DNA of 64,000 nucleotides from Rhodospirillales bacterium (GTDB taxonomy: Bacteria; Pseudomonadota; Alphaproteobacteria; Rhodospirillales; WMHbin7), in NCBI GenBank assembly GCA_016214125.1, contig JACRPC010000010.1, positions 1 through 64,000 of the forward strand. Reading direction: 5' to 3'. Shown here piece after piece: positions 1 through 64,000 of this stretch. Position 1 is the stretch's first letter, and every line of letters begins with the position of its first letter. Under the pieces are notes generated by a model, which saw only the letters and a program-made list of their open reading frames with translations, was not told the DNA's origin and did no database searches. A program made the translations under genes and the position numbers.

Positions 1-135
1 GACGAACGTCGCCCCCCCCGTCTCCGCCAGAACCTTGGTGATCGCCGCCGTCAACGACGTCTTGCCGTGGTCGACGTGCCCGATCGTACCCACGTTGCAG
101 TGCGGCTTCGTCCGCTCGAATTTCGCCTTCGCCAT
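1..135 (-). CDS. tuf: Elongation factor Tu, N-terminal fragment (runs off the window)
   Basis: Reading leftwards from an ATG at 135, the first 45 codons give an EF-Tu amino terminus (begins [20 protein letters not shown]) with the P-loop [10 protein letters not shown] at about residues 19-28. EF-Tu is the GTPase that delivers aminoacyl-tRNA to the ribosome. The rest of the gene lies beyond the left edge, so this is a truncation by the window. It follows tRNA-Tyr and tRNA-Gly on the same strand, a common alphaproteobacterial order, and is probably transcribed with them. Confidence 0.95.
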
Positions 136-203
136 GATCCTAACGCTCCCGTGCGCTTATCGATCTCGTTTCGTCGTTCCGGCCCGCCTGGGCGACAATC
201 GGA

Positions 204-277
204 TGGAGCGGGTGAAGGGAATCGAACCCTCGCAGCCAGCTTGGAAGGCTGGAGCTCTACCACTGAGCTACACCCGC
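204..277 (-). tRNA. tRNA-Gly (anticodon UCC)
   Basis: The reverse strand folds as a 74-nt cloverleaf. The acceptor stem is GCGGGTG/CACCCGC, the D-stem GCTC/GAGC, the anticodon loop CTTCCAA (anticodon TCC), and the T-loop TTCGATT. The 3' CCA is encoded (204-206). It lies between tRNA-Tyr and tuf. Confidence 0.96.
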
Positions 278-384
278 CCAGCTTCCCGATTGCCCGTCCC
301 GCGCGACCTCCTCGTGCCCTTCCGTCGCCAACCAAGAGACGCGGGCCGCGATCTCCTGGAACCGGTTTCCCCCTGGCCTGCCGG

Positions 385-470
385 TGGTGGAGGGGGAAGG
401 ATTCGAACCTTCGTAGACATCAGTCGGCAGATTTACAGTCTGCTGCCATTGACCGCTCGGCCACCCCTCC
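385..470 (-). tRNA. tRNA-Tyr (anticodon GUA)
   Basis: The reverse strand gives an 86-nt class II tRNA with acceptor stem GGAGGGG/CCCCTCC, anticodon loop CTGTAAA (anticodon GTA), the long variable arm expected for tyrosine, T-loop TTCGAAT, and an encoded CCA (385-387). It is the first transcribed element of the tRNA-Tyr, tRNA-Gly, tuf group. Confidence 0.96.
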
Positions 471-505
471 GCGCCACCCGGCCAGCCGGCGCGACGGAAG
501 CCGGA

Positions 506-534
506 AAGATTGTGGAATCGCCGCCCCTTGTCAA
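506..534 (-). promoter_or_regulatory. Sigma-70 promoter for the tRNA-Tyr/tRNA-Gly/tuf unit
   Basis: On the reverse strand there is a perfect -35 box TTGACA (529-534), a 17-nt spacer and a -10-like AATCTT (506-511). This would start transcription about 25-30 nt before the tRNA-Tyr 5' end. The -10 is imperfect, but the spacing and position fit well. Confidence 0.6.
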
Positions 535-629
535 CGTCAAAAGACGGGCCTAAACAACACACACCCCACCGCGCCCTTGGATTAGGGTCGGCAAGGTGAA
601 GAGCCGCACTCTCTAGCACAGGGGACGTC

Positions 630-1451
630 ATGAGTAAAGATCATCGCACCAACAAGCCCAAAGGCCGGTTTTTCCGGCCCCAACGCGGCACCCAGAGCCC
701 TTCGGCCCGCCTCAAGCTAGCCGGCGGCCTCTGGCTGTTCGGCCTGCATGCGGTTCGCGCCGCCCTTTTAAACCCTGAAAGGGTGAAAAAACGTCTGATC
801 TGCACAGCCGAAGCGTTAAGAGCCCTGGAAGGAGCCCTGCCCGCCGGTTTGGCGGTCGAGGCCACCGAACGGGCGGCGCTGGACGCCACCCTGCCCACGG
901 GCACCGTCCATCAGGGGGTGGCGCTCTTGGTCGAGCCCCTGCCCGAGGTTACGGTGGGCGATATCGCCCGCTCCGCCAGCCTGCGCCCGAAATCGGTGGT
1001 GCTGGCGCTCGATCAGGTGACCGATCCGCACAATGTGGGCGCCGTCCTGCGCTCGGCCGCCGGCTTGGGGGCGCTGGCGGTGCTGATCACCGACCGCCAC
1101 GCCCCGGCCGAGACCGGCACCCTGGCCAAGGCCGCCTCTGGCGGTCTCGAGGCGGTGCCGCTGGTCCGCGTCGTCAATCTCGCCCGCGCCATTCTGGAAT
1201 TGAAGGCCGAGGCCGGGTTCCGTCTCTTGGGTCTCGACGCGGCGGCCGAAACCACCTTGGCGGCCGCCGCCAAGGGCGAGCGGACGCTTCTGGTGCTGGG
1301 CTCGGAAGGCGAAGGCATGCGCCGGCTGGTCAAGGAGAGCTGCGATCAATTGGTCCGCCTGCCGATGGTGGGTTCGGGGCCGGTCGACAGCTTGAACGTC
1401 TCCAACGCCGCCGCCATCGCGCTTTATGAAATGGTGCGCCTGGAAGATTAG
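630..1451 (+). CDS. rlmB: 23S rRNA (guanosine-2'-O)-methyltransferase RlmB, SpoU family
   Basis: This 273-residue protein is a TrmH/SpoU-type SAM-dependent 2'-O-methyltransferase, of the family that methylates G2251 in 23S rRNA. A small N-terminal substrate-binding region (about residues 30-110) precedes the knotted SPOUT domain. The three family motifs are present: VTDPHNVGAVLRSA (motif 1), LVLGSEGEGMRRLV (motif 2) and VDSLNVSNAAAIALYE (motif 3). The first ~25 residues are basic, a common extension in alphaproteobacteria. The start is the ATG preceded by AGGGGACG. It is transcribed away from the tRNA cluster. Confidence 0.93.
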   Translation: MSKDHRTNKPKGRFFRPQRGTQSPSARLKLAGGLWLFGLHAVRAALLNPERVKKRLICTAEALRALEGALPAGLAVEATERAALDATLPTGTVHQGVALLVEPLPEVTVGDIARSASLRPKSVVLALDQVTDPHNVGAVLRSAAGLGALAVLITDRHAPAETGTLAKAASGGLEAVPLVRVVNLARAILELKAEAGFRLLGLDAAAETTLAAAAKGERTLLVLGSEGEGMRRLVKESCDQLVRLPMVGSGPVDSLNVSNAAAIALYEMVRLED

Positions 1452-1549
1452 AGCGGCGTGCGTTTTTTTGACGCTCGACGCGAAAGGCGGTCCTTGCGGC
1501 CGCGGCCAAGCGCGCGGAGGCGCGCGCCCGGCGAGGCCAAACAAAAAGC

Positions 1550-1584
1550 TAGAGCCCGATGCAGATTTTCTGCATCGGGCTCTA
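1550..1584. repeat. Perfect 16-bp inverted repeat (3-nt loop)
   Basis: The arms at 1550-1565 and 1569-1584 are perfectly complementary around a TTT loop. The left arm reads TAGAGCCCGATGCAGA. No T-run follows on either strand. It lies between rlmB and the real terminator hairpin and looks more like a dispersed palindromic element than a plain terminator, which needs a genome-wide search to confirm. Confidence 0.7.
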
Positions 1585-1597
1585 AAGCGGGAAAAAG

Positions 1598-1625
1598 AAA
1601 AGGCGGGGTTTCGGCCCCGCCTTTT
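1598..1625. terminator. Bidirectional rho-independent terminator between rlmB and pntB
   Basis: The stem AGGCGGGG/CCCCGCCT (1601-1608 with 1615-1622) has a 6-nt loop. It is flanked by an A-run on the left and a T-run on the right, so it can end transcription of the convergent rlmB and pntB. Confidence 0.8.
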
Positions 1626-1660
1626 CCCCTGCGCCGCCCCGATCCGGAGCGGCTGAACGA

Positions 1661-3058
1661 TCAGGCGTTGAGCGCCTGGACGACCTCCTCGGTCATCTTC
1701 TTGGCGTCGCCGAACAGCATCATGGTGTTGTCGCGGAAGAACAGCTCGTTGTCGACGCCGGCATAGCCCGACGCCATCGAGCGCTTGATGAACAGCACCG
1801 TCTTCGCCTTCTCGACGTCGAGGATCGGCATGCCGTAGATCGGGCTGGCCGGATCGGTCTTCGCCGCCGGGTTGGTGACGTCGTTGGCGCCGATCACGTA
1901 AGCCACGTCGGCGGTGCCGAATTCGTGGTTGATCTCTTCCAGCTCGAACACCTCGTCATAGGGCACGTTGGCCTCGGCCAAAAGCACGTTCATGTGGCCG
2001 GGCATGCGGCCGGCCACCGGATGGATGGCGTAGCGCACATCCACCCCTTCCCGCTTCAGGATGTCGGCCATCTCGCGCAGCGCGTGCTGGGCCTGGGCCA
2101 CCGCCATGCCGTAGCCCGGCACCACGATCACCTTGGAGGCGTTCTTCATGATGAAGGCGGCGTCCTCGGCCGAGCCGGCCTTGACCGCGCCCTTGGGACC
2201 GCCCGCCGCCGCCGAAGCCGCCACGCCCTCGCCGCCGAAGCCGCCCAGGATGACGTTGAAGATCGAGCGGTTCATGCCCTTGCACATGACGTAGGACAGA
2301 ATGGCGCCCGATGAGCCGACCAGCGCGCCGGTGACGATCAACAGCACGTTGGAAAGGGTGAAGCCGATGCCGCAGGCCGCCCAACCGGAATAGGAGTTGA
2401 GCATCGAGATCACCACCGGCATGTCGGCGCCGCCGATCGGCAGGATCAAGAGGAAGCCCAAGGCCAGCGCGACGATGACGAGCAAGAAATAGGCGGTGTA
2501 GGATTCGCTCTTGGCGAACCAGGCGATCAGGAGCACCAACGCGACGCCCAAGGCGGCGTTCAGGGGGTGCTGCATGGGGAAGACCAGCGGATTGCCGGTC
2601 ATCAGGCCTTGCAGCTTGGCAAAGGCGATGATCGAGCCGGTGAAGGTGATGGCGCCGATCGCGCTGCCCAGACTCATCTCGATGAGCGAACCCATGCCGA
2701 TCTTGCCCGGCACCCCGATGCCGTAGGAGGCGGGCGCGAGCAGGGCGGCGGTGGCGATGAAGACGGCGGCCAGGCCGACCAGGCTGTGGAAGGCGGCGAC
2801 CAATTGCGGCAGCGCCGTCATCTGGATCTTCTTGGCGGTGACGGTGCCGATGGCGCCGCCAATCGCAATGCCGACCACGATCACCGTGTAGCTGAGCACG
2901 CCCGGCATCATCAAGGTGGTGAGGATGGCCACCGCCATGCCGGCGATACCCCAGACGTTGCCGGCCCGGGCCGTCACCGGCGAGGCCAGGCCGCGCAGCG
3001 CCATGATGAAGCAGACGGCGGCGATCAGATAGGCGAAGGCGGCAAAATTCTCGGACAC
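1661..3058 (-). CDS. pntB: NAD(P) transhydrogenase subunit beta
   Basis: This 465-residue subunit carries the membrane domain (many hydrophobic helices over about residues 1-270) and the NADP-binding domain III, with the diagnostic VPGYGMAVAQAQHA near residue 310 and a C-terminal ANDVTNPAA segment. With the two PntA subunits it forms the proton-translocating transhydrogenase that makes NADPH from NADH. The start chosen is GTG at 3058 (VSENFAAFAYLIAA), with GGAGG about 8 nt upstream. The open frame extends further upstream, but that stretch lacks family similarity. It is last in the three-gene pnt operon. Confidence 0.94.
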   Translation of the reverse strand: MSENFAAFAYLIAAVCFIMALRGLASPVTARAGNVWGIAGMAVAILTTLMMPGVLSYTVIVVGIAIGGAIGTVTAKKIQMTALPQLVAAFHSLVGLAAVFIATAALLAPASYGIGVPGKIGMGSLIEMSLGSAIGAITFTGSIIAFAKLQGLMTGNPLVFPMQHPLNAALGVALVLLIAWFAKSESYTAYFLLVIVALALGFLLILPIGGADMPVVISMLNSYSGWAACGIGFTLSNVLLIVTGALVGSSGAILSYVMCKGMNRSIFNVILGGFGGEGVAASAAAGGPKGAVKAGSAEDAAFIMKNASKVIVVPGYGMAVAQAQHALREMADILKREGVDVRYAIHPVAGRMPGHMNVLLAEANVPYDEVFELEEINHEFGTADVAYVIGANDVTNPAAKTDPASPIYGMPILDVEKAKTVLFIKRSMASGYAGVDNELFFRDNTMMLFGDAKKMTEEVVQALNA

Positions 3059-3068
3059 GGGTCGCCTC

Positions 3069-3476
3069 CTACTTCTGCTTCTTCTTGAACATGGCAAGCA
3101 TCCTTTGGGTGACGATGAAGCCCCCGAAGATGTTGACGCTGGCCAGCACGACGGCAAGGAAGCCCATCACCTTGGCGGCCGAGAAGCCGGCCGGTCCGGC
3201 GGCGATCAGGGCGCCCACGATCACCACCGAGGAGACCGCGTTGGTGACGCTCATCAACGGCGAGTGCAGGGCCGGGGTGACGCCCCAGACCACGTAGTAG
3301 CCGACGAACACCGCCAGAACGAAGACGGTGAGAAGCGAGATGAAGGCCGAGCCGCCGCCCGCCGTCTGCTGGGTGAGCAAGGTCGCCTGATTGGCCAGCG
3401 CGGCCGCGTCTTGGGCCATCTGGCCGGCCTGATTGGCGAGCTTGGTCGCCGCTTCGACGATGGAATTGGGATTCAT
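3069..3476 (-). CDS. pntAB: NAD(P) transhydrogenase subunit alpha, membrane part (alpha-2)
   Basis: This 135-residue protein is the membrane segment of the alpha subunit. An Ala/Gln-rich soluble lead of about 45 residues is followed by three or four transmembrane helices ([19 protein letters not shown] and later segments), ending in a basic KKKQK tail. Splitting PntA into soluble and membrane polypeptides is typical of Rhodospirillum-type enzymes. The ATG at 3476 overlaps the pntAA stop by one base, with GGAGGA upstream. A GTG one codon earlier is an alternative. pntB follows after 10 nt. Confidence 0.92.
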
Positions 3477-4618
3477 CACTGTCCTCCTTCGCCGGTCAGG
3501 GCCGGGTGCACGACCTTGCCGTCATGCGCCACCAGGGCGCCCTTGACGATTTCGTCGTCAAAATTGATCTTCAGCGCCTTGGTCTCCTTGTCGACCAGGG
3601 GCTGGAGGAAGTTGAGCAGGTTCTTGGCGTAGAGCGTGCTGGCGTCGACCGCGATGCGCGAGGCCATGTTGGAATGGCCGACCAGGGTGACGCCGTGCTT
3701 GACCACCACCTGATCGAGTTCCGACAATTCGCAATTGCCGCCCATCTCGACCGCCAGGTCGACGATCACCGCGCCCGGCCGCATGCCCTTGACCATCTCG
3801 GCGGTGACCAGGCGGGGCGCCGGCTTGCCGGGAATGAGGGCGGTGCAGATGATGATGTCGGCTTTCTTGACCGCATCGGCCAGCACCTCGGCCTGCTTCT
3901 TCTTGTATTCTTCGCCCATCTCCTTGGCGTAACCGCCCGAAGTCTCGGCCGCCTTCATCGCGCTTTCGTCGACCATGACGAATTTGCCGCCCAGCGATTC
4001 GACCTGTTCCTTGGCGGCGGCGCGCACGTCGTAGGCATAGACGACGGCGCCCAACCGCTTGGCGGTGGCGATGGCCTGAAGACCGGCGACGCCGGCGCCC
4101 AGGATCAAGGCCTTGGCCGGCGCCACGGTGCCGGCCGCCGTCATCATCATGGGAAAGCCTCGGCCATAGACGGCGGCGGCGTCGATCACCGCCCGGTAGC
4201 CGGCCAAATTGGCCTGCGAGGACAAGATGTCCATGCTCTGGGCGCGGGTGATGCGCGGCACCAGCTCCATGGCGAAGGCGGTCAGGCCCGCCTTGGCGTA
4301 GGCCTCGACCTCGGCCTTGTTGACCAGGGCCGCCAGGTTGGCGATCAGCACCGCCCCCTTCTTCATCAGCCCCACTTCCTCGGGCAGCGGCCTGGCCACC
4401 TTGAGGACGATGTCGGCATCGGCCAGCAGGCTCTTGGCGTCGGCGGCCAGACTGGCGCCGGCCCCCTGGAAGGCCTCGTCGGGCACGGCCGAGCCCGAGC
4501 CGGCGCCGGCTTCCACCGCCACCGAAAATCCCAAGCCGATGAATTTCTTGACCGTGTCGGGCGAGGCGGCGACCCGCAACTCCCCCGTGCGCCGTTCCTT
4601 GGGAATGGCGATCTTCAT
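3476..4618 (-). CDS. pntAA: NAD(P) transhydrogenase subunit alpha, soluble NAD(H)-binding part (alpha-1)
   Basis: This 380-residue protein has the AlaDH/PNT N-terminal domain (begins [20 protein letters not shown]) and a Rossmann NAD-binding domain with [18 protein letters not shown] near residue 170. It binds NADH in the cytoplasm and passes hydride to domain III of PntB. The start is the ATG at 4618, with GGAGGA about 8 nt upstream. The upstream in-frame extension is not family-like. It is first in pntAA-pntAB-pntB and divergent from the gene at 4777. Confidence 0.94.
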
Positions 4619-4776
4619 GTCGTGACATCCTCCGTGGATGAATCCCGGCAACACCATGCCCCCTCTGGGGGCATTTGCCAAGGGGCGGAATACTTGACGC
4701 AGCCAAGGGGGCTTCCCACCTTATAAGGGACGGGTGCAAGGTGATCGCATCGGGGCCTTAATGGCGGAGGCGGAGG

Positions 4777-5217
4777 ATGAGCGGCTTGATCGAAAATTTT
4801 CCCCAAGATGGCGTGGTCACCGTCAACCGGGTGATCTTGAAACCGGTTTTCACCATCGACGATCTCGAGGAGCGGGTGGCGCTTCTGTGCGAGAACGTCA
4901 AGACCTACCATTCGGAAACCGGTTTCATCGGCGGCTTCGTCGCCTTGAACAGCGGAAGCATTTCCAACGAAGGCTCGACGGTCGGCCAGGCGCTCGATAG
5001 CCCCTGCAAGGGCAAGGAGGCCCTGATCGTCACCTTCTGGCGAAGCTTCGAGGAGCACGAATCCTCGCACAAGAGCCCCACCTTCCAGCCGCTCTTCAAG
5101 AAGGTTCTGGAGTTGTGCGAGAACGGTAACGAGGAAATCGCCTATTCCATGTTGTGGTCGGGCAAGGCCTATTCGCCCGAGGATGCCGCCAAGGCGCGAG
5201 CCAGCAAGGCGGCCTAG
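4777..5217 (+). CDS. Small protein resembling antibiotic-biosynthesis-monooxygenase (dimeric alpha/beta barrel) proteins
   Basis: This 146-residue cytoplasmic protein has no signal peptide or membrane segment. An early strand-helix pattern (VTVNRVILKP, then DDLEERVALLCENVK) is followed by ETGFIGG and a tract FWRSFEEHESSHKSPTFQ. That tract resembles the 'W.s.ee...H..s..f' signature of ABM-type ferredoxin-like barrels. I do not recognise a specific function. The start is the ATG with GGCGGAGG directly upstream. The gene is alone, divergent from the pnt operon and convergent with the TRAP receptor. The ABM assignment is by pattern only. Confidence 0.6.
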   Translation: MSGLIENFPQDGVVTVNRVILKPVFTIDDLEERVALLCENVKTYHSETGFIGGFVALNSGSISNEGSTVGQALDSPCKGKEALIVTFWRSFEEHESSHKSPTFQPLFKKVLELCENGNEEIAYSMLWSGKAYSPEDAAKARASKAA

Positions 5218-5221
5218 CGGC

Positions 5222-5275
5222 CTTCAGCGCCTGTTCGCCGCCAGGGCGCTTCAGCGCGTGTTTGCCGCCAGCGCG
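5222..5275. repeat. Tandem 27-bp duplication of the 3' end of the TRAP receptor gene
   Basis: Two adjacent 27-nt units (5222-5248 and 5249-5275) match at 24 of 27 positions. The right unit encodes the last residues and stop of the dctP-type gene. The left unit repeats them, stop included, just beyond the gene. Confidence 0.75.
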
Positions 5276-6279
5276 GCATCGATCAGATCTTTGCCGATTT
5301 CGGGCTCGAACCGGCGCCAGACCGGCTCCATGGCTTGGCGCCACAGCGCCAGTTCGCCCTGCGACAGGCGGATGATTTCGGCCCCGTCCTTCTGGATGCG
5401 TCGGCGGTCCTGATCGTTCAGCTCGGCGGCAAGATCGGCGTTATCAAGCGTGATCTTGGTCAGAACCACTTCGAGATTGAGCCGCACCAGGGCGGGCAGC
5501 GAATCCCAAAACCGGGTGCTGGTCACCATCAGATATTCCAGGGGGGCGTGATTGGTCTCGGTCACATGGCGCTGGCGCTTGTGGAAACCTTGGCTGGCGA
5601 TGTTGGACCAGGTGTTTTCCTGCGCCTCGACGGCGCCCTTCTCCACCGCCTCGCCGACCCGGGCGAAATCCAGGCGGACCGGGTTGGCGCCCAGCGCGCG
5701 GAATTGGGCCTCGATGACGTCGGAATCCTGTAAGCGCACCGCCAGGCCGCGCAGATTCTCGGGCCGGCGCAGCGGGCGGGTGGCGATCATCTGCTTCATG
5801 CCGTTGTGCAGGAAGGCCAGACCGCGGATGCCCCGGTCGGTCATCGCACCAAGCAAGGCGAGGCCGGCCGGACCGTTCTGGAAACGGTCGATGGCGCGGA
5901 CGCCGTCGAACAGGAAGGGCAGATCGAAAACCCGCAGCTTCTTGGTGTAGGGTTCGAATTTGGACAGCGAGGGCGCCAGGATTTCCACCTTGCCCCCCAA
6001 CAGGGCCGCCATCTCATCGGCGTCGGAAAAGAGGGTGCCGTTGGGGTAAACCTCGACCCTCACCTTAGTGCCCAGGCGTTTTTCCGCCTCGCGCTTGAAG
6101 GCCAGCGCCGCCTGACCTTTCGGCGTGCCCTCGGCCACGACATGCGAAAACCGAATCCGAATCGGTTCCTCGGCGCGGGCGGAATGTCCGTAAAGAATGG
6201 CAAACGCCAGAAAAACCAACCCGGCCGCCCTCGCCGTTTCGAACCCCCCAAAAAAACTTCGGCTTGATTTACTGTTCAT
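5251..6279 (-). CDS. TRAP transporter substrate-binding protein, DctP family
   Basis: This 342-residue periplasmic receptor starts with a signal peptide (hydrophobic GLVFLAFAILYGHSARA, cleavage near residue 36). The DctP fold follows: IRIRFSHVVAEGTPKG, then FDLPFLFDG, the conserved GLAFLHNGMKQM stretch, and AVEKGAVEAQENTWSN. Such proteins capture small carboxylates for the DctQ/DctM membrane partners. No dctQ or dctM gene is adjacent, so it is an orphan receptor. The start is ATG with TTGGAG upstream. The 3' end has been tandemly duplicated. Confidence 0.88.
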   Translation of the reverse strand: MNSKSSRSFFGGFETARAAGLVFLAFAILYGHSARAEEPIRIRFSHVVAEGTPKGQAALAFKREAEKRLGTKVRVEVYPNGTLFSDADEMAALLGGKVEILAPSLSKFEPYTKKLRVFDLPFLFDGVRAIDRFQNGPAGLALLGAMTDRGIRGLAFLHNGMKQMIATRPLRRPENLRGLAVRLQDSDVIEAQFRALGANPVRLDFARVGEAVEKGAVEAQENTWSNIASQGFHKRQRHVTETNHAPLEYLMVTSTRFWDSLPALVRLNLEVVLTKITLDNADLAAELNDQDRRRIQKDGAEIIRLSQGELALWRQAMEPVWRRFEPEIGKDLIDAALAANTR

Positions 6280-6350
6280 AGAATTTATTTACTCCAATTC
6301 TATCATCGGCTCACTGGTCGTTTTCTAACGGATATTGCGCTAGCCAAGCC

Positions 6351-6364
6351 ATGACCTGGATCAA
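6351..6364. promoter_or_regulatory. Possible FNR/CRP-type operator
   Basis: The sequence ATGACCTGGATCAA matches the right half of the FNR consensus TTGAT-N4-ATCAA fully and the left half in three of five positions. It sits in the divergent spacer, 72 nt before the TRAP receptor start and about 175 nt before the OmpA-type gene. It is a sequence resemblance only. Confidence 0.35.
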
Positions 6365-6539
6365 GTGTGTAATAAAACAAAACGCTATTTATTCCAATTC
6401 CTCTCTGTTGCCAATTTGCAACAGCCTGGGATCGGATGGGTTTGGGGGGCGCTTATCGGGGCTCCTACGGGTTGCGAATCTTGGGCATTGATTGATAAAA
6501 AGGTCATGAATTGGATTCGCGAACAGGCAGGACCACAAG

Positions 6540-7625
6540 ATGAGCGGGATGAAGATCAAGATCGGCGTGTTGAGTGCGGCCCTAGTGGCCCTGGTGGCGG
6601 GCTCCGCCCAGGCCCAGACCAATGGCTGGTATGCCGGCCTGATGGGCGGCTGGAACTATCTCCAGGACAGCGACGTGTCACCCTCGGGCTTTTCCGGCAA
6701 TGTCGATTTCGACCACGGCTTCGGCGTGCTCGGCAATGTCGGCTATGGCTGGGGCAAGTACCGCCTCGAAGGCGAGTTGGGCTATCGCCGCAACGGCGCC
6801 GATTCGGTGAGCGGCTCCAACACCGGCGTCGGCACCGGCGGCGCTTCGGGCAGCGCCTGGTCGACCAGCCTGATGCTGAACGGCCTTTACGACATCCCGA
6901 TCGATTTCCCGGTCAAGCCGCATGTCGGCGCCGGCATCGGTCTGGCGCGGGTCGATTTCGACGGCATCAAGACTTCGGGCGGCACTTTCGCAAACGGCAG
7001 CGACTGGACCTTCGCCTATCAGGGCATCGCCGGCTTGGGCTGGGATATCGATCCCGCTTGGCGGCTCAATCTCGACTACCGCTATTTCGCCACGCTCGAC
7101 GTTGACGTGACGAGCAACGGCCGCTCGGCCGACGCCGAATACCGGAATCATTCGGTGATGCTGGGCTTCGCCTACCGCTTCGGCCAACCGGCGCCCAAGC
7201 CGCAACCGGTGGCGGCGCCCGCGCCCGCACCGATGGCGCAACCGGCTCCGCCGCCGCCTCCGCCGCCGGCCGCCCCGGCTCCGGCCCGCCCGGCGCCGCG
7301 CAACTTCCTGGTCTTCTTCGATTGGGACAAGGCCGACATCACGGCCGAGGCGCAGAAGATCATTGAGCAGGCGGTGGCCTACACCAAGCAGGGCAATTTC
7401 GCCCGCGTCGAACTGGTCGGTCACGCCGACCGCTCGGGCACCAACAAGTACAACATGGCCTTGAGCCTGCGCCGTGCCAACGCAGTCAAGGCGGCGATGG
7501 TCAAGCTTGGCCTGGGCGCCAACGCCATTGGCCTTACCGGCAAGGGCGAAGAGCAGCCCTTGGTTCCCACCGCCGACGGCGTACGCGAGCCGCAGAACCG
7601 CCGGGTGGAGATCCTGCTGCCCTGA
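6540..7625 (+). CDS. OmpA-type outer-membrane protein (beta-barrel plus peptidoglycan-binding domain)
   Basis: This 361-residue protein has a signal peptide (MKIKIGVLSAALVALVAGSAQA), then an 8-stranded OmpA-like barrel of about 190 residues with alternating Gly/aromatic strands (NGWYAGLMGGWNY and similar). A Pro/Ala-rich hinge (about residues 220-255) follows, then an OmpA/MotB C-terminal domain with VELVGHADRSGTNKYNMALS and RRVEILLP. It would tether the outer membrane to peptidoglycan. ATG 6549 is a possible internal start. It is monocistronic, ending in a strong terminator. It is divergent from the TRAP receptor across an AT-rich spacer. Confidence 0.9.
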   Translation: MSGMKIKIGVLSAALVALVAGSAQAQTNGWYAGLMGGWNYLQDSDVSPSGFSGNVDFDHGFGVLGNVGYGWGKYRLEGELGYRRNGADSVSGSNTGVGTGGASGSAWSTSLMLNGLYDIPIDFPVKPHVGAGIGLARVDFDGIKTSGGTFANGSDWTFAYQGIAGLGWDIDPAWRLNLDYRYFATLDVDVTSNGRSADAEYRNHSVMLGFAYRFGQPAPKPQPVAAPAPAPMAQPAPPPPPPPAAPAPARPAPRNFLVFFDWDKADITAEAQKIIEQAVAYTKQGNFARVELVGHADRSGTNKYNMALSLRRANAVKAAMVKLGLGANAIGLTGKGEEQPLVPTADGVREPQNRRVEILLP

Positions 7626-7657
7626 TCGGGCAAGGCTTTCCTACCGATCGTCTAGGC

Positions 7658-7690
7658 AAACGGCCCCCTTGCGGGGCCGTTTCGCTTTTT
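7658..7690 (+). terminator. Rho-independent terminator after the OmpA-type gene
   Basis: The stem ACGGCCCC/GGGGCCGT (7660-7667 with 7673-7680) has a 5-nt loop and is followed by TTTCGCTTTTT. Confidence 0.85.
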
Positions 7691-7765
7691 GGGGAAAAGT
7701 CGGGCGATCCTTGCGATTCCCCCTTCCGTAAAGACCCGGCTTTCGAGTAGCTTTCGTCCGGGCCA

Positions 7766-7805
7766 CGACCTCCCAACGGGTCGCGACCCTTCTGCAACGG
7801 AAGGG
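7766..7805 (+). ncRNA. serC leader: two tandem hairpins resembling the alphaproteobacterial serC RNA motif
   Basis: Just before serC, hairpin 1 pairs CGACC (7766-7770) with GGTCG (7779-7783), and hairpin 2 pairs CCCTTC (7787-7792) with GAAGGG (7800-7805). Hairpin 2 contains the serC Shine-Dalgarno (AAGGGG), so its folding could mask translation initiation. A short two-hairpin element upstream of serC is described in Alphaproteobacteria. The match to it is from memory of its general layout, not an alignment. Confidence 0.55.
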
Positions 7806-7813
7806 GAAGATCG

Positions 7814-8986
7814 ATGAACGCTGCCGTCAAGCCGGCCATCCGGCCGTCCAATCCCTGCTTTTCCTCAGGCCCTTGCGCCAAGCGCCCCGGCTGGTCGGTC
7901 GAGGCGTTGACGAGCGCCTGTTTGGGCCGCTCGCACCGCGCCAAGGCCGGCAAAGCCAAGCTGGAAGAGGTCATCAACCGGTCGCGCGCCGTTTTGGGCA
8001 TTCCCGCCGATTGGCGGATCGGCATCGTGCCGGCCTCCGACACCGGCGCGGTTGAAATGGCGCTGTGGTCGCTCCTGGGTCCCTTGGGCATCGACGCGCT
8101 TGGCTGGGAAAGCTTCGGCGACGGCTGGGTCTCCGACATCACCAAGGAATTGAAGCTCAAGGACGTCCGCGCGCTCAAAGCGCCCTACGGATCGCTGCCC
8201 GATCTGTCCCAGGTCGATGGCGGGCGCGACGTGGTCTTCACCTGGAACGGCACCACCTCGGGCGTTCGCGTGCCCAACGGCGACTGGATCAAGGACGACC
8301 GCCAGGGCCTCACCATCTGCGACGCCACTTCGGCCGCCTTCGCCATGGATCTGCCCTGGCCCAAGCTCGACGTCGTCACCTGGTCCTGGCAGAAGGTGCT
8401 GGGTGGCGAGGCGCAGCATGGCATGCTGGTGCTGTCGCCCCGCGCCGTGGCGCGGCTGGAAAGCTACACGCCGCCCTGGCCGATGCCCAAGATCTTCAAG
8501 ATGACCAAAGGCGGCAAGCTGATCGACGGCATCTTCAAGGGCGACACCATCAACACGCCCTCGATGCTCTGCGTCGAGGACCAGATCGACGCTCTCACAT
8601 GGGCCGAGGCCCAGGGCGGCTGGAAGGCCCTGGTGGCGCGCTCGGAGGCCAATCTGGCGGCGGTGGCCGAATGGGTGGGGAAATCGGCTTGGGCCGATTT
8701 CCTGGCCAAGGACGCCAAGCAGCGCTCCTGCACCTCGATCTGTCTGGTGATCAAGGCGCCCTGGTTCGCCAAAAAGAATGCCGAAACCCAGGCGGCGGCG
8801 GCCAAGAAGATCGCCTCGGTGCTGGAGAAAGAGGGCGTGGCCTTCGACATCGGCTCCTACCGCGACGCGCCACCCGGCCTGCGCATCTGGGGCGGCGCCA
8901 CCGTCGAGACCGCCGACATCAAGGCGCTGCTGCCTTGGCTCGACTGGGCCTTCGCCCAGGCCGAAGCCGAATTCGGCGCCACTTAA
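7814..8986 (+). CDS. serC: Phosphoserine aminotransferase
   Basis: This 390-residue PLP enzyme converts 3-phosphohydroxypyruvate and glutamate to phosphoserine in serine synthesis. It belongs to the alphaproteobacterial SerC branch (begins [20 protein letters not shown]). The PLP region shows [16 protein letters not shown] and the lysine-bearing [20 protein letters not shown]. The start ATG lies 8 nt after AAGGGG, which is inside a hairpin of the leader. serA follows after 18 nt, so the first two steps of serine synthesis form one operon. Confidence 0.94.
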
Positions 8987-9004
8987 TTTCCAGCGGGGGA
9001 TTCC

Positions 9005-10582
9005 ATGCCCAAGGTTCTGATTTCCGACAAGCTGTCGCCGGCCGCCGTGCAGATCTTCAAGGATCGCGGCATCGAAACCGTGGTCAACACCAGTCTTGCG
9101 CCCGATCAGCTCAAGGCCGAGATCGGCCAGTATGACGGGCTCGCCATCCGCTCCAACACCAAGGTGACGGCCGAGGTGCTGACGGCGGCCACCAAGCTCA
9201 AGGTGGTGGGCCGCGCCGGCATCGGCGTCGACAATGTCGACGTGCCCGCCGCCACGGCGCGCGGCATCGTGGTGATGAACACGCCCTTCGGCAATTCGAT
9301 CACCACCGCCGAGCACGCGCTGGCGCTTCTGTTCGCGGTGGCGCGCGACATTCCCCAGGCCAACGCCTCGACCCACGCCGGCAAGTGGGAAAAGAGCAAG
9401 TTCATGGGTGTCGAGCTGACCGGCAAGACCTTGGGCGTCATCGGCTGCGGCAACATCGGCGCCATCGTCGCCGACCGCGCCTTGGGCCTGCGCATGCGCG
9501 TGGTGGCCTACGATCCCTTCCTGTCGGCCGAGCGGGCCAAGGATCTGGCGGTCGAGAAGGTCGAACTCGACGAATTGCTGCGTCGCGCCGATTTCATCAC
9601 GCTGCACACGCCCTTGACCGAGGCGACCCGCAACATCCTGGACGCCAAGGCGCTGGCCAAGACCAAGAAGGGGGTGCGGATCGTCAACTGCGCCCGCGGC
9701 GGCCTCATCGTCGAGGCCGATTTGAAGGCGGCGATCGAATCGGGCCAGGTGGCGGGCGCGGCGCTCGACGTCTTCATGGTCGAGCCGGCCAAGGAGAACG
9801 CGCTGTTCGGCCTGGACAAGGTGATCGCCACGCCCCATCTGGGCGCGTCGACCAGCGAAGCGCAGGAGAACGTGGCGTTGCAGGTGGCCGAGCAGATGGC
9901 CGACTATCTCTTGACCGGCGCGGTGACCAACGCCCTCAACATGCCCTCGGTCTCCGCCGAAGACGCGCCCAAGCTTCGCCCCTATATGAGGCTGGCCGAG
10001 CAGATCGGCAGCTTCGCCGGCCAGCTCACCGAGCACGGCCTGAAAAGCGTCACCATCGCCTATGAGGGCGATGTGGCGCGGCTCAACACCAAGCCGCTCA
10101 CCCAGATCGTGCTGCAAGGGCTTCTGAAGCCGCAATTGGAAAGCGTCAACATGGTGAACGCGCCCGTGGTCGCCAAGGAGCGCGACATCAAGGTGACGGA
10201 AACCAAGAACGAGGCTTCCTCCGATTACCACACGCTGATCCGCCTCTCCGTCACCACCGACAAGCGTTCGCGCGACGTGGCTGGCACCCTGTTCGGCGGC
10301 TCGAAGCCGCGCATCGTTCAGGTCAACGACATCGCCATCGAGGCGGAACTGGGCGCCCACATGCTCTATGTGGTCAACCAGGACAAGCCGGGCTTCATCG
10401 GCAAGCTGGGCGGGCTTCTGGGCGAGGCCAAGATCAACATCGCCACCTTCCATCTGGGGCGCAACCAGGCGGGCGGCGACGCGGTGGCGTTGATCCAGGT
10501 CGATCAGCCGCTGACCGAGGCGGTCTTGGAAAAAGTCCGGGCGCTGCCCCATGTCGTCCAGGCCAAGGCGCTGGCGTTTTAG
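9005..10582 (+). CDS. serA: D-3-phosphoglycerate dehydrogenase (long form with ACT domain)
   Basis: This 525-residue NAD-dependent enzyme oxidises 3-phosphoglycerate to 3-phosphohydroxypyruvate. The order is the substrate-binding domain, a Rossmann domain with LGVIGCGNIGAIVADRALGL near residue 145, the catalytic signature VNCARGGLIVEADL, and the active-site histidine in TPHLGASTSEAQ. An intervening ASB domain follows, then a C-terminal ACT domain (from about residue 450, HMLYVVNQDKPGFIGKL) that normally senses serine. RBS AGCGGGGGA precedes the ATG. It ends at a terminator. Confidence 0.95.
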   Translation: MPKVLISDKLSPAAVQIFKDRGIETVVNTSLAPDQLKAEIGQYDGLAIRSNTKVTAEVLTAATKLKVVGRAGIGVDNVDVPAATARGIVVMNTPFGNSITTAEHALALLFAVARDIPQANASTHAGKWEKSKFMGVELTGKTLGVIGCGNIGAIVADRALGLRMRVVAYDPFLSAERAKDLAVEKVELDELLRRADFITLHTPLTEATRNILDAKALAKTKKGVRIVNCARGGLIVEADLKAAIESGQVAGAALDVFMVEPAKENALFGLDKVIATPHLGASTSEAQENVALQVAEQMADYLLTGAVTNALNMPSVSAEDAPKLRPYMRLAEQIGSFAGQLTEHGLKSVTIAYEGDVARLNTKPLTQIVLQGLLKPQLESVNMVNAPVVAKERDIKVTETKNEASSDYHTLIRLSVTTDKRSRDVAGTLFGGSKPRIVQVNDIAIEAELGAHMLYVVNQDKPGFIGKLGGLLGEAKINIATFHLGRNQAGGDAVALIQVDQPLTEAVLEKVRALPHVVQAKALAF

Positions 10583-10609
10583 AGCGCCTTGAGCGTTCGA
10601 TCGCGATTG

Positions 10610-10635
10610 AGGGGCTGCCCAGGCGGCCCCTTTTT
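10610..10635 (+). terminator. Rho-independent terminator after serA
   Basis: A GC hairpin (AGGGGC paired with GCCCCT, 10610-10615 with 10626-10631) is followed by a T-run to 10635. It closes the serC-serA operon. Confidence 0.75.
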
Positions 10636-10821
10636 CGTGTCGACGCCCGGCAAGGCAGCCGCGGCCGCGTGATAACAATTCTTCCAAGGAAGAGCCGATT
10701 TGGGAAACTCCCCTTGACCGGCTTTTCCGGGGTGATTATTCGATCGGGTCTTTAGCCCGCCGTAGCCCTGGCACCGCTTTCGGGGCACAATCGCCGATCG
10801 TCCGACACAAGGAAGCCCACC

Positions 10822-12069
10822 ATGACCGAGAGCGCCAATCCCAATCAGGCCATCTTCGACGAGCGTAAGCGGCGCCTGCTCGACAACGTCGCGCTCAAGG
10901 AGACCGATCGGGTGCCGGTGGTCTTTGCCACCCGCTTTTGGGTTTCCACCTATGCCGGCATCACCTTCGAAGAGCAGATGTACGACGTCGACAAATCGGC
11001 GGCGGCCTACGAGAAGGTTCTCAACTGGCTGCAGCCCGACGGCTATCAGCCCTCGCTCTATTCCTTCGGGCCGGTCCTAAGCGCGCTCGACTACAAGCTC
11101 ATGCAGTGGCCGGGCCACGGCACCGACGTCAATGTCTGCTTCCAGTATCTCGACAAGGAGATGATGGGCGCCAAGGAGTATGACGACTACCTGCTCGATC
11201 CCACCGGCTACTATCTGCGCCACTATCTGGGCAAGACGGCGGGCGCCTTCGCCGGCCTGGAGAAGATGCCCGATTTCCCCTCGCTGTCGGAATGGCGCTT
11301 CGTGGGCGCGATGCGCGCCTTCGCCAATCCCGAGCTGCAAGCCAGCTTGAAGCGCCTGCTCGCGGCGGGCGAGGCGGCCGAGCATCTGGCGCAAAAGAGC
11401 ATCGCCTTCGTCAAGAAGATGGACGGTTTGGGATTCCCCTCGGTGGGCGGCGGCTTCTGCAAGGCGCCCTTCGATCACGTCGCCGATTTCCTGCGCGGCT
11501 CCAAGGGCGCCATGCTCGACATGTTCCGCAAGAAGGACAAGCTGCTGGCGACCATCGAGACGGTGGGCAAGCTGCTGATGCGCGGCGTGGTCCAGGAGAC
11601 CAAGGCCGGCGGCACGCCCTATGTGTTCATCCCGCTCCATTGGGGGCTGGACGGCTTCATGTCGCCCGAGCAGTTCAAGACCTTCTACTGGCCGGGCCTG
11701 CGCAAGGTGATCCTGGAGCTGGTGGAGAACGACCTTATCCCGGTGGTGCTGTGGGAAGGCAATTGCACCTCGCGCCTCGAACTGATCGGCGACGTGCCCA
11801 AGGGCAAGGTCATCTACTGGTTCGAGCTGGCCGACATCTTCCGCGCCAAGGAAATCCTGGGCGACACGGTCTGCCTGCGCGGCAACGTGCCCACCTCGCT
11901 TCTGATCGCCGGCAGCCCCGCCGAGGTCGACGACTACTGCAAGAAGCTGATCCAGGTGGTGGGCAAGGGCGGCGGCTTCATCTTGGACGGCGCCGCCAGC
12001 ATTCCCGACGAAGCCAAGCCCGAAAATGTGCGGGCGATGATGGAATCGGTCCACAAATACCGGCGTTAA
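10822..12069 (+). CDS. Uroporphyrinogen decarboxylase (URO-D) superfamily protein
   Basis: This 415-residue cytoplasmic protein is longer than classical HemE (about 350). It opens with a URO-D-like ERKRRLLDNVALKETDRVPV and contains HWGLDGFMSPEQFKTFYWPG, followed by PVVLWEGNCTSRLELIGDVP. These resemble the methyltransferase-type URO-D proteins that move methyl groups with a corrinoid partner in anaerobes, rather than haem enzymes. No corrinoid protein or reductive activator is adjacent, so substrate and partner are unknown. RBS AAGGAAG precedes the ATG. It stands alone between serA and a DUF924 gene. Confidence 0.8.
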   Translation: MTESANPNQAIFDERKRRLLDNVALKETDRVPVVFATRFWVSTYAGITFEEQMYDVDKSAAAYEKVLNWLQPDGYQPSLYSFGPVLSALDYKLMQWPGHGTDVNVCFQYLDKEMMGAKEYDDYLLDPTGYYLRHYLGKTAGAFAGLEKMPDFPSLSEWRFVGAMRAFANPELQASLKRLLAAGEAAEHLAQKSIAFVKKMDGLGFPSVGGGFCKAPFDHVADFLRGSKGAMLDMFRKKDKLLATIETVGKLLMRGVVQETKAGGTPYVFIPLHWGLDGFMSPEQFKTFYWPGLRKVILELVENDLIPVVLWEGNCTSRLELIGDVPKGKVIYWFELADIFRAKEILGDTVCLRGNVPTSLLIAGSPAEVDDYCKKLIQVVGKGGGFILDGAASIPDEAKPENVRAMMESVHKYRR

Positions 12070-12190
12070 AAACGCGGTGCCAAAAAGGCGCCGATCGGCG
12101 CCCGGAATCACCCGGATTCGACCCGCCCGGCGCCGATGTTGGCCCGGCGCGGTGGGCGCGATTGCAGCGCGATTGAAGGAGGCGATGCCA

Positions 12191-12751
12191 ATGGCGGAGA
12201 CGATCGACCGGCCCGGCCCGGAGGCGGTGCTCGATTTCTGGTTCGTGGAAACCCCGCCCCGGCTGTGGTGGGCGAAATCGGAGGAATTCGATCGGCGGGT
12301 CGAGGCGCGTTTCGGGGCCACGCTGGCGGCGGCGGCGGCGGGCGAGCTGTTTGCCTGGCGCGAGAGCCCACAAGGGCGCTTGGCCGAGATCATCGTGCTC
12401 GACCAATTTTCGCGCAACATCTTCCGCGACCGGCCCCAAGCCTTCGCCCAGGACGGCATGGCGCTGGCCCTGGCGCAGACCGCCGTGGCGCTGGGCGCCG
12501 ATCGGGCGTTGGAGCCCACGCGGCGCGCGTTTCTTTACCTGCCCTACATGCACAGCGAATCGCTTGTCGTTCACGCCCAGGCGATGGCGCTGTTCGCCCA
12601 GCCGGGGCTGGAGGGCAATTTGGAATTCGAGCGAAAGCACAAGGCGATCATCGAGCGCTTCGGCCGCTATCCGCACCGCAACAAGGCGCTGGGCCGCGCC
12701 TCGACGGCCGAGGAAATCGAATTCCTGATGGAGCCGGGATCGGGGTTTTGA
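12191..12751 (+). CDS. DUF924 family protein
   Basis: This 186-residue cytoplasmic helical protein has the DUF924 pattern: an N-terminal EAVLDFWFVETPPRLWWAKS, then IIVLDQFSRNIFRDRPQAFA, FLYLPYMHSESL, and the terminal GRYPHRNKALGR segment. The fold resembles tetratricopeptide arrangements and no reaction is established. ATG 12191 is preferred because AAGGAGG lies 8 nt upstream; an ATG two codons earlier is too close to it. It is the last high-GC gene before a lower-GC cassette. Confidence 0.88.
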   Translation: MAETIDRPGPEAVLDFWFVETPPRLWWAKSEEFDRRVEARFGATLAAAAAGELFAWRESPQGRLAEIIVLDQFSRNIFRDRPQAFAQDGMALALAQTAVALGADRALEPTRRAFLYLPYMHSESLVVHAQAMALFAQPGLEGNLEFERKHKAIIERFGRYPHRNKALGRASTAEEIEFLMEPGSGF

Positions 12752-12905
12752 GGCGGGCCTGGCACGGCTTAAATTGAATTAGCTACCATTCGAAGAGTAT
12801 CTTGCGACCAACGCGGCCATTCGCTACCCTTCCTGATTGGCAAGTTTCTGGATGCTTTAGGAATCTGCCGATACAAGCGACAGGTTCCGCAATTGGGGGG
12901 GAAAC

Positions 12906-14282
12906 ATGGCGCGAATTGCAATACTTCATGGCTGGAGCGATCACTCCGATTCGTTCAGGCCCCTTTCAAAATTCTTGATTGGAAATGGGATGGCGCCAAC
13001 GCCGATTTGGCTTGGCGATTACCCTTCGATGGATGACGATGTCCGAATCGAGGATGTCGCCAAACGGCTTGATGTGGCAATCAAGGAAAAACTCGCATCC
13101 GGCGACCTCGACAATCCATTCGATATGATCGTGCACAGCACCGGCGGTCTGATCGTCCGGTCCTGGTTGGCGCAATATTTTCCTGAGGGAAAATCGAGCC
13201 CTTTGAAGCGTCTAATTATGCTGGCACCGGCCAATTTCGGTTCGAAACTCGCTAGCACCGGGAAAAGCATGTTGGGGCGGCTGACCAAAGGCTGGGATAA
13301 TTGGTTCCATACGGGAACTGAAATGCTGAACGCGCTAGAACTAGCCTCCCCCTACCAGTGGAATCTTGCACAACACGATCTCTTCGGATTGGGTTCGCCC
13401 ATTTACCGCGAGAAGGGAGTTTGGCCCTTCGTGATCATGGGCAGCCACCCCTATACGAGCGCGATCCGCCGCATCGTCAATGAGAATGGGTCTGACGGAA
13501 CGATACGCGTCAGCGCCGCTAACCTAAATGTCCGGGGCATCACGGTTGATTTCGCTGCAAACGAAGGAGATCCCCGGCTGACCCCGTGGCCATTTCGCGA
13601 TCCGTCTCTGCGCATTCCCTTCGCCGTCCTTCCCAATCGCTCGCATGGGTCGATCATCGATCAATCGGCCCCCGATACGAAGGTGGCCCCTTTGCCAGAC
13701 GGCGATGTCGGCGACCTAATCCTTGCCGCGCTGCGCGCCAATGATTTTTCAGCCTACCAATCGCTGGCGACTTCGTGGGCGGCACTGACCGATCAAACGG
13801 CGACCCGCAATGATCCCGACCCAGAATATTTCCATCAGTATTTTCAGGTGATCGTTCGCGTAGTCGACGACCACGGCAATGATGTCACCGACTACTTCGT
13901 TGAATTCTTTGACCGCACCATCAACGGCGAGGACGAGACCGTTCTCCTTCACCGTAAAGTAATCGAGGATGTGCATACCAACAAGATCAGTCCGTCTTAC
14001 CGTTGCTTTTTCGTCGATTACACCGATTTGATAAACCTTTATTACGAAACCGATTTCGGTGGAAAAAGGCCAACCGAGGTCGTCATGAGCCTATCGGCGG
14101 CGCCGCCGGGTAAGAACGTACAATACTTCGAAGATTCTGCAAAAGGAGCCCTTGGTCAGATTGTGGTCCACAGCAAGGATGGCGCGAAGGGCTTTTTCAC
14201 TCCCAATCAGACCCATCTCGTGAAGATCATTATTCCGAGAAATCCGCACAGCAATGTCTTTCGCTTCGTGAGCCAGCCCTAA
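12906..14282 (+). CDS. Lipase/LCAT-like alpha/beta hydrolase with an unassigned C-terminal domain
   Basis: This 458-residue protein has no signal peptide. The N-terminal ~280 residues form an alpha/beta hydrolase: oxyanion motif HGW (8-10), nucleophile elbow VHSTGGLIVR with Ser78, probable acid Asp197 in SDGTIRVSAANL, and His247 in NRSHGSIID. The HSTGG elbow is seen in LCAT/PGAP1-like acylhydrolases. Residues ~300-458 look beta-rich (YFQVIVRVVDDHGNDVTDYF) and match nothing I know. Base composition is unlike its neighbours. The membrane-protein gene begins 23 nt downstream, so the two are likely co-expressed. Substrate is unknown; lipid, ester or effector roles are all possible. Confidence 0.72.
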   Translation: MARIAILHGWSDHSDSFRPLSKFLIGNGMAPTPIWLGDYPSMDDDVRIEDVAKRLDVAIKEKLASGDLDNPFDMIVHSTGGLIVRSWLAQYFPEGKSSPLKRLIMLAPANFGSKLASTGKSMLGRLTKGWDNWFHTGTEMLNALELASPYQWNLAQHDLFGLGSPIYREKGVWPFVIMGSHPYTSAIRRIVNENGSDGTIRVSAANLNVRGITVDFAANEGDPRLTPWPFRDPSLRIPFAVLPNRSHGSIIDQSAPDTKVAPLPDGDVGDLILAALRANDFSAYQSLATSWAALTDQTATRNDPDPEYFHQYFQVIVRVVDDHGNDVTDYFVEFFDRTINGEDETVLLHRKVIEDVHTNKISPSYRCFFVDYTDLINLYYETDFGGKRPTEVVMSLSAAPPGKNVQYFEDSAKGALGQIVVHSKDGAKGFFTPNQTHLVKIIIPRNPHSNVFRFVSQP

Positions 14283-14305
14283 CGCAAGGACGAGTGGAGG
14301 AGCGC

Positions 14306-15790
14306 ATGGCAATAATTGTTGGCTACATGAAATCATACATCGCTGGTTGGAGCCGCTTGGTTGCTCTTGTCGGCCTTCTGCTTGGGAACCTAGGAGCCTC
14401 ATCGGCTTTGGCCGATTGCTCGGCTCCCATCCAGCCCAATGGCAGCCCGTCATCCAAGTCGAAAGGACTAAATCTCATTAAATCGAGTTACTTGGTCGAA
14501 GTGAGCGACGCAACCCTTTGGCAGCCGATCAAGGGCAAGGTCCAGGTCGAAATCAAGAAAGTGAATGCCACCTCGATCGGCGACTTCCGTGTCATCGCCT
14601 GCTTTCGCTGGCGATATTCCGACCAAGCCAAGCGAGAAAGGGATGAGAATTGGATTGTTTCGGGAGATCCGATTTCCGTCGACGGGATCGCCGCGAACAC
14701 TATTCGGCTCTCGATTCGCGTGCCCGATCTCTACAGTTCCGACAAAAAGGCGGCCGATGGCCGACCCAAGACGCAGAGTACCGAGCCGACGCCAAACGAG
14801 CGAATTGACCGGGCCATTCCGTTTCCGTTCAGCGAAGGCTTCATCCCGAAGGCCGACCTAAAGATCATTGGGCGGGATAAAGACAATCAATCCATTTTCG
14901 AAAAGAATGTGGAGATTTCGGTAACGTCGACGAGGTGGGCTTTCGCCTATACCGTCTTGTCGATTTTGGTTGCGATCGGCCTGATCTATCTTGTTACCGG
15001 GAGACGCAATGCCCAGACCGGCACGTCGAATTTCCTGCTCACCATTATTGCGACATCCAACGGGCGGGCAAGCCTATCCCAGCTACAGATCATGATATGG
15101 ACCCTCGTGGTTTGTGGATCGATCGTTTATGTTTTTTCGATCTCGGGGACGTTTATGGCCTTGTCGGATCAGGTGCTGGGGTTGCTAGGCATTTCGGGCT
15201 TAGCCATACTCGGCGCCCAAGCCGGAGCCCGTACCGGCCCCCAACAACTGGGCAAGCTCGCGGCCGGGGAAACCTTTCCGGCCAAGGGGATCAAGATCAT
15301 TGCGGGTGAGCACGTGGTCGCGGTTCCCGAATTGCAAGCTACCGATACGCTTCAAGGGTTAATCAATGCCACAAACCAAGCTATTCAGCTGGCCGGACCA
15401 GCCAACGGTCTACATCAATGCAAGGCCAAGCTTGCTATTGCTCCGGATGGGTACCGTTCGACCTTGATTATGAAACATGATGGATCCAAGGGTCCGATCC
15501 GAATTGAGGATCCTTCCGGCCTGATCGGAAAATTGGGCCTACTCTTTGAGGTTGATGAATCGGACATCGAGGTCCCACGCGCGCCCCAATGGGGGGACTT
15601 GGTCATGTCCGATGGCGAAGTCGATGTCACCCGCCTTCAGATGCTCCTGTTCACCGGCATCATAGCAATCATGGTCGTCATTAAGGTTGGAAGCACCTAT
15701 ACGATCCCTGTACTTCCCGATAGCCTTTTGGTCTTAATGGGAATCAGCAATGGCCTCTACATCACCAATAAGTTTTTGCCAAAAAGCTGA
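14306..15790 (+). CDS. Membrane protein with periplasmic domain and internally duplicated membrane module
   Basis: This 494-residue protein has no recognised function. An N-terminal hydrophobic signal (residues ~15-36, ending ASSALA) is followed by a soluble, probably periplasmic domain to ~210 and a transmembrane helix at 211-232. Two related modules follow, at 252-303 and 436-490. Each is a polar lead, a [QR]LQ motif, a hydrophobic helix beginning [WF]T, a second hydrophobic stretch and L[LM]GIS. Residues 304-435 between them form a soluble insert. The ATG has GGAGGA upstream. It is the partner gene of the hydrolase and shares its low GC. Confidence 0.7.
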   Translation: MAIIVGYMKSYIAGWSRLVALVGLLLGNLGASSALADCSAPIQPNGSPSSKSKGLNLIKSSYLVEVSDATLWQPIKGKVQVEIKKVNATSIGDFRVIACFRWRYSDQAKRERDENWIVSGDPISVDGIAANTIRLSIRVPDLYSSDKKAADGRPKTQSTEPTPNERIDRAIPFPFSEGFIPKADLKIIGRDKDNQSIFEKNVEISVTSTRWAFAYTVLSILVAIGLIYLVTGRRNAQTGTSNFLLTIIATSNGRASLSQLQIMIWTLVVCGSIVYVFSISGTFMALSDQVLGLLGISGLAILGAQAGARTGPQQLGKLAAGETFPAKGIKIIAGEHVVAVPELQATDTLQGLINATNQAIQLAGPANGLHQCKAKLAIAPDGYRSTLIMKHDGSKGPIRIEDPSGLIGKLGLLFEVDESDIEVPRAPQWGDLVMSDGEVDVTRLQMLLFTGIIAIMVVIKVGSTYTIPVLPDSLLVLMGISNGLYITNKFLPKS

Positions 15791-15994
15791 GAGTGTTGGC
15801 CGGAATGGGGGCGCTTCGCAAATTTGAATCTCCCCCACCCCTTCCCCACCCGTTAGGCCAGCAAGATTCCCACCCCGAAGAGATTGGCGGCACCCCTTTT
15901 GGGGTGTTTCGCGCCCGCCTGGAACGCGCCATGGTGCGGGCCTTCGGCCGTGCGGGGCTTGACCCGGCGGCGCCGTTTCAAGAAGGATCGCCCG

Positions 15995-17392
15995 ATGGAC
16001 CAGAGCCAACGCTACGCGGCGCTGCATTTGAACGAGGCCCGGTTGATCGAGGCCGGGCGCCATGTGCTGTGCGCCTATGTGATGAAGCCCAAGGCCGGAT
16101 ACGAGCCGATCGCCACCGCCGCCCATTTCGCCGCCGAAAGCTCGACCGGCACCAATGTCGAGGTATCCACCACCGACGATTTCACAAGGGGCGTCGACGC
16201 CCTGGTCTATGAGGTGAGCCCGTTGGCCGAGGGCGATTTCCTGATGAAGATCGCCTATCCCATCGAGCTGTTCGACCGCAATGTGATCGATGGCCGCGCG
16301 ATGATCGTCTCCTTCCTGACGCTGGCCATCGGCAACAATCAGGGCATGGGCGATGTCGACTACGCCAAGATGCATGATTTCTGGATGCCGCCCGCCCTTT
16401 TGTGCCAATTCGACGGGCCGGCGATGAATATCGCCGATCTGTGGCGCCTTCTGGGCCGGCCGCAAAAGGATGGCGGCATGATCGTCGGCACCATCATCAA
16501 GCCCAAGCTGGGCCTCAGGCCCCAGCCTTTCGCCGACGCCTGCTACCGCTTCTGGCTGGGCGGCGATTTCGTCAAGAACGACGAGCCGCAGGGCAATCAG
16601 GTCTTCGCGCCCTTGCGCGACACCATCACGCGGGTGGCCGACGCCATGAAGCGGGCCCAGGACGAGACCGGCCAGACGAAGATCTTTTCCGCCAACATCA
16701 CCGCCGACGATCCCTTCGAGATGATCCGCCGGGGCGAGATCATTTTGGAAATCTTCGGGCCCGACGCCGCGCATGTGGCCTTTCTGGTCGATGGCTATGT
16801 CGGCGGGCCTTCGGCCGTCACGCTGGCAAGACGCCAGTTTCCCAACCAGTTCCTCCATTATCACCGCGCCGGGCACGGGGCGGTGACCAGCCGCCAATCG
16901 AAGCGCGGCTACACCGCCTTCGTGCTCTCCAAGATGGCGCGGCTGCAAGGCGCCTCGGGCCTGCACACCGGCACCATGGGGTTCGGCAAGATGGAGGGCG
17001 ATGCGGCCGATCGCGCCATCGCCTTCATGCTGGAACAAGACCGCGCCCAGGGCCCCTACTTCGCCCAGGAATGGCGGGGCATGAAGGCTACGACGCCGAT
17101 CGTTTCGGGCGGCATGAACGCGCTTAGGCTGCCCGGCTTCTTCGCCAATCTGGGCCACGCCAACGTCATCCAGACCTCGGGCGGCGGGGTGTTCGGCCAT
17201 CAGGGCGGCGCGGCGGCCGGCGCCCGATCGCTGCGCCAGGCCTACGAAGCCTGGTCGAAGGGCATCGATCTGGTCGCCTACGCCGGCGATCACCCCGAAT
17301 TGGCCCAGGCCTTCAATAGCTTCCCCACCGACGCCGACGCGCTCTATCCGGGCTGGCGGGCCAGGCTGGGTGCCCGCTCGGCCGCCGAATAG
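15995..17392 (+). CDS. cbbM: Ribulose bisphosphate carboxylase, form II
   Basis: This 465-residue enzyme fixes CO2 onto ribulose-1,5-bisphosphate. It is form II by length and motifs. Lys169 lies in [12 protein letters not shown], the carbamylated Lys194 in [11 protein letters not shown], and the loop 6 lysine in [11 protein letters not shown]. No small subunit is present, as expected. The ATG at 15995 is chosen for [17 protein letters not shown], with AGAAGGAT upstream; the frame is open further upstream without similarity. cbbP follows after 10 nt. No CbbR regulator is adjacent. Confidence 0.97.
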
Positions 17393-17402
17393 GAAGGGGC
17401 CG

Positions 17403-18293
17403 ATGTCGCGCAAGCATCCCGTGATCGCCGTCACCGGCTCGTCGGGCGCCGGCACCAGCACGGTCAAGGACGCCTTCGCCCACATGTTCCGGCGCGAGAA
17501 CATCGCCGCCGCCGTGGTCGAGGGCGATTCCTTCCACCGCTTCGACCGCGCCCGCATGAAGCAGGCCCTGGCCGAGGCGGAAAAGGAAGGCTGCCGCCAT
17601 TTCAGCCATTTCGGGCCGGAAGCCAATTCCTTCGAGAAGCTGGAAGAGCTGTTCAAGACCTATGGCGAGACCGGGCGCGGCCGGCGACGCCACTATCTGC
17701 ACAGCGACGGGGAGGCGGCGCGCTTTCCCGGCCTGGTGGCCGGTCAGTTCACGCCCTGGGAGGACTTGCCCGAAGGCACCGACCTGTTGTTCTACGAGGG
17801 CCTGCATGGCGCGGTGGTGACCGAAGAGGTCAACGTCGCCCAATACGCCGATCTTAGGATCGGCGTGGTGCCGGTGATCAATCTGGAATGGATTCAGAAG
17901 ATCCACCGCGACACCAACGAGCGCGGCTATTCCGAAGAGGCGGTGATGGACACCATTCTGCGGCGCATGCACGATTACGTTCATTACATCGTGCCGCAAT
18001 TCAAGCTCACCGACATCAATTTCCAGCGGGTGCCGGTGGTCGACACCTCCGACCCCATCATCGCCCGCGACATTCCGACGCTCGACGAAAGCCTGGTGGT
18101 GATCCGCTTCCGCAAGCCCGACCGCTTCGGCATCGACTATCCGTTCCTGCTCCAGATGCTGCACGGTTCCTGGATGAGCCGGCGCAACACCATCGTCGTG
18201 CCCGGCGGCAAGATGGGCCTGGCGATGGAGCTGATCCTGACGCCGATCCTGCGCCGCATCATCGCCGATCGGCGAAGCCTGATGGGCGGATGA
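17403..18293 (+). CDS. cbbP: Phosphoribulokinase (proteobacterial type)
   Basis: This 296-residue kinase phosphorylates ribulose-5-phosphate to the RuBisCO substrate. The P-loop GSSGAGTSTV is at residues 12-21, followed by VVEGDSFHRFDR and the YEGLHGAVV stretch. Length and motifs match the bacterial, octameric PRK class rather than the redox-regulated plant/cyanobacterial form. The ATG at 17403 has GGAAGGGG upstream and lies 10 nt after cbbM, so CO2 fixation and substrate regeneration are co-transcribed. Confidence 0.96.
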   Translation: MSRKHPVIAVTGSSGAGTSTVKDAFAHMFRRENIAAAVVEGDSFHRFDRARMKQALAEAEKEGCRHFSHFGPEANSFEKLEELFKTYGETGRGRRRHYLHSDGEAARFPGLVAGQFTPWEDLPEGTDLLFYEGLHGAVVTEEVNVAQYADLRIGVVPVINLEWIQKIHRDTNERGYSEEAVMDTILRRMHDYVHYIVPQFKLTDINFQRVPVVDTSDPIIARDIPTLDESLVVIRFRKPDRFGIDYPFLLQMLHGSWMSRRNTIVVPGGKMGLAMELILTPILRRIIADRRSLMGG

Positions 18294-18780
18294 GGGGACG
18301 AGGACGTCCGTTGCCGATGTCAGGCGGGCGTGATCGGCGCCGTCGCGTCGTTACGGATTCGGCCCCGATTTTTCGATTGGAACCACCAAGGCACAAAGAC
18401 ACCAAGGGATGCCCACCAAATAAGGTGACTTGGCCGATAAGGACACGGATCGACACGGATGAATGCTTGGCGACCCTTGCGGTCTTGGCGTTTCCACAAT
18501 TTTTTCTCATGCGCAGACGGGATCGGCGCATGACGGCCTTCAAAATTTTCCCGCCCCAATTTCGGCCGCGAACCACCAAGGCAAAAGGACACCAAGAGAT
18601 GACGACCAGTCGTGCCGCCCTGGTGTCTTGGTGGTTCGACCTTCTTCCCCAAAGGGCCGCTTTTCAAACCGTTCCGTCCGGGCGACCGAATCGGCACCGG
18701 CCAAGCCCCGATGGCGATCCCCTCTTCGATTTCCCACGGCTTTGTGATTTGATAGCGGCAATTCGCAACCGGGAGCCGTC
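18294..18780. repeat. 487-bp spacer of dispersed short repeat modules (cbbP-rpe)
   Basis: I see no convincing gene here. The spacer holds a ~29-bp module (AACCACCAAGGCACAAAGAC then ACCAAGGGA) at 18381-18409 and a diverged copy at 18571-18599, exactly 190 bp apart. It also holds a doubled ACACGGAT motif (18443-18463), a segment 18465-18494 whose complement reads AACGCCAAGACCGCAA, and a reverse-orientation copy of the first module at 18620-18638. The same modules recur at 23.3-23.4 kb. Confidence 0.75.
18569..18638. repeat. Inverted pair of ACCACCAAG modules forming a potential long hairpin
   Basis: CGAACCACCAAG (18569-18580) and CTTGGTGGTTCG (18627-18638) are perfectly complementary. Partial pairing continues inward (GACACCAAG against CTGGTGTC). 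Confidence 0.75.
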
Positions 18781-19482
18781 ATGAGCGTGAAAATCGCCCC
18801 CTCGATCCTGTCGGCCGATTTCGCCAAGCTGGGCGCCGAAATCCGCGCCGTCGAGACGGCCGGCGCGGATTGGATCCATGTCGATGTCATGGACGGCCAT
18901 TTCGTGCCCAATCTCACCATCGGCCCCGCCGTGGTCGGGGCGCTTAGGCCGCACTGCCAAACCGTGCTCGACGTCCATCTGATGATCGATCCGGTCGATC
19001 CCTATCTCGAGGCCTTCGCCAAGGCGGGCGCCGACATCATCACCATCCATGCCGAGGCCGGCTATCATTTGGACCGCAGCCTGCAGGTGATCCGCGCCCT
19101 GGGCAAGAAGGCCGGAATTTCCTTCAACCCGGCCACGCCCGAGGATGCGCTCGCCTATGTGCTGGACAAGGTCGATCTGGTGCTGGTGATGAGCGTCAAT
19201 CCGGGCTTCGGCGGCCAAAGCTTCATCGCCTCGCAGCTCGACAAGATCGCCCGCATCAAGAAGATGATCGGCCGGCGCAAGATCGATCTCGAGGTCGATG
19301 GCGGCGTCACGCCCACCAACGCCGGCGCCATCGCCAAGGCCGGCGCCAATGTGCTGGTGGCGGGAAGCGCGGTCTTTTCACGTCCCTCAATCGCCGGGCG
19401 GAGTTCGGGCGAGGACCATGTCGTCGCCGCTTACGCCGCCAACATCAAGGCCCTTCGGGCGGCGGCAAAGACCAAAAAATAG
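18781..19482 (+). CDS. rpe: Ribulose-phosphate 3-epimerase
   Basis: This 233-residue TIM-barrel metalloenzyme interconverts ribulose-5-phosphate and xylulose-5-phosphate in the pentose phosphate and Calvin cycles. It begins [17 protein letters not shown], has the metal-ligand motif [13 protein letters not shown] and the signatures [14 protein letters not shown] and [19 protein letters not shown]. It lies downstream of cbbM-cbbP but is separated by a 487-bp repeat-rich spacer, so it may have its own promoter. Its RBS is weak (GGGAGCCGTC). Confidence 0.95.
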
Positions 19483-19489
19483 TCCAGCC

Positions 19490-19509
19490 CGGGGCGGTTG
19501 CCCGCCCCG
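19490..19509. terminator. Hairpin terminator between convergent rpe and the FlaG-like gene
   Basis: CGGGGCGG (19490-19497) pairs with CCGCCCCG (19502-19509) across a 4-nt loop. The T-tract is poor, so efficiency is uncertain. Confidence 0.5.
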
Positions 19510-19536
19510 TTCGAACCGATCGGAAAAACCAGACCC

Positions 19537-19995
19537 CTAGGCCTTGGTGCCGGCGCCGCTGCCGGACCCGGGGCTGACCGCCTGGGCACCGCCGGTGCCA
19601 CCGGCCGCCGGTGTGCCGCCGCCTTCACCGCCGGTGGGAGCCGGGCTGGCGTTGACCGGTTGCGGTGCCGGCTGGGCGGGTGCCGCCCCGGCCTGCTCGA
19701 CCTGCTCGACTTGCTTGGCGGCGGTTTTTTCGCCGTGGGCGATCTTTTCCCCGTGCTGATATTCACGCACCACCCGCTCGGAGGGGAACTGTTGGGTCAC
19801 CTCTCCGGTCGAGTCGTCGCGGAATTGCAGAACGGCCACGCCGGCGTTGCTGTCGACATGGATGATCGGGCTGATATAGCCCTGGCCCTTCGGCGCCTGG
19901 TCGGGTGGACGGTCCTGCGGCGTATCCGTGGTGGCCGCCTCTTTCACGCGGGTCACGGGCGTCGGCAGGGCTTCGGTTGGCGATGTGATTCTCAT
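19537..19995 (-). CDS. Small FlaG-like protein with Pro/Ala/Gly-rich tail
   Basis: This 152-residue protein has no signal or membrane segment. Its core (about residues 40-80) reads YISPIIHVDSNAGVAVLQFR, then DDSTGEVTQQFPSERVV. This recalls the 'V.D..TGEV.RQ.P' pattern of FlaG and FlaG-like proteins of unknown role in alphaproteobacteria. A KQVEQVEQAG segment and a low-complexity tail of about 50 residues rich in Pro, Ala, Gly and Thr follow. No flagellar genes are in the window, so a flagellar role is not supported by context. RBS GGAGG precedes the ATG. Confidence 0.6.
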   Translation of the reverse strand: MRITSPTEALPTPVTRVKEAATTDTPQDRPPDQAPKGQGYISPIIHVDSNAGVAVLQFRDDSTGEVTQQFPSERVVREYQHGEKIAHGEKTAAKQVEQVEQAGAAPAQPAPQPVNASPAPTGGEGGGTPAAGGTGGAQAVSPGSGSGAGTKA

Positions 19996-20192
19996 TTCAC
20001 GCCTCCTTCACGCGTTCCTTTCTGGAACGCATCAAATAATTTATGTCAATTTGTGATCTTGGGCAAGCCCCAACTGAGCCTTGAAGCGCTTTGTCCTGAA
20101 TCAAATTCGTTGAAAATCAAGGCGTTGGCGAATCGGCCGGTGACGGGGGTGGTCCAATTTCGAAAAACGCCCCTCCTTTGCCCCTGCCCGCC

Positions 20193-20765
20193 TCAGCGAT
20201 CGCGGGCGTGATAATCGGGGTTGGGCATCATGTCGAGCCCATGCGCCATCCGGTTCGTGTAATTGAAGAAGGCCGCCACGTCGCACAGATCGAAGATGTC
20301 GGAATCGTTTAGGCCGACGTCGCGCAGGCGCTGGCGGTCGGCCTCGTCGATCAAGTGCGGGCTGTCGGTGAGCTTCCAGGCGAAATCGAGAATGGCGCGC
20401 GGGCGGGGTTCCAGCTCGGCCACCCGGTAGTTCATCACCATCATCTCGCCCAGTTGCGGATCGCCCGAAAGCTGGCGCACCGCCTGGCCGTGCGCCACCA
20501 GGCAGTAATAGCAACGGTTCCTGGACGACACCACCACCGCCACCATCTCGCGCTCGAGCTTGGTTAGCCCCGATTCGCCCAGCATCAGCTCGTTGTAAAT
20601 GGCGGTGAAGTTGCGCAGCTTGGAAGGCCGGGCCGTATAAGCCTGCAGCACATAGGGCACCAGCCCCAGCTTCTCCTGGCATTTGGCGAAATATTTCTGG
20701 GTGTCGGCGTCGAGCGCCTGCCGTTCGGGCAAGGGCAGGCGGATGATGTGGTCGGGCTGGGGCAT
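20193..20765 (-). CDS. AhpD-like peroxidase-related protein (carboxymuconolactone decarboxylase fold)
   Basis: This 190-residue protein has the AhpD/CMD helical fold with the redox CXXC motif in SSRNRCYYCLVAHGQAVR near residue 85. The typical downstream region RAILDFAWKLTDSP follows, and then DSDIFDLCDVAAFFNYTNRM. Members act as peroxidase-linked thiol proteins; the donor here is unknown. The ATG at 20765 is chosen because AGGAG lies about 8 nt upstream. It follows tlyA on the same strand with a 31-nt gap. Confidence 0.85.
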   Translation of the reverse strand: MPQPDHIIRLPLPERQALDADTQKYFAKCQEKLGLVPYVLQAYTARPSKLRNFTAIYNELMLGESGLTKLEREMVAVVVSSRNRCYYCLVAHGQAVRQLSGDPQLGEMMVMNYRVAELEPRPRAILDFAWKLTDSPHLIDEADRQRLRDVGLNDSDIFDLCDVAAFFNYTNRMAHGLDMMPNPDYHARDR

Positions 20766-20796
20766 GGCGCGTCTCCTGGGAGGGGCGGCGCCAAGG

Positions 20797-21579
20797 CTAG
20801 CCAAGGGCGCGCCTGGCCGCCAGCAGGAATTCGACATTGCCCTCGGGCCCCAGGATCGGGCTGGGCTCGATGCCCACAACCTGCCAACCCGGCTGGGCGT
20901 TGATCCAGGCGCGAAGGCGGTCGCAGACTTCGGCGTGCAGCGCCGGATCGCGCACCACGCCCCCTTTGCCGACCCGGCCCTTGCCGACCTCGAATTGGGG
21001 CTTGATGAGCGCCACCAGCCAGGCGCCCGGCCGGGTGAGCGCCAAGGACGCGGGCAGGATGGTTTCCTGGCCGATGAAGCTGGCGTCGCAGACCAGGGCG
21101 TCAATCGGCTGAGGGATCTGGCGGGAATCGAGGTGGCGGGCGTTGGTGCGTTCGAGCACCACGACGCGCGCATCCTGGCGCAGCTTCCAGGCCAACTGGC
21201 CGTGGCCGACATCGACCGCGTAGACCTTGGCGGCGCCCCTTGCCAAGAGCACGTCGGTGAAGCCGCCGGTCGAGGCGCCGAGATCGAGCGCGACAAGGCC
21301 CTGTGGATCGAGCCCGAAATGATCGAGCGCGTGGGCGAGCTTGACGCCGCCCCGCGACACCCAGGGATGCGCCTGGCCTTTCAGTTCAAGCGCCAGATCG
21401 GCGGCCACCGCCTGGCCCGGCTTCTCCAGCCGCCGATCACCCGACCAGACCTGCCCGGCCATCACCAAAGCCTGGGCACGGGCCCGGCTTTCCGCCAGGC
21501 CCCGATCGACCAGCAACTGATCGAGACGGAGCTTGGCGGTTGCGGGCTTGGCGGCGGTGGGGGAGCGGGGCTTGCTCAT
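20797..21579 (-). CDS. tlyA: TlyA family rRNA 2'-O-methyltransferase / hemolysin-type protein
   Basis: This 260-residue protein has an N-terminal S4 RNA-binding domain (LRLDQLLVDRGLAESRARAQ), a linker PWVSRGGVKLAHALDHF, and an FtsJ-type SAM-methyltransferase domain with VALDLGASTGGFTDVLL and ALVCDASFIG. IKPQFEVGKGRVGKGGVVRD is a strong family signature. Members methylate rRNA ribose; older names call them hemolysins. In many alphaproteobacteria tlyA adjoins dxs. Here nhaD, a repeat spacer and an FkbM gene separate them. Confidence 0.9.
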   Translation of the reverse strand: MSKPRSPTAAKPATAKLRLDQLLVDRGLAESRARAQALVMAGQVWSGDRRLEKPGQAVAADLALELKGQAHPWVSRGGVKLAHALDHFGLDPQGLVALDLGASTGGFTDVLLARGAAKVYAVDVGHGQLAWKLRQDARVVVLERTNARHLDSRQIPQPIDALVCDASFIGQETILPASLALTRPGAWLVALIKPQFEVGKGRVGKGGVVRDPALHAEVCDRLRAWINAQPGWQVVGIEPSPILGPEGNVEFLLAARRALG

Positions 21580-21657
21580 GATGGGCGAGTATAGCGGCCC
21601 CGAGCGTTCGGCCCAAGGCGAAGGGACATCCCTCGGCGGGAGGGCGTTCCGATGGCC

Positions 21658-22941
21658 TCAATGGGTCATTTGGTATTGGACCAGATAGAGGCCGGCGCCG
21701 GCCAGATAGCCGACCAGCGCCAGGCCGCTGATCTTGCGCACATACCAGAAGAAATGAATCTTCTCCAAGCCCATGGCGGCGACGCCGGCCGCCGAGCCGA
21801 TGATGAGGATCGAGCCGCCGGTGCCGGCGCAGTAGGCGAGGAATTCCCAAAGGAAGTGGTCGGGCGGGTAATCGGTGAGGCTGTACATACCCATCGACGC
21901 CGCCACCAAGGGCACGTTGTCGACGATGGCGCTGACGATGCCGATGATGAGGACGATCACATCCAAGCGCCCGATTACCCGATCGAGCGCCTGAGCCAAG
22001 GCGGTGAGGATGTGGGTGTGCTCGAGCGTCGCCACGGCGAGCAGAATGCCGACAAAAAAGACGATCGAACTCATGTCGATCTTGCTCAGGGCGTGGGTGA
22101 GGGTCAGGTGCTGCTTGAAGGCGTCGTCCTTGTGGCGATGCACGAGATCGCCGACCAGCCAAAGGATGCCCAGGCCGAACAGGATGCCGAGGAAAGGCGG
22201 AAGTTGCGTGGCCGCCTTGAAGGCCGGCACCGCCACCAGGATGCCCAGCCCCAGGAAGAACATCAGGTTGCGCTCGAATTCGGTGGTGCGCTGATGCCGG
22301 TGGTCTTCGGCCTCGGCGCGCGTCTCCACCTCGCGGCCGCGCAGGACGTAGGCGGTGAGGCCCAAGGGCACGATCATGCTGGCCAGGGAGGGCAGGAACA
22401 CGCCCTTGATGATGGCAAGGGTGGTGATCTGGCCGCCGATCCAAAGCATGGTCGTCGTCACGTCGCCGATCGGCGACCAGGCGCCGCCCGAATTGGCGGC
22501 GATGACGATGATGCCGGCGAAGAACAGCCGGTCTTCCTGCCGGGCCAGAAGCTTGCGGATCAGCGAGATCATGACGATGGTGGTGGTCAGATTGTCGAGG
22601 ATGGCGCTGAGAAAGAAGGTGACGAAGCCGACCGTCCACAAGAGGCTGGAGAGCTTGGCGGTGCGGATGCGCCTGGTGATCACCTCGAAGCCGTTATGGG
22701 CGTCAACGACCTCGACGATGGTCATGGCGCCCATCAGGAAGAAGACGATCTGCGCGGTCGTCATCACCGATTCGCCAAGCTGGAGCCCTACCTTGGGCGC
22801 GTCGCCGAACGAGGCCGCGTAGACGGTCCACATCAGCCCCGCCCCCACCAGCGCCGAGGCCGATTTGTTGATCTTGATCGGATGCTCGAGCGCGATGGCG
22901 GCATAGGCAATGAGGAAGATGACGGCCAGAGCAATCAGCAT
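21658..22941 (-). CDS. nhaD: NhaD-type Na+/H+ antiporter
   Basis: This 427-residue inner-membrane protein has about 11-13 hydrophobic helices and belongs to the ion-transporter (IT) superfamily. NhaD signatures are FFLSAILDNLTTTIVMISLI, the paired acidic/Asn region AANSGGAWSPIGDVTTTMLW, and in the second half GIVSAIVDNVPLVAASMGMY and AGTGGSILIIGSAAGVAAMG. It exchanges Na+ (or Li+) for protons. It appears monocistronic, with a weak RBS. Its ~160-nt GC-rich upstream region could hold a structured leader, but none was recognised. Confidence 0.92.
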   Translation of the reverse strand: MLIALAVIFLIAYAAIALEHPIKINKSASALVGAGLMWTVYAASFGDAPKVGLQLGESVMTTAQIVFFLMGAMTIVEVVDAHNGFEVITRRIRTAKLSSLLWTVGFVTFFLSAILDNLTTTIVMISLIRKLLARQEDRLFFAGIIVIAANSGGAWSPIGDVTTTMLWIGGQITTLAIIKGVFLPSLASMIVPLGLTAYVLRGREVETRAEAEDHRHQRTTEFERNLMFFLGLGILVAVPAFKAATQLPPFLGILFGLGILWLVGDLVHRHKDDAFKQHLTLTHALSKIDMSSIVFFVGILLAVATLEHTHILTALAQALDRVIGRLDVIVLIIGIVSAIVDNVPLVAASMGMYSLTDYPPDHFLWEFLAYCAGTGGSILIIGSAAGVAAMGLEKIHFFWYVRKISGLALVGYLAGAGLYLVQYQMTH

Positions 22942-23263
22942 GGGGCAAACCTGCGGTTATGCGGTGGAGGAACGGGCGGACGGGCGAAGACCGTCAGCAC
23001 GCGTCCCCGAGGGGCGCGGCACAAGACGGGCGGGACGAGGCGAGCGACGAGGGGGAAGGGTGGATTGGCAAGCGGCACGGGCACGGAGTCTCCCGTGCGG
23101 CGGCCCGACCAGCACGACTCCTGACTGCGCCGTTAAACGCCGCGCAGCCACCCTCGGCCGAACCTACCGTTGCCGGTTTGGATTGGCAAGCGGTTGGTGG
23201 CGGAGTGCGCGGGCGATCGCGTGGGCTTGGCGGCACCGGGTGATGGCGCCGCAAGCGAATTGG

Positions 23264-23433
23264 GAGAAACGCGGAGAACGCGGAGAACGCGGGGATGGGT
23301 GTGGGGATGGGTGTGGCGAGGTTGGCGAGGCGATCAAACGCCAAGGCCGCAAAGGCCGCAAAAAAGGCGGAACCACCGAGACACCAAGGTATTTTAACCC
23401 GCCTTGGTGTCTTCGTGCCTTGGTGGTTCGGTT
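23264..23433. repeat. Mosaic of tandem modules ending in an inverted ACCACCAAG pair
   Basis: In order there are three degenerate GGAGAACGC-type units (23264-23292), two GGGGATGGGTGT units, two GGCGAGG units, and CGCCAAGGCCGCAAAGGCCG (23340-23359). Then comes GAACCACCGAGACACCAAGG (23370-23389) facing the inverse CCTTGGTGTCTTCGTGCCTT (23402-23421) and GGTGGTTCG. The last two classes match modules in the cbbP-rpe spacer. Confidence 0.75.
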
Positions 23434-23530
23434 TCGATAATAAAATCGGCGGCCCAGGCCAAAGAGATTTGTCGCCAAGTTAATCTTTGTTATTTCGTTG
23501 TTTTATATATATATTTATGAAATTCGTATT

Positions 23531-23599
23531 GCGTCCCCGATTTAATGTGCGTCCCTGATTTAATGTGTAATGGGCAATGGTGTCCCCGATTTAATGGGC
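23531..23599. repeat. Three units of GCGTCCC[CT]GATTTAATG
   Basis: The GTCCC cores begin at 23533, 23551 and 23582, the third ending next to the FkbM stop codon (23603-23605). The units are 16-18 bp and nearly identical. Confidence 0.8.
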
Positions 23600-23602
23600 C
23601 CG

Positions 23603-24277
23603 TTAGTGCCAGTCGAAGTGAACGTTGGTGATGCCCTCGGCCGTCAGGCGGTCGAGCAAGCGGGCCATCGGCAAGGCCAGTTCGGGAATCTTGTTGTCGT
23701 GCCGCTCGACGAGGACGGTCCTTGCGCGTTCGAGCGCCCCACGGGCGAGCAGATGATCGAGCAGCGCGATTTCCGCACCCTCGATGTCGAGCTTGAGCAG
23801 CGAAATCTCGCCGCCCAGCGAAGCCAGGAATTCGGCCAGATCGACGACGGGAACCGTTACGAAGGTCTCGGGGTCGACATTGCCCTTTTGGCGGAGCAGC
23901 GAGGATCCGGTCGACCAATGGACGGGGTCCTCTTTGGAATTCACATGGAGGTAGAGCGGCAACGAGCCCGCTTCGGTGCCGACCGCCGCTTGGCGACAGG
24001 TGACGTTGCCGCGGAACCGAAATCGTTCGTTTAAGCGGGCGAAAGCGAAGGGATTGGGCTCGAAGGCGAAGACCCGCGCCCCTCGCCAGGCCAACGCCTC
24101 GGTCACCTCGCCAACATTGGCGCCGCAATCGATCGCCACATCGCCCGGGCCAAGATTGGCCACCAGCGCCTGAAGGGCAGGGTTTGCCGAAACGATCGGC
24201 GGCGGATGGCCGAGCCATCGCGTCAGCGCCCGGCGGCCATGTTGGGCATGACGGAAAAGGATGCCGGTCCGATCCAT
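23603..24277 (-). CDS. FkbM family methyltransferase
   Basis: This 224-residue SAM-dependent methyltransferase has the FkbM core: motif I VAIDCGANVGEVTEAL near residue 48, ARVFAFEPNPFAFARL, and the later LLKLDIEGAEIALLDHLL. FkbM enzymes methylate hydroxyls of sugars or secondary metabolites; the substrate here is unknown and no glycan cluster is nearby. The ATG follows GAGGGTGGG. The stop codon abuts the third GTCCC repeat, so the 3' side is rearranged or repeat-invaded. It lies downstream of dxs on the same strand. Confidence 0.87.
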   Translation of the reverse strand: MDRTGILFRHAQHGRRALTRWLGHPPPIVSANPALQALVANLGPGDVAIDCGANVGEVTEALAWRGARVFAFEPNPFAFARLNERFRFRGNVTCRQAAVGTEAGSLPLYLHVNSKEDPVHWSTGSSLLRQKGNVDPETFVTVPVVDLAEFLASLGGEISLLKLDIEGAEIALLDHLLARGALERARTVLVERHDNKIPELALPMARLLDRLTAEGITNVHFDWH

Positions 24278-24356
24278 TGCGACAAACCCACCCTCGACAT
24301 CATTTTCAAAATATCGTCGTTGGACAACAACCGGCGTCGAACGAACCCTGGCGCCC

Positions 24357-26297
24357 TTACGCCCGCACCTGGGCGGTGGGGGTGGAATCGCGACCCAGCG
24401 CCTTGAGCGCGCAGGCGAGAATGGCCTGGGCGTCGAGCCCGGATTGGGAAAGCTGCACTGCGGGCGCCTCGTGCTCGATGAAGCGGTCGGGCAGCGTCAG
24501 CGTGCGCACCTTGAGGCCGCCATCCAAGAGCCCCTGATCGGCCAGATAATGCAGCACCTGGGCGCCGAAGCCGCCGCGGGCGTTTTCCTCGATGGTGATC
24601 AGGACCGCGTGCTCGCGGGCCAGACGGGCCACCATGTCTTCGTCCAAGGGCTTGGCGAAGCGGGCATCGGCCACCGTGGTGGAAAGCCCGCGCGCCGCCA
24701 ATTCCTCGGCGGCCTTTTCGGCCTCGGCCAGACGGGTGCCGATGGACAGCAGCGCCACCGTCGTGCCCTGGCGAACGATCCGGCCCTTGCCGATCGGCAA
24801 CGCCCGGCCTTCCCTGGGGACCTCGACGCCGACGCCCTCGCCCCTGGGATAGCGGATGACGCTGGGCAGATCGTCGATGCCGGCGGCGGTCGCCACCATA
24901 TGGACCAGCTCGGCCTCGTCGGCGGGCGCCATCACCACCAGATCGGGCAGGCAAAGCAGATAAGAGAGATCGAAGGAGCCGTGATGGGTGGCGCCGTCGG
25001 CGCCCACCAGCCCGGCGCGATCCAGAATGAAGCGCACCGGCAGTTTTTGCAAAACGATGTCGTGCACCACCTGATCGTAGGCGCGCTGCAGGAAGGTGGA
25101 ATAGATGGCGACGAAGGGCCGCAGGCCCTCGCAGGCCAGACCGCCGGCGAAGGTGACGGCGTGCTGCTCGGCGATGCCGACATCGAACAGCCGGTCGGGG
25201 AACTGGTCGCCGAAGAGGTCGAGCCCGGTGCCGGCCGGCATCGCCGCCGTGATCGCCAGGATGCGCGGATCCTTCTTGGCCTGGGCGGTGAGCGCCTTGC
25301 CGAAGACCGACGTGTAGCTGGGCGCGTTGGCCTTGGGCTTGGCCAAGGCGCCGGTGACCACGTCGAACTTGCCCACCCCGTGATACTTGTCGGCCGCCTG
25401 CTCGGCCGGGCCGTAGCCGCGACCCTTCTGGGTCACCACATGCACGAGCACCGGGCCCGGTTCGGTGGAATCGCGGACGTTCTTCAAGACCGGCAGCAGA
25501 TGGTCGAGATTGTGGCCGTCGATCGGGCCGACGTAATAGAAGCCCAGTTCCTCGAACAGGGTGCCGCCGGTGACCAGGCCGCGCGCATATTCCTCGACCC
25601 GATGCGCGGCGCGTTCGAGCGGGCGCGGAAAATGCGACACCAGATCCTTGGCCAAATGGCGGATCGACAGATAGGGCTTCGACGACAAGAGGCGCGAGAA
25701 ATAGGCGCTCATCGCGCCGACCGGGGGCGCGATCGACATGTCGTTGTCGTTCAAGACCACGATCAGACGGGTGTCGCGCGAGCCGGCGTTGTTCAGGGCC
25801 TCGTAGGCCTGGCCGGCGCTCATCGAGCCGTCGCCGATCACCGCGATGCAGCGCCTGGGGTGGCCGGTGAACTCGCTGCCCACCGCCATGCCCAGCGCCG
25901 CCGAGATCGAGGTCGAGCTGTGCCCGGCACCGAAGGGGTCGTATTCGCTTTCGCCCCGGTTGGTGAAGCCCGAGAGCCCGCCGCCCTGGCGCAGCGTGCG
26001 GATGCGCGCCTTGCGGCCGGTGAGAATCTTGTGCGGGTAGCATTGATGGCCGACATCCCAGATCAGCCGGTCGCTGGGCGTCTCGAAGACATGATGCAGC
26101 GCCACCGTCAGTTCGACGACGCCCAGCCCGGCGCCCAGATGGCCGCCGGTGATCGCCACCGCCTCGATCACCTCCTGGCGCACTTCCTGGGCGAGCTGCT
26201 TCAGCTCGTCCGGGGAAAAGCCGCGCAGATCGGCGGGCACGCTCACCCGATCGAGCAGGCGGACATTGGGGTCGCGCGGCGGGTGGGCGGGGTTCAT
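24357..26297 (-). CDS. dxs: 1-Deoxy-D-xylulose-5-phosphate synthase
   Basis: This 646-residue thiamine diphosphate enzyme condenses pyruvate and glyceraldehyde-3-phosphate, the first step of the non-mevalonate isoprenoid pathway. It shows [19 protein letters not shown], the ThDP motif [20 protein letters not shown], and [19 protein letters not shown] in the pyrimidine domain. The ATG at 26297 lies one base beyond the ispA stop, giving tight coupling. The frame is open ~90 codons further upstream but only across ispA. It is last in xseB-ispA-dxs. Confidence 0.96.
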
Positions 26298-26298
26298 G

Positions 26299-27186
26299 TT
26301 AGTTCTTTCGCTCGACGACGAAGCGCACGCAGTCGCGCAACAGATCGGCGGTGGGACCGAAAGAATCAAGGTGCCCGATCGCCTGATCGACCAGGGCCTG
26401 GGCCTGGGCGCGGGCGCGTTCGACCCCCAGAAGCGAAACGAAGGTGGCCTTGCCGGCCGCCATGTCCTTGCCGGTCTTCTTGCCCATCTGCTCGGTCGAG
26501 GATTCGACATCCAAGAGATCGTCGGCGATCTGGAAGGCCAGGCCGAGATCGCGGGCGTAGGCATCCAAGAGCTGGCGCTGCTGGATGGGCGCCTTGCCCA
26601 GGATCGGCCCCGCTGCGCAGGAAAAGGCGAACAGCTTGCCGGTCTTCAGGCTTTGCAGCCGCGTCACTTCCATCATGTCCATGGCGCGGCTGGCGGCCAG
26701 CATGTCGATCATCTGCCCCCCCACCATGCCGTGATGGCCGGCGGCCTGCGCCAATTCGCCCACCAGCTCGACCCGCACCTGCGGATCGGCGTGGGTGGCA
26801 GGACCGGCCAAAACCTCGAAGGCCTTAGTGAGCAGGGCGTCGCCGGCCAGGATGGCGGTCGCCTCGTCGAACTTCTTGTGGCAGGTGGGCTGGCCGCGCC
26901 GCAGATCGTCGTTGTCCATCGCCGGTAGGTCATCATGCACCAGCGAATAGCAATGGACGAATTCGATGGCGGCCGCCACCCGCGCCGCCGAGGAGGCGCC
27001 GACGCGAAAGAGGCCGGCGGTGGTCAGGACCAGAAAAGGGCGCAGGCGCTTGCCGCCATTCAGGCAGGCGTAGCGCATGGCTTCGGTCACCCGCGCCTCG
27101 GGCAGATCGGTGCTGGGCAACAGGCGATCGATCTGCTCGACGACGACCGCTTGCGCTTCGTTCAAGGCTTCTTCCAGACGACTCAT
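26299..27186 (-). CDS. ispA: Farnesyl diphosphate synthase (short-chain polyprenyl synthase)
   Basis: This 295-residue all-helical enzyme builds farnesyl diphosphate from IPP and DMAPP/GPP. It has [11 protein letters not shown], the first aspartate motif [15 protein letters not shown], and the second in [13 protein letters not shown] with the downstream GKKTGKD. The ATG at 27186 ([12 protein letters not shown]) is preferred; a TTG three codons earlier is possible. It lies 15 nt after xseB and one base before dxs, the classical alphaproteobacterial arrangement. Confidence 0.94.
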
Positions 27187-27201
27187 GCGACCCAATTTCC
27201 C

Positions 27202-27447
27202 TCAACCGACATCCAGGGGCTCGGTGGCGGGCTGCCCGCCCGGTCCCAGCCCGATCCGCTCGACCTTGGCCTTCGCCTCGGCCAGCTTTTGTTCGCAGTG
27301 GCGCTTGAGGCGGGCGCCCTTCTCATAGGCGGCCACCGCCTCGTCGAGCTTGACCTTGCCCGATTCCAAGCCCTTGACGATTTCCTCGAGCTGGGAAAGC
27401 GCGTCTTCGAAGCTCAGACTCTCGATGGCATCCTTGGGCGTCGCCAC
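27202..27447 (-). CDS. xseB: Exodeoxyribonuclease VII small subunit
   Basis: This 81-residue helical protein matches XseB: SLSFEDALSQLEEIVKGLES, then VKLDEAVAAYEKGARLKRHC. With XseA it degrades single-stranded DNA; the large subunit is not in this window. The start chosen is GTG at 27447, with GGGAG 7 nt upstream; the longer open frame adds residues not found in the family. It is first in the xseB-ispA-dxs unit. Confidence 0.92.
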   Translation of the reverse strand: MATPKDAIESLSFEDALSQLEEIVKGLESGKVKLDEAVAAYEKGARLKRHCEQKLAEAKAKVERIGLGPGGQPATEPLDVG

Positions 27448-27563
27448 ACCGATTCTCCCCTTTGAATTCCGGAGTTTACGGGCGCCTGCCGCCCCTGGCA
27501 AGACTTACCCACAGGGCAAAAAAGCGAATCGATTCAACCTTGAAATGACTCGCAATTTCGGCC

Positions 27564-28853
27564 CTAGTCGGCGAACGGATCCTGGACGAGGACGGTGTCC
27601 TCGCGCTCCGGGCTGGTGGAAAAGAGCGCCACCGGCACCCCGATCAGCTCCTCGACATGACGGATGTACTTGACCGCCTCGGCCGGCAAGGCCGCCCAGG
27701 AGCGGGCGCCGCGCGTCGAGCCCTTCCAGCCCGGCAGGGTCTCGTAGACCGGCTTGGCCTTGGCCTGCAGCGAGGCCAGGGCGGGCAGATAATCGTAGCG
27801 CCGCCCGTCGATCTCGTAGGCGGTGCAGATCTTCAGTTCGTCGAAACCGTCCAAGACGTCGAGCTTGGTCAGCGCCAGACCGTGGATGCCGCCCACCTTG
27901 CAGGTCTGGCGGACCAGCACGGCGTCGAACCAGCCGCAGCGGCGAGGCCGACCGGTGACGGTGCCGAATTCGTGGCCGCGCTCGCCGATCAGCCGGCCGA
28001 TGGCGTCGGTGAGTTCGGTGGGAAACGGACCCGAACCGACCCGCGTCGTGTAGGCCTTGCAGATGCCCAGCACATAGCCGACCGCCGACGGCCCCTGGCC
28101 GGAGCCGGTGGCGGCGTTGCCGGCCACCGTGTTGGACGAGGTAACATAGGGATAGGTGCCATGATCGATGTCGAGCAACGCGCCCTGGGCGCCTTCGTAA
28201 AGAATGCGCTTGCCTTTGCGCCGGATCTCGTCGAGGCGAAGCCAGGTGACGTCGGCAAAGGGCAGGATCTTGGGCGCCAGGTCGATAAGCTTGCCCAACA
28301 GTTCGGCCCCGTCGATCAAGGGCGCGCCCAGACCCTTGCGCAGCGCGTTGTGATGGGCGAGCAGGCGCCCGATCTTGCTTTCCAACTCGGCCGGCTGGGC
28401 CAGATCGCAGACCCGGATGGCGCGCCTGGCCACCTTGTCCTCGTAAGCGGGGCCGATGCCACGCCCGGTGGTGCCGATCTTGGCGCCGCCCGCCGCCTCT
28501 TCGCGCAAGCGGTCGAGATCGCCATGCAGCGGCAGGATCAGGGGCGCGTTCTCGGCCAGCTTCAAGATCGCCGGGCTGATGTCGACGCCTTGGCCGCGCA
28601 CCCGGGCGATCTCGTCCAGCAGCGCCCAGGGATCGACCACCACCCCGTTGCCGATGATCGACAGCTTGCCGCGCACGATGCCCGAGGGCAGCAGCGACAA
28701 TTTGTAGGTGACGCCGTTGATCACCAGCGTGTGGCCGGCGTTGTGGCCGCCCTGGAAGCGCACGACGACGTCGGCGCGCTCCGACAGCCAATCGACCACC
28801 TTGCCCTTGCCCTCGTCGCCCCATTGGGCGCCGACCACCGCGACGTTCGCCAT
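27564..28853 (-). CDS. purA: Adenylosuccinate synthetase
   Basis: This 429-residue GTP-dependent enzyme joins IMP and aspartate to adenylosuccinate in AMP synthesis. Signatures are [18 protein letters not shown] at the N-terminus, [27 protein letters not shown] and the C-terminal [12 protein letters not shown]. It lies 13 nt after hisZ on the same strand, a common pair in this class. Confidence 0.96.
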
Positions 28854-28866
28854 GCTCCGCTATCCT

Positions 28867-30009
28867 TTACAGGGAATGGATGCTGCCGTTGATCAAGAGA
28901 TGCCCGCAGCCCAGGCGCTTGGCCTGATCTTGGGGATCGGCGCCGTCAAGCGCCGCCACCGTCACCCAGCCCTCGGCGCGGAGCAGGCCGGCCTTGGCCG
29001 GATCGGTGCCCGGCGCCAGATAGATCCGCCGAGCGGCCGGTGGCGCCGGCGCGATGCGCAAGATGGTGTCCATGAACAAGGTGACGCCGACCGCCGGCTC
29101 GCCTGGGCCGCCATTGCCGTCGCCGGCCCGATAACGCCCGCCGCGGCCCAATTCGAAGCTCGCCCCCTTGGCGAACAGGGTGAAGGTGACGCCGCTGTGA
29201 TATTCGAAGCCCCGGTTCTCGACCGCGTCGACGGTGAGTTCGAGATCGGGCGCCGGGGCGCGGATCGCCGCCACCACCGCCTGCAACCGCTCAAGTTCGA
29301 CCTTGGCCAGGGGCGGCAGATCGATCGCCGCCAGCTTGGCCAGCGCCGCGTCGGCGGCGCCGCCGGCCTTGATCAAGGCCCGGAACGTTTCGGCGCCGGG
29401 CAGGCCCTTCAAGCGGGCCTCGTCCTTGTGATCGAGAGCATCGCGCACCGCCTGGGCCTTAGCGTCGGCAAGGCCCAGCGCCGCCGTCACCGCCGGCACC
29501 AAGGTGGGAAGGGTAAGATCGACGGAGACTCCGGTCAGGCCCAAGGCGGCCAGGCCCTCGGCGGCGATGCGCACCGCCTCGGCGTCGGCCTGGGCGGAAT
29601 CGGAGCCGATTAGCTCGATGCCGGCCTGGCCGAACTGGCGCTCGGGCCGAAGCTGGCTGCCGGCCACGCGCAGCACTTGGCCGGCATAGCCGAGGCGCAG
29701 CGGCCGGGGTTCGTGGCCCAGCCGCGTCGCCGCGATGCGGGCGATCTGCAGCGTCATGTCGGGCCTGAGCGCCAGCATGCGCCGCGACACCGGGTCCATC
29801 AGGCGGAAGCTGTGCGGCCCCATGGCGGCGCCGCCCCCGCCCAACAGGCTTTCCTCGAATTCGATCAGGGGCGGTTTGACCCGCTGGTAGCCGTGCGATT
29901 CGAAAACGCCCATGAGCTTGCTCACCGCGCCGGCCTCGATGGCGGCGTCGGGCGGCAGAATGTCACGAAGGCCGGCGGGCAGAAGCGCCCGGGCGGCGGC
30001 GTCGGTCAT
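28867..30009 (-). CDS. hisZ: ATP phosphoribosyltransferase regulatory subunit
   Basis: This 380-residue HisS-paralogue resembles the class II aminoacyl-tRNA synthetase core but lacks the anticodon-binding domain. Visible are LPAGLRDILPPDA, RLMDPVSRRMLALRPDMTLQ, RLGYAGQVLRVAGSQLRPER and the motif 3-like ASFELGRGGRYRAGDG. It activates short-form HisG in histidine synthesis; HisG is elsewhere. It is divergent from the sensor kinase across 63 nt and upstream of purA. Confidence 0.9.
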   Translation of the reverse strand: MTDAAARALLPAGLRDILPPDAAIEAGAVSKLMGVFESHGYQRVKPPLIEFEESLLGGGGAAMGPHSFRLMDPVSRRMLALRPDMTLQIARIAATRLGHEPRPLRLGYAGQVLRVAGSQLRPERQFGQAGIELIGSDSAQADAEAVRIAAEGLAALGLTGVSVDLTLPTLVPAVTAALGLADAKAQAVRDALDHKDEARLKGLPGAETFRALIKAGGAADAALAKLAAIDLPPLAKVELERLQAVVAAIRAPAPDLELTVDAVENRGFEYHSGVTFTLFAKGASFELGRGGRYRAGDGNGGPGEPAVGVTLFMDTILRIAPAPPAARRIYLAPGTDPAKAGLLRAEGWVTVAALDGADPQDQAKRLGCGHLLINGSIHSL

Positions 30010-30072
30010 GGCCGGAACCCCTTATTCGGTCCGGGATTTAGTACCCGGTTTGGCGCTTGGGGGCAATCGGAT

Positions 30073-32208
30073 ATGGGATGCCGGGACCGGCAAATCGCCC
30101 TCGCCGACGCGGGCGGGCTGTGCTATCCCTTGCCCGCGAATGATGGCAATGAATCCAAACTCTTGAGCGGCAAACGATACCTTTTCTGGCGGGCGGCAAC
30201 CATCGGCCTGGCGATTCTGGCCGGGGCCTATGGCGCCGCGCTTCATTTGCGCGACCTGGCGCTGACGCGGGCCGAGATCAATCTGCGCAATCTGGGCCAT
30301 GCCATTGCCGGCCAGACCGAAGCGACGATGGCCGGGATCGAATTCGCCCTCAAGGGCGTTCGCGAACGGATCGAAGCCAATCCCTTACAGACTCCGGAAA
30401 GCCTGACGACGATTCTGACCAGCGAGCGCGCCAACGTGCCCTTCCTGCGCAGCATGACCCTGATTGGCGCCGACGGGATCATGCGCTTTCTCGCTAACCT
30501 GCCGATGCCGTCGCCGCCTTCGGATTTCAACGACCGGGCCTGGTTCATGGACGTGCGCGACAATCCCGGACGGCATTTCCGCATCGGCGAACCGGTGAAA
30601 AGCCGGGTGACCGGACTTTGGTTGGTTCCCCTCATTCTTCGCCTCGACGACCGGCGGGGCCAGTTCGCCGGCACCCTGGTGGGCGCCCTCGACCCGGCCT
30701 TCTTTGAAAAAAAATTCATGGACTTCAATCTGGGCCCGGGCGCGGCGATCGCGCTGCAACGCAAAGACAGCATGCTGCTGGCCCGCCAGCCCTTCGACGA
30801 AACCACGATCGGGCAAGTCTTTCCCAAAGGACCGATCTATCAGGCGGTGAAGGACGGCGCGGACGGCTTCGTGCGCGCCACCAGCGCCATCGACGGCCAG
30901 AAGCGCCTGATCAGCGGCACCCATGTCGGGACCTATCCGCTCTATGTGGCGATCTCGGTCACCGAGGACGCCGCCCTGGCCGGCTGGCGCGTCCAGGGGG
31001 CCATCGTCGGGCTGGCGGCCTTCCTGCTCTTGCTCCTGGTCGCGGTGCTGACCCGCTCCTCGCTCCACCTGCAAGCCGAGGCCGAGGCCCGCCAGGAGAC
31101 CGTCCGGCGCCTGGACGAAACGGTGCGCGAGCTGTCGGAAAGCGAGCGGGTCTTGCAACAGGCCCAGGACGTGGCAGATCTCGGCTATTACGTCTACGAC
31201 GTCGAGACCGACCGCTGGACCAGCTCGCCGATCCTCGACCGCATTTTCGGTATCGACGCCGATTACCCGCGCGACGCTCAAGGCTGGATCGATCTGGTGG
31301 CGCCGGAAAACCGCCCGGCGATGCGCGACTATCTGACCCATCTTCTGGCAACCAAGGCCGGCTTCGACCGCGAATACGAGATTGTCCGCAAAGCCGACGG
31401 CGCCCGGCGCTGGGTGCATGGGCTGGGCCGATTGGAGGGCGGCGCGCCCGGCCAGCCCTTGCGCCTGTTGGGCACCGTCCGCGACATCACCCTTGCGCGC
31501 GAGCGGGAAGATGAAATCCGCCGCTCGAACGCCGAACTCGAGCAATTCGCCTACATCGCCAGCCACGATTTGCGCGAACCCTTGCGCACCATCTCGAGTT
31601 TCGTGGCGCTCTTGGAGCGGCGCTACGCCGACCGGCTCGACGCCGAGGGCCGCGACTTCATTCGTTTCGCCAAGGACGGCGCCGAGCGCCTGGACCATCT
31701 GGTGCTCGACCTTCTCGACTATTCGCGTATCGGCCGCAGCGCCCAGCCCTTGGCGCCGGTCGCCCTGGCCGAGATCGTGGCCGCCGCCCGGCAGAATCTG
31801 GCCGAGCCCTTGATCCAGGCCGGGGTGCAATTGATCGTCGCCGACGATCTGCCGATCCTGCGCGCCCGCAAGGACGAGATGGTGCGGCTTTTCCAGAATC
31901 TGATCGACAACGCGATCAAATACCGCGCCGCCGACCGGCCCTGCCGGATCGAAATCCGCGCCCGGCGCGAGGCCAATGTCTGGCGCATCGAGGTCGCCGA
32001 CACCGGCATCGGCATCAAGACCGAGTATTTCGGCCGCATCTTCCGCATTTTCCAGCGCCTGCACCCGATCGACGCCTATGGCGGCGGCTCGGGCATCGGC
32101 TTGGCGATCTGCGACAAGATCGTCAAGAGCCATGGCGGGCGGATCGGCGTCGAATCGGACGGCGCCAACGGCACCACCTTTTTCTTCACCCTGCCGGCGG
32201 CGGATTAA
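30073..32208 (+). CDS. Sensor histidine kinase with Cache-type sensor and PAS domain
   Basis: This 711-residue membrane kinase has a transmembrane helix near residues 37-55, a large periplasmic dCache-like region to about 305, a second membrane helix near 315-335, and one PAS/PAC domain (about 360-480). The phytochrome-class HisKA carries His498 in YIASHDLREPLRTI. The ATP-binding domain has NLIDNAIKYR, VADTGIGI and GGGSGIGLAI. No receiver domain is present. The start is uncertain: ATG 30073, or a TTG near 30163 just before the first helix. It lies 159 nt upstream of kaiC in the same orientation and is a plausible input or output kinase for that module. Confidence 0.85.
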   Translation: MGCRDRQIALADAGGLCYPLPANDGNESKLLSGKRYLFWRAATIGLAILAGAYGAALHLRDLALTRAEINLRNLGHAIAGQTEATMAGIEFALKGVRERIEANPLQTPESLTTILTSERANVPFLRSMTLIGADGIMRFLANLPMPSPPSDFNDRAWFMDVRDNPGRHFRIGEPVKSRVTGLWLVPLILRLDDRRGQFAGTLVGALDPAFFEKKFMDFNLGPGAAIALQRKDSMLLARQPFDETTIGQVFPKGPIYQAVKDGADGFVRATSAIDGQKRLISGTHVGTYPLYVAISVTEDAALAGWRVQGAIVGLAAFLLLLLVAVLTRSSLHLQAEAEARQETVRRLDETVRELSESERVLQQAQDVADLGYYVYDVETDRWTSSPILDRIFGIDADYPRDAQGWIDLVAPENRPAMRDYLTHLLATKAGFDREYEIVRKADGARRWVHGLGRLEGGAPGQPLRLLGTVRDITLAREREDEIRRSNAELEQFAYIASHDLREPLRTISSFVALLERRYADRLDAEGRDFIRFAKDGAERLDHLVLDLLDYSRIGRSAQPLAPVALAEIVAAARQNLAEPLIQAGVQLIVADDLPILRARKDEMVRLFQNLIDNAIKYRAADRPCRIEIRARREANVWRIEVADTGIGIKTEYFGRIFRIFQRLHPIDAYGGGSGIGLAICDKIVKSHGGRIGVESDGANGTTFFFTLPAAD

Positions 32209-32367
32209 AGGGCTAGAAAAAGGAACTGGGCGTTGTCTGCCCATTTTCATGACATTTTTTTCGAATCTCACCTCCTTTACTCAACAATTGTCAGAAATAT
32301 TAATTAGGAATTCTTCCAAATCAGAATTATTCTACCTGGCCGGGACCCTTGCATTATTGAGGAAACG

Positions 32368-34143
32368 ATGACGGCCCAAAGAAAACGAAAAGAACCGTCA
32401 GCGACGATCCGCCCAAGCGGCATCGCCAAATGCCCAACCGGCATCGCCGGCTTCGACACCATCACCAAAGGCGGCTTGCCGCGCGACGCGGTGACGCTCG
32501 TCCTGGGCGGCCCGGGCAGCGGCAAGACCCTGTTCGCGCTGGAGTTCCTTGCTCATGGGGCCGGGCAGTTCGACGAGCCGGGCCTGTTCGTCGCCTTCGA
32601 GGAAAAGACCGACAAGATTCTGGCCAACGCCGCCGGATTCGGCTGGGGCCTTCCCGGGCTGGTGAAGGCCAACAAGCTGCGCTTCTTCGATGCCCGCCTG
32701 TCGCCCGACACCGTCCATGCCGGCGAATTCGATCTGGCCGGCATGCTGGCGATGCTGGGCAGTATGGCCAAGACGATCGGCGCCAAGCGGATCGTCTTCG
32801 ACGCGCTCGACATCTTTCTCGACTGGCTGGGCGATCCCGCTCTCCAGCGCAAGGAGATGTGGCGCCTGAACGCCTGGATGGAAGAGAGCGGCCTGGCGGC
32901 GGTCGTCACCTTGAAGATGGACAGCCGGAACGAGGAACGCATCCCGGAGCATTACGGCTGGATGCAGTTCATGACCGACACCGTGGTGCTGTTGCGCCAG
33001 GAAATGGCGCGGCACATGTCGGAACGGCTGCTCAAGGTGCTGAAATACCGCGGCTCGGACCACATCAACAGCAACTGCGCCCTGGTGATCGCCGAAGACG
33101 GCCTGCATGTGGCCGAACTGCACACCTTCGACACCTTGCCCAAACCCTCGACGGCGCGGGTCAGTTCGGGGGTCGCGCGGCTCGATCACATGCTGGGCGG
33201 CGGTTACATGCGCGGCTCGGGCATTCTGGTGACCGGCTCGCCCGGCACCGCCAAGACCACCCTGTGCGCCAGCTTCGCCGACGCCGCCTGCCAGCGCGGC
33301 GAAAAGGTGGTCTATTTCGCCTTCGACGAGACCGGGCCCGAGATCGTGCGCAACATGACCTCGATCGGCATGAATCTGGGCCGGCACGTCAAATCGGGCC
33401 GGCTGGAGTTCCGCAACCTGCACAGCCGGTTCCTCAATCCCGAGGAGACCTATGTCTGCTTCATCAAGGAATTGCGGGAGACCCACGCCACCTGCCTGAT
33501 CATCGATCCGCTTTCCTCGGTGGGAACCGACGTCAGCACCGTGTCGCTGATGGCCAAGCGCCTGCTCTATTCCGCCAAGGCCAAGGGGGTGACGTCGGTG
33601 TGGACCAGTCTTTTGGACGACGTGCGGACCAACATCGACGAATCCTCGTCGGCCGGCGTGTCGACCTGCGCCGACACTTGGATCCATCTCAATTACGAGG
33701 TCTTGAACGGCGAGCGCAACCGGGCGCTCACCATCGTCAAGTCGCGCGGCATGGCGCATTCCAACCAGGTGCGCGAGTTGATTCTTTCCGACCGGGGCGT
33801 CACCCTGGCCGACGTCTACGCCGCCTCGGGCGCCGTGCTGATGGGATCGGCGCGCTTCCAACGCGAAGAGGCCGACCGGGCCGAGGAGGAATTGAAACGG
33901 GCCGAATTCGATCGCCGGCAGCGCCAGTTGGAGGCCGACATCGCCGGCCTGAAGCGGGAGGTGGAGATGAAACTTGAGGACGCGGCGATCCTCAAGCAGG
34001 CGGAGACCCTGCGCTGGAAAGGCAAGGAGCAATTCGCCTCGGTGAGCCTGGCCTATCGCGGCGCCGATGACGACCCGGCGCTCCCGCCGGCGGCGAAGCC
34101 GCCGCGCAAGGGGGCGAGCGGCAAAAGGAGGCCACCGCGATGA
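32368..34143 (+). CDS. kaiC: KaiC-like double RecA-type ATPase
   Basis: This 591-residue protein has two KaiC domains. CI has Walker A GGPGSGKT (47-54), the catalytic pair Glu78-Glu79 and Walker B RIVFDAL. CII has Walker A GSPGTAKT (290-297) and Asp320-Glu321 in place of the usual Glu-Glu. The CII phosphorylation dyad is kept as Ser432-Thr433 (GVSTCADT). After the core, residues ~495-550 form a charged coiled coil and a basic tail, unlike the short cyanobacterial tail. KaiC proteins autophosphorylate in timing or stress signalling. RBS GAGGAAAC precedes the ATG. The kaiB start overlaps its stop. Confidence 0.93.
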   Translation: MTAQRKRKEPSATIRPSGIAKCPTGIAGFDTITKGGLPRDAVTLVLGGPGSGKTLFALEFLAHGAGQFDEPGLFVAFEEKTDKILANAAGFGWGLPGLVKANKLRFFDARLSPDTVHAGEFDLAGMLAMLGSMAKTIGAKRIVFDALDIFLDWLGDPALQRKEMWRLNAWMEESGLAAVVTLKMDSRNEERIPEHYGWMQFMTDTVVLLRQEMARHMSERLLKVLKYRGSDHINSNCALVIAEDGLHVAELHTFDTLPKPSTARVSSGVARLDHMLGGGYMRGSGILVTGSPGTAKTTLCASFADAACQRGEKVVYFAFDETGPEIVRNMTSIGMNLGRHVKSGRLEFRNLHSRFLNPEETYVCFIKELRETHATCLIIDPLSSVGTDVSTVSLMAKRLLYSAKAKGVTSVWTSLLDDVRTNIDESSSAGVSTCADTWIHLNYEVLNGERNRALTIVKSRGMAHSNQVRELILSDRGVTLADVYAASGAVLMGSARFQREEADRAEEELKRAEFDRRQRQLEADIAGLKREVEMKLEDAAILKQAETLRWKGKEQFASVSLAYRGADDDPALPPAAKPPRKGASGKRRPPR

Positions 34144-34433
34144 GCGCCAAGGGTGCGAAGATGGTGCTTCGGCTGTACATCGCCGGGCATTCGCCCAATT
34201 CGGTGGTGGCGCTGGCCAATCTCGACTGGCTGCGCCGCGCCCATTTCCAGGACGCCACCGTCGACATCGTCGACATCCTACGCGAACCCGAGCGGGCGAT
34301 GGCCGATCGGGTGATCACCGCCCCGGCCCTGTTCAAGGTGGCGCCCAGCCCGCCAAGGATGTTGCTGGGCAATCTCAGCGATGCGACGAAAGTGTTGCAG
34401 GGGCTGGGCTTGACCGCTCATGGCGCGCTCTAA
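34140..34433 (+). CDS. kaiB: KaiB-like protein
   Basis: This 97-residue thioredoxin-fold protein shows the KaiB pattern: LRLYIAGHSPNSVVALANL, then VDIVDILREPERAMADRVIT, and PALFKVAPSPPRMLLGNLSD. KaiB is a fold-switching partner that binds the KaiC CI ring. The ATG overlaps the kaiC stop by 4 nt, with AAGGAGG about 8 nt upstream inside kaiC. Its end overlaps the next kinase by 14 nt. KaiA is absent, as is usual outside cyanobacteria. Confidence 0.92.
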   Translation: MSAKGAKMVLRLYIAGHSPNSVVALANLDWLRRAHFQDATVDIVDILREPERAMADRVITAPALFKVAPSPPRMLLGNLSDATKVLQGLGLTAHGAL

Positions 34434-35337
34434 GCCGGCCCTTCCCGCGGACGATCCGGGGGACGTCGATCTCGTCGAACTGGTCGCGCGGCTGGCCGAG
34501 GCCGAGCGGGCGATCCGCGTGGCGACCGGCGGCGAAATCGACGCCGTCCTGCTGCCCGGCGCCGTCACCCCCTTCCTGCTCCGCGACGCCCAAGAGGCGC
34601 TGCTGCGCGCCAAGAACGAGGCCGAACTGGCCAACCGCGCCAAATCGGAGTTCCTGGCGGCGATGAGCCATGAGTTGCGCACCCCCCTAAACGCCATCCT
34701 GGGCTTTTCCGAAGCGATGCTGTCGGGGGTGTTGGGCGACATCGCCAACGCGCGCCACCGCGGCTACATCGCCGACATTTTCGAATCGGGCCGTCATTTG
34801 CTGGGGCTGGTCAACGACATCCTCGACATCGCGACCATCGAGGCCGGCAAGCTGGGCATGCACGCCGAGGAATGCGCGCTGCCCGAGATCGTGGCCGCCG
34901 CCTTGCTGCTGGTCGAGCGACGCGCCCAGGGAAGCGGGGTCCGGATCGATTCCCGGATTGCCGAGCCGCTGCCGCGCCTGTTCGTCGACCGGCGCCGCGT
35001 CAAGCAGGTGCTGGTCAACCTGCTGTCCAACGCCGTGAAGTTCACCCCGCGCGGCGGAACGGTTTCGGTTTCGGCCGCGCGCACGCCGGATGGCGGTCTG
35101 ACCCTTGCCGTGGCCGATGACGGCATCGGCATGGACGCCGAGGAATTGGCCCTGGCGCTGGCGCCCTTCGGCCAATCGGGCGATCCGTATGTGCGGACCG
35201 TCGAAGGCAGCGGCCTGGGCCTGCCCTTGAGCCAGGGCCTGATGGCGGCGCACGAAGGCACCTTGGAAATCGTCAGCACGAAAGGCGTGGGCACCACGGT
35301 GACCGCCTACTTCCCCAAGGACCGAGTGGTCGGCTAG
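34420..35337 (+). CDS. Small soluble histidine kinase linked to KaiBC
   Basis: This 305-residue cytoplasmic kinase has no membrane segment or recognised sensor domain. About 75 N-terminal residues (coiled-coil-like, AEAERAIRV and AQEALLRAKNEAELANRAKS) precede HisKA with His84 in [13 protein letters not shown]. The ATPase domain follows, with [19 protein letters not shown] and GSGLGLPLS. It overlaps kaiB by 14 nt, so it is probably translationally coupled and a direct KaiC/KaiB-responsive output. Its kinase core closely resembles those of the kinases at 45.7 and 48.4 kb. The stop overlaps the convergent cyclase gene by 4 nt. Confidence 0.88.
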   Translation: MARSKPALPADDPGDVDLVELVARLAEAERAIRVATGGEIDAVLLPGAVTPFLLRDAQEALLRAKNEAELANRAKSEFLAAMSHELRTPLNAILGFSEAMLSGVLGDIANARHRGYIADIFESGRHLLGLVNDILDIATIEAGKLGMHAEECALPEIVAAALLLVERRAQGSGVRIDSRIAEPLPRLFVDRRRVKQVLVNLLSNAVKFTPRGGTVSVSAARTPDGGLTLAVADDGIGMDAEELALALAPFGQSGDPYVRTVEGSGLGLPLSQGLMAAHEGTLEIVSTKGVGTTVTAYFPKDRVVG

Positions 35338-36791
35338 AACGCCTCGGCCTCGGCACGGTCGCGGCCCCCTTCCTTGGCGCGATAAAGGGCGGCGTCGGCG
35401 CGGCCGACCAGCGATTCCAGCGTTTCGCCGGAGCGGTGGAGAGCGACGCCCAGGCTGACCGTCACCAGGCGCGGTTCCTCGGTCTGGCCGGCCGCTTCCT
35501 CGGCCAGCGCGGCGCGGATCTTGTCGGCCAGCCCGCGGGCCTGATCGAGCGGGCAATCCTTGAGCGCCACCAGGAATTCCTCGCCGCCCCAACGTCCGAC
35601 CACGTCGCTGGCCCGAAGCGCCCGGCGCACCGTTTGCGCCGTGCGGTGCAGCAGCTTGTCGCCGGCCTGGTGGCCGAAGCGGTCGTTGACCGCCTTGAAA
35701 TAATCGAGATCGAAGAGGATGGCGGCCAGCGGCTTCTTGGTCCGCTCGGCCTCGCGGATCGACTGGGCCAACACCAGCTCCATGGCCTGGCGATTGAGCA
35801 GCCCGGTCAAGGGATCGGTGGTCGCCATGGTTTCCAGTCGGCGCTGGAAGTAATTGAGCACCACCGCCGCCAAGAGGGTGACGATCACCGTGACCAGGGC
35901 GCTGATCGCCAGGCTGCGCACCAGCGCCGCCTGGGCGGGCTTTAGGGATTCGTCGACCGACTGCTCGACCATCAGATGCCAGTTGAGTTCGGGAATGAAG
36001 CGGGTGTTGACCAGCCATTGAGCGCCCTCGTGCTGGTAGTCGAACAGGGCGCCGGCCGGACCGGTGGCGAGAATGACCGGCGCCAGGGCCCCGATGCCCG
36101 GCGCCTCGGCCAAATTGTCCGCCCCGATATGGGCGACCGAGCCGCGCATCACCACCCGACCCTGGCGGTCGACGAAGGTGATGCGGCGTTTGAAGCGCGC
36201 CTGATAGCTTTCCAGAAGATGGCGCACCGTATCGACCGTGAGGCCGACGCCGGTCGCCCCCAGGAACCGGCCCTGGTAATCGAAGACCCGGTAATTGATG
36301 AAGATGGTGAGCGTCTCGCGGTTGGTCCAATCGGGATCGACGTTGATCTCGTAGGGTTCGGTCAGGGCGCGGACCCGGAAGTACCAGGAATCGCGCTCGT
36401 CGGTCTCCGCCACCGTCTTGAAGCGGCCGCTGTGGTGGTAATAGGTCCGGCTGCGTTCGGAGACGAAGAAGCTGGTCACCGTCCGGTAGCGATCCTTGAT
36501 TTCCTTGAGATAGCGGATGACGGCGCCTTCGTCGCCCTCGCCGGCCAGGGCCCAGTCGCGCAGGAAGGTGTCCTGGGCCATCATCGAAGAAATGAAGATC
36601 GGCCTAAGCAGGTCCTTCTGGATTTCCGAATAGATGTTGTCGCCGGTGAGCGGCAATTGGTGGGTGGAAATGCTTTCCAAGACCGTGTCGCGCGCCACCC
36701 GGTAGACGCTGAGGCTCACCGCCAGAAATCCCGCAACCAGCAAGACGACAAGGATGGCGATCAACCGCTTCTTGCCGGTCATCCGCTCCAT
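35334..36791 (-). CDS. Membrane diguanylate cyclase with Cache sensor
   Basis: This 485-residue protein has two membrane helices (about residues 8-29 and 292-314) flanking a periplasmic dCache-like domain (RSRTYYHHSGRF, ETDERDSWYF, TIFINYRVFDYQGRFLGATG). A GGDEF domain follows with DPLTGLLNR, the Mg/GTP site FDLDYFKAVNDRFGH and the active motif RWGGEEFLVAL. It makes cyclic di-GMP. RxxD inhibitory-site candidates are weak (RALRASD). The C-terminus overlaps the kinase stop at the CTAG shared by both genes. Confidence 0.9.
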   Translation of the reverse strand: MERMTGKKRLIAILVVLLVAGFLAVSLSVYRVARDTVLESISTHQLPLTGDNIYSEIQKDLLRPIFISSMMAQDTFLRDWALAGEGDEGAVIRYLKEIKDRYRTVTSFFVSERSRTYYHHSGRFKTVAETDERDSWYFRVRALTEPYEINVDPDWTNRETLTIFINYRVFDYQGRFLGATGVGLTVDTVRHLLESYQARFKRRITFVDRQGRVVMRGSVAHIGADNLAEAPGIGALAPVILATGPAGALFDYQHEGAQWLVNTRFIPELNWHLMVEQSVDESLKPAQAALVRSLAISALVTVIVTLLAAVVLNYFQRRLETMATTDPLTGLLNRQAMELVLAQSIREAERTKKPLAAILFDLDYFKAVNDRFGHQAGDKLLHRTAQTVRRALRASDVVGRWGGEEFLVALKDCPLDQARGLADKIRAALAEEAAGQTEEPRLVTVSLGVALHRSGETLESLVGRADAALYRAKEGGRDRAEAEAF

Positions 36792-37010
36792 GGCCGTTAC
36801 CCTTTCCGCCCCTCTTTCAATCCGAGCGCGATGATGCGCCCGTAATTATAATAAGATTATGAATCGCGCCTCGAAAAAAAATCACAATAACAATGCTGGA
36901 ACAATGCTGGCGCTTTCCGGCGAAAACCGGGGCCGCGCGGGAGACCTGGACGCTCGCCATCCTTGGCGGCATGATGGCGGCCGATTCCTTGAGGAGGGAC
37001 ATCGGCCGTC

Positions 37011-38237
37011 ATGACCGACACGAACGCGCACGCCCCCAACCCAGAGCCGAACGGCGCCCCGGGCGGCAAGGGCTTTGCCCGCCATCTTTTCGCCCCGGTG
37101 AAGATTTCCGCCAGCCAGGCCCTCGATCTGCTGGTGCCGTTCCGCCACTCGCAGCACATCCGCCGTCACGCCGCGCAGGTGATCATCTCGCGCATCCAGC
37201 TTGTGAGCGCGCTGTTCGCGGTCTTGGTGCCGCTGTTCGCCATCATCGATTGGATGGTCTTTCCCTGGCCGCAATGGCTGATGATGACCGGGTTGCGCGT
37301 CGCCTCGGCCCTGGTCTTCCTGCTGCTCGCCTGGCCCTGGGACAGCGGCAAGAGCCGCGTTCAGGCCGACGCCATGCTGATGATCATGCTGCTGGTGCCG
37401 CCGGTCTTCTATCTGCTGTCGATCGAGGTCAATCGGGGCATGCTGCACGGCGATTTCGGCCGGCTGGTGACCAGCCTCTACGCCCTGATGCCCAACATCG
37501 TGCTGGCCGGGCTGGCCATCTTCCCCCTGACGGCCTTGGAAGTGGCGGCCTTTTCGATTCCCGCCTTCGCCTTCGCCGTCTTTGGCATCCAATTGAGCGG
37601 CCAGGAGCTGGCGCTCAACCAGCATGGCCCGATGCTGTGGCTGATGGTGCTGGTGATGGGCGTCGCCATGTTCTCGGGCATGAGCCAGCTCCATTACATG
37701 ACGGCGCTGGTCAACCGGGCGATGGTCGATCCCCTGACCGGCGCCTACACGCGCCGCTCGGGCGGCGAGACGCTCGACCTCTTGTTCCGGCTGGCGGCGC
37801 TGCAGAACCTGCCGCTTTCCATCGCCTTCTTCGATCTCGACAAGTTCAAGTCGATCAACGACAGCTTCGGCCACGAGGCCGGCGACGCGGCGCTGAAAAC
37901 CCTGGCCGAGCGCCTGCGCCAGGGCTTGCGCGGCGGCGACGTTCTGGTGCGCTGGGGCGGCGAGGAGTTCGTCGCCATCTTGAACAACACCGACGCCGCC
38001 GGAGCCGAGATCGTGATTAAGCGCCTGCGCCAGATGGGCTTCGGCGACCGGCCGGACGGCAAGCCGATGACCGCCTCGATCGGGGTGGCCGAACGGCGCC
38101 AGGACAAGACGCCCGACTGGCCGCATCTGATCGAGCTGGCCGATCAGCGCATGTATGGCGCTAAGAAGGGGGGGCGCGACCGCGCCGTCTTCCCCGGCAA
38201 CCGGGTGTTGCCCTTCGGCTCGGCGCCGATCCTGTAG
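37011..38237 (+). CDS. Membrane diguanylate cyclase with six-helix sensor region
   Basis: This 408-residue protein has an N-terminal cytoplasmic stretch of about 60 residues and five or six hydrophobic helices (about 60-235). The GGDEF domain shows DPLTGAYTRRSG, FDLDKFKSINDSFGHEAGD and RWGGEEFVAILNN, so the active site is intact. The membrane part resembles MASE-type sensors but I cannot name the family. RBS GAGGAGGGAC is ideal. It is divergent from the other cyclase across 219 nt in which I saw no operator. Confidence 0.88.
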   Translation: MTDTNAHAPNPEPNGAPGGKGFARHLFAPVKISASQALDLLVPFRHSQHIRRHAAQVIISRIQLVSALFAVLVPLFAIIDWMVFPWPQWLMMTGLRVASALVFLLLAWPWDSGKSRVQADAMLMIMLLVPPVFYLLSIEVNRGMLHGDFGRLVTSLYALMPNIVLAGLAIFPLTALEVAAFSIPAFAFAVFGIQLSGQELALNQHGPMLWLMVLVMGVAMFSGMSQLHYMTALVNRAMVDPLTGAYTRRSGGETLDLLFRLAALQNLPLSIAFFDLDKFKSINDSFGHEAGDAALKTLAERLRQGLRGGDVLVRWGGEEFVAILNNTDAAGAEIVIKRLRQMGFGDRPDGKPMTASIGVAERRQDKTPDWPHLIELADQRMYGAKKGGRDRAVFPGNRVLPFGSAPIL

Positions 38238-38260
38238 GGCGCGGCGCCGGCGGCGGACCG

Positions 38261-38710
38261 TCAGTTGGCGCTGCCGTAGGATTCGCCGTAGATGTAGGCT
38301 TCGCGGTCCTTGAGCTCGCGCTCCATGTGGCGCTGCACGGCGGCGTAGAGGTCGCGCACCGAGACCATCCCCACCACCTTGCCGCCGTCAACCACCGGCA
38401 GATGGCGGTAGCCGCCGGCGTGCATGCGCTCGAGCGCTTCGCCGGCGGTGGCGTGCGAGGCCAGCGTGTCGGGCTTGGTGGTCATCACCTGGGCCACCTT
38501 GGTGGTCTCCGGGTTGAGGCCCTTGGCGACCACCCGGGTCATGACGTCGCGTTCGGTGAGGATGCCGCGAAGCGTGCCGCCCTCGATCACCATCAAGGCG
38601 CCGATGCGCTTGTCGGCCATCAGGGTTGCGGCCTCGCGGACCGTGGCGCCCTCGCCCACCGAGATCAGGGTTTGGTTTTGGATGATGTGCGGAACGATGC
38701 GCGCCTGCAT
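38261..38710 (-). CDS. CBS domain pair protein
   Basis: This 149-residue protein consists of two CBS motifs. The first spans ATVREAATLMADKRIGALMV to GILTERDVMTRVVAKG. The second runs from VAQVMTTKPDTLASHATAGE to HLPVVDGGKVVGMVSVRDLY. Such stand-alone pairs bind adenosine nucleotides and act as regulatory modules. The ATG at 38710 is chosen for its AGGGAG and family start; the frame is open slightly further upstream. It is 51 nt downstream of the CorC-like gene, which also carries CBS motifs. Confidence 0.9.
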   Translation of the reverse strand: MQARIVPHIIQNQTLISVGEGATVREAATLMADKRIGALMVIEGGTLRGILTERDVMTRVVAKGLNPETTKVAQVMTTKPDTLASHATAGEALERMHAGGYRHLPVVDGGKVVGMVSVRDLYAAVQRHMERELKDREAYIYGESYGSAN

Positions 38711-38761
38711 GGTGGTCTCCCTTTTCCCCAGGGGAGCCGGAATGGTCCCGGCCTCCATCCC

Positions 38762-40054
38762 CTAGATTTGCTGCCCCGGCAGGTTGCGGTCAAGGGGGGG
38801 CGTGACCTTGACGAGCCCAATCTGGTTCTTGTGGCGACGGAGGATTTCGAACCGAAAGCCGAAAAAACCGAACACTTGGCCCACTTCAGGGATCCGCCTT
38901 GCCTCGTGCAGCAACAGCCCGGCCAGGGTGGCGGCGCGCTCGTCGGGCAGGCGCCAATCGAATTCACGGTTGAGGTCGCGCAAGGTCACCGAGCCCGCGA
39001 CGGCGAGCGAGCCGTCGGCCAGACGCTTGACGCCGCCCACCGCCAGATCGTGCTCGTCTTTGATGTCGCCCACGATCTCTTCCAGGATGTCTTCCAGCGT
39101 CACCACGCCCAGGAAGACCCCGTATTCGTCGACCACCAGGGCGAAATGTTCGTGGCGGTCGCGGAAGGATTGCAATTGGTCGATCAGGGCCGTGGTGTCG
39201 GGAATGAACCAGGGCGGCTGGGCGAGCACGGTGACGTCGAGATGGCTGACGTCGTCCATGTGGACGCGCAGGGCCCGCAAGAGCGCCTTGGCGTGGACGA
39301 CGCCGATGATGTTGTCGGGATTGCCCCGCCACAGCGGCACCCGCGTGTAGGGGCTGGCGAGAATCTGGTCGAGGAGCTGTTCGGGCGGCAGATCGGCGTC
39401 AAGCGTGAAGGCGTTGCGCCGATGGGTCATGATCTCTTCGACCGTGACGTCGCCCAGCTCAAGGATCGAGCGCAGCATGGCGCGCTCATGGCGGACCTCG
39501 TCGGCCTCGGCGTGGATTTCGATGGCGCCCTTCAATTCGGTCATCGCGGTGTCGATGTCGCGCAAGCCGTCGACCCTGACCCCGAACAGCCGAAGCGTGG
39601 CCCGCACCAAAGACTGGACGACGACCAGAAACGGCGCCAGCAGAAAGGTCAGGCCCAGAACCATCGGCGCCGCCCGGCGCACCGCGCGGTCGGCGTTGTG
39701 AATGGCGTAGGTCTTGGGCAGGATTTCGCCGAAGGCGACCAGGATCACGGTCATGACGGCGGTGGCGTAGGCGACGCCGGCTTCGCCGAACAGGCCGATC
39801 AGGATGCTGGTCATCAGCGCCGAGGCCAGGATGTTGACCATGTTGTTGCCGAGCAAGAGCGCGCCCAACACCCGCTCGCGGCGCTGGAGCAGCCGGTTGA
39901 CCAGGGCGGCGCGCACATCGCCATCCTGTTCGAGCTGGTGCATGAGCGGGCGCGAGACCGCGGTGAGCGCCGTTTCCGACGCCGAGAGGAGCGCCGACAT
40001 CAGCAGCAGAACGACCACGGCGCCGAGATAGATCCAATCGAGCGTGGTGATCAT
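38762..40054 (-). CDS. CorC/HlyC family membrane transporter (DUF21-CBS)
   Basis: This 430-residue inner-membrane protein has a DUF21/CNNM domain with four hydrophobic segments (ITTLDWIYLGAVVVLLLMSA, ALLSASETALTAVSR, GALLLGNNMVNILASALM, VILVAFGEILPKTYA). A CBS pair follows, and a C-terminal CorC_HlyC domain (GGVKRLADGSLAVAGSVTLR). The family handles Mg/Co efflux; the ion here is inferred. The ATG overlaps the aroB stop by 4 nt, the third gene of aroK-aroB-corC. Confidence 0.9.
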   Translation of the reverse strand: MITTLDWIYLGAVVVLLLMSALLSASETALTAVSRPLMHQLEQDGDVRAALVNRLLQRRERVLGALLLGNNMVNILASALMTSILIGLFGEAGVAYATAVMTVILVAFGEILPKTYAIHNADRAVRRAAPMVLGLTFLLAPFLVVVQSLVRATLRLFGVRVDGLRDIDTAMTELKGAIEIHAEADEVRHERAMLRSILELGDVTVEEIMTHRRNAFTLDADLPPEQLLDQILASPYTRVPLWRGNPDNIIGVVHAKALLRALRVHMDDVSHLDVTVLAQPPWFIPDTTALIDQLQSFRDRHEHFALVVDEYGVFLGVVTLEDILEEIVGDIKDEHDLAVGGVKRLADGSLAVAGSVTLRDLNREFDWRLPDERAATLAGLLLHEARRIPEVGQVFGFFGFRFEILRRHKNQIGLVKVTPPLDRNLPGQQI

Positions 40055-41172
40055 GACCGGGCGCGCTCGCAAAGGTCGGCCAGGAAGCCTTGCAGCCGCT
40101 CGGCCGGCACGTCGGAGGCCAGAAAGGCCTGGCCGATGGCGCGGGCGAGCACGAAGGTCATCCGCCCGTCCGCCACCTTCTTGTCGCGCGCCATGTGGGC
40201 CAGCAGCCGCTGGGCGTTCCAGACGATGCCTTGCAGGGCCGGCAGGTCCGACGGCAGGCCGATCCGTTGCAGATGGGCCTCGACGCGCCGGCGCTGGTCG
40301 GCCGGGCAAAGGCCCAGCGATTCCGAGAGGGCGAAGGCCAGCCCCAGACCGGCCGCCACCGCCTCGCCATGGCGGAGGCGGTCGTCATAGCCGGCCTCGG
40401 CCTCGAGCGCGTGGCCGAAGGTGTGGCCGAGATTGAGCAGCGCCCGCGGCCCCGATTCGCGCTCATCGAGCGCTACGATGCGGGCCTTGGCGGCCACACA
40501 ACGCGCCACCGCCTCTTGGGTGGCCGCGCCGTCGCCCTCGAGCAGTTTGGGACCGTTGGTTTCCAGCCAAGCGAAGAAGGGCGCGTCGTCGATCAGCCCG
40601 TACTTCACCACCTCGGCGTAGCCGGCGCGGCGCTCGCGCATGGACAGAGTGGCCAGGGTGTCGGTGTCGGCCAGAACGAGGCGCGGCTGGTAAAAGGCGC
40701 CGACCAGATTCTTGCCCCGCTTGGTGTTGATGCCGGTCTTGCCGCCGACCGAACTGTCGACCTGGGCCAGAAGGGTGGTCGGCACCTGGAGGAAGGGCAG
40801 GCCGCGCAGCCCGATCGCCGCGGCAAAGCCGACCAGATCGCCCACCACGCCGCCGCCCAACGCGACGAGCGTGGTGCGCCGCTCGACCCCGGCGGCGAGA
40901 AGGACATCGAGCAGCGCTTCCAGATGGGCGAAATCCTTGGTCGCCTCGCCGGCCGGCACCACATGATGCTGGGCGGCGATCCCCGCCTTGGCCAAGGCCG
41001 CAAGGGCCGGATCGAGATAATGACGCGCCACCTGGGCGTCGGTGATCACAAACACCCGCTTCTGGGCCAGAACCGGCGCCGCCCATTCGCCCAGCCGCCC
41101 GATCAGGCCCGGCCCGACGACGACGTCATAGGCGCGCTCGCCCAGTCCGACGCGGACGATGCGTTCGCTCAT
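40051..41172 (-). CDS. aroB: 3-Dehydroquinate synthase
   Basis: This 373-residue NAD- and metal-dependent enzyme makes dehydroquinate in the shikimate pathway. Motifs include LVALGGGVVGDLVGFAAAIG, QVPTTLLAQVDSSVGGKTGI, AEVVKYGLIDDAPFF and the metal-binding NLGHTFGHALEAEAGY plus LRHGEAVAAGLG. It overlaps aroK upstream (4 nt) and the CorC gene downstream (4 nt). Confidence 0.96.
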   Translation of the reverse strand: MSERIVRVGLGERAYDVVVGPGLIGRLGEWAAPVLAQKRVFVITDAQVARHYLDPALAALAKAGIAAQHHVVPAGEATKDFAHLEALLDVLLAAGVERRTTLVALGGGVVGDLVGFAAAIGLRGLPFLQVPTTLLAQVDSSVGGKTGINTKRGKNLVGAFYQPRLVLADTDTLATLSMRERRAGYAEVVKYGLIDDAPFFAWLETNGPKLLEGDGAATQEAVARCVAAKARIVALDERESGPRALLNLGHTFGHALEAEAGYDDRLRHGEAVAAGLGLAFALSESLGLCPADQRRRVEAHLQRIGLPSDLPALQGIVWNAQRLLAHMARDKKVADGRMTFVLARAIGQAFLASDVPAERLQGFLADLCERARS

Positions 41173-41723
41173 GCCGGCACCGTCCGCATCCGATGCTCGT
41201 CGAGCGCCGCCTTGACCCGCTTGGCGGTGGCGTCGGCCGATTCCGAATTGCTGTCGACCGTGATGTCGGCCTCGGCATAGACCGGATAGCGTTCCGCCAT
41301 CAGCCGGGCGAGCGTGGCCTTGGGATCGCCGGTGTTGAGCAGCGGCCGATGGCCGCGGCCCTTGGTGCGGCCGTACAGAAGGTCGAGATCGGCCTTGAGC
41401 CAGATCGAGATCGCCCGGCTTTTGATTGCGGCGCGCGTTTCGGGGTCCATGAAGGCGCCGCCGCCCGCCGCCAGCACCAGCGGCGGACCTTCGAGCAGGC
41501 GGATCATCACCTTGCGCTCGCCCTCGCGGAAGGCGGCCTCGCCGAAGCGGGCGAAGAAATCGGCGACCGAGCAGCCGGCGGCGGCCTCGATCTCGGCGTC
41601 GGCATCCTTGAAAGGGCAGCCCAAGAGAATGGCCAGCCGACGCCCGACCGCGCTTTTCCCCGCCCCCATGAGGCCGATCAGCACCAGGGAGCGATCAAGC
41701 GACGGCGATTCGGGGGCGTTCAC
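41169..41723 (-). CDS. aroK: Shikimate kinase
   Basis: This 184-residue kinase converts shikimate to shikimate-3-phosphate. The Walker A sequence is LIGLMGAGKSAVGRRLA. The shikimate-binding DADAEIEAAAG follows, then LAAGGGAFMD and the adenine-loop TKGRGHRPLL. GTG at 41723 is chosen because GGGGGT lies about 6 nt upstream. GTG codons at 41729 and 41765 are alternatives, the latter without an RBS. It is first in aroK-aroB-corC and divergent from the small membrane gene at 41884. Confidence 0.93.
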   Translation of the reverse strand: MNAPESPSLDRSLVLIGLMGAGKSAVGRRLAILLGCPFKDADAEIEAAAGCSVADFFARFGEAAFREGERKVMIRLLEGPPLVLAAGGGAFMDPETRAAIKSRAISIWLKADLDLLYGRTKGRGHRPLLNTGDPKATLARLMAERYPVYAEADITVDSNSESADATAKRVKAALDEHRMRTVPA

Positions 41724-41883
41724 CGGCACCCCCGACGTTGAAAGGCCCCGATCCGGCCGGTACACTGCCCAACAATTGTCATGATCGCGAGCTTACCATG
41801 AAACCGTCGCATCGCTGGCGCTTTTACCGGCGAAGCGGCTTAGTGTCCATCCTCTGTCCATCCTCTTTTCCCCACGAGGGCTT

Positions 41884-42024
41884 ATGAAGACCCTGTCGCG
41901 CATTCTGGTCATTCTGGTGTTTCTGGTGCTGGGGGCCGGCGTGGCCTTTCTCGCCACCTGGGATATGCCGCCCCCCACCGCCAAGGTCGAAAAGGTCATT
42001 CCCAATGAACGCTTTGCGCGCTAG
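41884..42024 (+). CDS. 46-residue single-pass membrane protein
   Basis: An ATG with GAGG upstream opens a 46-codon frame. The peptide begins MKTLSRILVILVFLVLGAGV, continues AFLATWDMPPPTAKVEKVIP, and ends NERFAR. It has one hydrophobic helix (residues 6-24) and a short periplasmic tail. It overlaps the next gene by 20 nt, implying translational coupling. The regular composition, RBS and coupling support a real gene, but the function is unknown. Confidence 0.7.
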   Translation: MKTLSRILVILVFLVLGAGVAFLATWDMPPPTAKVEKVIPNERFAR

Positions 42025-43801
42025 CCGAGTCGGGCTGGCGATCGCGCTGGCCCTGGCCTTCATCGCCCCCGCTTCGGCGCAGGAGGCCGCCCCGCCCAGC
42101 GGCCCGGTGCGCCTGACCCCGCGCCCGCCGGCGCCCAACCAAGCCGCCCCCGCCCCAGCCACGCCCACCCCGGGCGAGGCGCCCGCCGAAGCCGGTTCGG
42201 TGCGCCGGGAAACCCTGCCGATCGAGACACAAGAGCTGAGGGCACCCAATGTCGAGGCGGTCGGCCTTCTCGATGCGGCGAGCGGCAGCCTGGGCGCCGC
42301 CATGTGGGCGGGCTCCAGCCGCGCCACCATTGCCCGCCTGTTGCCCGATCTGCCGGCGGCGACGCCTTCGGCCACCGCGCGCGCCCTGACCAAGCGGCTT
42401 CTCCTCACCCCGGCCGAGGCGCCGGGCGATCCCAACGGCCCCTCGCTCTTGTCGGCCCGGGTCGAGAGGCTGATGGCGATGGGCGAGGTCGAATCGGCGG
42501 TGGCGCTGCTGGCGCTGGCGCCGGCCCGCCTCGCCAACGAAACCACCCTGAAAGCCAAGGTCGAAGGCCTGCTCCTGGTCTTCGACGAGGCCGCCGCCTG
42601 CAAGGAGATCGAGCACGCGCCGCGCGAGTCGAAAGATCCCTTCTGGCTCAAGGCGCAGATCCTTTGCCGGCTCTTGGGCGGCGACAAGGGCAAGGCCCAG
42701 GCCCAGCTCGGCCTCGATCTGTTGCGCGAGCAGAAGGGCGAGGACGCCGCCTTCGTCAATCTGGCCGAAGGCATGCTGGGCCTCAACCCGCCGCCCCTCG
42801 CCAGCCTGGCCGATCCGCAGCCCCTGCACATCGCTTTGGTGCGCGCCGCCAAGAAGACTCCGCCTCCCGACATCGTGCGCGCCCGCCATCCGGGTGTGCT
42901 GCGCGCCCTGGCCTTGGGGCCGGTGCTTGATCTCGACACCCGGCTGGCCGCGGCCGAGCGGGCCTTGGCCCTGGGCGTCATCGAGGCCGAAGACGTTCGG
43001 CGCCTCTATAACGGCCTGCAATTCACCGACCGCGAACTGGCCCAGGCGCTCACCGCCGCCGACGGCGATCGCGGCCCGCGCGCCCGCGCCCTGGTGTTCC
43101 GCGCCACCCGCATGCAGACCCAGCCGGTGGCCCGGGCCGAGCTGGTGGCCAAGGCGATGGCCCAGGCAGCCGCCGGCAACGCCTTCCTCACCGCGGCACG
43201 GCTCTACGAGCCCCTGATCCGCGAGATGCCGCCCGGCCCCGGCCTGGTCTGGTTCGCGCCGGTGGCCGCCCGCGCCCTGTTGGGCGCCGGCGATGCCGCC
43301 GCCGCCCTGCCCTGGATCGAACTGGCGATGGCGGCGCGCGCCCCCGAGGACCGGCCGATGCAGATTCTGCTGGCCCCCCTGGCAAGGCTGGCGCTGCCCG
43401 GCCAGGCCGGCGCCAACGGCGTCGCGGCCCTGCTCGAAGCCTGGATGGGCCAGCAGAAGGATGTCGCCCGCGATCTGCTTCTGCTGCGCGCCGGCACGCT
43501 CTATGGGCTGCTCGACGCGCTCGGCGATCCGCCGGGCGAGGCCTGGCTGGCCTTGAACGAAGGCTCGCGCCTGGTGGCGCTGCCCCTGCCCCGTCCGGCG
43601 CTCTGGCATGGGCTAAGGCTGGCCGAGAGCGGCAAACGCCTGGGCGAGACCGTTCTTTACGCTCTGGCCTCGCTGGGCGAGGCCGGGCCGGCCAGCGATC
43701 CGGTCACCCTTTACCGCGCCGTTGCCGCCTTGAAGGCGCTGGGGCTGGAGCGCGAGGCGCGCCAGATCGCCATCGAGGCTGCGTTGGCCTCTGGTGGCTA
43801 G
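42005..43801 (+). CDS. Secreted helical-repeat protein of unknown function
   Basis: This 598-residue protein has a signal peptide (LAIALALAFIAPASA, cleavage near residue 25) and a Pro/Ala-rich linker to about residue 65. A long all-helical Ala/Leu-rich body resembles TPR-type solenoids (ERLMAMGEVESAVALLALAP; RALLGAGDAAAALPWIELAM). I recognise no catalytic motif. It is likely periplasmic. It overlaps the 46-residue membrane protein and xerD (8 nt), so all three are probably one transcript. Confidence 0.75.
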   Translation: MNALRASRVGLAIALALAFIAPASAQEAAPPSGPVRLTPRPPAPNQAAPAPATPTPGEAPAEAGSVRRETLPIETQELRAPNVEAVGLLDAASGSLGAAMWAGSSRATIARLLPDLPAATPSATARALTKRLLLTPAEAPGDPNGPSLLSARVERLMAMGEVESAVALLALAPARLANETTLKAKVEGLLLVFDEAAACKEIEHAPRESKDPFWLKAQILCRLLGGDKGKAQAQLGLDLLREQKGEDAAFVNLAEGMLGLNPPPLASLADPQPLHIALVRAAKKTPPPDIVRARHPGVLRALALGPVLDLDTRLAAAERALALGVIEAEDVRRLYNGLQFTDRELAQALTAADGDRGPRARALVFRATRMQTQPVARAELVAKAMAQAAAGNAFLTAARLYEPLIREMPPGPGLVWFAPVAARALLGAGDAAAALPWIELAMAARAPEDRPMQILLAPLARLALPGQAGANGVAALLEAWMGQQKDVARDLLLLRAGTLYGLLDALGDPPGEAWLALNEGSRLVALPLPRPALWHGLRLAESGKRLGETVLYALASLGEAGPASDPVTLYRAVAALKALGLEREARQIAIEAALASGG

Positions 43802-44699
43802 CCCGACCCGCGATCTGTTCCTCGACATGATGGCGGCCGAGCGGGGCGCCGCCCAGAACACGCTGACCGCCTACCGGCGCGATCTCGACGATCTTGGAGC
43901 GTTTCTGGCCAAGCGCGGCCGAGCCCTCGACGCGGCCGACGCCTCGGATCTGCGCGCCTATCTGAAAAGCCTGGCCCTGGCGGGCTTAAGCCCCCGCACC
44001 CAGGCCAGACGCCTCTCAGCCCTCACCCAGTTTCACCGCTTTCTCTTTACCGAAGGGCGACGCGCCGACGATCCCAGCCAGGGGCTCGATTCGCCCCGCC
44101 TGGGCCGGCCCTTGCCGAAATATCTGTCGAAGACCCAGGTGACGCGGCTGATCGAGACCGCGCACGCCCAAGAGGGTTGGCAGGGCCTGCGCCTAGCCGC
44201 CTTGCTGGAACTGCTCTACGCCGCGGGCCTGCGGGTGTCCGAACTGGTGGGTCTGCCCCTGGCCGCTTTGGCCAAGGACGCGCCGCATCTTATCGTCAAG
44301 GGCAAGGGCAACAAGGAGCGCCTGGTTCCCCTGGGCGAGCCGGCCCGCCAGGCGCTGGAACGCTGGCGCCAGGCCCGTCTCGATTGGCTGGACGGCCAGG
44401 ATTCGAAATGGCTGTTTCCGGCAAAGGCCAAGGGCGGCGGCCCGTTGCGCCGCGCCGCCTTTGCCCGCGACCTCAAAGGCCTGGCCGCCAAGGCGGGCCT
44501 CAAGCCCGCCCAGGTCTCGCCGCATGTGCTGCGCCATTCCTTCGCCAGCCATCTGCTGGCCGGTGGCGCCGATCTCAGGGTCGTGCAGACCCTCTTGGGC
44601 CATGCCGACATCGCCACCACCCAGATCTACACCCATCTGCAGGACGACCACCTGAAAGGGCTGGTCAAGCGCCACCATCCCTTGGCGGCGAAAAAATGA
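43794..44699 (+). CDS. xerD: Tyrosine recombinase XerD
   Basis: This 301-residue site-specific recombinase resolves chromosome dimers at dif with XerC. The N-terminal SAM-like domain (AAERGAAQNTLTAYRRDLDD) is followed by the catalytic domain: Arg in LLYAAGLRVSELVGL, Lys in KGKGNKERLVP, HxxR in SPHVLRHSFASHLL, His in LLGHADIATTQ and Tyr in IYTHLQ. The start is GTG at 43794, overlapping the previous gene by 8 nt. Its place next to aroK fits alphaproteobacterial xerD rather than a mobile-element integrase. Confidence 0.94.
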   Translation: MASPTRDLFLDMMAAERGAAQNTLTAYRRDLDDLGAFLAKRGRALDAADASDLRAYLKSLALAGLSPRTQARRLSALTQFHRFLFTEGRRADDPSQGLDSPRLGRPLPKYLSKTQVTRLIETAHAQEGWQGLRLAALLELLYAAGLRVSELVGLPLAALAKDAPHLIVKGKGNKERLVPLGEPARQALERWRQARLDWLDGQDSKWLFPAKAKGGGPLRRAAFARDLKGLAAKAGLKPAQVSPHVLRHSFASHLLAGGADLRVVQTLLGHADIATTQIYTHLQDDHLKGLVKRHHPLAAKK

Positions 44700-44731
44700 T
44701 ATAGAGCGAGCAGACGATTCCAGGGGGACCC

Positions 44732-45673
44732 ATGACCTTGACGCCCGACCAGAAGGCCGAGATCGACGCCGCCCGCGCCCAGAGCCACGCCACCAGGCGC
44801 GCCACCGTGCCGGCCTTGGAGGAAATTCTCTACCAGGCCTTTCCGGTGCTCGATCACGGCGTGCTTCGGGTGATCGACTATATGGGCGACGACGGCGCCA
44901 TCGTCCAGGCGGCCCGGGTCTCCTACGGCAAGGGCACCCGCAAGACCTTGGAGGACAAGGGGCTCATCGACTATCTGATGCGCCACCGCCACACCACCCC
45001 CTTCGAGATGTGCGAGATCAAATTCCACGTCAAGCTGCCGATCTTCGTCGCCCGGCAGTGGATTCGCCACCGCACCGCCAACGTCAACGAATATTCGGCC
45101 CGCTATTCGATCCTGGACCGCGAATTCTACATTCCGGCGCCCGACCATCTGGCGGCGCAGTCGCGGATCAATCGCCAAGGCCGCGGCGCCGTGCTGGAGG
45201 GCGAGGAGGCGCGCAAGGTGCTTGAGCTTCTCAAGACCGATTCCGAGCGCTGCTACGCCTCCTACGAATGGATGCTGAACGAGGACGAGACCGGCAAGCA
45301 GACCGATCCCGAACGGGTGGGGCTGGCGCGTGAGCTGGCGCGAATGAACCTGACCATCAACGCCTATACCCAATGGTACTGGAAGACCGATCTGCACAAT
45401 CTCTTCCACTTCCTGTCGCTCAGAGCCGATTCGCACGCCCAGTACGAAATCCGCATCTATGCCGAGGCGATGCTGGAGATGGTCAAGCGCTGGGTGCCGC
45501 TGGCCTTCGACGCCTTCAAGCGCTACCGGCTGGGCGGCGTCCATCTTTCGGCGGGCGGGTTGGCGATCGTCAAGCGCCTGCTGGCGGGCGAAAAGGTGGC
45601 GCAAGAGGGAAGCGGCCTGTCGGCCCGCGAATGGCGCGAACTGATGGCGGCCTTGGGCCGCGAGGAAGGCTAA
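44732..45673 (+). CDS. thyX: Flavin-dependent thymidylate synthase
   Basis: This 313-residue FAD enzyme makes dTMP from dUMP using NADPH and methylene-THF. The ThyX motif [15 protein letters not shown] is at about residues 111-125, with [20 protein letters not shown] before it and [18 protein letters not shown] near the C-terminus. RBS GGGGGAC precedes the ATG, 32 nt after xerD. The TAA stop overlaps the convergent kinase gene by 4 nt. Confidence 0.95.
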
Positions 45674-48216
45674 TCGGGTTTGATTACCCGCTCCGGCGGG
45701 AAGCAGACCGTCACCCGGGTGCCTTGGCCCTTGGCGCTGTCGATCGTCATCTTGCCGCCATGCAGTTCGATCAGGCTCTTGGTGAGCGGCAGGCCCAAGC
45801 CGGTGCCTTCGTAATAATGTTCGGTACCCGCCACCCGGCCAAAGGGCACCAGTGCCTTGGCGATGCCCTCGGTGTCCATGCCGATGCCTTGATCCTCGAC
45901 CGTGAGACAGCAGCGGCGTTCCCGACCAAGCGTGACCGTGAGGGCGACCTCGGTTTCGGGCGGCGAGAACTTGACCGCGTTGGACAGCAGATTGGCGAGG
46001 ATCTGCTTCAGGCGCCGCGGATCGGCGAAAAGGCGCGGCGCCGGTTGGGGCAGCCGCGCGGTCAGCGCAACCTTGCCCTTGAGCGCCCGGGGGCGGACAA
46101 GACGGAGCACCGATTCGACCAGCGACGCCAGTTCGATGGTCTCCGGCGCCAGGGTCAGCATGCCGGCCTCGATGGCGGAAATATCGAGGATGTCGCTGAT
46201 CAGCTCCAAGAGATGATGGCCGGAATCGAAGATGTCCTGGGTGTATTCGCGGTGCTTGGCGTTGGCCACCTCGCCCAGCAGGCCCGACAGCATGGCCTCG
46301 GAATAGCCGATGATGGCGTTCAAGGGGGTGCGCAGCTCGTGGCTCATATGGGCTAGGAATTCCGACATCGCCTTGTGCCCGGCCTCGGCACGGGTGCGGG
46401 CGTCGCGCAGCAGACGCTCGGCCTCCTTGCGGGCCCCGATGTCGCGGTGCAGGGAGACGAAATGGGTGATCTGGCCCGCGGGATCGCGAATCGGGTGGAA
46501 GGCCGATTCCATCCAGGTCTCGCCCCCATCCTTGCGGCGGATTTGCATCTCTTCGACCCAGCTTCGGCCCTGCATCAGATCGGCGTGAATGCGCCGATAG
46601 GTGCCGGACGGGGTCGCTTTGGACCGAGTGAGCGCCGGGCCCCTGCCGATCGCCTCGGCGGCGGAATAGCCGGTGAGGCGCTCGAAGGCCGGGTTGACGT
46701 ACTCGACGACTTCCTGGGTGTTGACGACGATCACCATTTCCTGGGTCTGCTCAAGCACCCGCGACAAGGTGCGCAACTGGTCCTCGATCCGCTTGCGCTC
46801 GGTGACGTCGACGACGATGCCAAGCGTGCCCAGAACCGTGCCCGTGGGGTCGGTCCGACAGATGCCGCGCGCCTGGACGTGGCGGATCGAGCTGTCGGGG
46901 CGCAGAACGCGATACTCGTTTTCGTAACCCCGACCGGGCTCGATGGCCTCGCCCAGCCGGGCGACCTGATCGACGTCGTCGGGATGGATGCAACAGAGCC
47001 AATTGCTCCAGGTGCTGGGTAGCGAATTCGGGCGGCGCCCCAGGATGCGCCAGATTCCATCCGACCAGATATGCTCCTTACGGCCAGCCTCCCAGGCCCA
47101 GCTTCCCATGCCGGCCAGACCCTCGGCCTCGGTGAGAAGATGGCTCTGGCGCCGCAACGCCTCGTCGCGCTCGGCGATCGCTTCGGCCATCGCGTTAAAG
47201 ACTTTGGCGAATTGCTGGAACTCGCGGCTGTCGTCGGCCTGCGCCTCCAGGCGGCTGGCGAGATCGCCCTTGGCGATCCGCTCGGCCGCCTCGCGGAAGC
47301 GGTTGTGGCGACGCTGGAAGGCAAATTGGGCGCTAAGGCCGAACAGCAGCAAGGAGGCGATCGCCACGGCGGCAAAGATGGCGAAGTGACGCGCCTGTTG
47401 GCGATCGATCTCGGCCAGGATGGGACGATGATCGACGCCCACCGCCACCCGGATGCCGTCCTTGAAGTCGGTCACCACCAGGGTCTGGCGCCGATCATCG
47501 GGCATCGGACCGAAAGCGCGCCCGTTCTTGGCGTCGAGCGGGCTTTCGATGTCGGCCAAGACCTTGCCCAGCAACGCCGGTCGCAAGGGAGCCGTCGCCA
47601 ACACGGTGTCACGGTCGTCGAGCACCATGACGACCGCTTCCGTCCCGATGCCCAAATCCTCCAACAGCCGGTCAAGCCACTCGAGGCTCACCGCGCCGAC
47701 CAGCGCCCGGTTGACCCCGGCATTCGGTTCCAAAAGAGGGACGCCATAGGGCACGAAGGGTTTGCCGCTGCGCGAGCCGATGGTGGCGACGCCGAGCGCC
47801 GGCTTTCCGGTTTCGACGGCCCTTTTGGCGACCGTCAGGGTCACCGGATTGAAGGTTCGCCGATCGGGATCGGCGCTGCAATCGACCAACCCGTCGACGC
47901 TTCCGCGCGCGATGTCGACGAACAGCGGCGTCGAGGCCCGGATGTCGGCGATGCGCGCCTGGCAGGTGGCGGGATCGCCGAAGCGGACCCGGCTCATGGC
48001 GGCGATCTGCTGCATGGCCAATTCCGCCGCCTGCAGCATCGAACGGTGCCGCATGACGGCGGCCCGCGCCAAGGTGGTTGCCTGCTCGGCATGCTGGGTC
48101 AGCACGCTGCTTTTCATTCGGCCGAGATGAAGGAGTTCGAGACCCAGGAACGGCGCCAGCGCCAACAGCGCCAGAACTAGCAGGCGTCCCAAGAAGGTGC
48201 GCGGTATGGCGAACAC
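45670..48216 (-). CDS. Hybrid-less sensor histidine kinase with HAMP and two PAS domains
   Basis: This 848-residue membrane kinase has helix 1 at residues ~10-30, a periplasmic sensor to ~280 and helix 2 at ~288-308. HAMP ([19 protein letters not shown]) is followed by two PAS/PAC units ([40 protein letters not shown]). HisKA has His626 ([13 protein letters not shown]). The ATPase domain has [19 protein letters not shown] and EGTGLGLPL. There is no receiver domain. GTG 48216 is chosen because GGGGAGG lies ~8 nt upstream; a longer frame starts at a TTG without RBS. It is paralogous to the next kinase. Confidence 0.87.
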
Positions 48217-48367
48217 GCCTACGCCTCCCCACCCGGTCCAATCATGGCCGGTTTCGGACAATTCCCTCCTTAAAAAAAGGTTAAACCCTTTTGAAGCGCC
48301 GCACAATGGTGAAGGGCATAACCGTTTATTCAACCTGTCCTAAGGCCCGCTTTCCAAAGGATGGCGA

Positions 48368-50545
48368 TCAGTTGGCGCCGAGCAGCGCCTCGGGCGGAAA
48401 GAAGACGGTGACCGTTGTGCCCCGACCCTTGGCGCTGTCGATCGACAGCGTGCCGCCATGCAGCTCGACTAGGCTTTTGGCGAGCGGCAAGCCCAAGCCG
48501 GTGCCTTCGTAGCGCCGGGCCAGACGGCTGTCGACCTGACCGAAGGGTTGCAGCGCGGTGACGATGCCGGCTTCGTCCATGCCGATGCCGGTGTCGACGA
48601 CCCGCAAGCGGCAGCCCTGGCCGGGCCCGCCCTCGAGGGAGAGCGTCACCCTTCCGCCTTCGGGCGTGAACTTGACGGCGTTGGAGAGAAGATTGATCAG
48701 AATCTGCTTGAGGCGAAGGGGATCGGCCCGCAGGCGGAGCGGGGTGTCGGGCTTGTCGAGACGCAAGTCGACGCCGCCCTTCTCCGCCCGAGAGCGCACC
48801 AGACGCAACGCCGCCTCGACGATCGCCTCCGGATCCACCGCTTCGAGGTTGAGGGCGATCTGCCCGGCTTCGGCGGCCGCGACATCGAGGATGTCGTTGA
48901 TCAGCTCAAGGAGATGGCGGCCCGAGGAGAAGATATCCTGGAGGTATTCGCGCTGGTTGGCGTTGGCGAGCGCGCCGTGCAGGCCGGTCAGCAGCGCCTC
49001 GGCATAGCCGATGATGGCGTTCAAGGGGGTGCGCAGCTCGTGGCTCATGTTGGTGAGCAGTTGGGTTTTCGCCCGGTTCGCCAGCTCGGCCTGGTCCTTG
49101 GCCGCGACGATTTCCTCGACCGCCCGCTTGCGTTCGGTGATGTCGGCGACCAGGCCGAACACCCGCTCGACGCCGTCGGCCGCGTCACGCGACCGCACGC
49201 CGATCACCTCGACATTGCGGACACGGCCATCGGGGCGAATGATCCGGTATTCCAGGCGATATCCGCCCTGGTTCATGCTTTCGTTGATGGTGCGCGTCAC
49301 CCGATCGAGATCGTCGGGATGCACGCAACGCCGCCAGTTGTCGCGGGTGGGAGCGATGGAGCCGGGCGGAACGCCCATAATGTCCCAAACGCCATCGGAC
49401 CAGATCTGACGATCGCCGCGCAGATCCCACTCCCAACTCCCCATGTGGGCGATCCGCTGCGCCTCGTCGAGCACCCGCTTCTGGCGAGCCAAACGGGCGT
49501 CGCGGTCGGCGATCGACGCCGCCATGGCGTTGAAGGCCTGGGCGAAGCGGCGGTAGTCCTGGGAATCGGCGGGGTCGGATTCCAGGCGGGTCGCCAGATC
49601 GCCGGCGCCGATCTTCAGCGCCGCCGCCTCGAATTGGCGGTAGCGCCGCACCAGCAGGATATGCGCGAAGCCGGCGAAGATCAGGATGGAAAGCAACACC
49701 ACCGGAACGAGGACGATGAAATGGGCGCGAAGGCGCTGTTCGGCCTCGGCCAGGGCGTGATCGGTATCGATCCCCACCGCCACCCGAATGCCGCCCTCGA
49801 AGCCGGTGATCGAGAGGTGGCGATGCACCTGGTCGGCGAAGACGACGGACAAAAGGGCGCCGGCGCCCGCCGAGTCCGCCCCCGGCAAGGGTTTGCCGAT
49901 CAGCTCGGGTTTGGCCGGGTAGGATGCGAGGATCGTGTTGCGGTCGTCGAGCACCAGGACCATCGCTTCGGCCCCGATCGCCAAATCGGCAACCAGACGA
50001 TCGAGCCACTCCAGGCTTGCGCCGGCGACCAGAATCCGCTGCCGGCCGCCCTGGACATCGATCAGCGGCCGGGCCAGGGGAATGATCGGCCGGCCGTGAT
50101 TGGGGCTGATCGTCGCCGGCGCCACCGCCGGCTGGCCGGTGCGGACGACCTCTTGCACCGCGACCATCGCTTGGGGAATGAAGCGGGTCTGGCCGGCGCG
50201 ACCGGCGCAATCGACCGAACCGTCCGGCAAACCGCGGGCGATGTTGATGAACAGGGGCGTGGTGTTGCGAACTTCCAGAAGACGCACGGCGCAATCGCCC
50301 GAATCGCCCGAGCGCACCGGGTCCATGAGGGCAATCTGCTCCAGGGCGAGCAGCGCCGCCTTGAGCAGCGAGCGATGCTGGAGGGCGACGGCGCGGGCCA
50401 AAGTCTGGGCCTGTTCGGCCGAGGATTCGATCAGCCGGCTGCGCAGTTGGGCAAGGGAATAGAATTCGAAGACGAGGAAAGGGGCCAGCGCCAGGGCCAA
50501 CAGCAACGCGATTCGTCCATAGAAGGTGCGAAAGAACGCGTGCAC
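48368..50545 (-). CDS. Sensor histidine kinase with HAMP and PAS domain (paralogue of the downstream kinase)
   Basis: This 725-residue kinase has the same plan as its neighbour but one PAS domain fewer. It has membrane helices near 10-30 and 278-300, a periplasmic region with matching landmarks ([40 protein letters not shown]) and HAMP (LKIGAGDLATRLESDPADSQ). PAS follows (GSWEWDLRGDRQIWSDGVWD), then His502 in [15 protein letters not shown] and an intact ATPase domain. The start is GTG, with AGAGGG upstream. The gap to the next kinase gene is 151 nt. It probably arose by tandem duplication. Ligand and response regulator are unknown. Confidence 0.87.
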   Translation of the reverse strand: MHAFFRTFYGRIALLLALALAPFLVFEFYSLAQLRSRLIESSAEQAQTLARAVALQHRSLLKAALLALEQIALMDPVRSGDSGDCAVRLLEVRNTTPLFINIARGLPDGSVDCAGRAGQTRFIPQAMVAVQEVVRTGQPAVAPATISPNHGRPIIPLARPLIDVQGGRQRILVAGASLEWLDRLVADLAIGAEAMVLVLDDRNTILASYPAKPELIGKPLPGADSAGAGALLSVVFADQVHRHLSITGFEGGIRVAVGIDTDHALAEAEQRLRAHFIVLVPVVLLSILIFAGFAHILLVRRYRQFEAAALKIGAGDLATRLESDPADSQDYRRFAQAFNAMAASIADRDARLARQKRVLDEAQRIAHMGSWEWDLRGDRQIWSDGVWDIMGVPPGSIAPTRDNWRRCVHPDDLDRVTRTINESMNQGGYRLEYRIIRPDGRVRNVEVIGVRSRDAADGVERVFGLVADITERKRAVEEIVAAKDQAELANRAKTQLLTNMSHELRTPLNAIIGYAEALLTGLHGALANANQREYLQDIFSSGRHLLELINDILDVAAAEAGQIALNLEAVDPEAIVEAALRLVRSRAEKGGVDLRLDKPDTPLRLRADPLRLKQILINLLSNAVKFTPEGGRVTLSLEGGPGQGCRLRVVDTGIGMDEAGIVTALQPFGQVDSRLARRYEGTGLGLPLAKSLVELHGGTLSIDSAKGRGTTVTVFFPPEALLGAN

Positions 50546-50651
50546 AAATACGCCCTCTGGTCGCGCCGGGACCGGCCCGAACGCGTTAACGGCTCACCCT
50601 CCCTCCTCTCAAAGTGGCCCAGTCCCGGGCAACTTACAAGGTGAACGGCGG

Positions 50652-51860
50652 CTATTCGACGACGATTTTTGGCCGCGCCTTGGCGCCTTGGCCTTGCTGG
50701 ATCAGGCGCACCTTCTCCCAGACGCGCTTGGCGATCTCTCGGTAGGCGTGGGCGTGCGGGCTGTCGGGGCGCGCCACCACGATCGGATGGCCGTCGTCCG
50801 AGGTCTCGCGGATGGCGATGTCGAGCGGCACCTCGCCCAGGAAGTCGCAGCCCAGCTTGGCCGCCTCGGCCTTGGCGCCGCCATGGCCGAAGATGTGGGT
50901 CTCGTGGCCGCAATTGGGGCAGTGGAAGGTGCTCATGTTCTCGATGATGCCCAGAACCGGCACATCGACCTTGCGGAACATGTTCAGGCCCCGGCGCGCA
51001 TCCAAGAGCGCGATGTCCTGGGGGGTCGAGACGATCACCGCCCCGGTAAGCGGCACCTTCTGGCACATGGTGAGCTGGGTGTCGCCGGTGCCGGGCGGCA
51101 TGTCAACCACCAGCACGTCGAGCGCGCCCCAATTGACGTCGCGCAGCATCTGCTCCAGGGCGCCCATCACCATCGGGCCGCGCCAGATCACCGGCGCGTC
51201 CTCGGGGACCAAAAAGCCCATCGACATGCAGCGCACGCCGTAATTCTCCAAGGGCTGGATGACCTCGCCGGTCTCGTCGAGTTTCGGCTGGCCGGAAATC
51301 GCCAGCATGCGCGGCATCGAGGGCCCGAAGATGTCGGCGTCGAAGACGCCGACCTTGAGGCCCATGCCGGCCAGGGCGAGCGCCAGATTGACGGTGGTAG
51401 TCGATTTGCCGACGCCTCCTTTGCCCGACGCCACCGCGATCACCGCCTTGACCTCGGGCAGCAATTTCTTTTCCACCGGGCGATGGGCGTGGTGGTGGCC
51501 GTGATCGTGATCGTGGTCGTGATCATGATGTCCATGGTCGTGACCATGCCCGTGATCGTTGTGCCCGTGGCCATGATCGTGGTGTCCGTGCCCATGCCCA
51601 TGATCGTGGTGCCCATGCCCCTTACCGCCCTTGCCCAAGCGCTGCGCCGTCAAGATGGCCTTGGCCGAATTGATGCCCGCCAACGCCCCCACCGCCTTTT
51701 CGGCCGCCTGGCGCAAGGGTTCCATCTCCTTGGCCTTGGCCGGATCGATCTCGATGGCGAAGGTGACGGCGCCGTCCTTGATGGCGATTCCCGAGACCGT
51801 CGCCGGATCGAGGGTGCCCTTGAGCGCGGCGCGGATGGCGGTTTCGGTGATCTGGGCCAT
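50652..51860 (-). CDS. apbC: Mrp/ApbC family P-loop ATPase with His-rich linker
   Basis: This 402-residue protein is an iron-sulfur carrier of the Mrp/NBP35 family. Residues 1-75 are a MIP18/DUF59 domain, and residues 81-126 are an exceptional linker with 25 histidines in 46 residues (Gly/Asp/His only, nearly). From 135 comes the ATPase with deviant Walker A VASGKGGVGKSTTTVNLA, FDADIFGPSMPRML and VVDMPPGTGDTQLTM. The cluster-binding CXXC is in FHCPNCGHETH. The linker could hold Ni, Zn, Co or Cu, which is not proven. It is divergent from hflK, with RBS GGGAG. Confidence 0.92.
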   Translation of the reverse strand: MAQITETAIRAALKGTLDPATVSGIAIKDGAVTFAIEIDPAKAKEMEPLRQAAEKAVGALAGINSAKAILTAQRLGKGGKGHGHHDHGHGHGHHDHGHGHNDHGHGHDHGHHDHDHDHDHGHHHAHRPVEKKLLPEVKAVIAVASGKGGVGKSTTTVNLALALAGMGLKVGVFDADIFGPSMPRMLAISGQPKLDETGEVIQPLENYGVRCMSMGFLVPEDAPVIWRGPMVMGALEQMLRDVNWGALDVLVVDMPPGTGDTQLTMCQKVPLTGAVIVSTPQDIALLDARRGLNMFRKVDVPVLGIIENMSTFHCPNCGHETHIFGHGGAKAEAAKLGCDFLGEVPLDIAIRETSDDGHPIVVARPDSPHAHAYREIAKRVWEKVRLIQQGQGAKARPKIVVE

Positions 51861-51990
51861 GGACGGGAACTCCCTTATTCCTTATAGGGATGGTTGCGGG
51901 GTGGGCGGACGTTCGATTGCGCCGAACGGCCGTCTGTCATATAAGGCGCATTGAGGCTTTTGCAAAGACGATTTGCCGGAGGGTGAAGGT

Positions 51991-53160
51991 ATGGCCTGGA
52001 ATCCGTCGGGCGGTGGCGGTGGACCCTGGGGCGGCGGCGGTTCGGGCGGTGGCTCGGGCGGCGGCGGCCCGTGGGGCGGCGGTGGCAATTCGGGCGGCGG
52101 CGGCCGCGACCCCTGGGGCCGCGGCGGCGGCGGGCCGATCCCCGATCTCGACGCCCTGATCCGCAAGGCCCAGGAGCGGATGCGCAACCTGTTCTCGGGC
52201 GGCGCCAAGGGCGGCGTTCTCCTGGTCGTGGGGCTGGTGGTGGCGTGGTTCCTGTGGGATGCGGTCTATCGCGTCCAGCCCGACGAGCAGGGCGTCGAAA
52301 TGGTCTTCGGCGCCTTTTCCCGCACCACGCCGCCCGGCCTGCACATCAATTGGCCGGCGCCGATCGGCAAGGTCTACAAGCCCAGGGTCACCCGCATCAA
52401 CCGCATCGAAGTGGGCTTCCGCTCGGTGGGCGAGGGGCGCGGCGCGCGGGGCTCGAGCATCCGCGACGTGCCCGAGGAAAGCCTGGTGCTGACCGGCGAC
52501 GAGAACATCCTCGACATCGATTTCTTCGTGCTCTGGCGGATCAAGGACGCCAGCCGCTTCCTCTTCAAGGTCCGCGACCCGCAAGGCACGGTCAAGGTGG
52601 CGGCCGAAAGCGCCATGCGCGAAGTGATCGGCAAGACCCGCATCCAGCAGGCGCTGACCGAAGGCCGCAAGCAGATCGAGCAGATGACCCACGGCCTGCT
52701 CCAGGAAATGCTCGATCATTACGAGGCCGGCATCGAGGTGATCGAGGTCAACATGCAGAAGGCCGATCCGCCGTCCCAGGTGGTCGACGCCTTCAACGAC
52801 GTCCAGCGCGCCAAGGCCGACCGCGAGCGCCTGAGCAACGAGGCCGAGGCCTACCGCAACGACATCATCCCCAGGGCGCGCGGCGAATCCGAACGCCTGC
52901 TCCAGGAAGCCCAGGCCTACAAGGAACAGGTGACCAATCTGGCCGAAGGCGATTCCAAGCGCTTCCTGTCGGTCTATTCGGTCTACGCCAAGGCGCCGGA
53001 AGTGACGGCGCGGCGCATCTACATCGACACGCTGGAGCAGATCTTGAAGAACACCCACAAGGTGATCATCGACAAGCAGGCCACCGGCTCGGGAATCCTG
53101 CCCTATCTGCCCTTGCCGGAACTGAAGCCAGGGGCGCCCGCCCCGGGAGGCAAGCCATGA
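51991..53160 (+). CDS. hflK: FtsH protease modulator HflK
   Basis: This 389-residue membrane protein has a Gly/Trp/Pro-rich cytoplasmic lead (residues 1-55), one transmembrane helix (about 73-92) and a periplasmic SPFH/band-7 domain (VYRVQPDEQGVEMVFGAF; VLTGDENILDIDFFVLWRIK). A coiled-coil region follows (AKADRERLSNEAEAYRNDII). With HflC it forms the cage around FtsH. ATG 51991 is chosen with GGAGGGTGAAGG upstream; an in-frame ATG six codons earlier is less family-like. It overlaps hflC by 4 nt. Confidence 0.94.
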   Translation: MAWNPSGGGGGPWGGGGSGGGSGGGGPWGGGGNSGGGGRDPWGRGGGGPIPDLDALIRKAQERMRNLFSGGAKGGVLLVVGLVVAWFLWDAVYRVQPDEQGVEMVFGAFSRTTPPGLHINWPAPIGKVYKPRVTRINRIEVGFRSVGEGRGARGSSIRDVPEESLVLTGDENILDIDFFVLWRIKDASRFLFKVRDPQGTVKVAAESAMREVIGKTRIQQALTEGRKQIEQMTHGLLQEMLDHYEAGIEVIEVNMQKADPPSQVVDAFNDVQRAKADRERLSNEAEAYRNDIIPRARGESERLLQEAQAYKEQVTNLAEGDSKRFLSVYSVYAKAPEVTARRIYIDTLEQILKNTHKVIIDKQATGSGILPYLPLPELKPGAPAPGGKP

Positions 53161-54035
53161 GCCCCGCCCGTCTGGCCATCCTGGGCGCCGTTCTTCTCGG
53201 CGCGGTCATCCTGCTCTTCGATTCGCTGTTCATTCTCGAACAGCAGCAGCAGGTCATCATCCGCCAATTCGGCAATCCGGTGCGCGTCGTCGCCGAACCG
53301 GGCCTCAAATTCAAGCTGCCCTTCGTCCAGGACCTGGTGCTTTACGACAAGCGCCTCTTGGAAATGGACCCGCCGGCCGAGCAGGTGATCCTGTCCGACC
53401 AGAAGCGGCTTGATGTTGACACCTACACGCGCTACCAGATCACCGATCCGCTCCGCTTTTTCCAGGCCTTGGGCACCGAGGAAATGGTGCGCTCGCAGTT
53501 GCGCCAGATCGTCAGCTCGGCCTTGCGCCGCGTTCTGGGCAACGTCACTATGGCCAGCCTCCTCTCCGAGGAGCGCACGACCATCATGACCGAGATTCAG
53601 AACCAGGTGAACGCCAACGCCCAGCGCTACGGCATCGAGGTGGTCGATGTCCGCATCCGCCGCGCCGACCTGCCCGAGGAAACCAGCCAGGCGATCTTCG
53701 AGCGCATGAAATCGGAGCGCGAGCGCGAAGCGCGCGAGAACCGCGCCCAGGGCAACGAGCGCGCCCAGCAGATCCGCTCGCGGGCCGAGCGCGAACGCAC
53801 GGTCATCCTGGCCGAGAGCCAGAAGACCGCCCAGATCCTGCGCGGCGAGGGCGACGCCGAGGCCAACCGCATCTTCGCCGAGGCCTATGGCAAGGACCCG
53901 CAATTTTTCGCCTTCTACCGCTCGCTGCAGGCCTATCGCCAGGTGATCGGCGAGAAGGACACCACGTTGATCCTTTCCCCGGAAAACGAATTCTTCCGTT
54001 TCCTCAATTCCATGCCGGGCGGGCGGAGCCGTTAG
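53157..54035 (+). CDS. hflC: FtsH protease modulator HflC
   Basis: This 292-residue partner of HflK has an N-terminal membrane helix (residues 5-27), a band-7 domain (QQQQVIIRQFGNPVRVVAEP; DQKRLDVDTYTRYQITDPLR) and a helical tail (RERTVILAESQKTAQILRGE). The ATG at 53157 overlaps the hflK stop. The last codons and the stop lie inside a perfect hairpin that probably acts as the terminator, followed by the Do-type protease gene. Confidence 0.94.
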   Translation: MSPARLAILGAVLLGAVILLFDSLFILEQQQQVIIRQFGNPVRVVAEPGLKFKLPFVQDLVLYDKRLLEMDPPAEQVILSDQKRLDVDTYTRYQITDPLRFFQALGTEEMVRSQLRQIVSSALRRVLGNVTMASLLSEERTTIMTEIQNQVNANAQRYGIEVVDVRIRRADLPEETSQAIFERMKSEREREARENRAQGNERAQQIRSRAERERTVILAESQKTAQILRGEGDAEANRIFAEAYGKDPQFFAFYRSLQAYRQVIGEKDTTLILSPENEFFRFLNSMPGGRSR

Positions 54036-54044
54036 GCTCCGCCC
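54021..54044 (+). terminator. Hairpin spanning the hflC stop codon
   Basis: GGGCGGAGCC (54021-54030) pairs perfectly with GGCTCCGCCC (54035-54044) across a GTTA loop. The loop and first stem base carry the TAG stop. No T-run follows, so it may be an mRNA-stabilising structure rather than a full terminator. Confidence 0.5.
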
Positions 54045-54208
54045 GATTGGACGGGAACGATCCCAAACTGCCTCGATTGCGCCACAATTGGCGGGCATAA
54101 GAGCCGCCAAGGCTTGGCTCGGTTCTTGAAGGGGGACGGGTCGATCCTTACATGCTAGTCGAGCGTTCGTTTCCCCGCGCCATGCATTGCGTTTCGAGGA
54201 GAGGCCCC

Positions 54209-55726
54209 TTGTCCCGTCATTCGTCGTATCGGCCGGCAGCCCGCCCGGCCGTTCTGGATCACTCCCGGTTCCGCTGGCTGTCGGCCGCCCTGGTGGCGCT
54301 GGCCGCGCTGGCCTTCGCCCTGTCCGCCCAGGCGCGCGAGACCCCGGAGAGCTTCGCCGATCTGGCCGAGCGCTTGCTGCCGGCCGTGGTCAACATCTCG
54401 ACCACCCAGACCATGCCCGAGCGCGGCGGCAAGGGTCCGGAAATGCCGCAATTCCCGCCCGGCTCGCCGTTCGAGGATTTCTTCAAGGAGTTCTTCGACC
54501 GCAACCGCCCGCCGGGCGGCGCGCCACGGAAGGCGACCTCGCTCGGTTCGGGCTTCGTCATCGATCCGGAAGGCTATGTGGTGACCAACAACCACGTCAT
54601 CGCCGACGCCGACGAGATCAACGTCATTTTGCACGACAACATCTCGCTCAAGGCCGAGATCGTTGGGCGCGATTCCAAGACCGACATGGCGCTTCTGCGC
54701 ATCAAGCCGCCCAAACCGCTGACCGCCGTCAAGTTCGGCAATTCCGACGAGACGCGGGTGGGCGACTGGGTGCTGGCGATCGGCAACCCCTTTGGGCTGG
54801 GCGGCACGGTGACGGCGGGCATCCTGTCGGCCCGGGCGCGCGACATCAATTCCGGCCCTTATGACGACTATCTGCAGACCGACGCCTCGATCAACCGCGG
54901 CAATTCGGGCGGCCCGATGTTCAACATGAAAGGCGAGGTGATCGGCATCAACACCGCCATCTTTTCGCCCTCGGGCGGTTCGGTCGGCATCGGCTTCGCC
55001 GTGCCGTCCAGCCTCGCCAAACCGGTGATCGACGATCTGCGCAAGTTCGGCCGCACCCGGCGCGGCTGGCTGGGCGTGCACATCCAAAGCGTCACCGACG
55101 AGATCGCCGAGAATCTCGGCATCAAGGACAAGGAGCAGCGCGGCGCCCTGGTGGCCAGCGTCACCCCGGGCGGCCCGGCCGAGAAGGCGGGCCTCAAGGC
55201 CGGCGACGTCATCATCCGCTTCGACGGCAAGAAGGTGACGGAAATGCGCCGCCTGCCGCGCATCGTTGCCGAGACCGCGGTCGGCCGCGAGGCCGAGGTG
55301 GTGGTGCTGCGCGACGGCCGCAACGTCACCAGCAAAGTGATGGTGGGCGAACTGGAGGAGGCCGAACAGGCCGAAGCCAAGGCTCAGGCCGGCAAGCCCG
55401 GCAAGGGCGGCGCCCAGAGCAAGGTGGCGGCGCTGGGCCTTTCGGTGGCGACGCTCAACCCAGAGAACCGGCAGAAATACGAGCTGTCCGAAGATGCGCG
55501 CGGCCTGGTGGTGACCGAGGTCGAGGCCAACGGTCCGGCGGCCGAGAAGGGCCTGAAGCCCGGCGCGGTGCTGGTCGAGGCGGCGCAGAAGGAACTGGCG
55601 TCGCCCGCCGATCTGGTGGCCAAGGTCGAGGAAGCCCGCAAGGCTGGGCGCAAATCGATCCTGCTGCTGGTCGATGGACCCCAGGGCCTGCGCTTCGTGG
55701 CGCTGCGCATCGAAGCCAAGAAGTAA
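54209..55726 (+). CDS. Do/DegP-type periplasmic serine protease
   Basis: This 505-residue (524 if the ATG at 54152 is used) protease has a signal anchor or peptide (WLSAALVALAALAFALSAQA) and a trypsin-like domain with His in YVVTNNHVIADAD, Asp in SKTDMALLRI and Ser in SINRGNSGGPMFNMKG. Two PDZ domains follow, from about 285 and 410. It acts in periplasmic protein quality control; in alphaproteobacteria it commonly follows hflKC. The start is ambiguous: TTG 54209 has GAGGAGAGG at proper spacing, while ATG 54152 has no well-spaced RBS. Confidence 0.9.
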   Translation: MSRHSSYRPAARPAVLDHSRFRWLSAALVALAALAFALSAQARETPESFADLAERLLPAVVNISTTQTMPERGGKGPEMPQFPPGSPFEDFFKEFFDRNRPPGGAPRKATSLGSGFVIDPEGYVVTNNHVIADADEINVILHDNISLKAEIVGRDSKTDMALLRIKPPKPLTAVKFGNSDETRVGDWVLAIGNPFGLGGTVTAGILSARARDINSGPYDDYLQTDASINRGNSGGPMFNMKGEVIGINTAIFSPSGGSVGIGFAVPSSLAKPVIDDLRKFGRTRRGWLGVHIQSVTDEIAENLGIKDKEQRGALVASVTPGGPAEKAGLKAGDVIIRFDGKKVTEMRRLPRIVAETAVGREAEVVVLRDGRNVTSKVMVGELEEAEQAEAKAQAGKPGKGGAQSKVAALGLSVATLNPENRQKYELSEDARGLVVTEVEANGPAAEKGLKPGAVLVEAAQKELASPADLVAKVEEARKAGRKSILLLVDGPQGLRFVALRIEAKK

Positions 55727-55737
55727 GGCTTGACCCC

Positions 55738-56559
55738 GTGAGCGCCGCCGACTCCGTCCTGCGTCTGGTCGGAGCGGCGGCGATCGGCTATCTGGCGCTG
55801 GTCGCCATCATGTATGTCGCCCAGCGCCGTCTCCTTTATATCCCCGACCGCGCCCCGCCTTCACCGATCGCCGCCGGCCTTCCCGAGATGGCCGAGGAGC
55901 GGCTGGTCGCCGCCGATGGCGTGGCGCTGGGTGCGTGGTGGCGCCCGCCGCCCGAGGGCCGGGGTGTGGTCGTCTATCTGCACGGCAATGCCGGCAATCT
56001 GGCCAGCCTGACCGTCAAGCTTCGCCCCTATCTCGATTGGGGTCTGGGCGTGCTGGCGATCGATTGGCGGGGCTACGGAAAGAGCGAAGGCAGCCCCACC
56101 GAGGACGGGCTCTACGCCGATGGCCGCGCCGCGCTCGATTTCCTGGCCGCCAAGGGGATCAGGCCGGAACGGGTGGCGCTGCATGGCGAATCGCTGGGCA
56201 GCGGCGTGGCGACCCAATTGGCGACCGAACGGCCGGTGGCTGCGCTCATTTTGGAAGCGCCCTACACGTCGGTCGCCGACATCGCCCAGCATCATTATCC
56301 CTATCTGCCGGCGCGCTGGCTGGTGAAGGACCGCTTCGATTCGCTGTCGCGCATCGCGGCGATCCGAGCGCCGATCCTGATCATCCATGGCGAGGCCGAC
56401 CACACCATTCCGGTCGATCACGGCAAGCGGCTGTTGGCGGCCGCAGGCGGCAAGGCCAAGGGCATCTTCCTGCCCGGCGCCAACCATGTCGATCTGTTCG
56501 ACCGCGGGGTCTTCCGCGACATCCGCGCCTTCCTGGAGCCGCTGATCGCCAAAGCCTAG
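55738..56559 (+). CDS. Membrane-anchored alpha/beta hydrolase (BEM46/ABHD13-like)
   Basis: This 273-residue protein has an N-terminal hydrophobic anchor (LVGAAAIGYLALVAIMYVAQ) and the sequence RRLLYIPDRAPPSP typical of the family. The hydrolase core shows VVYLHGNAGNLAS, IDWRGYGKSEGSP, nucleophile Ser in LHGESLGSGVATQL, Asp in HGEADHTIPV and His in GANHVDLF. The substrate is unknown. The start is GTG, 11 nt after the protease gene. The TAG stop overlaps the convergent DUF1127 gene by 4 nt. Confidence 0.86.
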   Translation: MSAADSVLRLVGAAAIGYLALVAIMYVAQRRLLYIPDRAPPSPIAAGLPEMAEERLVAADGVALGAWWRPPPEGRGVVVYLHGNAGNLASLTVKLRPYLDWGLGVLAIDWRGYGKSEGSPTEDGLYADGRAALDFLAAKGIRPERVALHGESLGSGVATQLATERPVAALILEAPYTSVADIAQHHYPYLPARWLVKDRFDSLSRIAAIRAPILIIHGEADHTIPVDHGKRLLAAAGGKAKGIFLPGANHVDLFDRGVFRDIRAFLEPLIAKA

Positions 56560-56858
56560 CGCAGTTTGCGGGCCGGCAGATCGGTGGAGCCCCGGAGGTC
56601 GGTCGGATAAGGCGGCCGCCGGTCGGGCGCGGGAGCGGCATCCTTCCAGAAGGGCGTGTTGGCCTCCAGCCAGGCTTCGGAACGGCTAAGCCCGATATCC
56701 TTGAGCATCCGCGCGTCCATCGCCGCCAATTGCGCCCGGCCCCGGGCGTTCTGGTGCCAGTGCGCGATCCGGTCAAGCACGGCCCGCAGAAGCGAACGGG
56801 TGGTGACGAGCGGCGAGGCGGAAGCCAACGGGGGGCAGCACAAGGCGGGGCTTTTCAT
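56556..56858 (-). CDS. DUF1127 (YjiS-like) small protein
   Basis: This 100-residue basic protein carries the DUF1127 motif RAQLAAMDARMLKDIGLSRS at about residues 40-60, with the amphipathic helix RSLLRAVLDRIAHWHQNARG before it. A proline-rich extension of about 35 residues follows. Small DUF1127 proteins in related bacteria bind RNA and affect metabolism; this one is longer than the usual 45-70 residues. It is divergent from the LysR gene and overlaps the convergent hydrolase by 4 nt. RBS GGAGAA. Confidence 0.82.
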   Translation of the reverse strand: MKSPALCCPPLASASPLVTTRSLLRAVLDRIAHWHQNARGRAQLAAMDARMLKDIGLSRSEAWLEANTPFWKDAAPAPDRRPPYPTDLRGSTDLPARKLR

Positions 56859-56885
56859 GGCGCTTCTCCAACGACAAAAGATGAG

Positions 56886-56901
56886 GTATTCTCATCAATA
56901 C
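56886..56901. promoter_or_regulatory. Possible LysR-type operator (T-N11-A dyad)
   Basis: GTATT and AATAC are inverted around CTCATC in the divergent spacer between the DUF1127 gene and the LysR gene, as expected for a regulator acting on itself and its divergent neighbour. It is a pattern resemblance only. Confidence 0.4.
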
Positions 56902-56963
56902 GCTCGCTGAAATTACGAAACAAACGATGCTTTTTCATCGATATGCATAAAAAAATCTAATTC

Positions 56964-57866
56964 ATGCGCCGCTTGCCCCCCCTTTCGGCGCTACGCGCCT
57001 TCGAGGCCGCCGCCCGCCATTTGAGCTTCACCAAGGCGGCCGAGGAGCTGCATGTCACCCAGGCCGCCATCAGCCATCAGGTGAAGGCGCTGGAGGAGCA
57101 TCTGGGCCGGCCCTTGTTCCGACGCCTGACCCGCGCCCTTCGCCTGACGCCGGCCGGCGAGGCCTATCGGCCAGTGCTGACCGAGGCCTTCGAGGCCATC
57201 GAGCGCGCCACCAGGCGCCTGCAGGCCGAAAGCGAGCGCCAAGGCGTGCTCAACATCAGCCTGACCCCGGCCTTCATGAGCCGGTGGCTGATCCCCAGGC
57301 TGGGCTACTGGCAGGAGGCACATCCCGAGATCGAGCTAAGGCTGACCAGCACGCCCAAGCTGGCCGATTTCAGCCGCGACGGCATCGATCTGGCGGTGCG
57401 CCACGGGCGCGGCGCCTGGCCGGGCCTGATCGCCCATCGTCTGTTCCAATCCGAGAACGTGCCGGTTTGCAGCCCCGCCCTGGTCAACGGTCCGCTGCCG
57501 CTGGCCAAGCCGGCCGATCTCGCCCACCACACCTTGCTGCATGATTTCGTCGAGCCCGAACTGTGGCGCATCTGGCTGGCGGCGGTGGGGGTGGAGGGCG
57601 TCGATCCCGATCGCGGCCTGCGCCTGAGCGACAGCGCCGACACCATCCAGGCGGCGATCGCCGGCTCGGGGGTGGCGATGACGCGCCGGGCCTTGATCGG
57701 TCTCGATCTGGCGGCGGGAAGGCTGGTGATCCCCTTCGACATCCGCCTGCCCAGCGAATACGCCTTCTACATCGTCTATCCCGAGGCCAGCGCCGAGCGG
57801 CCGATGATCCGGATGTTCCGCGATTGGGTGCTGGAGCAGGTGGCGGCGGAAACCCCGGGCGGGTGA
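56964..57866 (+). CDS. LysR family regulator, GcvA-like
   Basis: This 300-residue regulator has a winged helix-turn-helix at residues 5-64 (LPPLSALRAFEAAARHLSFT; LHVTQAAISHQVKALEEHLG). An effector-binding domain follows with the GcvA-subfamily stretch SRDGIDLAVRHGRGAWPGL and GSGVAMTRRALIGLDL. The target is unknown; the divergent DUF1127 gene is a candidate. No Shine-Dalgarno is visible in the A-rich leader before the ATG, which is unusual here. Its TGA stop abuts the convergent gene's stop with no gap. Confidence 0.9.
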   Translation: MRRLPPLSALRAFEAAARHLSFTKAAEELHVTQAAISHQVKALEEHLGRPLFRRLTRALRLTPAGEAYRPVLTEAFEAIERATRRLQAESERQGVLNISLTPAFMSRWLIPRLGYWQEAHPEIELRLTSTPKLADFSRDGIDLAVRHGRGAWPGLIAHRLFQSENVPVCSPALVNGPLPLAKPADLAHHTLLHDFVEPELWRIWLAAVGVEGVDPDRGLRLSDSADTIQAAIAGSGVAMTRRALIGLDLAAGRLVIPFDIRLPSEYAFYIVYPEASAERPMIRMFRDWVLEQVAAETPGG

Positions 57867-58295
57867 TTAGGATTTTCCCGCCGCGTCGAGCGCCTGGACC
57901 AGCGCGTCGAAGGGCAAGAGGGCGCAATCGTGGCGGCTCTTGTGGGCACCCAGGGGGGTGAAGACGGCCAGCTCGGCCCAGCCCTCGGGCGGAATCGCCC
58001 GGCCGTCCTTGAGCAGGGCGCGAAGATCAATCACCGCCTGTCTTGCCTGGGCAAGCGAGGCGCCCGGCGCCCGAACACCCAGGATGGCGGCGGCGGCGCG
58101 GCACATCAGGCAACCTTTGACCTCATGGCTCAGGCGAGCGATCGTGCCCGCCTTCAGTTCGAGATCGATGGTGGCACGGTCGCCGCACAGCGGATTGTCG
58201 AGCGTGGCGCTCGATTTGGGCGGGGCAAGGCGGCCGGCGCCGGTTGCCGCCTGGGCCAGCCTTTTCACCTCGGCGTGATAGATCTCGTCGTTCAC
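57867..58295 (-). CDS. IscU/SufU-like iron-sulfur scaffold-type protein
   Basis: This 142-residue protein resembles SufU/NifU N-terminal proteins. It keeps three cysteines at the expected places: ATLDNPLCGDRATID, EVKGCLMCRAAAAILG (with an additional Cys) and SRHDCALLPFDALVQAL. Such proteins accept sulfur from a cysteine desulfurase for cluster assembly or transfer. The GTG start overlaps the desulfurase stop by 4 nt, so the pair is coupled. In this operon it may serve molybdenum-cofactor sulfuration, which is inference. Confidence 0.83.
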   Translation of the reverse strand: MNDEIYHAEVKRLAQAATGAGRLAPPKSSATLDNPLCGDRATIDLELKAGTIARLSHEVKGCLMCRAAAAILGVRAPGASLAQARQAVIDLRALLKDGRAIPPEGWAELAVFTPLGAHKSRHDCALLPFDALVQALDAAGKS

Positions 58296-59515
58296 AGCAA
58301 AATCCTCCGCGCCTGATCGAGGCCCTTAAGCAGGGCGTCGATGTCGGCCTGGTCGTTGTAGGGGGCGAGGCTGGCGCGGCTCAAGGCCTCGACCCCGAAG
58401 GCCGCCATCAGGGGCTGGGCGCAATGATGGCCGCCGCGCAAGGCGACGCCCGAGCGATCGAGTATCTGGCAGACATCGTGCGGATGGGCGCCCGCCAGAT
58501 CGAAGGCGAAAACCGGCAGACGGTTGGCGAGATCGCGGGGGCCGCACAGCCTTAGATCGTTGAAGGCGGCCAGCCCGTCGAGCAGCCTTTGCGACAACGC
58601 CGCCAGATGCGCGTGGATGGCCGGCCAGGGCAAGGCACCCAACCAATCGAGCGCCGCCCCCAGCCCCACCGCCTGGGCGATCGGCGGCGTGCCCGCCTCG
58701 AAGCGGCGCACCGGCGGGCCGAAGGTCGAATGCTGCAACTCGACATGGCCCACCATGCCGCCGCCGACCAGCAAGGGCGGCAGGCGTTCGAGCAAAGCGC
58801 GCCGCCCCCACAGCACGCCGATGCCGTTGGGACCGAAGCATTTGTGGCCGGCCAGCGCGTAGAAATCGCAGCCGAGCGCTTGCAGATCGAGCGGCCCGTG
58901 CGGGGCGCGCTGGGCGCCGTCGAGCACCAGGATGGCGCCGAAGGCGCTGGCGGCTTCAATCACCGGGGCCAATTCGCTCACCGCGCCGGTGACGTTCGAG
59001 GCATGGGTGAGCGCGATCACCTTGGTGCGCGGCCCGACCAAATCGGCCAGGCGGGAAAGATCGAGCCGTCCTTCCCTGGTCACCGGCAGGAAGCGCAGCT
59101 CGATGCCCTTCCTTCGGCCCACCTCCTGCCAGGGCAACAGGGCGCTGTGATGTTCGGCCACCGACAGCAGCACCTCGTCGCCGGCCTTCAGGCCCTCGCC
59201 CAGCCCGTGCGCGATCAGATTGAGCGCCGCCGTGGCGCCGCCGGTGAAGACGATCTCCTCGGCCGGCGCGTTGAGATAGCGGCCGCAGGCGGCCCGCGCG
59301 TTCTCGTAGGCCTCGAGCGCCCGCTCGGCCAGATGGTGGGTGCCGCGCTGGATGTTGCCGCGATTTTCGCGCTCGTGCCGGGCCACCGCCTCGATCACCC
59401 GCTCCGGGCATTGGGCGGTGGCGGCGTTGTCGAGATAATGCAACGGCGCGCCGCCGCCGCCCGGCCGGGCCAGGATGGGAAATTCGGCCTTGAAGGCGGC
59501 CAAGTCGAAATTCAT
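58292..59515 (-). CDS. Cysteine desulfurase, SufS/NifS4-like
   Basis: This 407-residue PLP enzyme takes sulfur from cysteine. It is of the group II (SufS/CsdA) type: LHYLDNAATAQCPERVIEAV, LLSVAEHHSALLPW, VLDGAQRAPHGPLDLQ, PLP lysine in ALAGHKCFGPNGIGVLWG, and active-site cysteine in ALRGGHHCAQPLM. In Rhodobacter capsulatus the NifS4 desulfurase works with XdhC to sulfurate molybdenum cofactor. The same operon context here suggests that role. The ATG at 59515 overlaps the upstream gene by 4 nt. Confidence 0.9.
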   Translation of the reverse strand: MNFDLAAFKAEFPILARPGGGGAPLHYLDNAATAQCPERVIEAVARHERENRGNIQRGTHHLAERALEAYENARAACGRYLNAPAEEIVFTGGATAALNLIAHGLGEGLKAGDEVLLSVAEHHSALLPWQEVGRRKGIELRFLPVTREGRLDLSRLADLVGPRTKVIALTHASNVTGAVSELAPVIEAASAFGAILVLDGAQRAPHGPLDLQALGCDFYALAGHKCFGPNGIGVLWGRRALLERLPPLLVGGGMVGHVELQHSTFGPPVRRFEAGTPPIAQAVGLGAALDWLGALPWPAIHAHLAALSQRLLDGLAAFNDLRLCGPRDLANRLPVFAFDLAGAHPHDVCQILDRSGVALRGGHHCAQPLMAAFGVEALSRASLAPYNDQADIDALLKGLDQARRILL

Positions 59516-61071
59516 GGCGCGCGCTCGATGTCGGTCAGCACCGCATCGTCCTCCATCTCCACTTCCGCCACCAGCTCGGCGTGGATGCCGATCAGGTGCT
59601 TGGGGCCGAAATTGCCGGCCGCCGCCTCGTTCATTTCGGCAAAGAAGCGCCGGGCCCACAGATTGGGGTTGCCCCGCTTGCCCCGCCTTGTCGGCACGAT
59701 GATGGCACGGCCCTCGGCAGGCGCGAAAGCGCCGATCAGCCGATCAAGCTGCGCCGGCCCGACCAGGGGCATGTCGCCCAGCATCACCAACGTGCCGTCG
59801 CACTCGGCGGGCAGCGCCGCCAGCCCGGCTTTGAGCGAGCTGGCGATGCCCTGGGCGTAATGGGGGTTGTCGATCAGCCGAACCTCGAGACCGGCCAACG
59901 CCCTCTTGATCGCCTCGGCCTGGTAGCCCACCACCACCACCACCGGCCGGGCCCGCGAGGCCAGGGCGGCCTCGACCACCCGGCGCACCGGACTGGCCAG
60001 CGAATCGACATGGCTGGGCTGGCCGGCGGCCAGCACCAGGGCGGCGATCGTGGGTGCGTGCGGCGCCTGGGGCACTTCGTCGCGCGGCGTCGGCCGGCTG
60101 GCGATCTCCTTCAAGAGCCCACCGGCGCCCATGCCCATGATGTCGGCGCGCCCCACATCGAGGCCGGCGAACAGGCGCGCCAGCACCCAATCGAAGCCAT
60201 TGGGCCGGGGCGAACGGGCGCAACCCGGCATGTCGATCACCGGCCGATCGCCCAGCCTTGCCAAAAGAAGAAGATTGCCGGGATCGACCGGCATGCCGAA
60301 ATGGACGAGTTCGCCGCCTGCGCGAACGATGGCGGTCGGCACCACATCGCGTCGGTCGACGGTGGCCGAGGCGCCGGAAATGAGGAACAGCTCCGCGCCC
60401 GACGCCTTGGCCTCGGCCAGCGCGGCGGCGATCACCGTCTCGTCGTGGGCGCAGATTCGCTCGAACACCATTTTCCCGCCCAGGGCGGCGAGTCGGGCGC
60501 GGGTGACGCGCGCCGTGTTGTCCAGAATCGCCGGCTTCAAGCCCGGCAAGGTGGTGAGGATCAGGGCGGCCGCCAGGGGGCGGAAGGGAAGCACCGCCAG
60601 ACGGCTTTCCCCCACCGCCGCCAAGCCTTGGTCGAGCGCCGGTCTGGGCACCGCGAAGGGAATGATCTTCACCGTCGCCACGATCTGGCCGGCCGCCACG
60701 GATTCGTTGGCGGCCACGGTCGCCACCGTCACCGCCTCGTCGATCCGGTTCAGCCGGTCGATGGCGGCGGGATCGATGCGGGCCAGCCCGGCCTGGGCGG
60801 CCACCAGATTGCAGCGTCCGGTGAAAGGCGTCTGCACCGCCAGCCCCGGCCCGGCCAGCCGCTCGGCCACCATCTTTGCCGCCTCGTTCTCGCCGACGTC
60901 GTGTTCTTCCAGTTTGGCGCCGATCACCCGGTCGATGCCGGCTTGGGCCAACTGATCGAGATCGGCCCGGGTGAGCACCCGACCCTTCGGCCATTTGCGC
61001 CCGCCGATATGAACCGAGTGGGCAAGCAGCACGCCCAAGGCCTCGGCCAGCGGGAAGACGGCAAAGATCAT
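59512..61071 (-). CDS. MoeA-like molybdopterin-binding domain fused to MocA-like nucleotidyltransferase
   Basis: This 519-residue fusion has residues 1-335 resembling a MoCF/MoeA-type domain (LAHSVHIGGRKWPKGRVLTR; LISGASATVDRRDVVPTAIV; HFGMPVDPGNLLLLARLGDR; DMPGCARSPRPNGFDWVLAR). From about 340 it is a MobA/MocA nucleotidyltransferase (AALVLAAGQPSHVDS; LVMLGDMPLVGPAQLDRLIG). The usual LAAG-x-S-x-R-M-G...K signature is shortened and lacks the Arg, Gly and Lys positions, so cytidylyl transfer may be impaired. It probably matures molybdenum cofactor for hydroxylases. It overlaps both neighbours by 4 nt. Confidence 0.88.
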   Translation of the reverse strand: MIFAVFPLAEALGVLLAHSVHIGGRKWPKGRVLTRADLDQLAQAGIDRVIGAKLEEHDVGENEAAKMVAERLAGPGLAVQTPFTGRCNLVAAQAGLARIDPAAIDRLNRIDEAVTVATVAANESVAAGQIVATVKIIPFAVPRPALDQGLAAVGESRLAVLPFRPLAAALILTTLPGLKPAILDNTARVTRARLAALGGKMVFERICAHDETVIAAALAEAKASGAELFLISGASATVDRRDVVPTAIVRAGGELVHFGMPVDPGNLLLLARLGDRPVIDMPGCARSPRPNGFDWVLARLFAGLDVGRADIMGMGAGGLLKEIASRPTPRDEVPQAPHAPTIAALVLAAGQPSHVDSLASPVRRVVEAALASRARPVVVVVGYQAEAIKRALAGLEVRLIDNPHYAQGIASSLKAGLAALPAECDGTLVMLGDMPLVGPAQLDRLIGAFAPAEGRAIIVPTRRGKRGNPNLWARRFFAEMNEAAAGNFGPKHLIGIHAELVAEVEMEDDAVLTDIERAP

Positions 61072-62054
61072 GAGCCCTTGCGCTTGACCTGGATGATCTC
61101 GGCCAGGATGGAGATGGCGATCTCGGCCGGAAACTGGGCGCCGAGATCAAGCCCGATCGGTCCGTGGATGCGGCCTCCATCGCCGCCCAAGCGTTCCAGG
61201 CGCTTGGCGTGGCTGCGCCGGCTGCCGAGCGCGCCGATATAGAAGACGTCGCTCTCGAGCGCCGCCGTCAGGGCCGGATCGTCGATCTTGGGATCGTGGG
61301 TCAGCGCCACCAGTGCGGTGCCGGTATCGAGCCCCAGCCGGGCCAGCGCCTCATCGGGCCATTCGACGACCAACTCGACCTCGGGGAAGCGCTCGGGGGT
61401 GGCAAAGCCGCGCCTGGGATCGATCACCGTCACCCGATAGCCGGCCATCGCCGCCATCGGCGCCAGGAACTGGGCGATATGGACGGCGCCGATGATGACC
61501 AGACGCTGGCTGGGGACCAGGGGCAGCACGAAAAGCGCGCCACTTTCGTCAAGCCCGGTGGCGTCGGCCTTCAGGGCCTGGCGGGCGGCGTCGATCTCCG
61601 GTTCGGCCAAGGGCGGACCGCCCGCTTGCGGATCGACGATCGCCTCGGCGCCGTCGGCCAGCCTTTGCGCCAGCGCCACCGGCCGCCGCGATTGGCGGGC
61701 CTGGGCAAGCGCCGGCGCCAGCCTTGTCGGCACCGCCACCAGCTCGACCGCGCCGCCGCAGGCCAGACCGACGCCCCAGGCCTCTTCGTCGCTGACGCCG
61801 AAAGACAGCTTGCGCGGCTTGCCTTGGGCGAGAACGTCCTGGCATTCGCGGATCACCGCGCCTTCGATGCAACCGCCCGAAACCGAGCCGGCAAAGGCGC
61901 CGTCGGCCCGTACCGCCATGATGCTGCCGACCGGCCGGGGCGAGGAGCCCCAGGTTTTGGTGACCACGGCGAGCGCCACCGGCTGATCGGGGGCGCTCCA
62001 GACCGCCGCCTGGGCGAGCGGGTCTTCTTCCTTATTTTCGATGCCAAGTGCCAT
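61068..62054 (-). CDS. xdhC: XdhC family molybdenum-cofactor chaperone
   Basis: This 328-residue protein has an N-terminal XdhC_CoxI domain (VTKTWGSSPRPVGSIMAVRA; GSVSGGCIEGAVIRECQDV) and a C-terminal Rossmann XdhC_C domain (RLVIIGAVHIAQFLAPMAAM; ALVALTHDPKIDDPALTAAL; YIGALGSRRSHAKRLERL). XdhC binds molybdenum cofactor, helps its sulfuration and inserts it into xanthine dehydrogenase-type enzymes, none of which is in the window. The ATG overlaps ydbL by 23 nt and has a weak RBS. It is first of the four-gene cofactor unit. Confidence 0.9.
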   Translation of the reverse strand: MALGIENKEEDPLAQAAVWSAPDQPVALAVVTKTWGSSPRPVGSIMAVRADGAFAGSVSGGCIEGAVIRECQDVLAQGKPRKLSFGVSDEEAWGVGLACGGAVELVAVPTRLAPALAQARQSRRPVALAQRLADGAEAIVDPQAGGPPLAEPEIDAARQALKADATGLDESGALFVLPLVPSQRLVIIGAVHIAQFLAPMAAMAGYRVTVIDPRRGFATPERFPEVELVVEWPDEALARLGLDTGTALVALTHDPKIDDPALTAALESDVFYIGALGSRRSHAKRLERLGGDGGRIHGPIGLDLGAQFPAEIAISILAEIIQVKRKGS

Positions 62055-62349
62055 GCGAATCCATGATCCAGGTTCCAGGGGGGGATTGATCGATCAGCCG
62101 AGCGCCGGTGAGCGCGCCCACCGCTTCGGGCTGGGCGTTGTTGCGCTTGGCGATCTCGCCATAAGCCTCGCGCCGCTTGGCGTTGATCTCGTCGGCCAGG
62201 CGTTGGGCTTCGGAGCTGGGTTTGGGCAGGCCGACATAGCCGTCCGGGCGTTCGCCCAACTGGCCGGCGCGCTTGGCGTCTTCCAAGGGGCCGGCCTGGG
62301 CGGGCAGCGAACACAGAAAGGCGAGGAGGACAAGGACCAGGGCTTTCAT
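62032..62349 (-). CDS. ydbL: YdbL family (DUF1318) periplasmic protein
   Basis: This 105-residue protein has a signal peptide (MKALVLVLLAFLCSLPAQA) and a DUF1318 domain (LEDAKRAGQLGERPDGYVGL; ADEINAKRREAYGEIAKRNN; GARLIDQSPPGTWIM). In E. coli YdbL is encoded with YdbH and YnbE and modulates that intermembrane system. The ATG overlaps the ynbE stop by 4 nt. The order ydbH-ynbE-ydbL matches E. coli. Confidence 0.9.
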   Translation of the reverse strand: MKALVLVLLAFLCSLPAQAGPLEDAKRAGQLGERPDGYVGLPKPSSEAQRLADEINAKRREAYGEIAKRNNAQPEAVGALTGARLIDQSPPGTWIMDSHGTWHRK

Positions 62350-62537
62350 TCGAAAATCTCCCGCTTGTCCTTGATCAGGGCCTCGACGTCCTTCTCGACC
62401 CGCACCCGCACGTCCTGCTCGATCTTGACGTTCAGGTTGATGACGATCGGCTTGTCGGGCGCCTCGATCTTGATGCGCGGCTCGCAGGCGGCAAGGAAAA
62501 CCAACGCGCCCAGAAGACCCAGGCTAGCGCGAAAAAT
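62346..62537 (-). CDS. ynbE: YnbE family lipoprotein, with no canonical start codon in place
   Basis: This ~63-residue lipoprotein matches YnbE: lipobox LAAC preceded by a hydrophobic SLGLLGALVF, then EPRIKIEAPDKPIVINLNVK and IEQDVRVRVEKDVEALIKDK. It is the outer-membrane partner of YdbH. No ATG, GTG or TTG lies near the expected start. An ATT codon at 62537 has AAGGAG 7 nt upstream and would give MFRASLGLLGALVFLAAC, a textbook lipoprotein signal. The start overlaps the ydbH end by 14 nt, and the stop overlaps ydbL by 4 nt. Confidence 0.83.
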   Translation of the reverse strand: MFRASLGLLGALVFLAACEPRIKIEAPDKPIVINLNVKIEQDVRVRVEKDVEALIKDKREIFE

Positions 62538-64000
62538 TCCGCATCTCCTTTTCGATCCGCTCGGGGATGGTCCAGCCGGCGATGGCGCGCTCGACCACGC
62601 GGTCGAGCGGACCGCGAAGCGTGAGGTTGAAGGCGAAGGGATATCCGTCATGGAGTGAGGGGTTCCTTCCCCGAATGTGGAAGCCCAGCGTGGTCTCGCG
62701 CCCGGTGCGCCCGTCGAGCGCGAGGTCGAGGGCCTCGTAGTGGAAATCGGCAAGCGCGGCCAGCATCAGGCTAACGCCTTCGCCGCCGCCTTGCAACGCG
62801 GCCGGAACCGGGTCCGGCCGGTAGCGCACAAGTCCGGGATGAACGGCCCTAAGCCGCCCGCCCGCCAATTCGGCTCCTTGGCCGGCAAGACGGATCGGCA
62901 CTTGGCCGTCGAGCGTGCCATCGGCCTCGAGGCCGCGCACGCCCAACAGCTCGACCAAATGGCCGAGATCGAGGCCCTTGGCCTCGATCAGCACCTCGCC
63001 CTCGCCCTCGGCGGAAAGGATGGTCGGCCGCAGTTCGAGACGACCGCCGGCCAGCCGCATCCGACCTTGCTCGAGGCTTACGCCCCGCTCACCCAGAAGG
63101 GAGAAGACGAGTTCGAGATCGGCCAGGGGCACGCCCGGCACCGCGCCGGCCATCGCCAGAACTTGCCCCGGCGGGGTCTCCAAGGGCCAGAGGCGGGTGA
63201 GGGTGACGACGCCGTTCAGACGATGAAGATCGATGCCGTTCACCGTGGCCGACAGGTCGTCGAAGCGCACCGTAACATGAGGATCAAAGCCATCCTTCGA
63301 CCAACGCGCCCGCCCGATCAAGCCAAGCGCGCCCTTCGCCCGCTCGACCATGCCGGCCAAGGCGGGAAGAAGCGCGTCGGGCTGCAACCCGTCGGGCGCG
63401 AAGACCAGGCGGTCGAAGGTGAGTTTGGCATCGCCGGTTCCATCAGCGCGATGGCGGGCGGCGAAGGTCATCACGAATTCGCGCTCGCGGTCCGCTAGTT
63501 CGCCCTGGAAGCGCAGGCCCGACCGTCCGGCCTCAAGATCGCCAGCCAGGACCAGCGGCCGGAAAGCCGGGTGGGCGCGCAAATCGCGAAGAGCCAAGTC
63601 CAAATGGGTGCGGCCCTTTTGGTCTTGCCAGGCGGCGTCGAGGGCGATTTCCATTTCCCCCGCCTTCATCGCCGCATGCGCGTTGCCCTGGCCGCCGCTT
63701 CGGGTGAGGGAAATTCCGGCCAGGGCGATGTCGTGCTCCTCGATCGCCAGCGCCGGGGCGGACAGGACGACGGCGCCGCCGGCAAGGGTAATCGTCGCCC
63801 GGCCCGCCAGCGGCCCGGACAGCACGGCCTCAATCGTGTGGCCGCGCCCGGAAAGGGCGATGCGCAGGATGCCCCATTCGGTGCCCAGGCTGATCCGCAC
63901 GTCGTCGAGATCGAATGCGGGCAAAGCCCCCGCCCCGCCGCCGCCCGCCGCGCCGAACAGCCAGCGATCGAGCGGACCGAACAAAGGCCCATCGCCCAAC
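62524..64000 (-). CDS. ydbH: YdbH family AsmA-like intermembrane transport protein, C-terminal part (start beyond the window)
   Basis: About 490 residues of the C-terminal side of a YdbH-type protein are present, the N-terminus lying past the right edge. It is rich in beta-strand repeats of the AsmA/TamB groove type (DLALRDLRAHPAFRPLVLAG; ATVNGIDLHRLNGVVTLTRL). The end carries the conserved GYPFAFNLTLRGPLDRVVER then AIAGWTIPERIEKEM. Such proteins form a periplasmic hydrophobic groove moving phospholipid to the outer membrane. ynbE and ydbL follow with overlaps. Confidence 0.87.
   Translation of the reverse strand, partial: LGDGPLFGPLDRWLFGAAGGGGAGALPAFDLDDVRISLGTEWGILRIALSGRGHTIEAVLSGPLAGRATITLAGGAVVLSAPALAIEEHDIALAGISLTRSGGQGNAHAAMKAGEMEIALDAAWQDQKGRTHLDLALRDLRAHPAFRPLVLAGDLEAGRSGLRFQGELADREREFVMTFAARHRADGTGDAKLTFDRLVFAPDGLQPDALLPALAGMVERAKGALGLIGRARWSKDGFDPHVTVRFDDLSATVNGIDLHRLNGVVTLTRLWPLETPPGQVLAMAGAVPGVPLADLELVFSLLGERGVSLEQGRMRLAGGRLELRPTILSAEGEGEVLIEAKGLDLGHLVELLGVRGLEADGTLDGQVPIRLAGQGAELAGGRLRAVHPGLVRYRPDPVPAALQGGGEGVSLMLAALADFHYEALDLALDGRTGRETTLGFHIRGRNPSLHDGYPFAFNLTLRGPLDRVVERAIAGWTIPERIEKEMRNFSR

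Follow-up and report, generated by a model that had tools for sequence, protein, structure and literature searches.

A KaiA-less kaiC-kaiB-kinase operon of a Rhodospirillales bacterium and a candidate KaiBC-reading module at the start of its kinase

Introduction

A kaiC-kaiB-histidine kinase operon lies within 64,000 nt of the Rhodospirillales bacterium genome GCA_016214125.1 (contig JACRPC010000010.1, positions 1-64,000, forward strand), referred to here as the window. Sequence comparison supports a KaiA-less KaiBC module with the kinase as its likely output, since most loci of the same KaiC clade have a signalling gene after kaiB and the short module that opens this kinase is found almost only where KaiC is tailed. 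The operon may be, at about even credence, a KaiBC device of the coiled-coil-tail type, from a divergent clade, that is read by the module of its co-translated kinase. For the readout of KaiBC outside cyanobacteria, a short module placed before varied outputs and tied to tailed KaiC is a concrete candidate, and a connector that opens kaiB-adjacent enzymes in many bacteria points to how such clocks may be read. The 305-aa window kinase would be the simplest version in which to test that readout, as there is no PAS domain to account for.

The operon and its surroundings

30073..32208, + strand: Cache/PAS histidine kinase, with a 159-nt gap before kaiC; judged not to be a conserved part
32368..34143, + strand: kaiC, 591 aa, a double-domain KaiC with a long C-terminal tail
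34140..34433, + strand: kaiB, 97 aa
34420..35337, + strand: histidine kinase, 305 aa, without PAS or other Pfam sensor domain
35334..36791, - strand: convergent neighbouring Cache-GGDEF gene; judged not to be a part
37011..38237, + strand: GGDEF gene, neighbour; considered, not part

The layout is fusion-like: kaiC and kaiB overlap by 4 nt (ATGA) and kaiB and the kinase by 14 nt, and these overlaps, given in a first-pass annotation of the window, agree with the open reading frames. Among loci of the KaiC clade, a 4-nt start/stop overlap is possible at 44 of 79 kaiC/kaiB junctions and 57 of 78 junctions between kaiB and its follower. The window KaiC matches PF06745 (284 bits) in two stretches, that is, two tandem P-loop domains; it scores above the cut-off of NF006799 (466 bits; cut-off 408) and below that of TIGR02655 (271 bits; cut-off 546). 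KaiB carries the KaiB domain (PF07689, 59.5 bits; cut-off 27) and stays under the cut-offs of the NCBIfam equivalogs (62.7 and 65.2; cut-offs 145 and 110). Searches of the genome returned one full KaiC, the second match being at RadA level (25.7 bits), and one KaiB. KaiA (PF07688), which belongs to the circadian KaiABC oscillator, had no match in this 98.94% complete genome, and the S. elongatus control did give one; the annotated lack of KaiA thus stands. KaiC is absent from the four other genomes of the organism's family.

The Cache/PAS kinase (dCache_1_like/PAS_3/HisKA/HATPase_c in Pfam) is indeed just upstream of kaiC, as had been noted. It was rejected as a part of the module because the genome encodes other kinases with a matching core and because the gene before kaiC differs between loci, in a survey that took one ORF per locus, some on the opposite strand and possibly spurious. 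A proposed link to the nearby diguanylate cyclases was not borne out either: as direct kinase targets they were set aside, Pfam finding in them GGDEF with or without Cache and no receiver domain, and counterparts of both in the four family genomes without kaiC lie on contigs other than the purA-hisZ contig. One receiver seed found no receiver-like ORF in the window. The genome holds 68 receiver matches, and no cognate response regulator was found among the four single-domain receivers inspected. A divK-pleD target pair was also considered and dropped, the pair at C35 being cheY-like and cheB-like. Locus L199 holds a tandem receiver-like ORF.

KaiC and its clade

32506..32529, + strand: CI Walker A GGPGSGKT, residues 47-54, canonical
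32599..32604, + strand: CI catalytic Glu78-Glu79, intact
33235..33258, + strand: CII Walker A GSPGTAKT, residues 290-297, Gly before Lys changed to Ala
33325..33330, + strand: CII pair Asp320-Glu321, the equivalent of E318D in S. elongatus KaiC
33661..33666, + strand: phospho-acceptor dyad Ser432-Thr433
33856..34140, + strand: 95-residue C-terminal tail following Arg496, presumably a coiled coil given its homology with PDB 8dba

Several of these features had been annotated before. The Ser432-Thr433 dyad is present and the CII pair is Asp-Glu instead of Glu-Glu; the claim that both Walker A motifs are kept holds for CI and fails for CII, where Ala replaces Gly (GxxxxAKT). The tail is long (R. 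sphaeroides-type rows, n = 18, have a median of 83.5 residues, and short-tailed rows, n = 25, one of 16) and can be aligned with the coiled-coil dodecamer 8dba, from which its coiled-coil state is probable.

In a tree of 50 rows, with the motif columns left out and loci L010, L139, L006, L007, L137, L087 and L102 not included, the window KaiC falls on a long branch within a clade supported at 100/99. This clade is sister to the coiled-coil-tailed KaiC2 of Rhodobacter sphaeroides type (also 100/99). A larger tree, built on 97 of 136 rows after the Asp-Ser rows were sampled and 9 rows (fragments, duplicates or otherwise odd) dropped, gave the clade an SH-aLRT of 86. The window protein thus has the C-terminal extension of the R. 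sphaeroides type (about 50 residues or more) and belongs to the sister clade, with Ser432-Thr433 in place of two serines and Asp320-Glu321 in place of a CII Glu-Glu.

The clade is marked by changes in CII: Ala replaced Gly in Walker A and Asp replaced the catalytic Glu; subsequently the second Glu became Ser in most members, and the acceptor Thr became Ala or Lys in some. Among 84 clade rows, which include the window and count one contig twice (L040 = L130), Walker A has Ala in 83 and Ser in 1, the E318 position is Asp in 82, the E319 position is Ser, Thr or Ala in 74 and the acceptor Thr is replaced in 22, while CI is intact. The 80 named loci are the best 80 of 107 retrieved with two motifs, and one of these motifs, VST[IC]ADTW, is biased towards the Ser-Thr dyad. 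Placement in a clade without autophosphorylation had been named as a point that would count against the first-pass reading. Most of the clade is Asp-Ser, as is the KaiC of Methylomonas methanica R-45363 (L078), whereas the window retains Asp-Glu and Ser-Thr; the reading is neither overturned by this nor safely past it.

A conserved module ahead of varied outputs

34462..34626, + strand: N-terminal Kai-associated module (helix, hairpin, long helix), residues ~15-69
34639..35322, + strand: HisKA and HATPase_c core, which groups with the genome's own kinases

The kinase was described as sensor-less, which is correct for Pfam domains: HisKA and HATPase_c alone are recognised, and residues 1-73 match no Pfam family at E up to 10. 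It is not correct for residues ~15-69, which form a conserved module of about 50 residues with a predicted helix-hairpin-helix fold (pLDDT 93; the whole kinase, run in AlphaFold2 from a single sequence, reached 45). The core groups with six cores of the same genome (98). Its scores against NCBIfam PdhS (204.9; cut-off 2000) and DivJ (179.8; cut-off 1000) fall below the equivalog cut-offs, and the likeness to PdhS and DivJ is one of the core only. The window kinase is thus an N-terminal module joined directly to a core drawn from the kinase family of its own genome, and the expectation that the kinase should co-occur with kaiBC elsewhere fails for the core and holds for the module.

By pattern search the module opens 67 of the 78 genes after kaiB in the clade (the match at L036 is false) and is followed by GGDEF-EAL or kinase domains. 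Among the 11 followers that the pattern did not match, two carry a variant that was placed in module set A4 (L107, L129), four are short ORFs that were probably mis-picked (L077, L099, L110, L113) and five lack the module (L039, L040, L130, L119, L139). A search with A4 was positive in 27 of 32 clade genomes, and in 15 of the 20 whose module is not in A4; the clade's KaiC can therefore do without the module, which is absent from five genomes (those of L039, L040, L139, L126 and L119).

In 397 genomes of the phylum the window's own module, a training row, was the one strong match (65.9 bits), three others reaching 21-23 bits. A related module precedes kinases beside R. sphaeroides-type kaiBC (profile against profile, hhalign 95.5, E 1.4e-8); it gave 8 strong matches in 299 genomes, 2 of them untrained, and all 8 are in genomes with a Ser-Ser tailed KaiC, just downstream of kaiC. 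In these two surveys no more than 16 or 21 candidates were scored in any one genome, and misses are possible. Module-like matches away from kaiB occur at 48 bits in genome G808 (C53) and more weakly in G796, G812 and G820; in G824 the match is on a different contig from the 6-kb kaiC contig. The module is thus nearly confined to genomes with a tailed KaiC. Module and KaiC distances are correlated (Mantel r 0.84), as common descent alone would also lead one to expect. Foldseek gave four matches to the predicted module (best E 5.6), none a relative of known role, and VIA-align showed no known relative (best Z 2.4), which does not make the fold a new one.

The output domains behind the module vary between loci. 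In 63 of the 78 clade loci where a gene was picked and its domains recognised, the gene immediately after kaiB is a signalling gene; the commonest follower is a GGDEF and/or EAL protein (39/78), which suggests that c-di-GMP is a frequent output of such KaiBC loci. The output class changes at least 2 times on the KaiC tree, and 7 times by parsimony.

Possible mechanism and alternatives

In the mechanism that we propose, CI, with its intact Glu-Glu, would burn ATP and carry KaiB, and CII, with its Ala-bearing Walker A, Asp-Glu and Ser-Thr, would bind nucleotide and be phosphorylated slowly or conditionally. The state of the KaiC-KaiB assembly may follow ATP/ADP, its presumed input, in an hourglass-like way. 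The kinase module would dock on this assembly, and since its second helix appears to run directly into the HisKA helix, docking would switch the kinase (a direction of control that we infer). With no PAS part and a core from the local family, this kinase presumably has Kai as its sole input; among relatives, a module of this kind stands ahead of PAS plus a GGDEF-EAL or hybrid-kinase output. More tentatively, and a little short of even credence, tailed-KaiC bacteria may share a docking module for KaiC-KaiB before interchangeable outputs (HisKA, HisKA_3, HWE, GGDEF-EAL) that replaces the KaiB-like domain of SasA, with one clade's CII ring turning from a kinase into a nucleotide or phosphate sensor and the window reader cut down to module and kinase core.

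The clade's KaiBC could instead be a sensor of ATP/ADP or of stress that lacks a phosphorylation cycle, and not a timer, with CII a nucleotide-sensing, kinase-poor ring; readout by the kinase may persist in that case. The CII changes across the 84 rows, beside an intact CI, fit such a sensor, as do S. elongatus KaiC E318A, which lacks phosphotransfer, and E318D, which is arrhythmic (portions of PMC2777353); because the window carries the E318D equivalent, clock-like cycling may be lost in its type. However, the window retains Glu321 at the Mg ligand position, Ser-Thr and the ATP-holding Lys/Arg, and GxxxxAKT need not be inactive, since other KaiCs carry it as their CI Walker A (L046, L047, L049, L050, L147 and others); a pure sensor is possible, though we lean against it. 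The series Glu-Glu, Asp-Glu, Asp-Ser would provide natural KaiCs in which to ask whether the timer needs ATPase or autokinase activity, its first step being equal to the arrhythmic E318D.

The module might also be a dimerisation or signalling-helix cap, on a kinase that is co-expressed and either constitutive or sensing something else, with KaiBC acting elsewhere. A predicted helix leading into the kinase helix resembles many N-terminal caps, and the structure searches gave no relative of known role; yet a generic cap would be expected away from kai, whereas strong matches in the 397 and 299 genomes sampled are confined to those with tailed KaiC, and the outputs behind the module vary, so that this account seems unlikely. 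Very unlikely is a decaying, recently acquired operon, in which the short kinase would be left over from a deletion and the module would be vestigial: KaiC is missing from the four family genomes, its branch is long and the PAS part is gone, but all three frames are open and still overlap, HisKA and HATPase_c give good scores and the CI and kinase motifs are intact.

Comparison with known systems

SasA, the cyanobacterial histidine kinase that reads KaiC, docks via a KaiB-like thioredoxin-fold domain. The window kinase is likewise proposed to read KaiC, and the analogy drawn in the first-pass annotation can be retained for the role; it does not extend to docking, for the window kinase has a predicted helix-hairpin-helix module instead of an N-terminal KaiB-like domain. 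The relevant part of Schmelling 2017 holds SasA-type reading outside cyanobacteria to be very unlikely because that domain is missing.

The order kaiC-kaiB followed by a histidine kinase or a GGDEF/EAL protein, with its two output classes, was noted in non-cyanobacteria in 2011 in the Ramlibacter genome paper (PMC3164672), whose text, in the portions consulted, has neither the N-terminal module of the follower, nor the CII changes, nor a chimera of module and local kinase. No published description of the module, the CII series or the Asp-Ser KaiC clade was found, subscription papers and preprints lying outside the search.

In Rhodopseudomonas palustris, kaiC, kaiB and a PAS/HK gene likewise form one predicted transcript, KaiC has a long C-terminus and adaptive timing has been shown; there KaiC has catalytic EE and TSS where the window has DE and S-S-T (excerpts of PMC4794148). 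The KaiBC of R. sphaeroides (KaiC2 type; PDB 8dba, 8fwi; PMC10076222) shares with the window the order kaiC-kaiB-kinase without KaiA, the long tail, the CI Glu-Glu and, at the N-terminus of the kinase that follows, a related module. The two differ in CII, with GxxxxGKS, Glu-Glu and Ser-Ser in R. sphaeroides and GxxxxAKT, Asp-Glu and Ser-Thr in the window, and in the follower, which is a PAS and HWE kinase in R. sphaeroides and a HisKA kinase without PAS in the window.

Operon layout and genome surroundings

The layout proposed in the first-pass annotation is borne out: kaiC (32368-34143), kaiB (34140-34433) and a 305-aa histidine kinase gene (34420-35337) overlap by 4 and 14 nt. The upstream Cache/PAS kinase gene ends 159 nt before kaiC; the gap (32209-32367) is visibly A+T-rich amid G+C-rich DNA and is likely a promoter. 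The alphaproteobacterial genome (98.94% complete) has a single full KaiC and a single KaiB, and a search of it for KaiA gave no match. This is a genuine KaiBC operon, unusual in form but of a type already known: histidine kinase or GGDEF/EAL genes after kaiCB are described in passages of a 2011 paper (PMC3164672), and kaiC-B-PAS/HK operons of R. palustris and R. sphaeroides in passages of a 2016 one (PMC4794148).

KaiC searches of the four other genomes of the family (all one other genus; two only 81-87% complete) gave RadA-level matches only. purA-hisZ is kept in all four, and the GGDEF gene at 37 kb (37011-38237) and parts of the Cache-GGDEF gene at 35 kb (35334-36791) lie there on contigs other than that of purA-hisZ. 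The kai genes are thus absent from the known kin, and the neighbouring cyclases, to which the annotation had tentatively connected the small kinase, do not depend on them.

A KaiC clade with altered CII residues

The closest solved structures to the window KaiC are those of R. sphaeroides KaiC (8dba, 8fwi and 8db3; 338-348 bits). The residues named earlier (two Walker A motifs, a Ser-Thr dyad, an Asp-Glu pair in the CII domain) are correct with one exception: the CII Walker A reads GSPGTAKT. KaiCs whose CII Walker A has Ala (or Ser) in place of the Gly before Lys form a clade beside the R. sphaeroides type, the coiled-coil-tailed KaiC2. In trees built after removing the motif columns, a single branch separates the clade from all other rows (SH-aLRT 86 with 97 rows; 100/99 with 50). 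Rows of the R. sphaeroides type (100/99) form a group of their own, as do the short-tailed, KaiC1/3-like ones (100/100). The window KaiC, on a long end branch, groups with L064 and L107 (81/89).

The clade has 84 rows, counting the window and with a single contig behind both L040 and L130. At the site equivalent to S. elongatus E318, 82 rows have Asp, one Glu and one Ser; at the E319 site, 68 have Ser, 10 Glu, 5 Thr and one Ala; and at the T432 site, 62 have Thr, 12 Ala, 6 Lys, 3 Ser and one another residue. CI keeps its Glu-Glu pair, and CII its ATP-holding Lys and Arg. Gly, Glu-Glu and Ser-Ser are present in all 18 rows of the R. sphaeroides type, and Glu-Glu occurs in 48/52 rows outside the clade. 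In L156, also outside, Asp-Glu coexists with an unaltered Walker A; the link between the two changes is therefore not strict. Within the clade an Asp-Ser subgroup has full support (100/100, 50-row tree), and the Asp-Glu members, together with one Glu-Glu member (L126), branch outside it. The series therefore probably ran from Glu-Glu through Asp-Glu to Asp-Ser, a direction that is inferred, and the acceptor Thr was likely lost later, in several lines. Short-tailed KaiCs (L046, L047, L049, L050, L147, L148, L150-L155, L157 and L158) carry GxxxSAKT in the CI Walker A, and the Gly-to-Ala change therefore arose in the other domain too.

A module at the start of the gene after kaiB

The gene directly after kaiB (the follower) could be picked for 78 of the 84 clade rows, the window not counted. 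In 67 of these it bears the pattern L...L......L...tgGevDaV......fLL..AQ..l...e, and the window kinase fits the same pattern at residues ~15-69. No Pfam family covers this segment of the window kinase. AlphaFold2, given 67 sequences, predicts a helix (3-26), a short hairpin and a second helix (45-73) with a mean pLDDT of 93; Foldseek found no match to this model at E under 5. R. sphaeroides-type followers begin with a similar segment, EAEE.LRAIR.GEVDALVV... (profile comparison, 95.5).

The module keeps close company with its KaiC. Its clade profile (A4) matched in 4 of 397 phylum genomes, the sole strong match being the window's own, and in none of those with short-tailed or other KaiCs (17) or with Ser-Ser (R. 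sphaeroides-type) KaiC (9), negatives limited to up to 16 candidates scored per genome. A4 was positive in 27 of 32 clade genomes; 12 of the 32 had contributed their module to A4, and 15 of the other 20 were positive. Of the positives, 24 had one match, any further ones scoring under 32 bits. In G797 a second module gene comes right behind the first, G808 has an orphan match (48 bits), and the match in G824 is off the kaiC contig. The R. sphaeroides-type profile (A7; up to 21 candidates per genome) gave 8 strong matches in 299 genomes (75.6-97.6 bits), all just downstream of a Ser-Ser kaiC, six of the eight genomes having contributed to A7; two matches were weak (G531 and a second in G466). 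The likeliest reading, at about even odds, is that the window kinase reads KaiC-KaiB via the module.

Several arrangements vary the theme. Two consecutive module-bearing genes follow kaiB in a Hydrogenophilales MAG (L058, 8003-13375 and 13407 onward; L200, 2045-10226): the first encodes a hybrid kinase that also matches EAL, the second a GGDEF-EAL protein. Besides its kaiB-linked module gene, a gammaproteobacterial MAG has another, of GGDEF-EAL type, that does not lie beside kaiB (L201, 2967-5888; hmmsearch 41 bits, 48 in the clade-genome search). The alphaproteobacterial clade member L130 lacks the module; its kinase gene (3800-6019) lies upstream of kaiC, ending 4 nt into it, rather than after kaiB. 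R. sphaeroides-type loci L036 (7692-8365), L041, L042, L043 and L045 have two kaiB-like genes after kaiC.

Exchange of the output domain

By single-sequence domain seeds, 39 of the 78 followers carry GGDEF and/or EAL without a kinase, 24 carry a kinase (2 also with EAL) and 15 have no seed domain, 8 of them cut by a contig end. Output class changed 7 times by parsimony and at least twice by starred branches. Over 60 loci, distances between modules follow those between KaiCs (Mantel r 0.84, 0/2000 permutations), an agreement that common descent also explains. On this evidence the module remains tied to KaiC, and it is the output behind it that is swapped.

The window kinase core joins six cores of its own genome (98, starred), and follower cores form separate groups apart from it, both in a quick tree with SH-aLRT only. 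Two of the six lie in the window:

45670-48333, minus strand: large tandem kinase, core closely related to the kaiB-linked kinase
48368-50545, minus strand: large tandem kinase, core closely related to the kaiB-linked kinase

Further paralogues of this kind are present in the genome. In the window the output is thus home-grown, its kinase core belonging with those of its own genome.

Comparison with known systems

The window kinase is shorter than all 24 other follower kinases (shortest 558 aa) and lacks PAS, whereas six Pfam-scanned followers have PAS between N-terminus and output: in the clade L053 (HisKA hybrid), L104 (GGDEF-EAL), L107 (HisKA_3) and L129 (HisKA), and of the R. sphaeroides type L033 and L035 (both HWE). 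In cyanobacteria c-di-GMP is reported to alter the period without acting directly on KaiC (PMC13001216). According to PMC2777353, the acceptor hydroxyls of S. elongatus KaiC owe their activation to E318, and E319 is a ligand of one Mg; the E318A and E318D mutants are both arrhythmic, and E318A is without phosphotransfer. Compared with that protein, the window KaiC is a natural E318D that retains E319, and by analogy its autophosphorylation would be expected to be slow or conditional. It is less certain here than in R. sphaeroides that timing runs on a phosphorylation cycle; what is new is the clade's series of CII changes and the N-terminal module.
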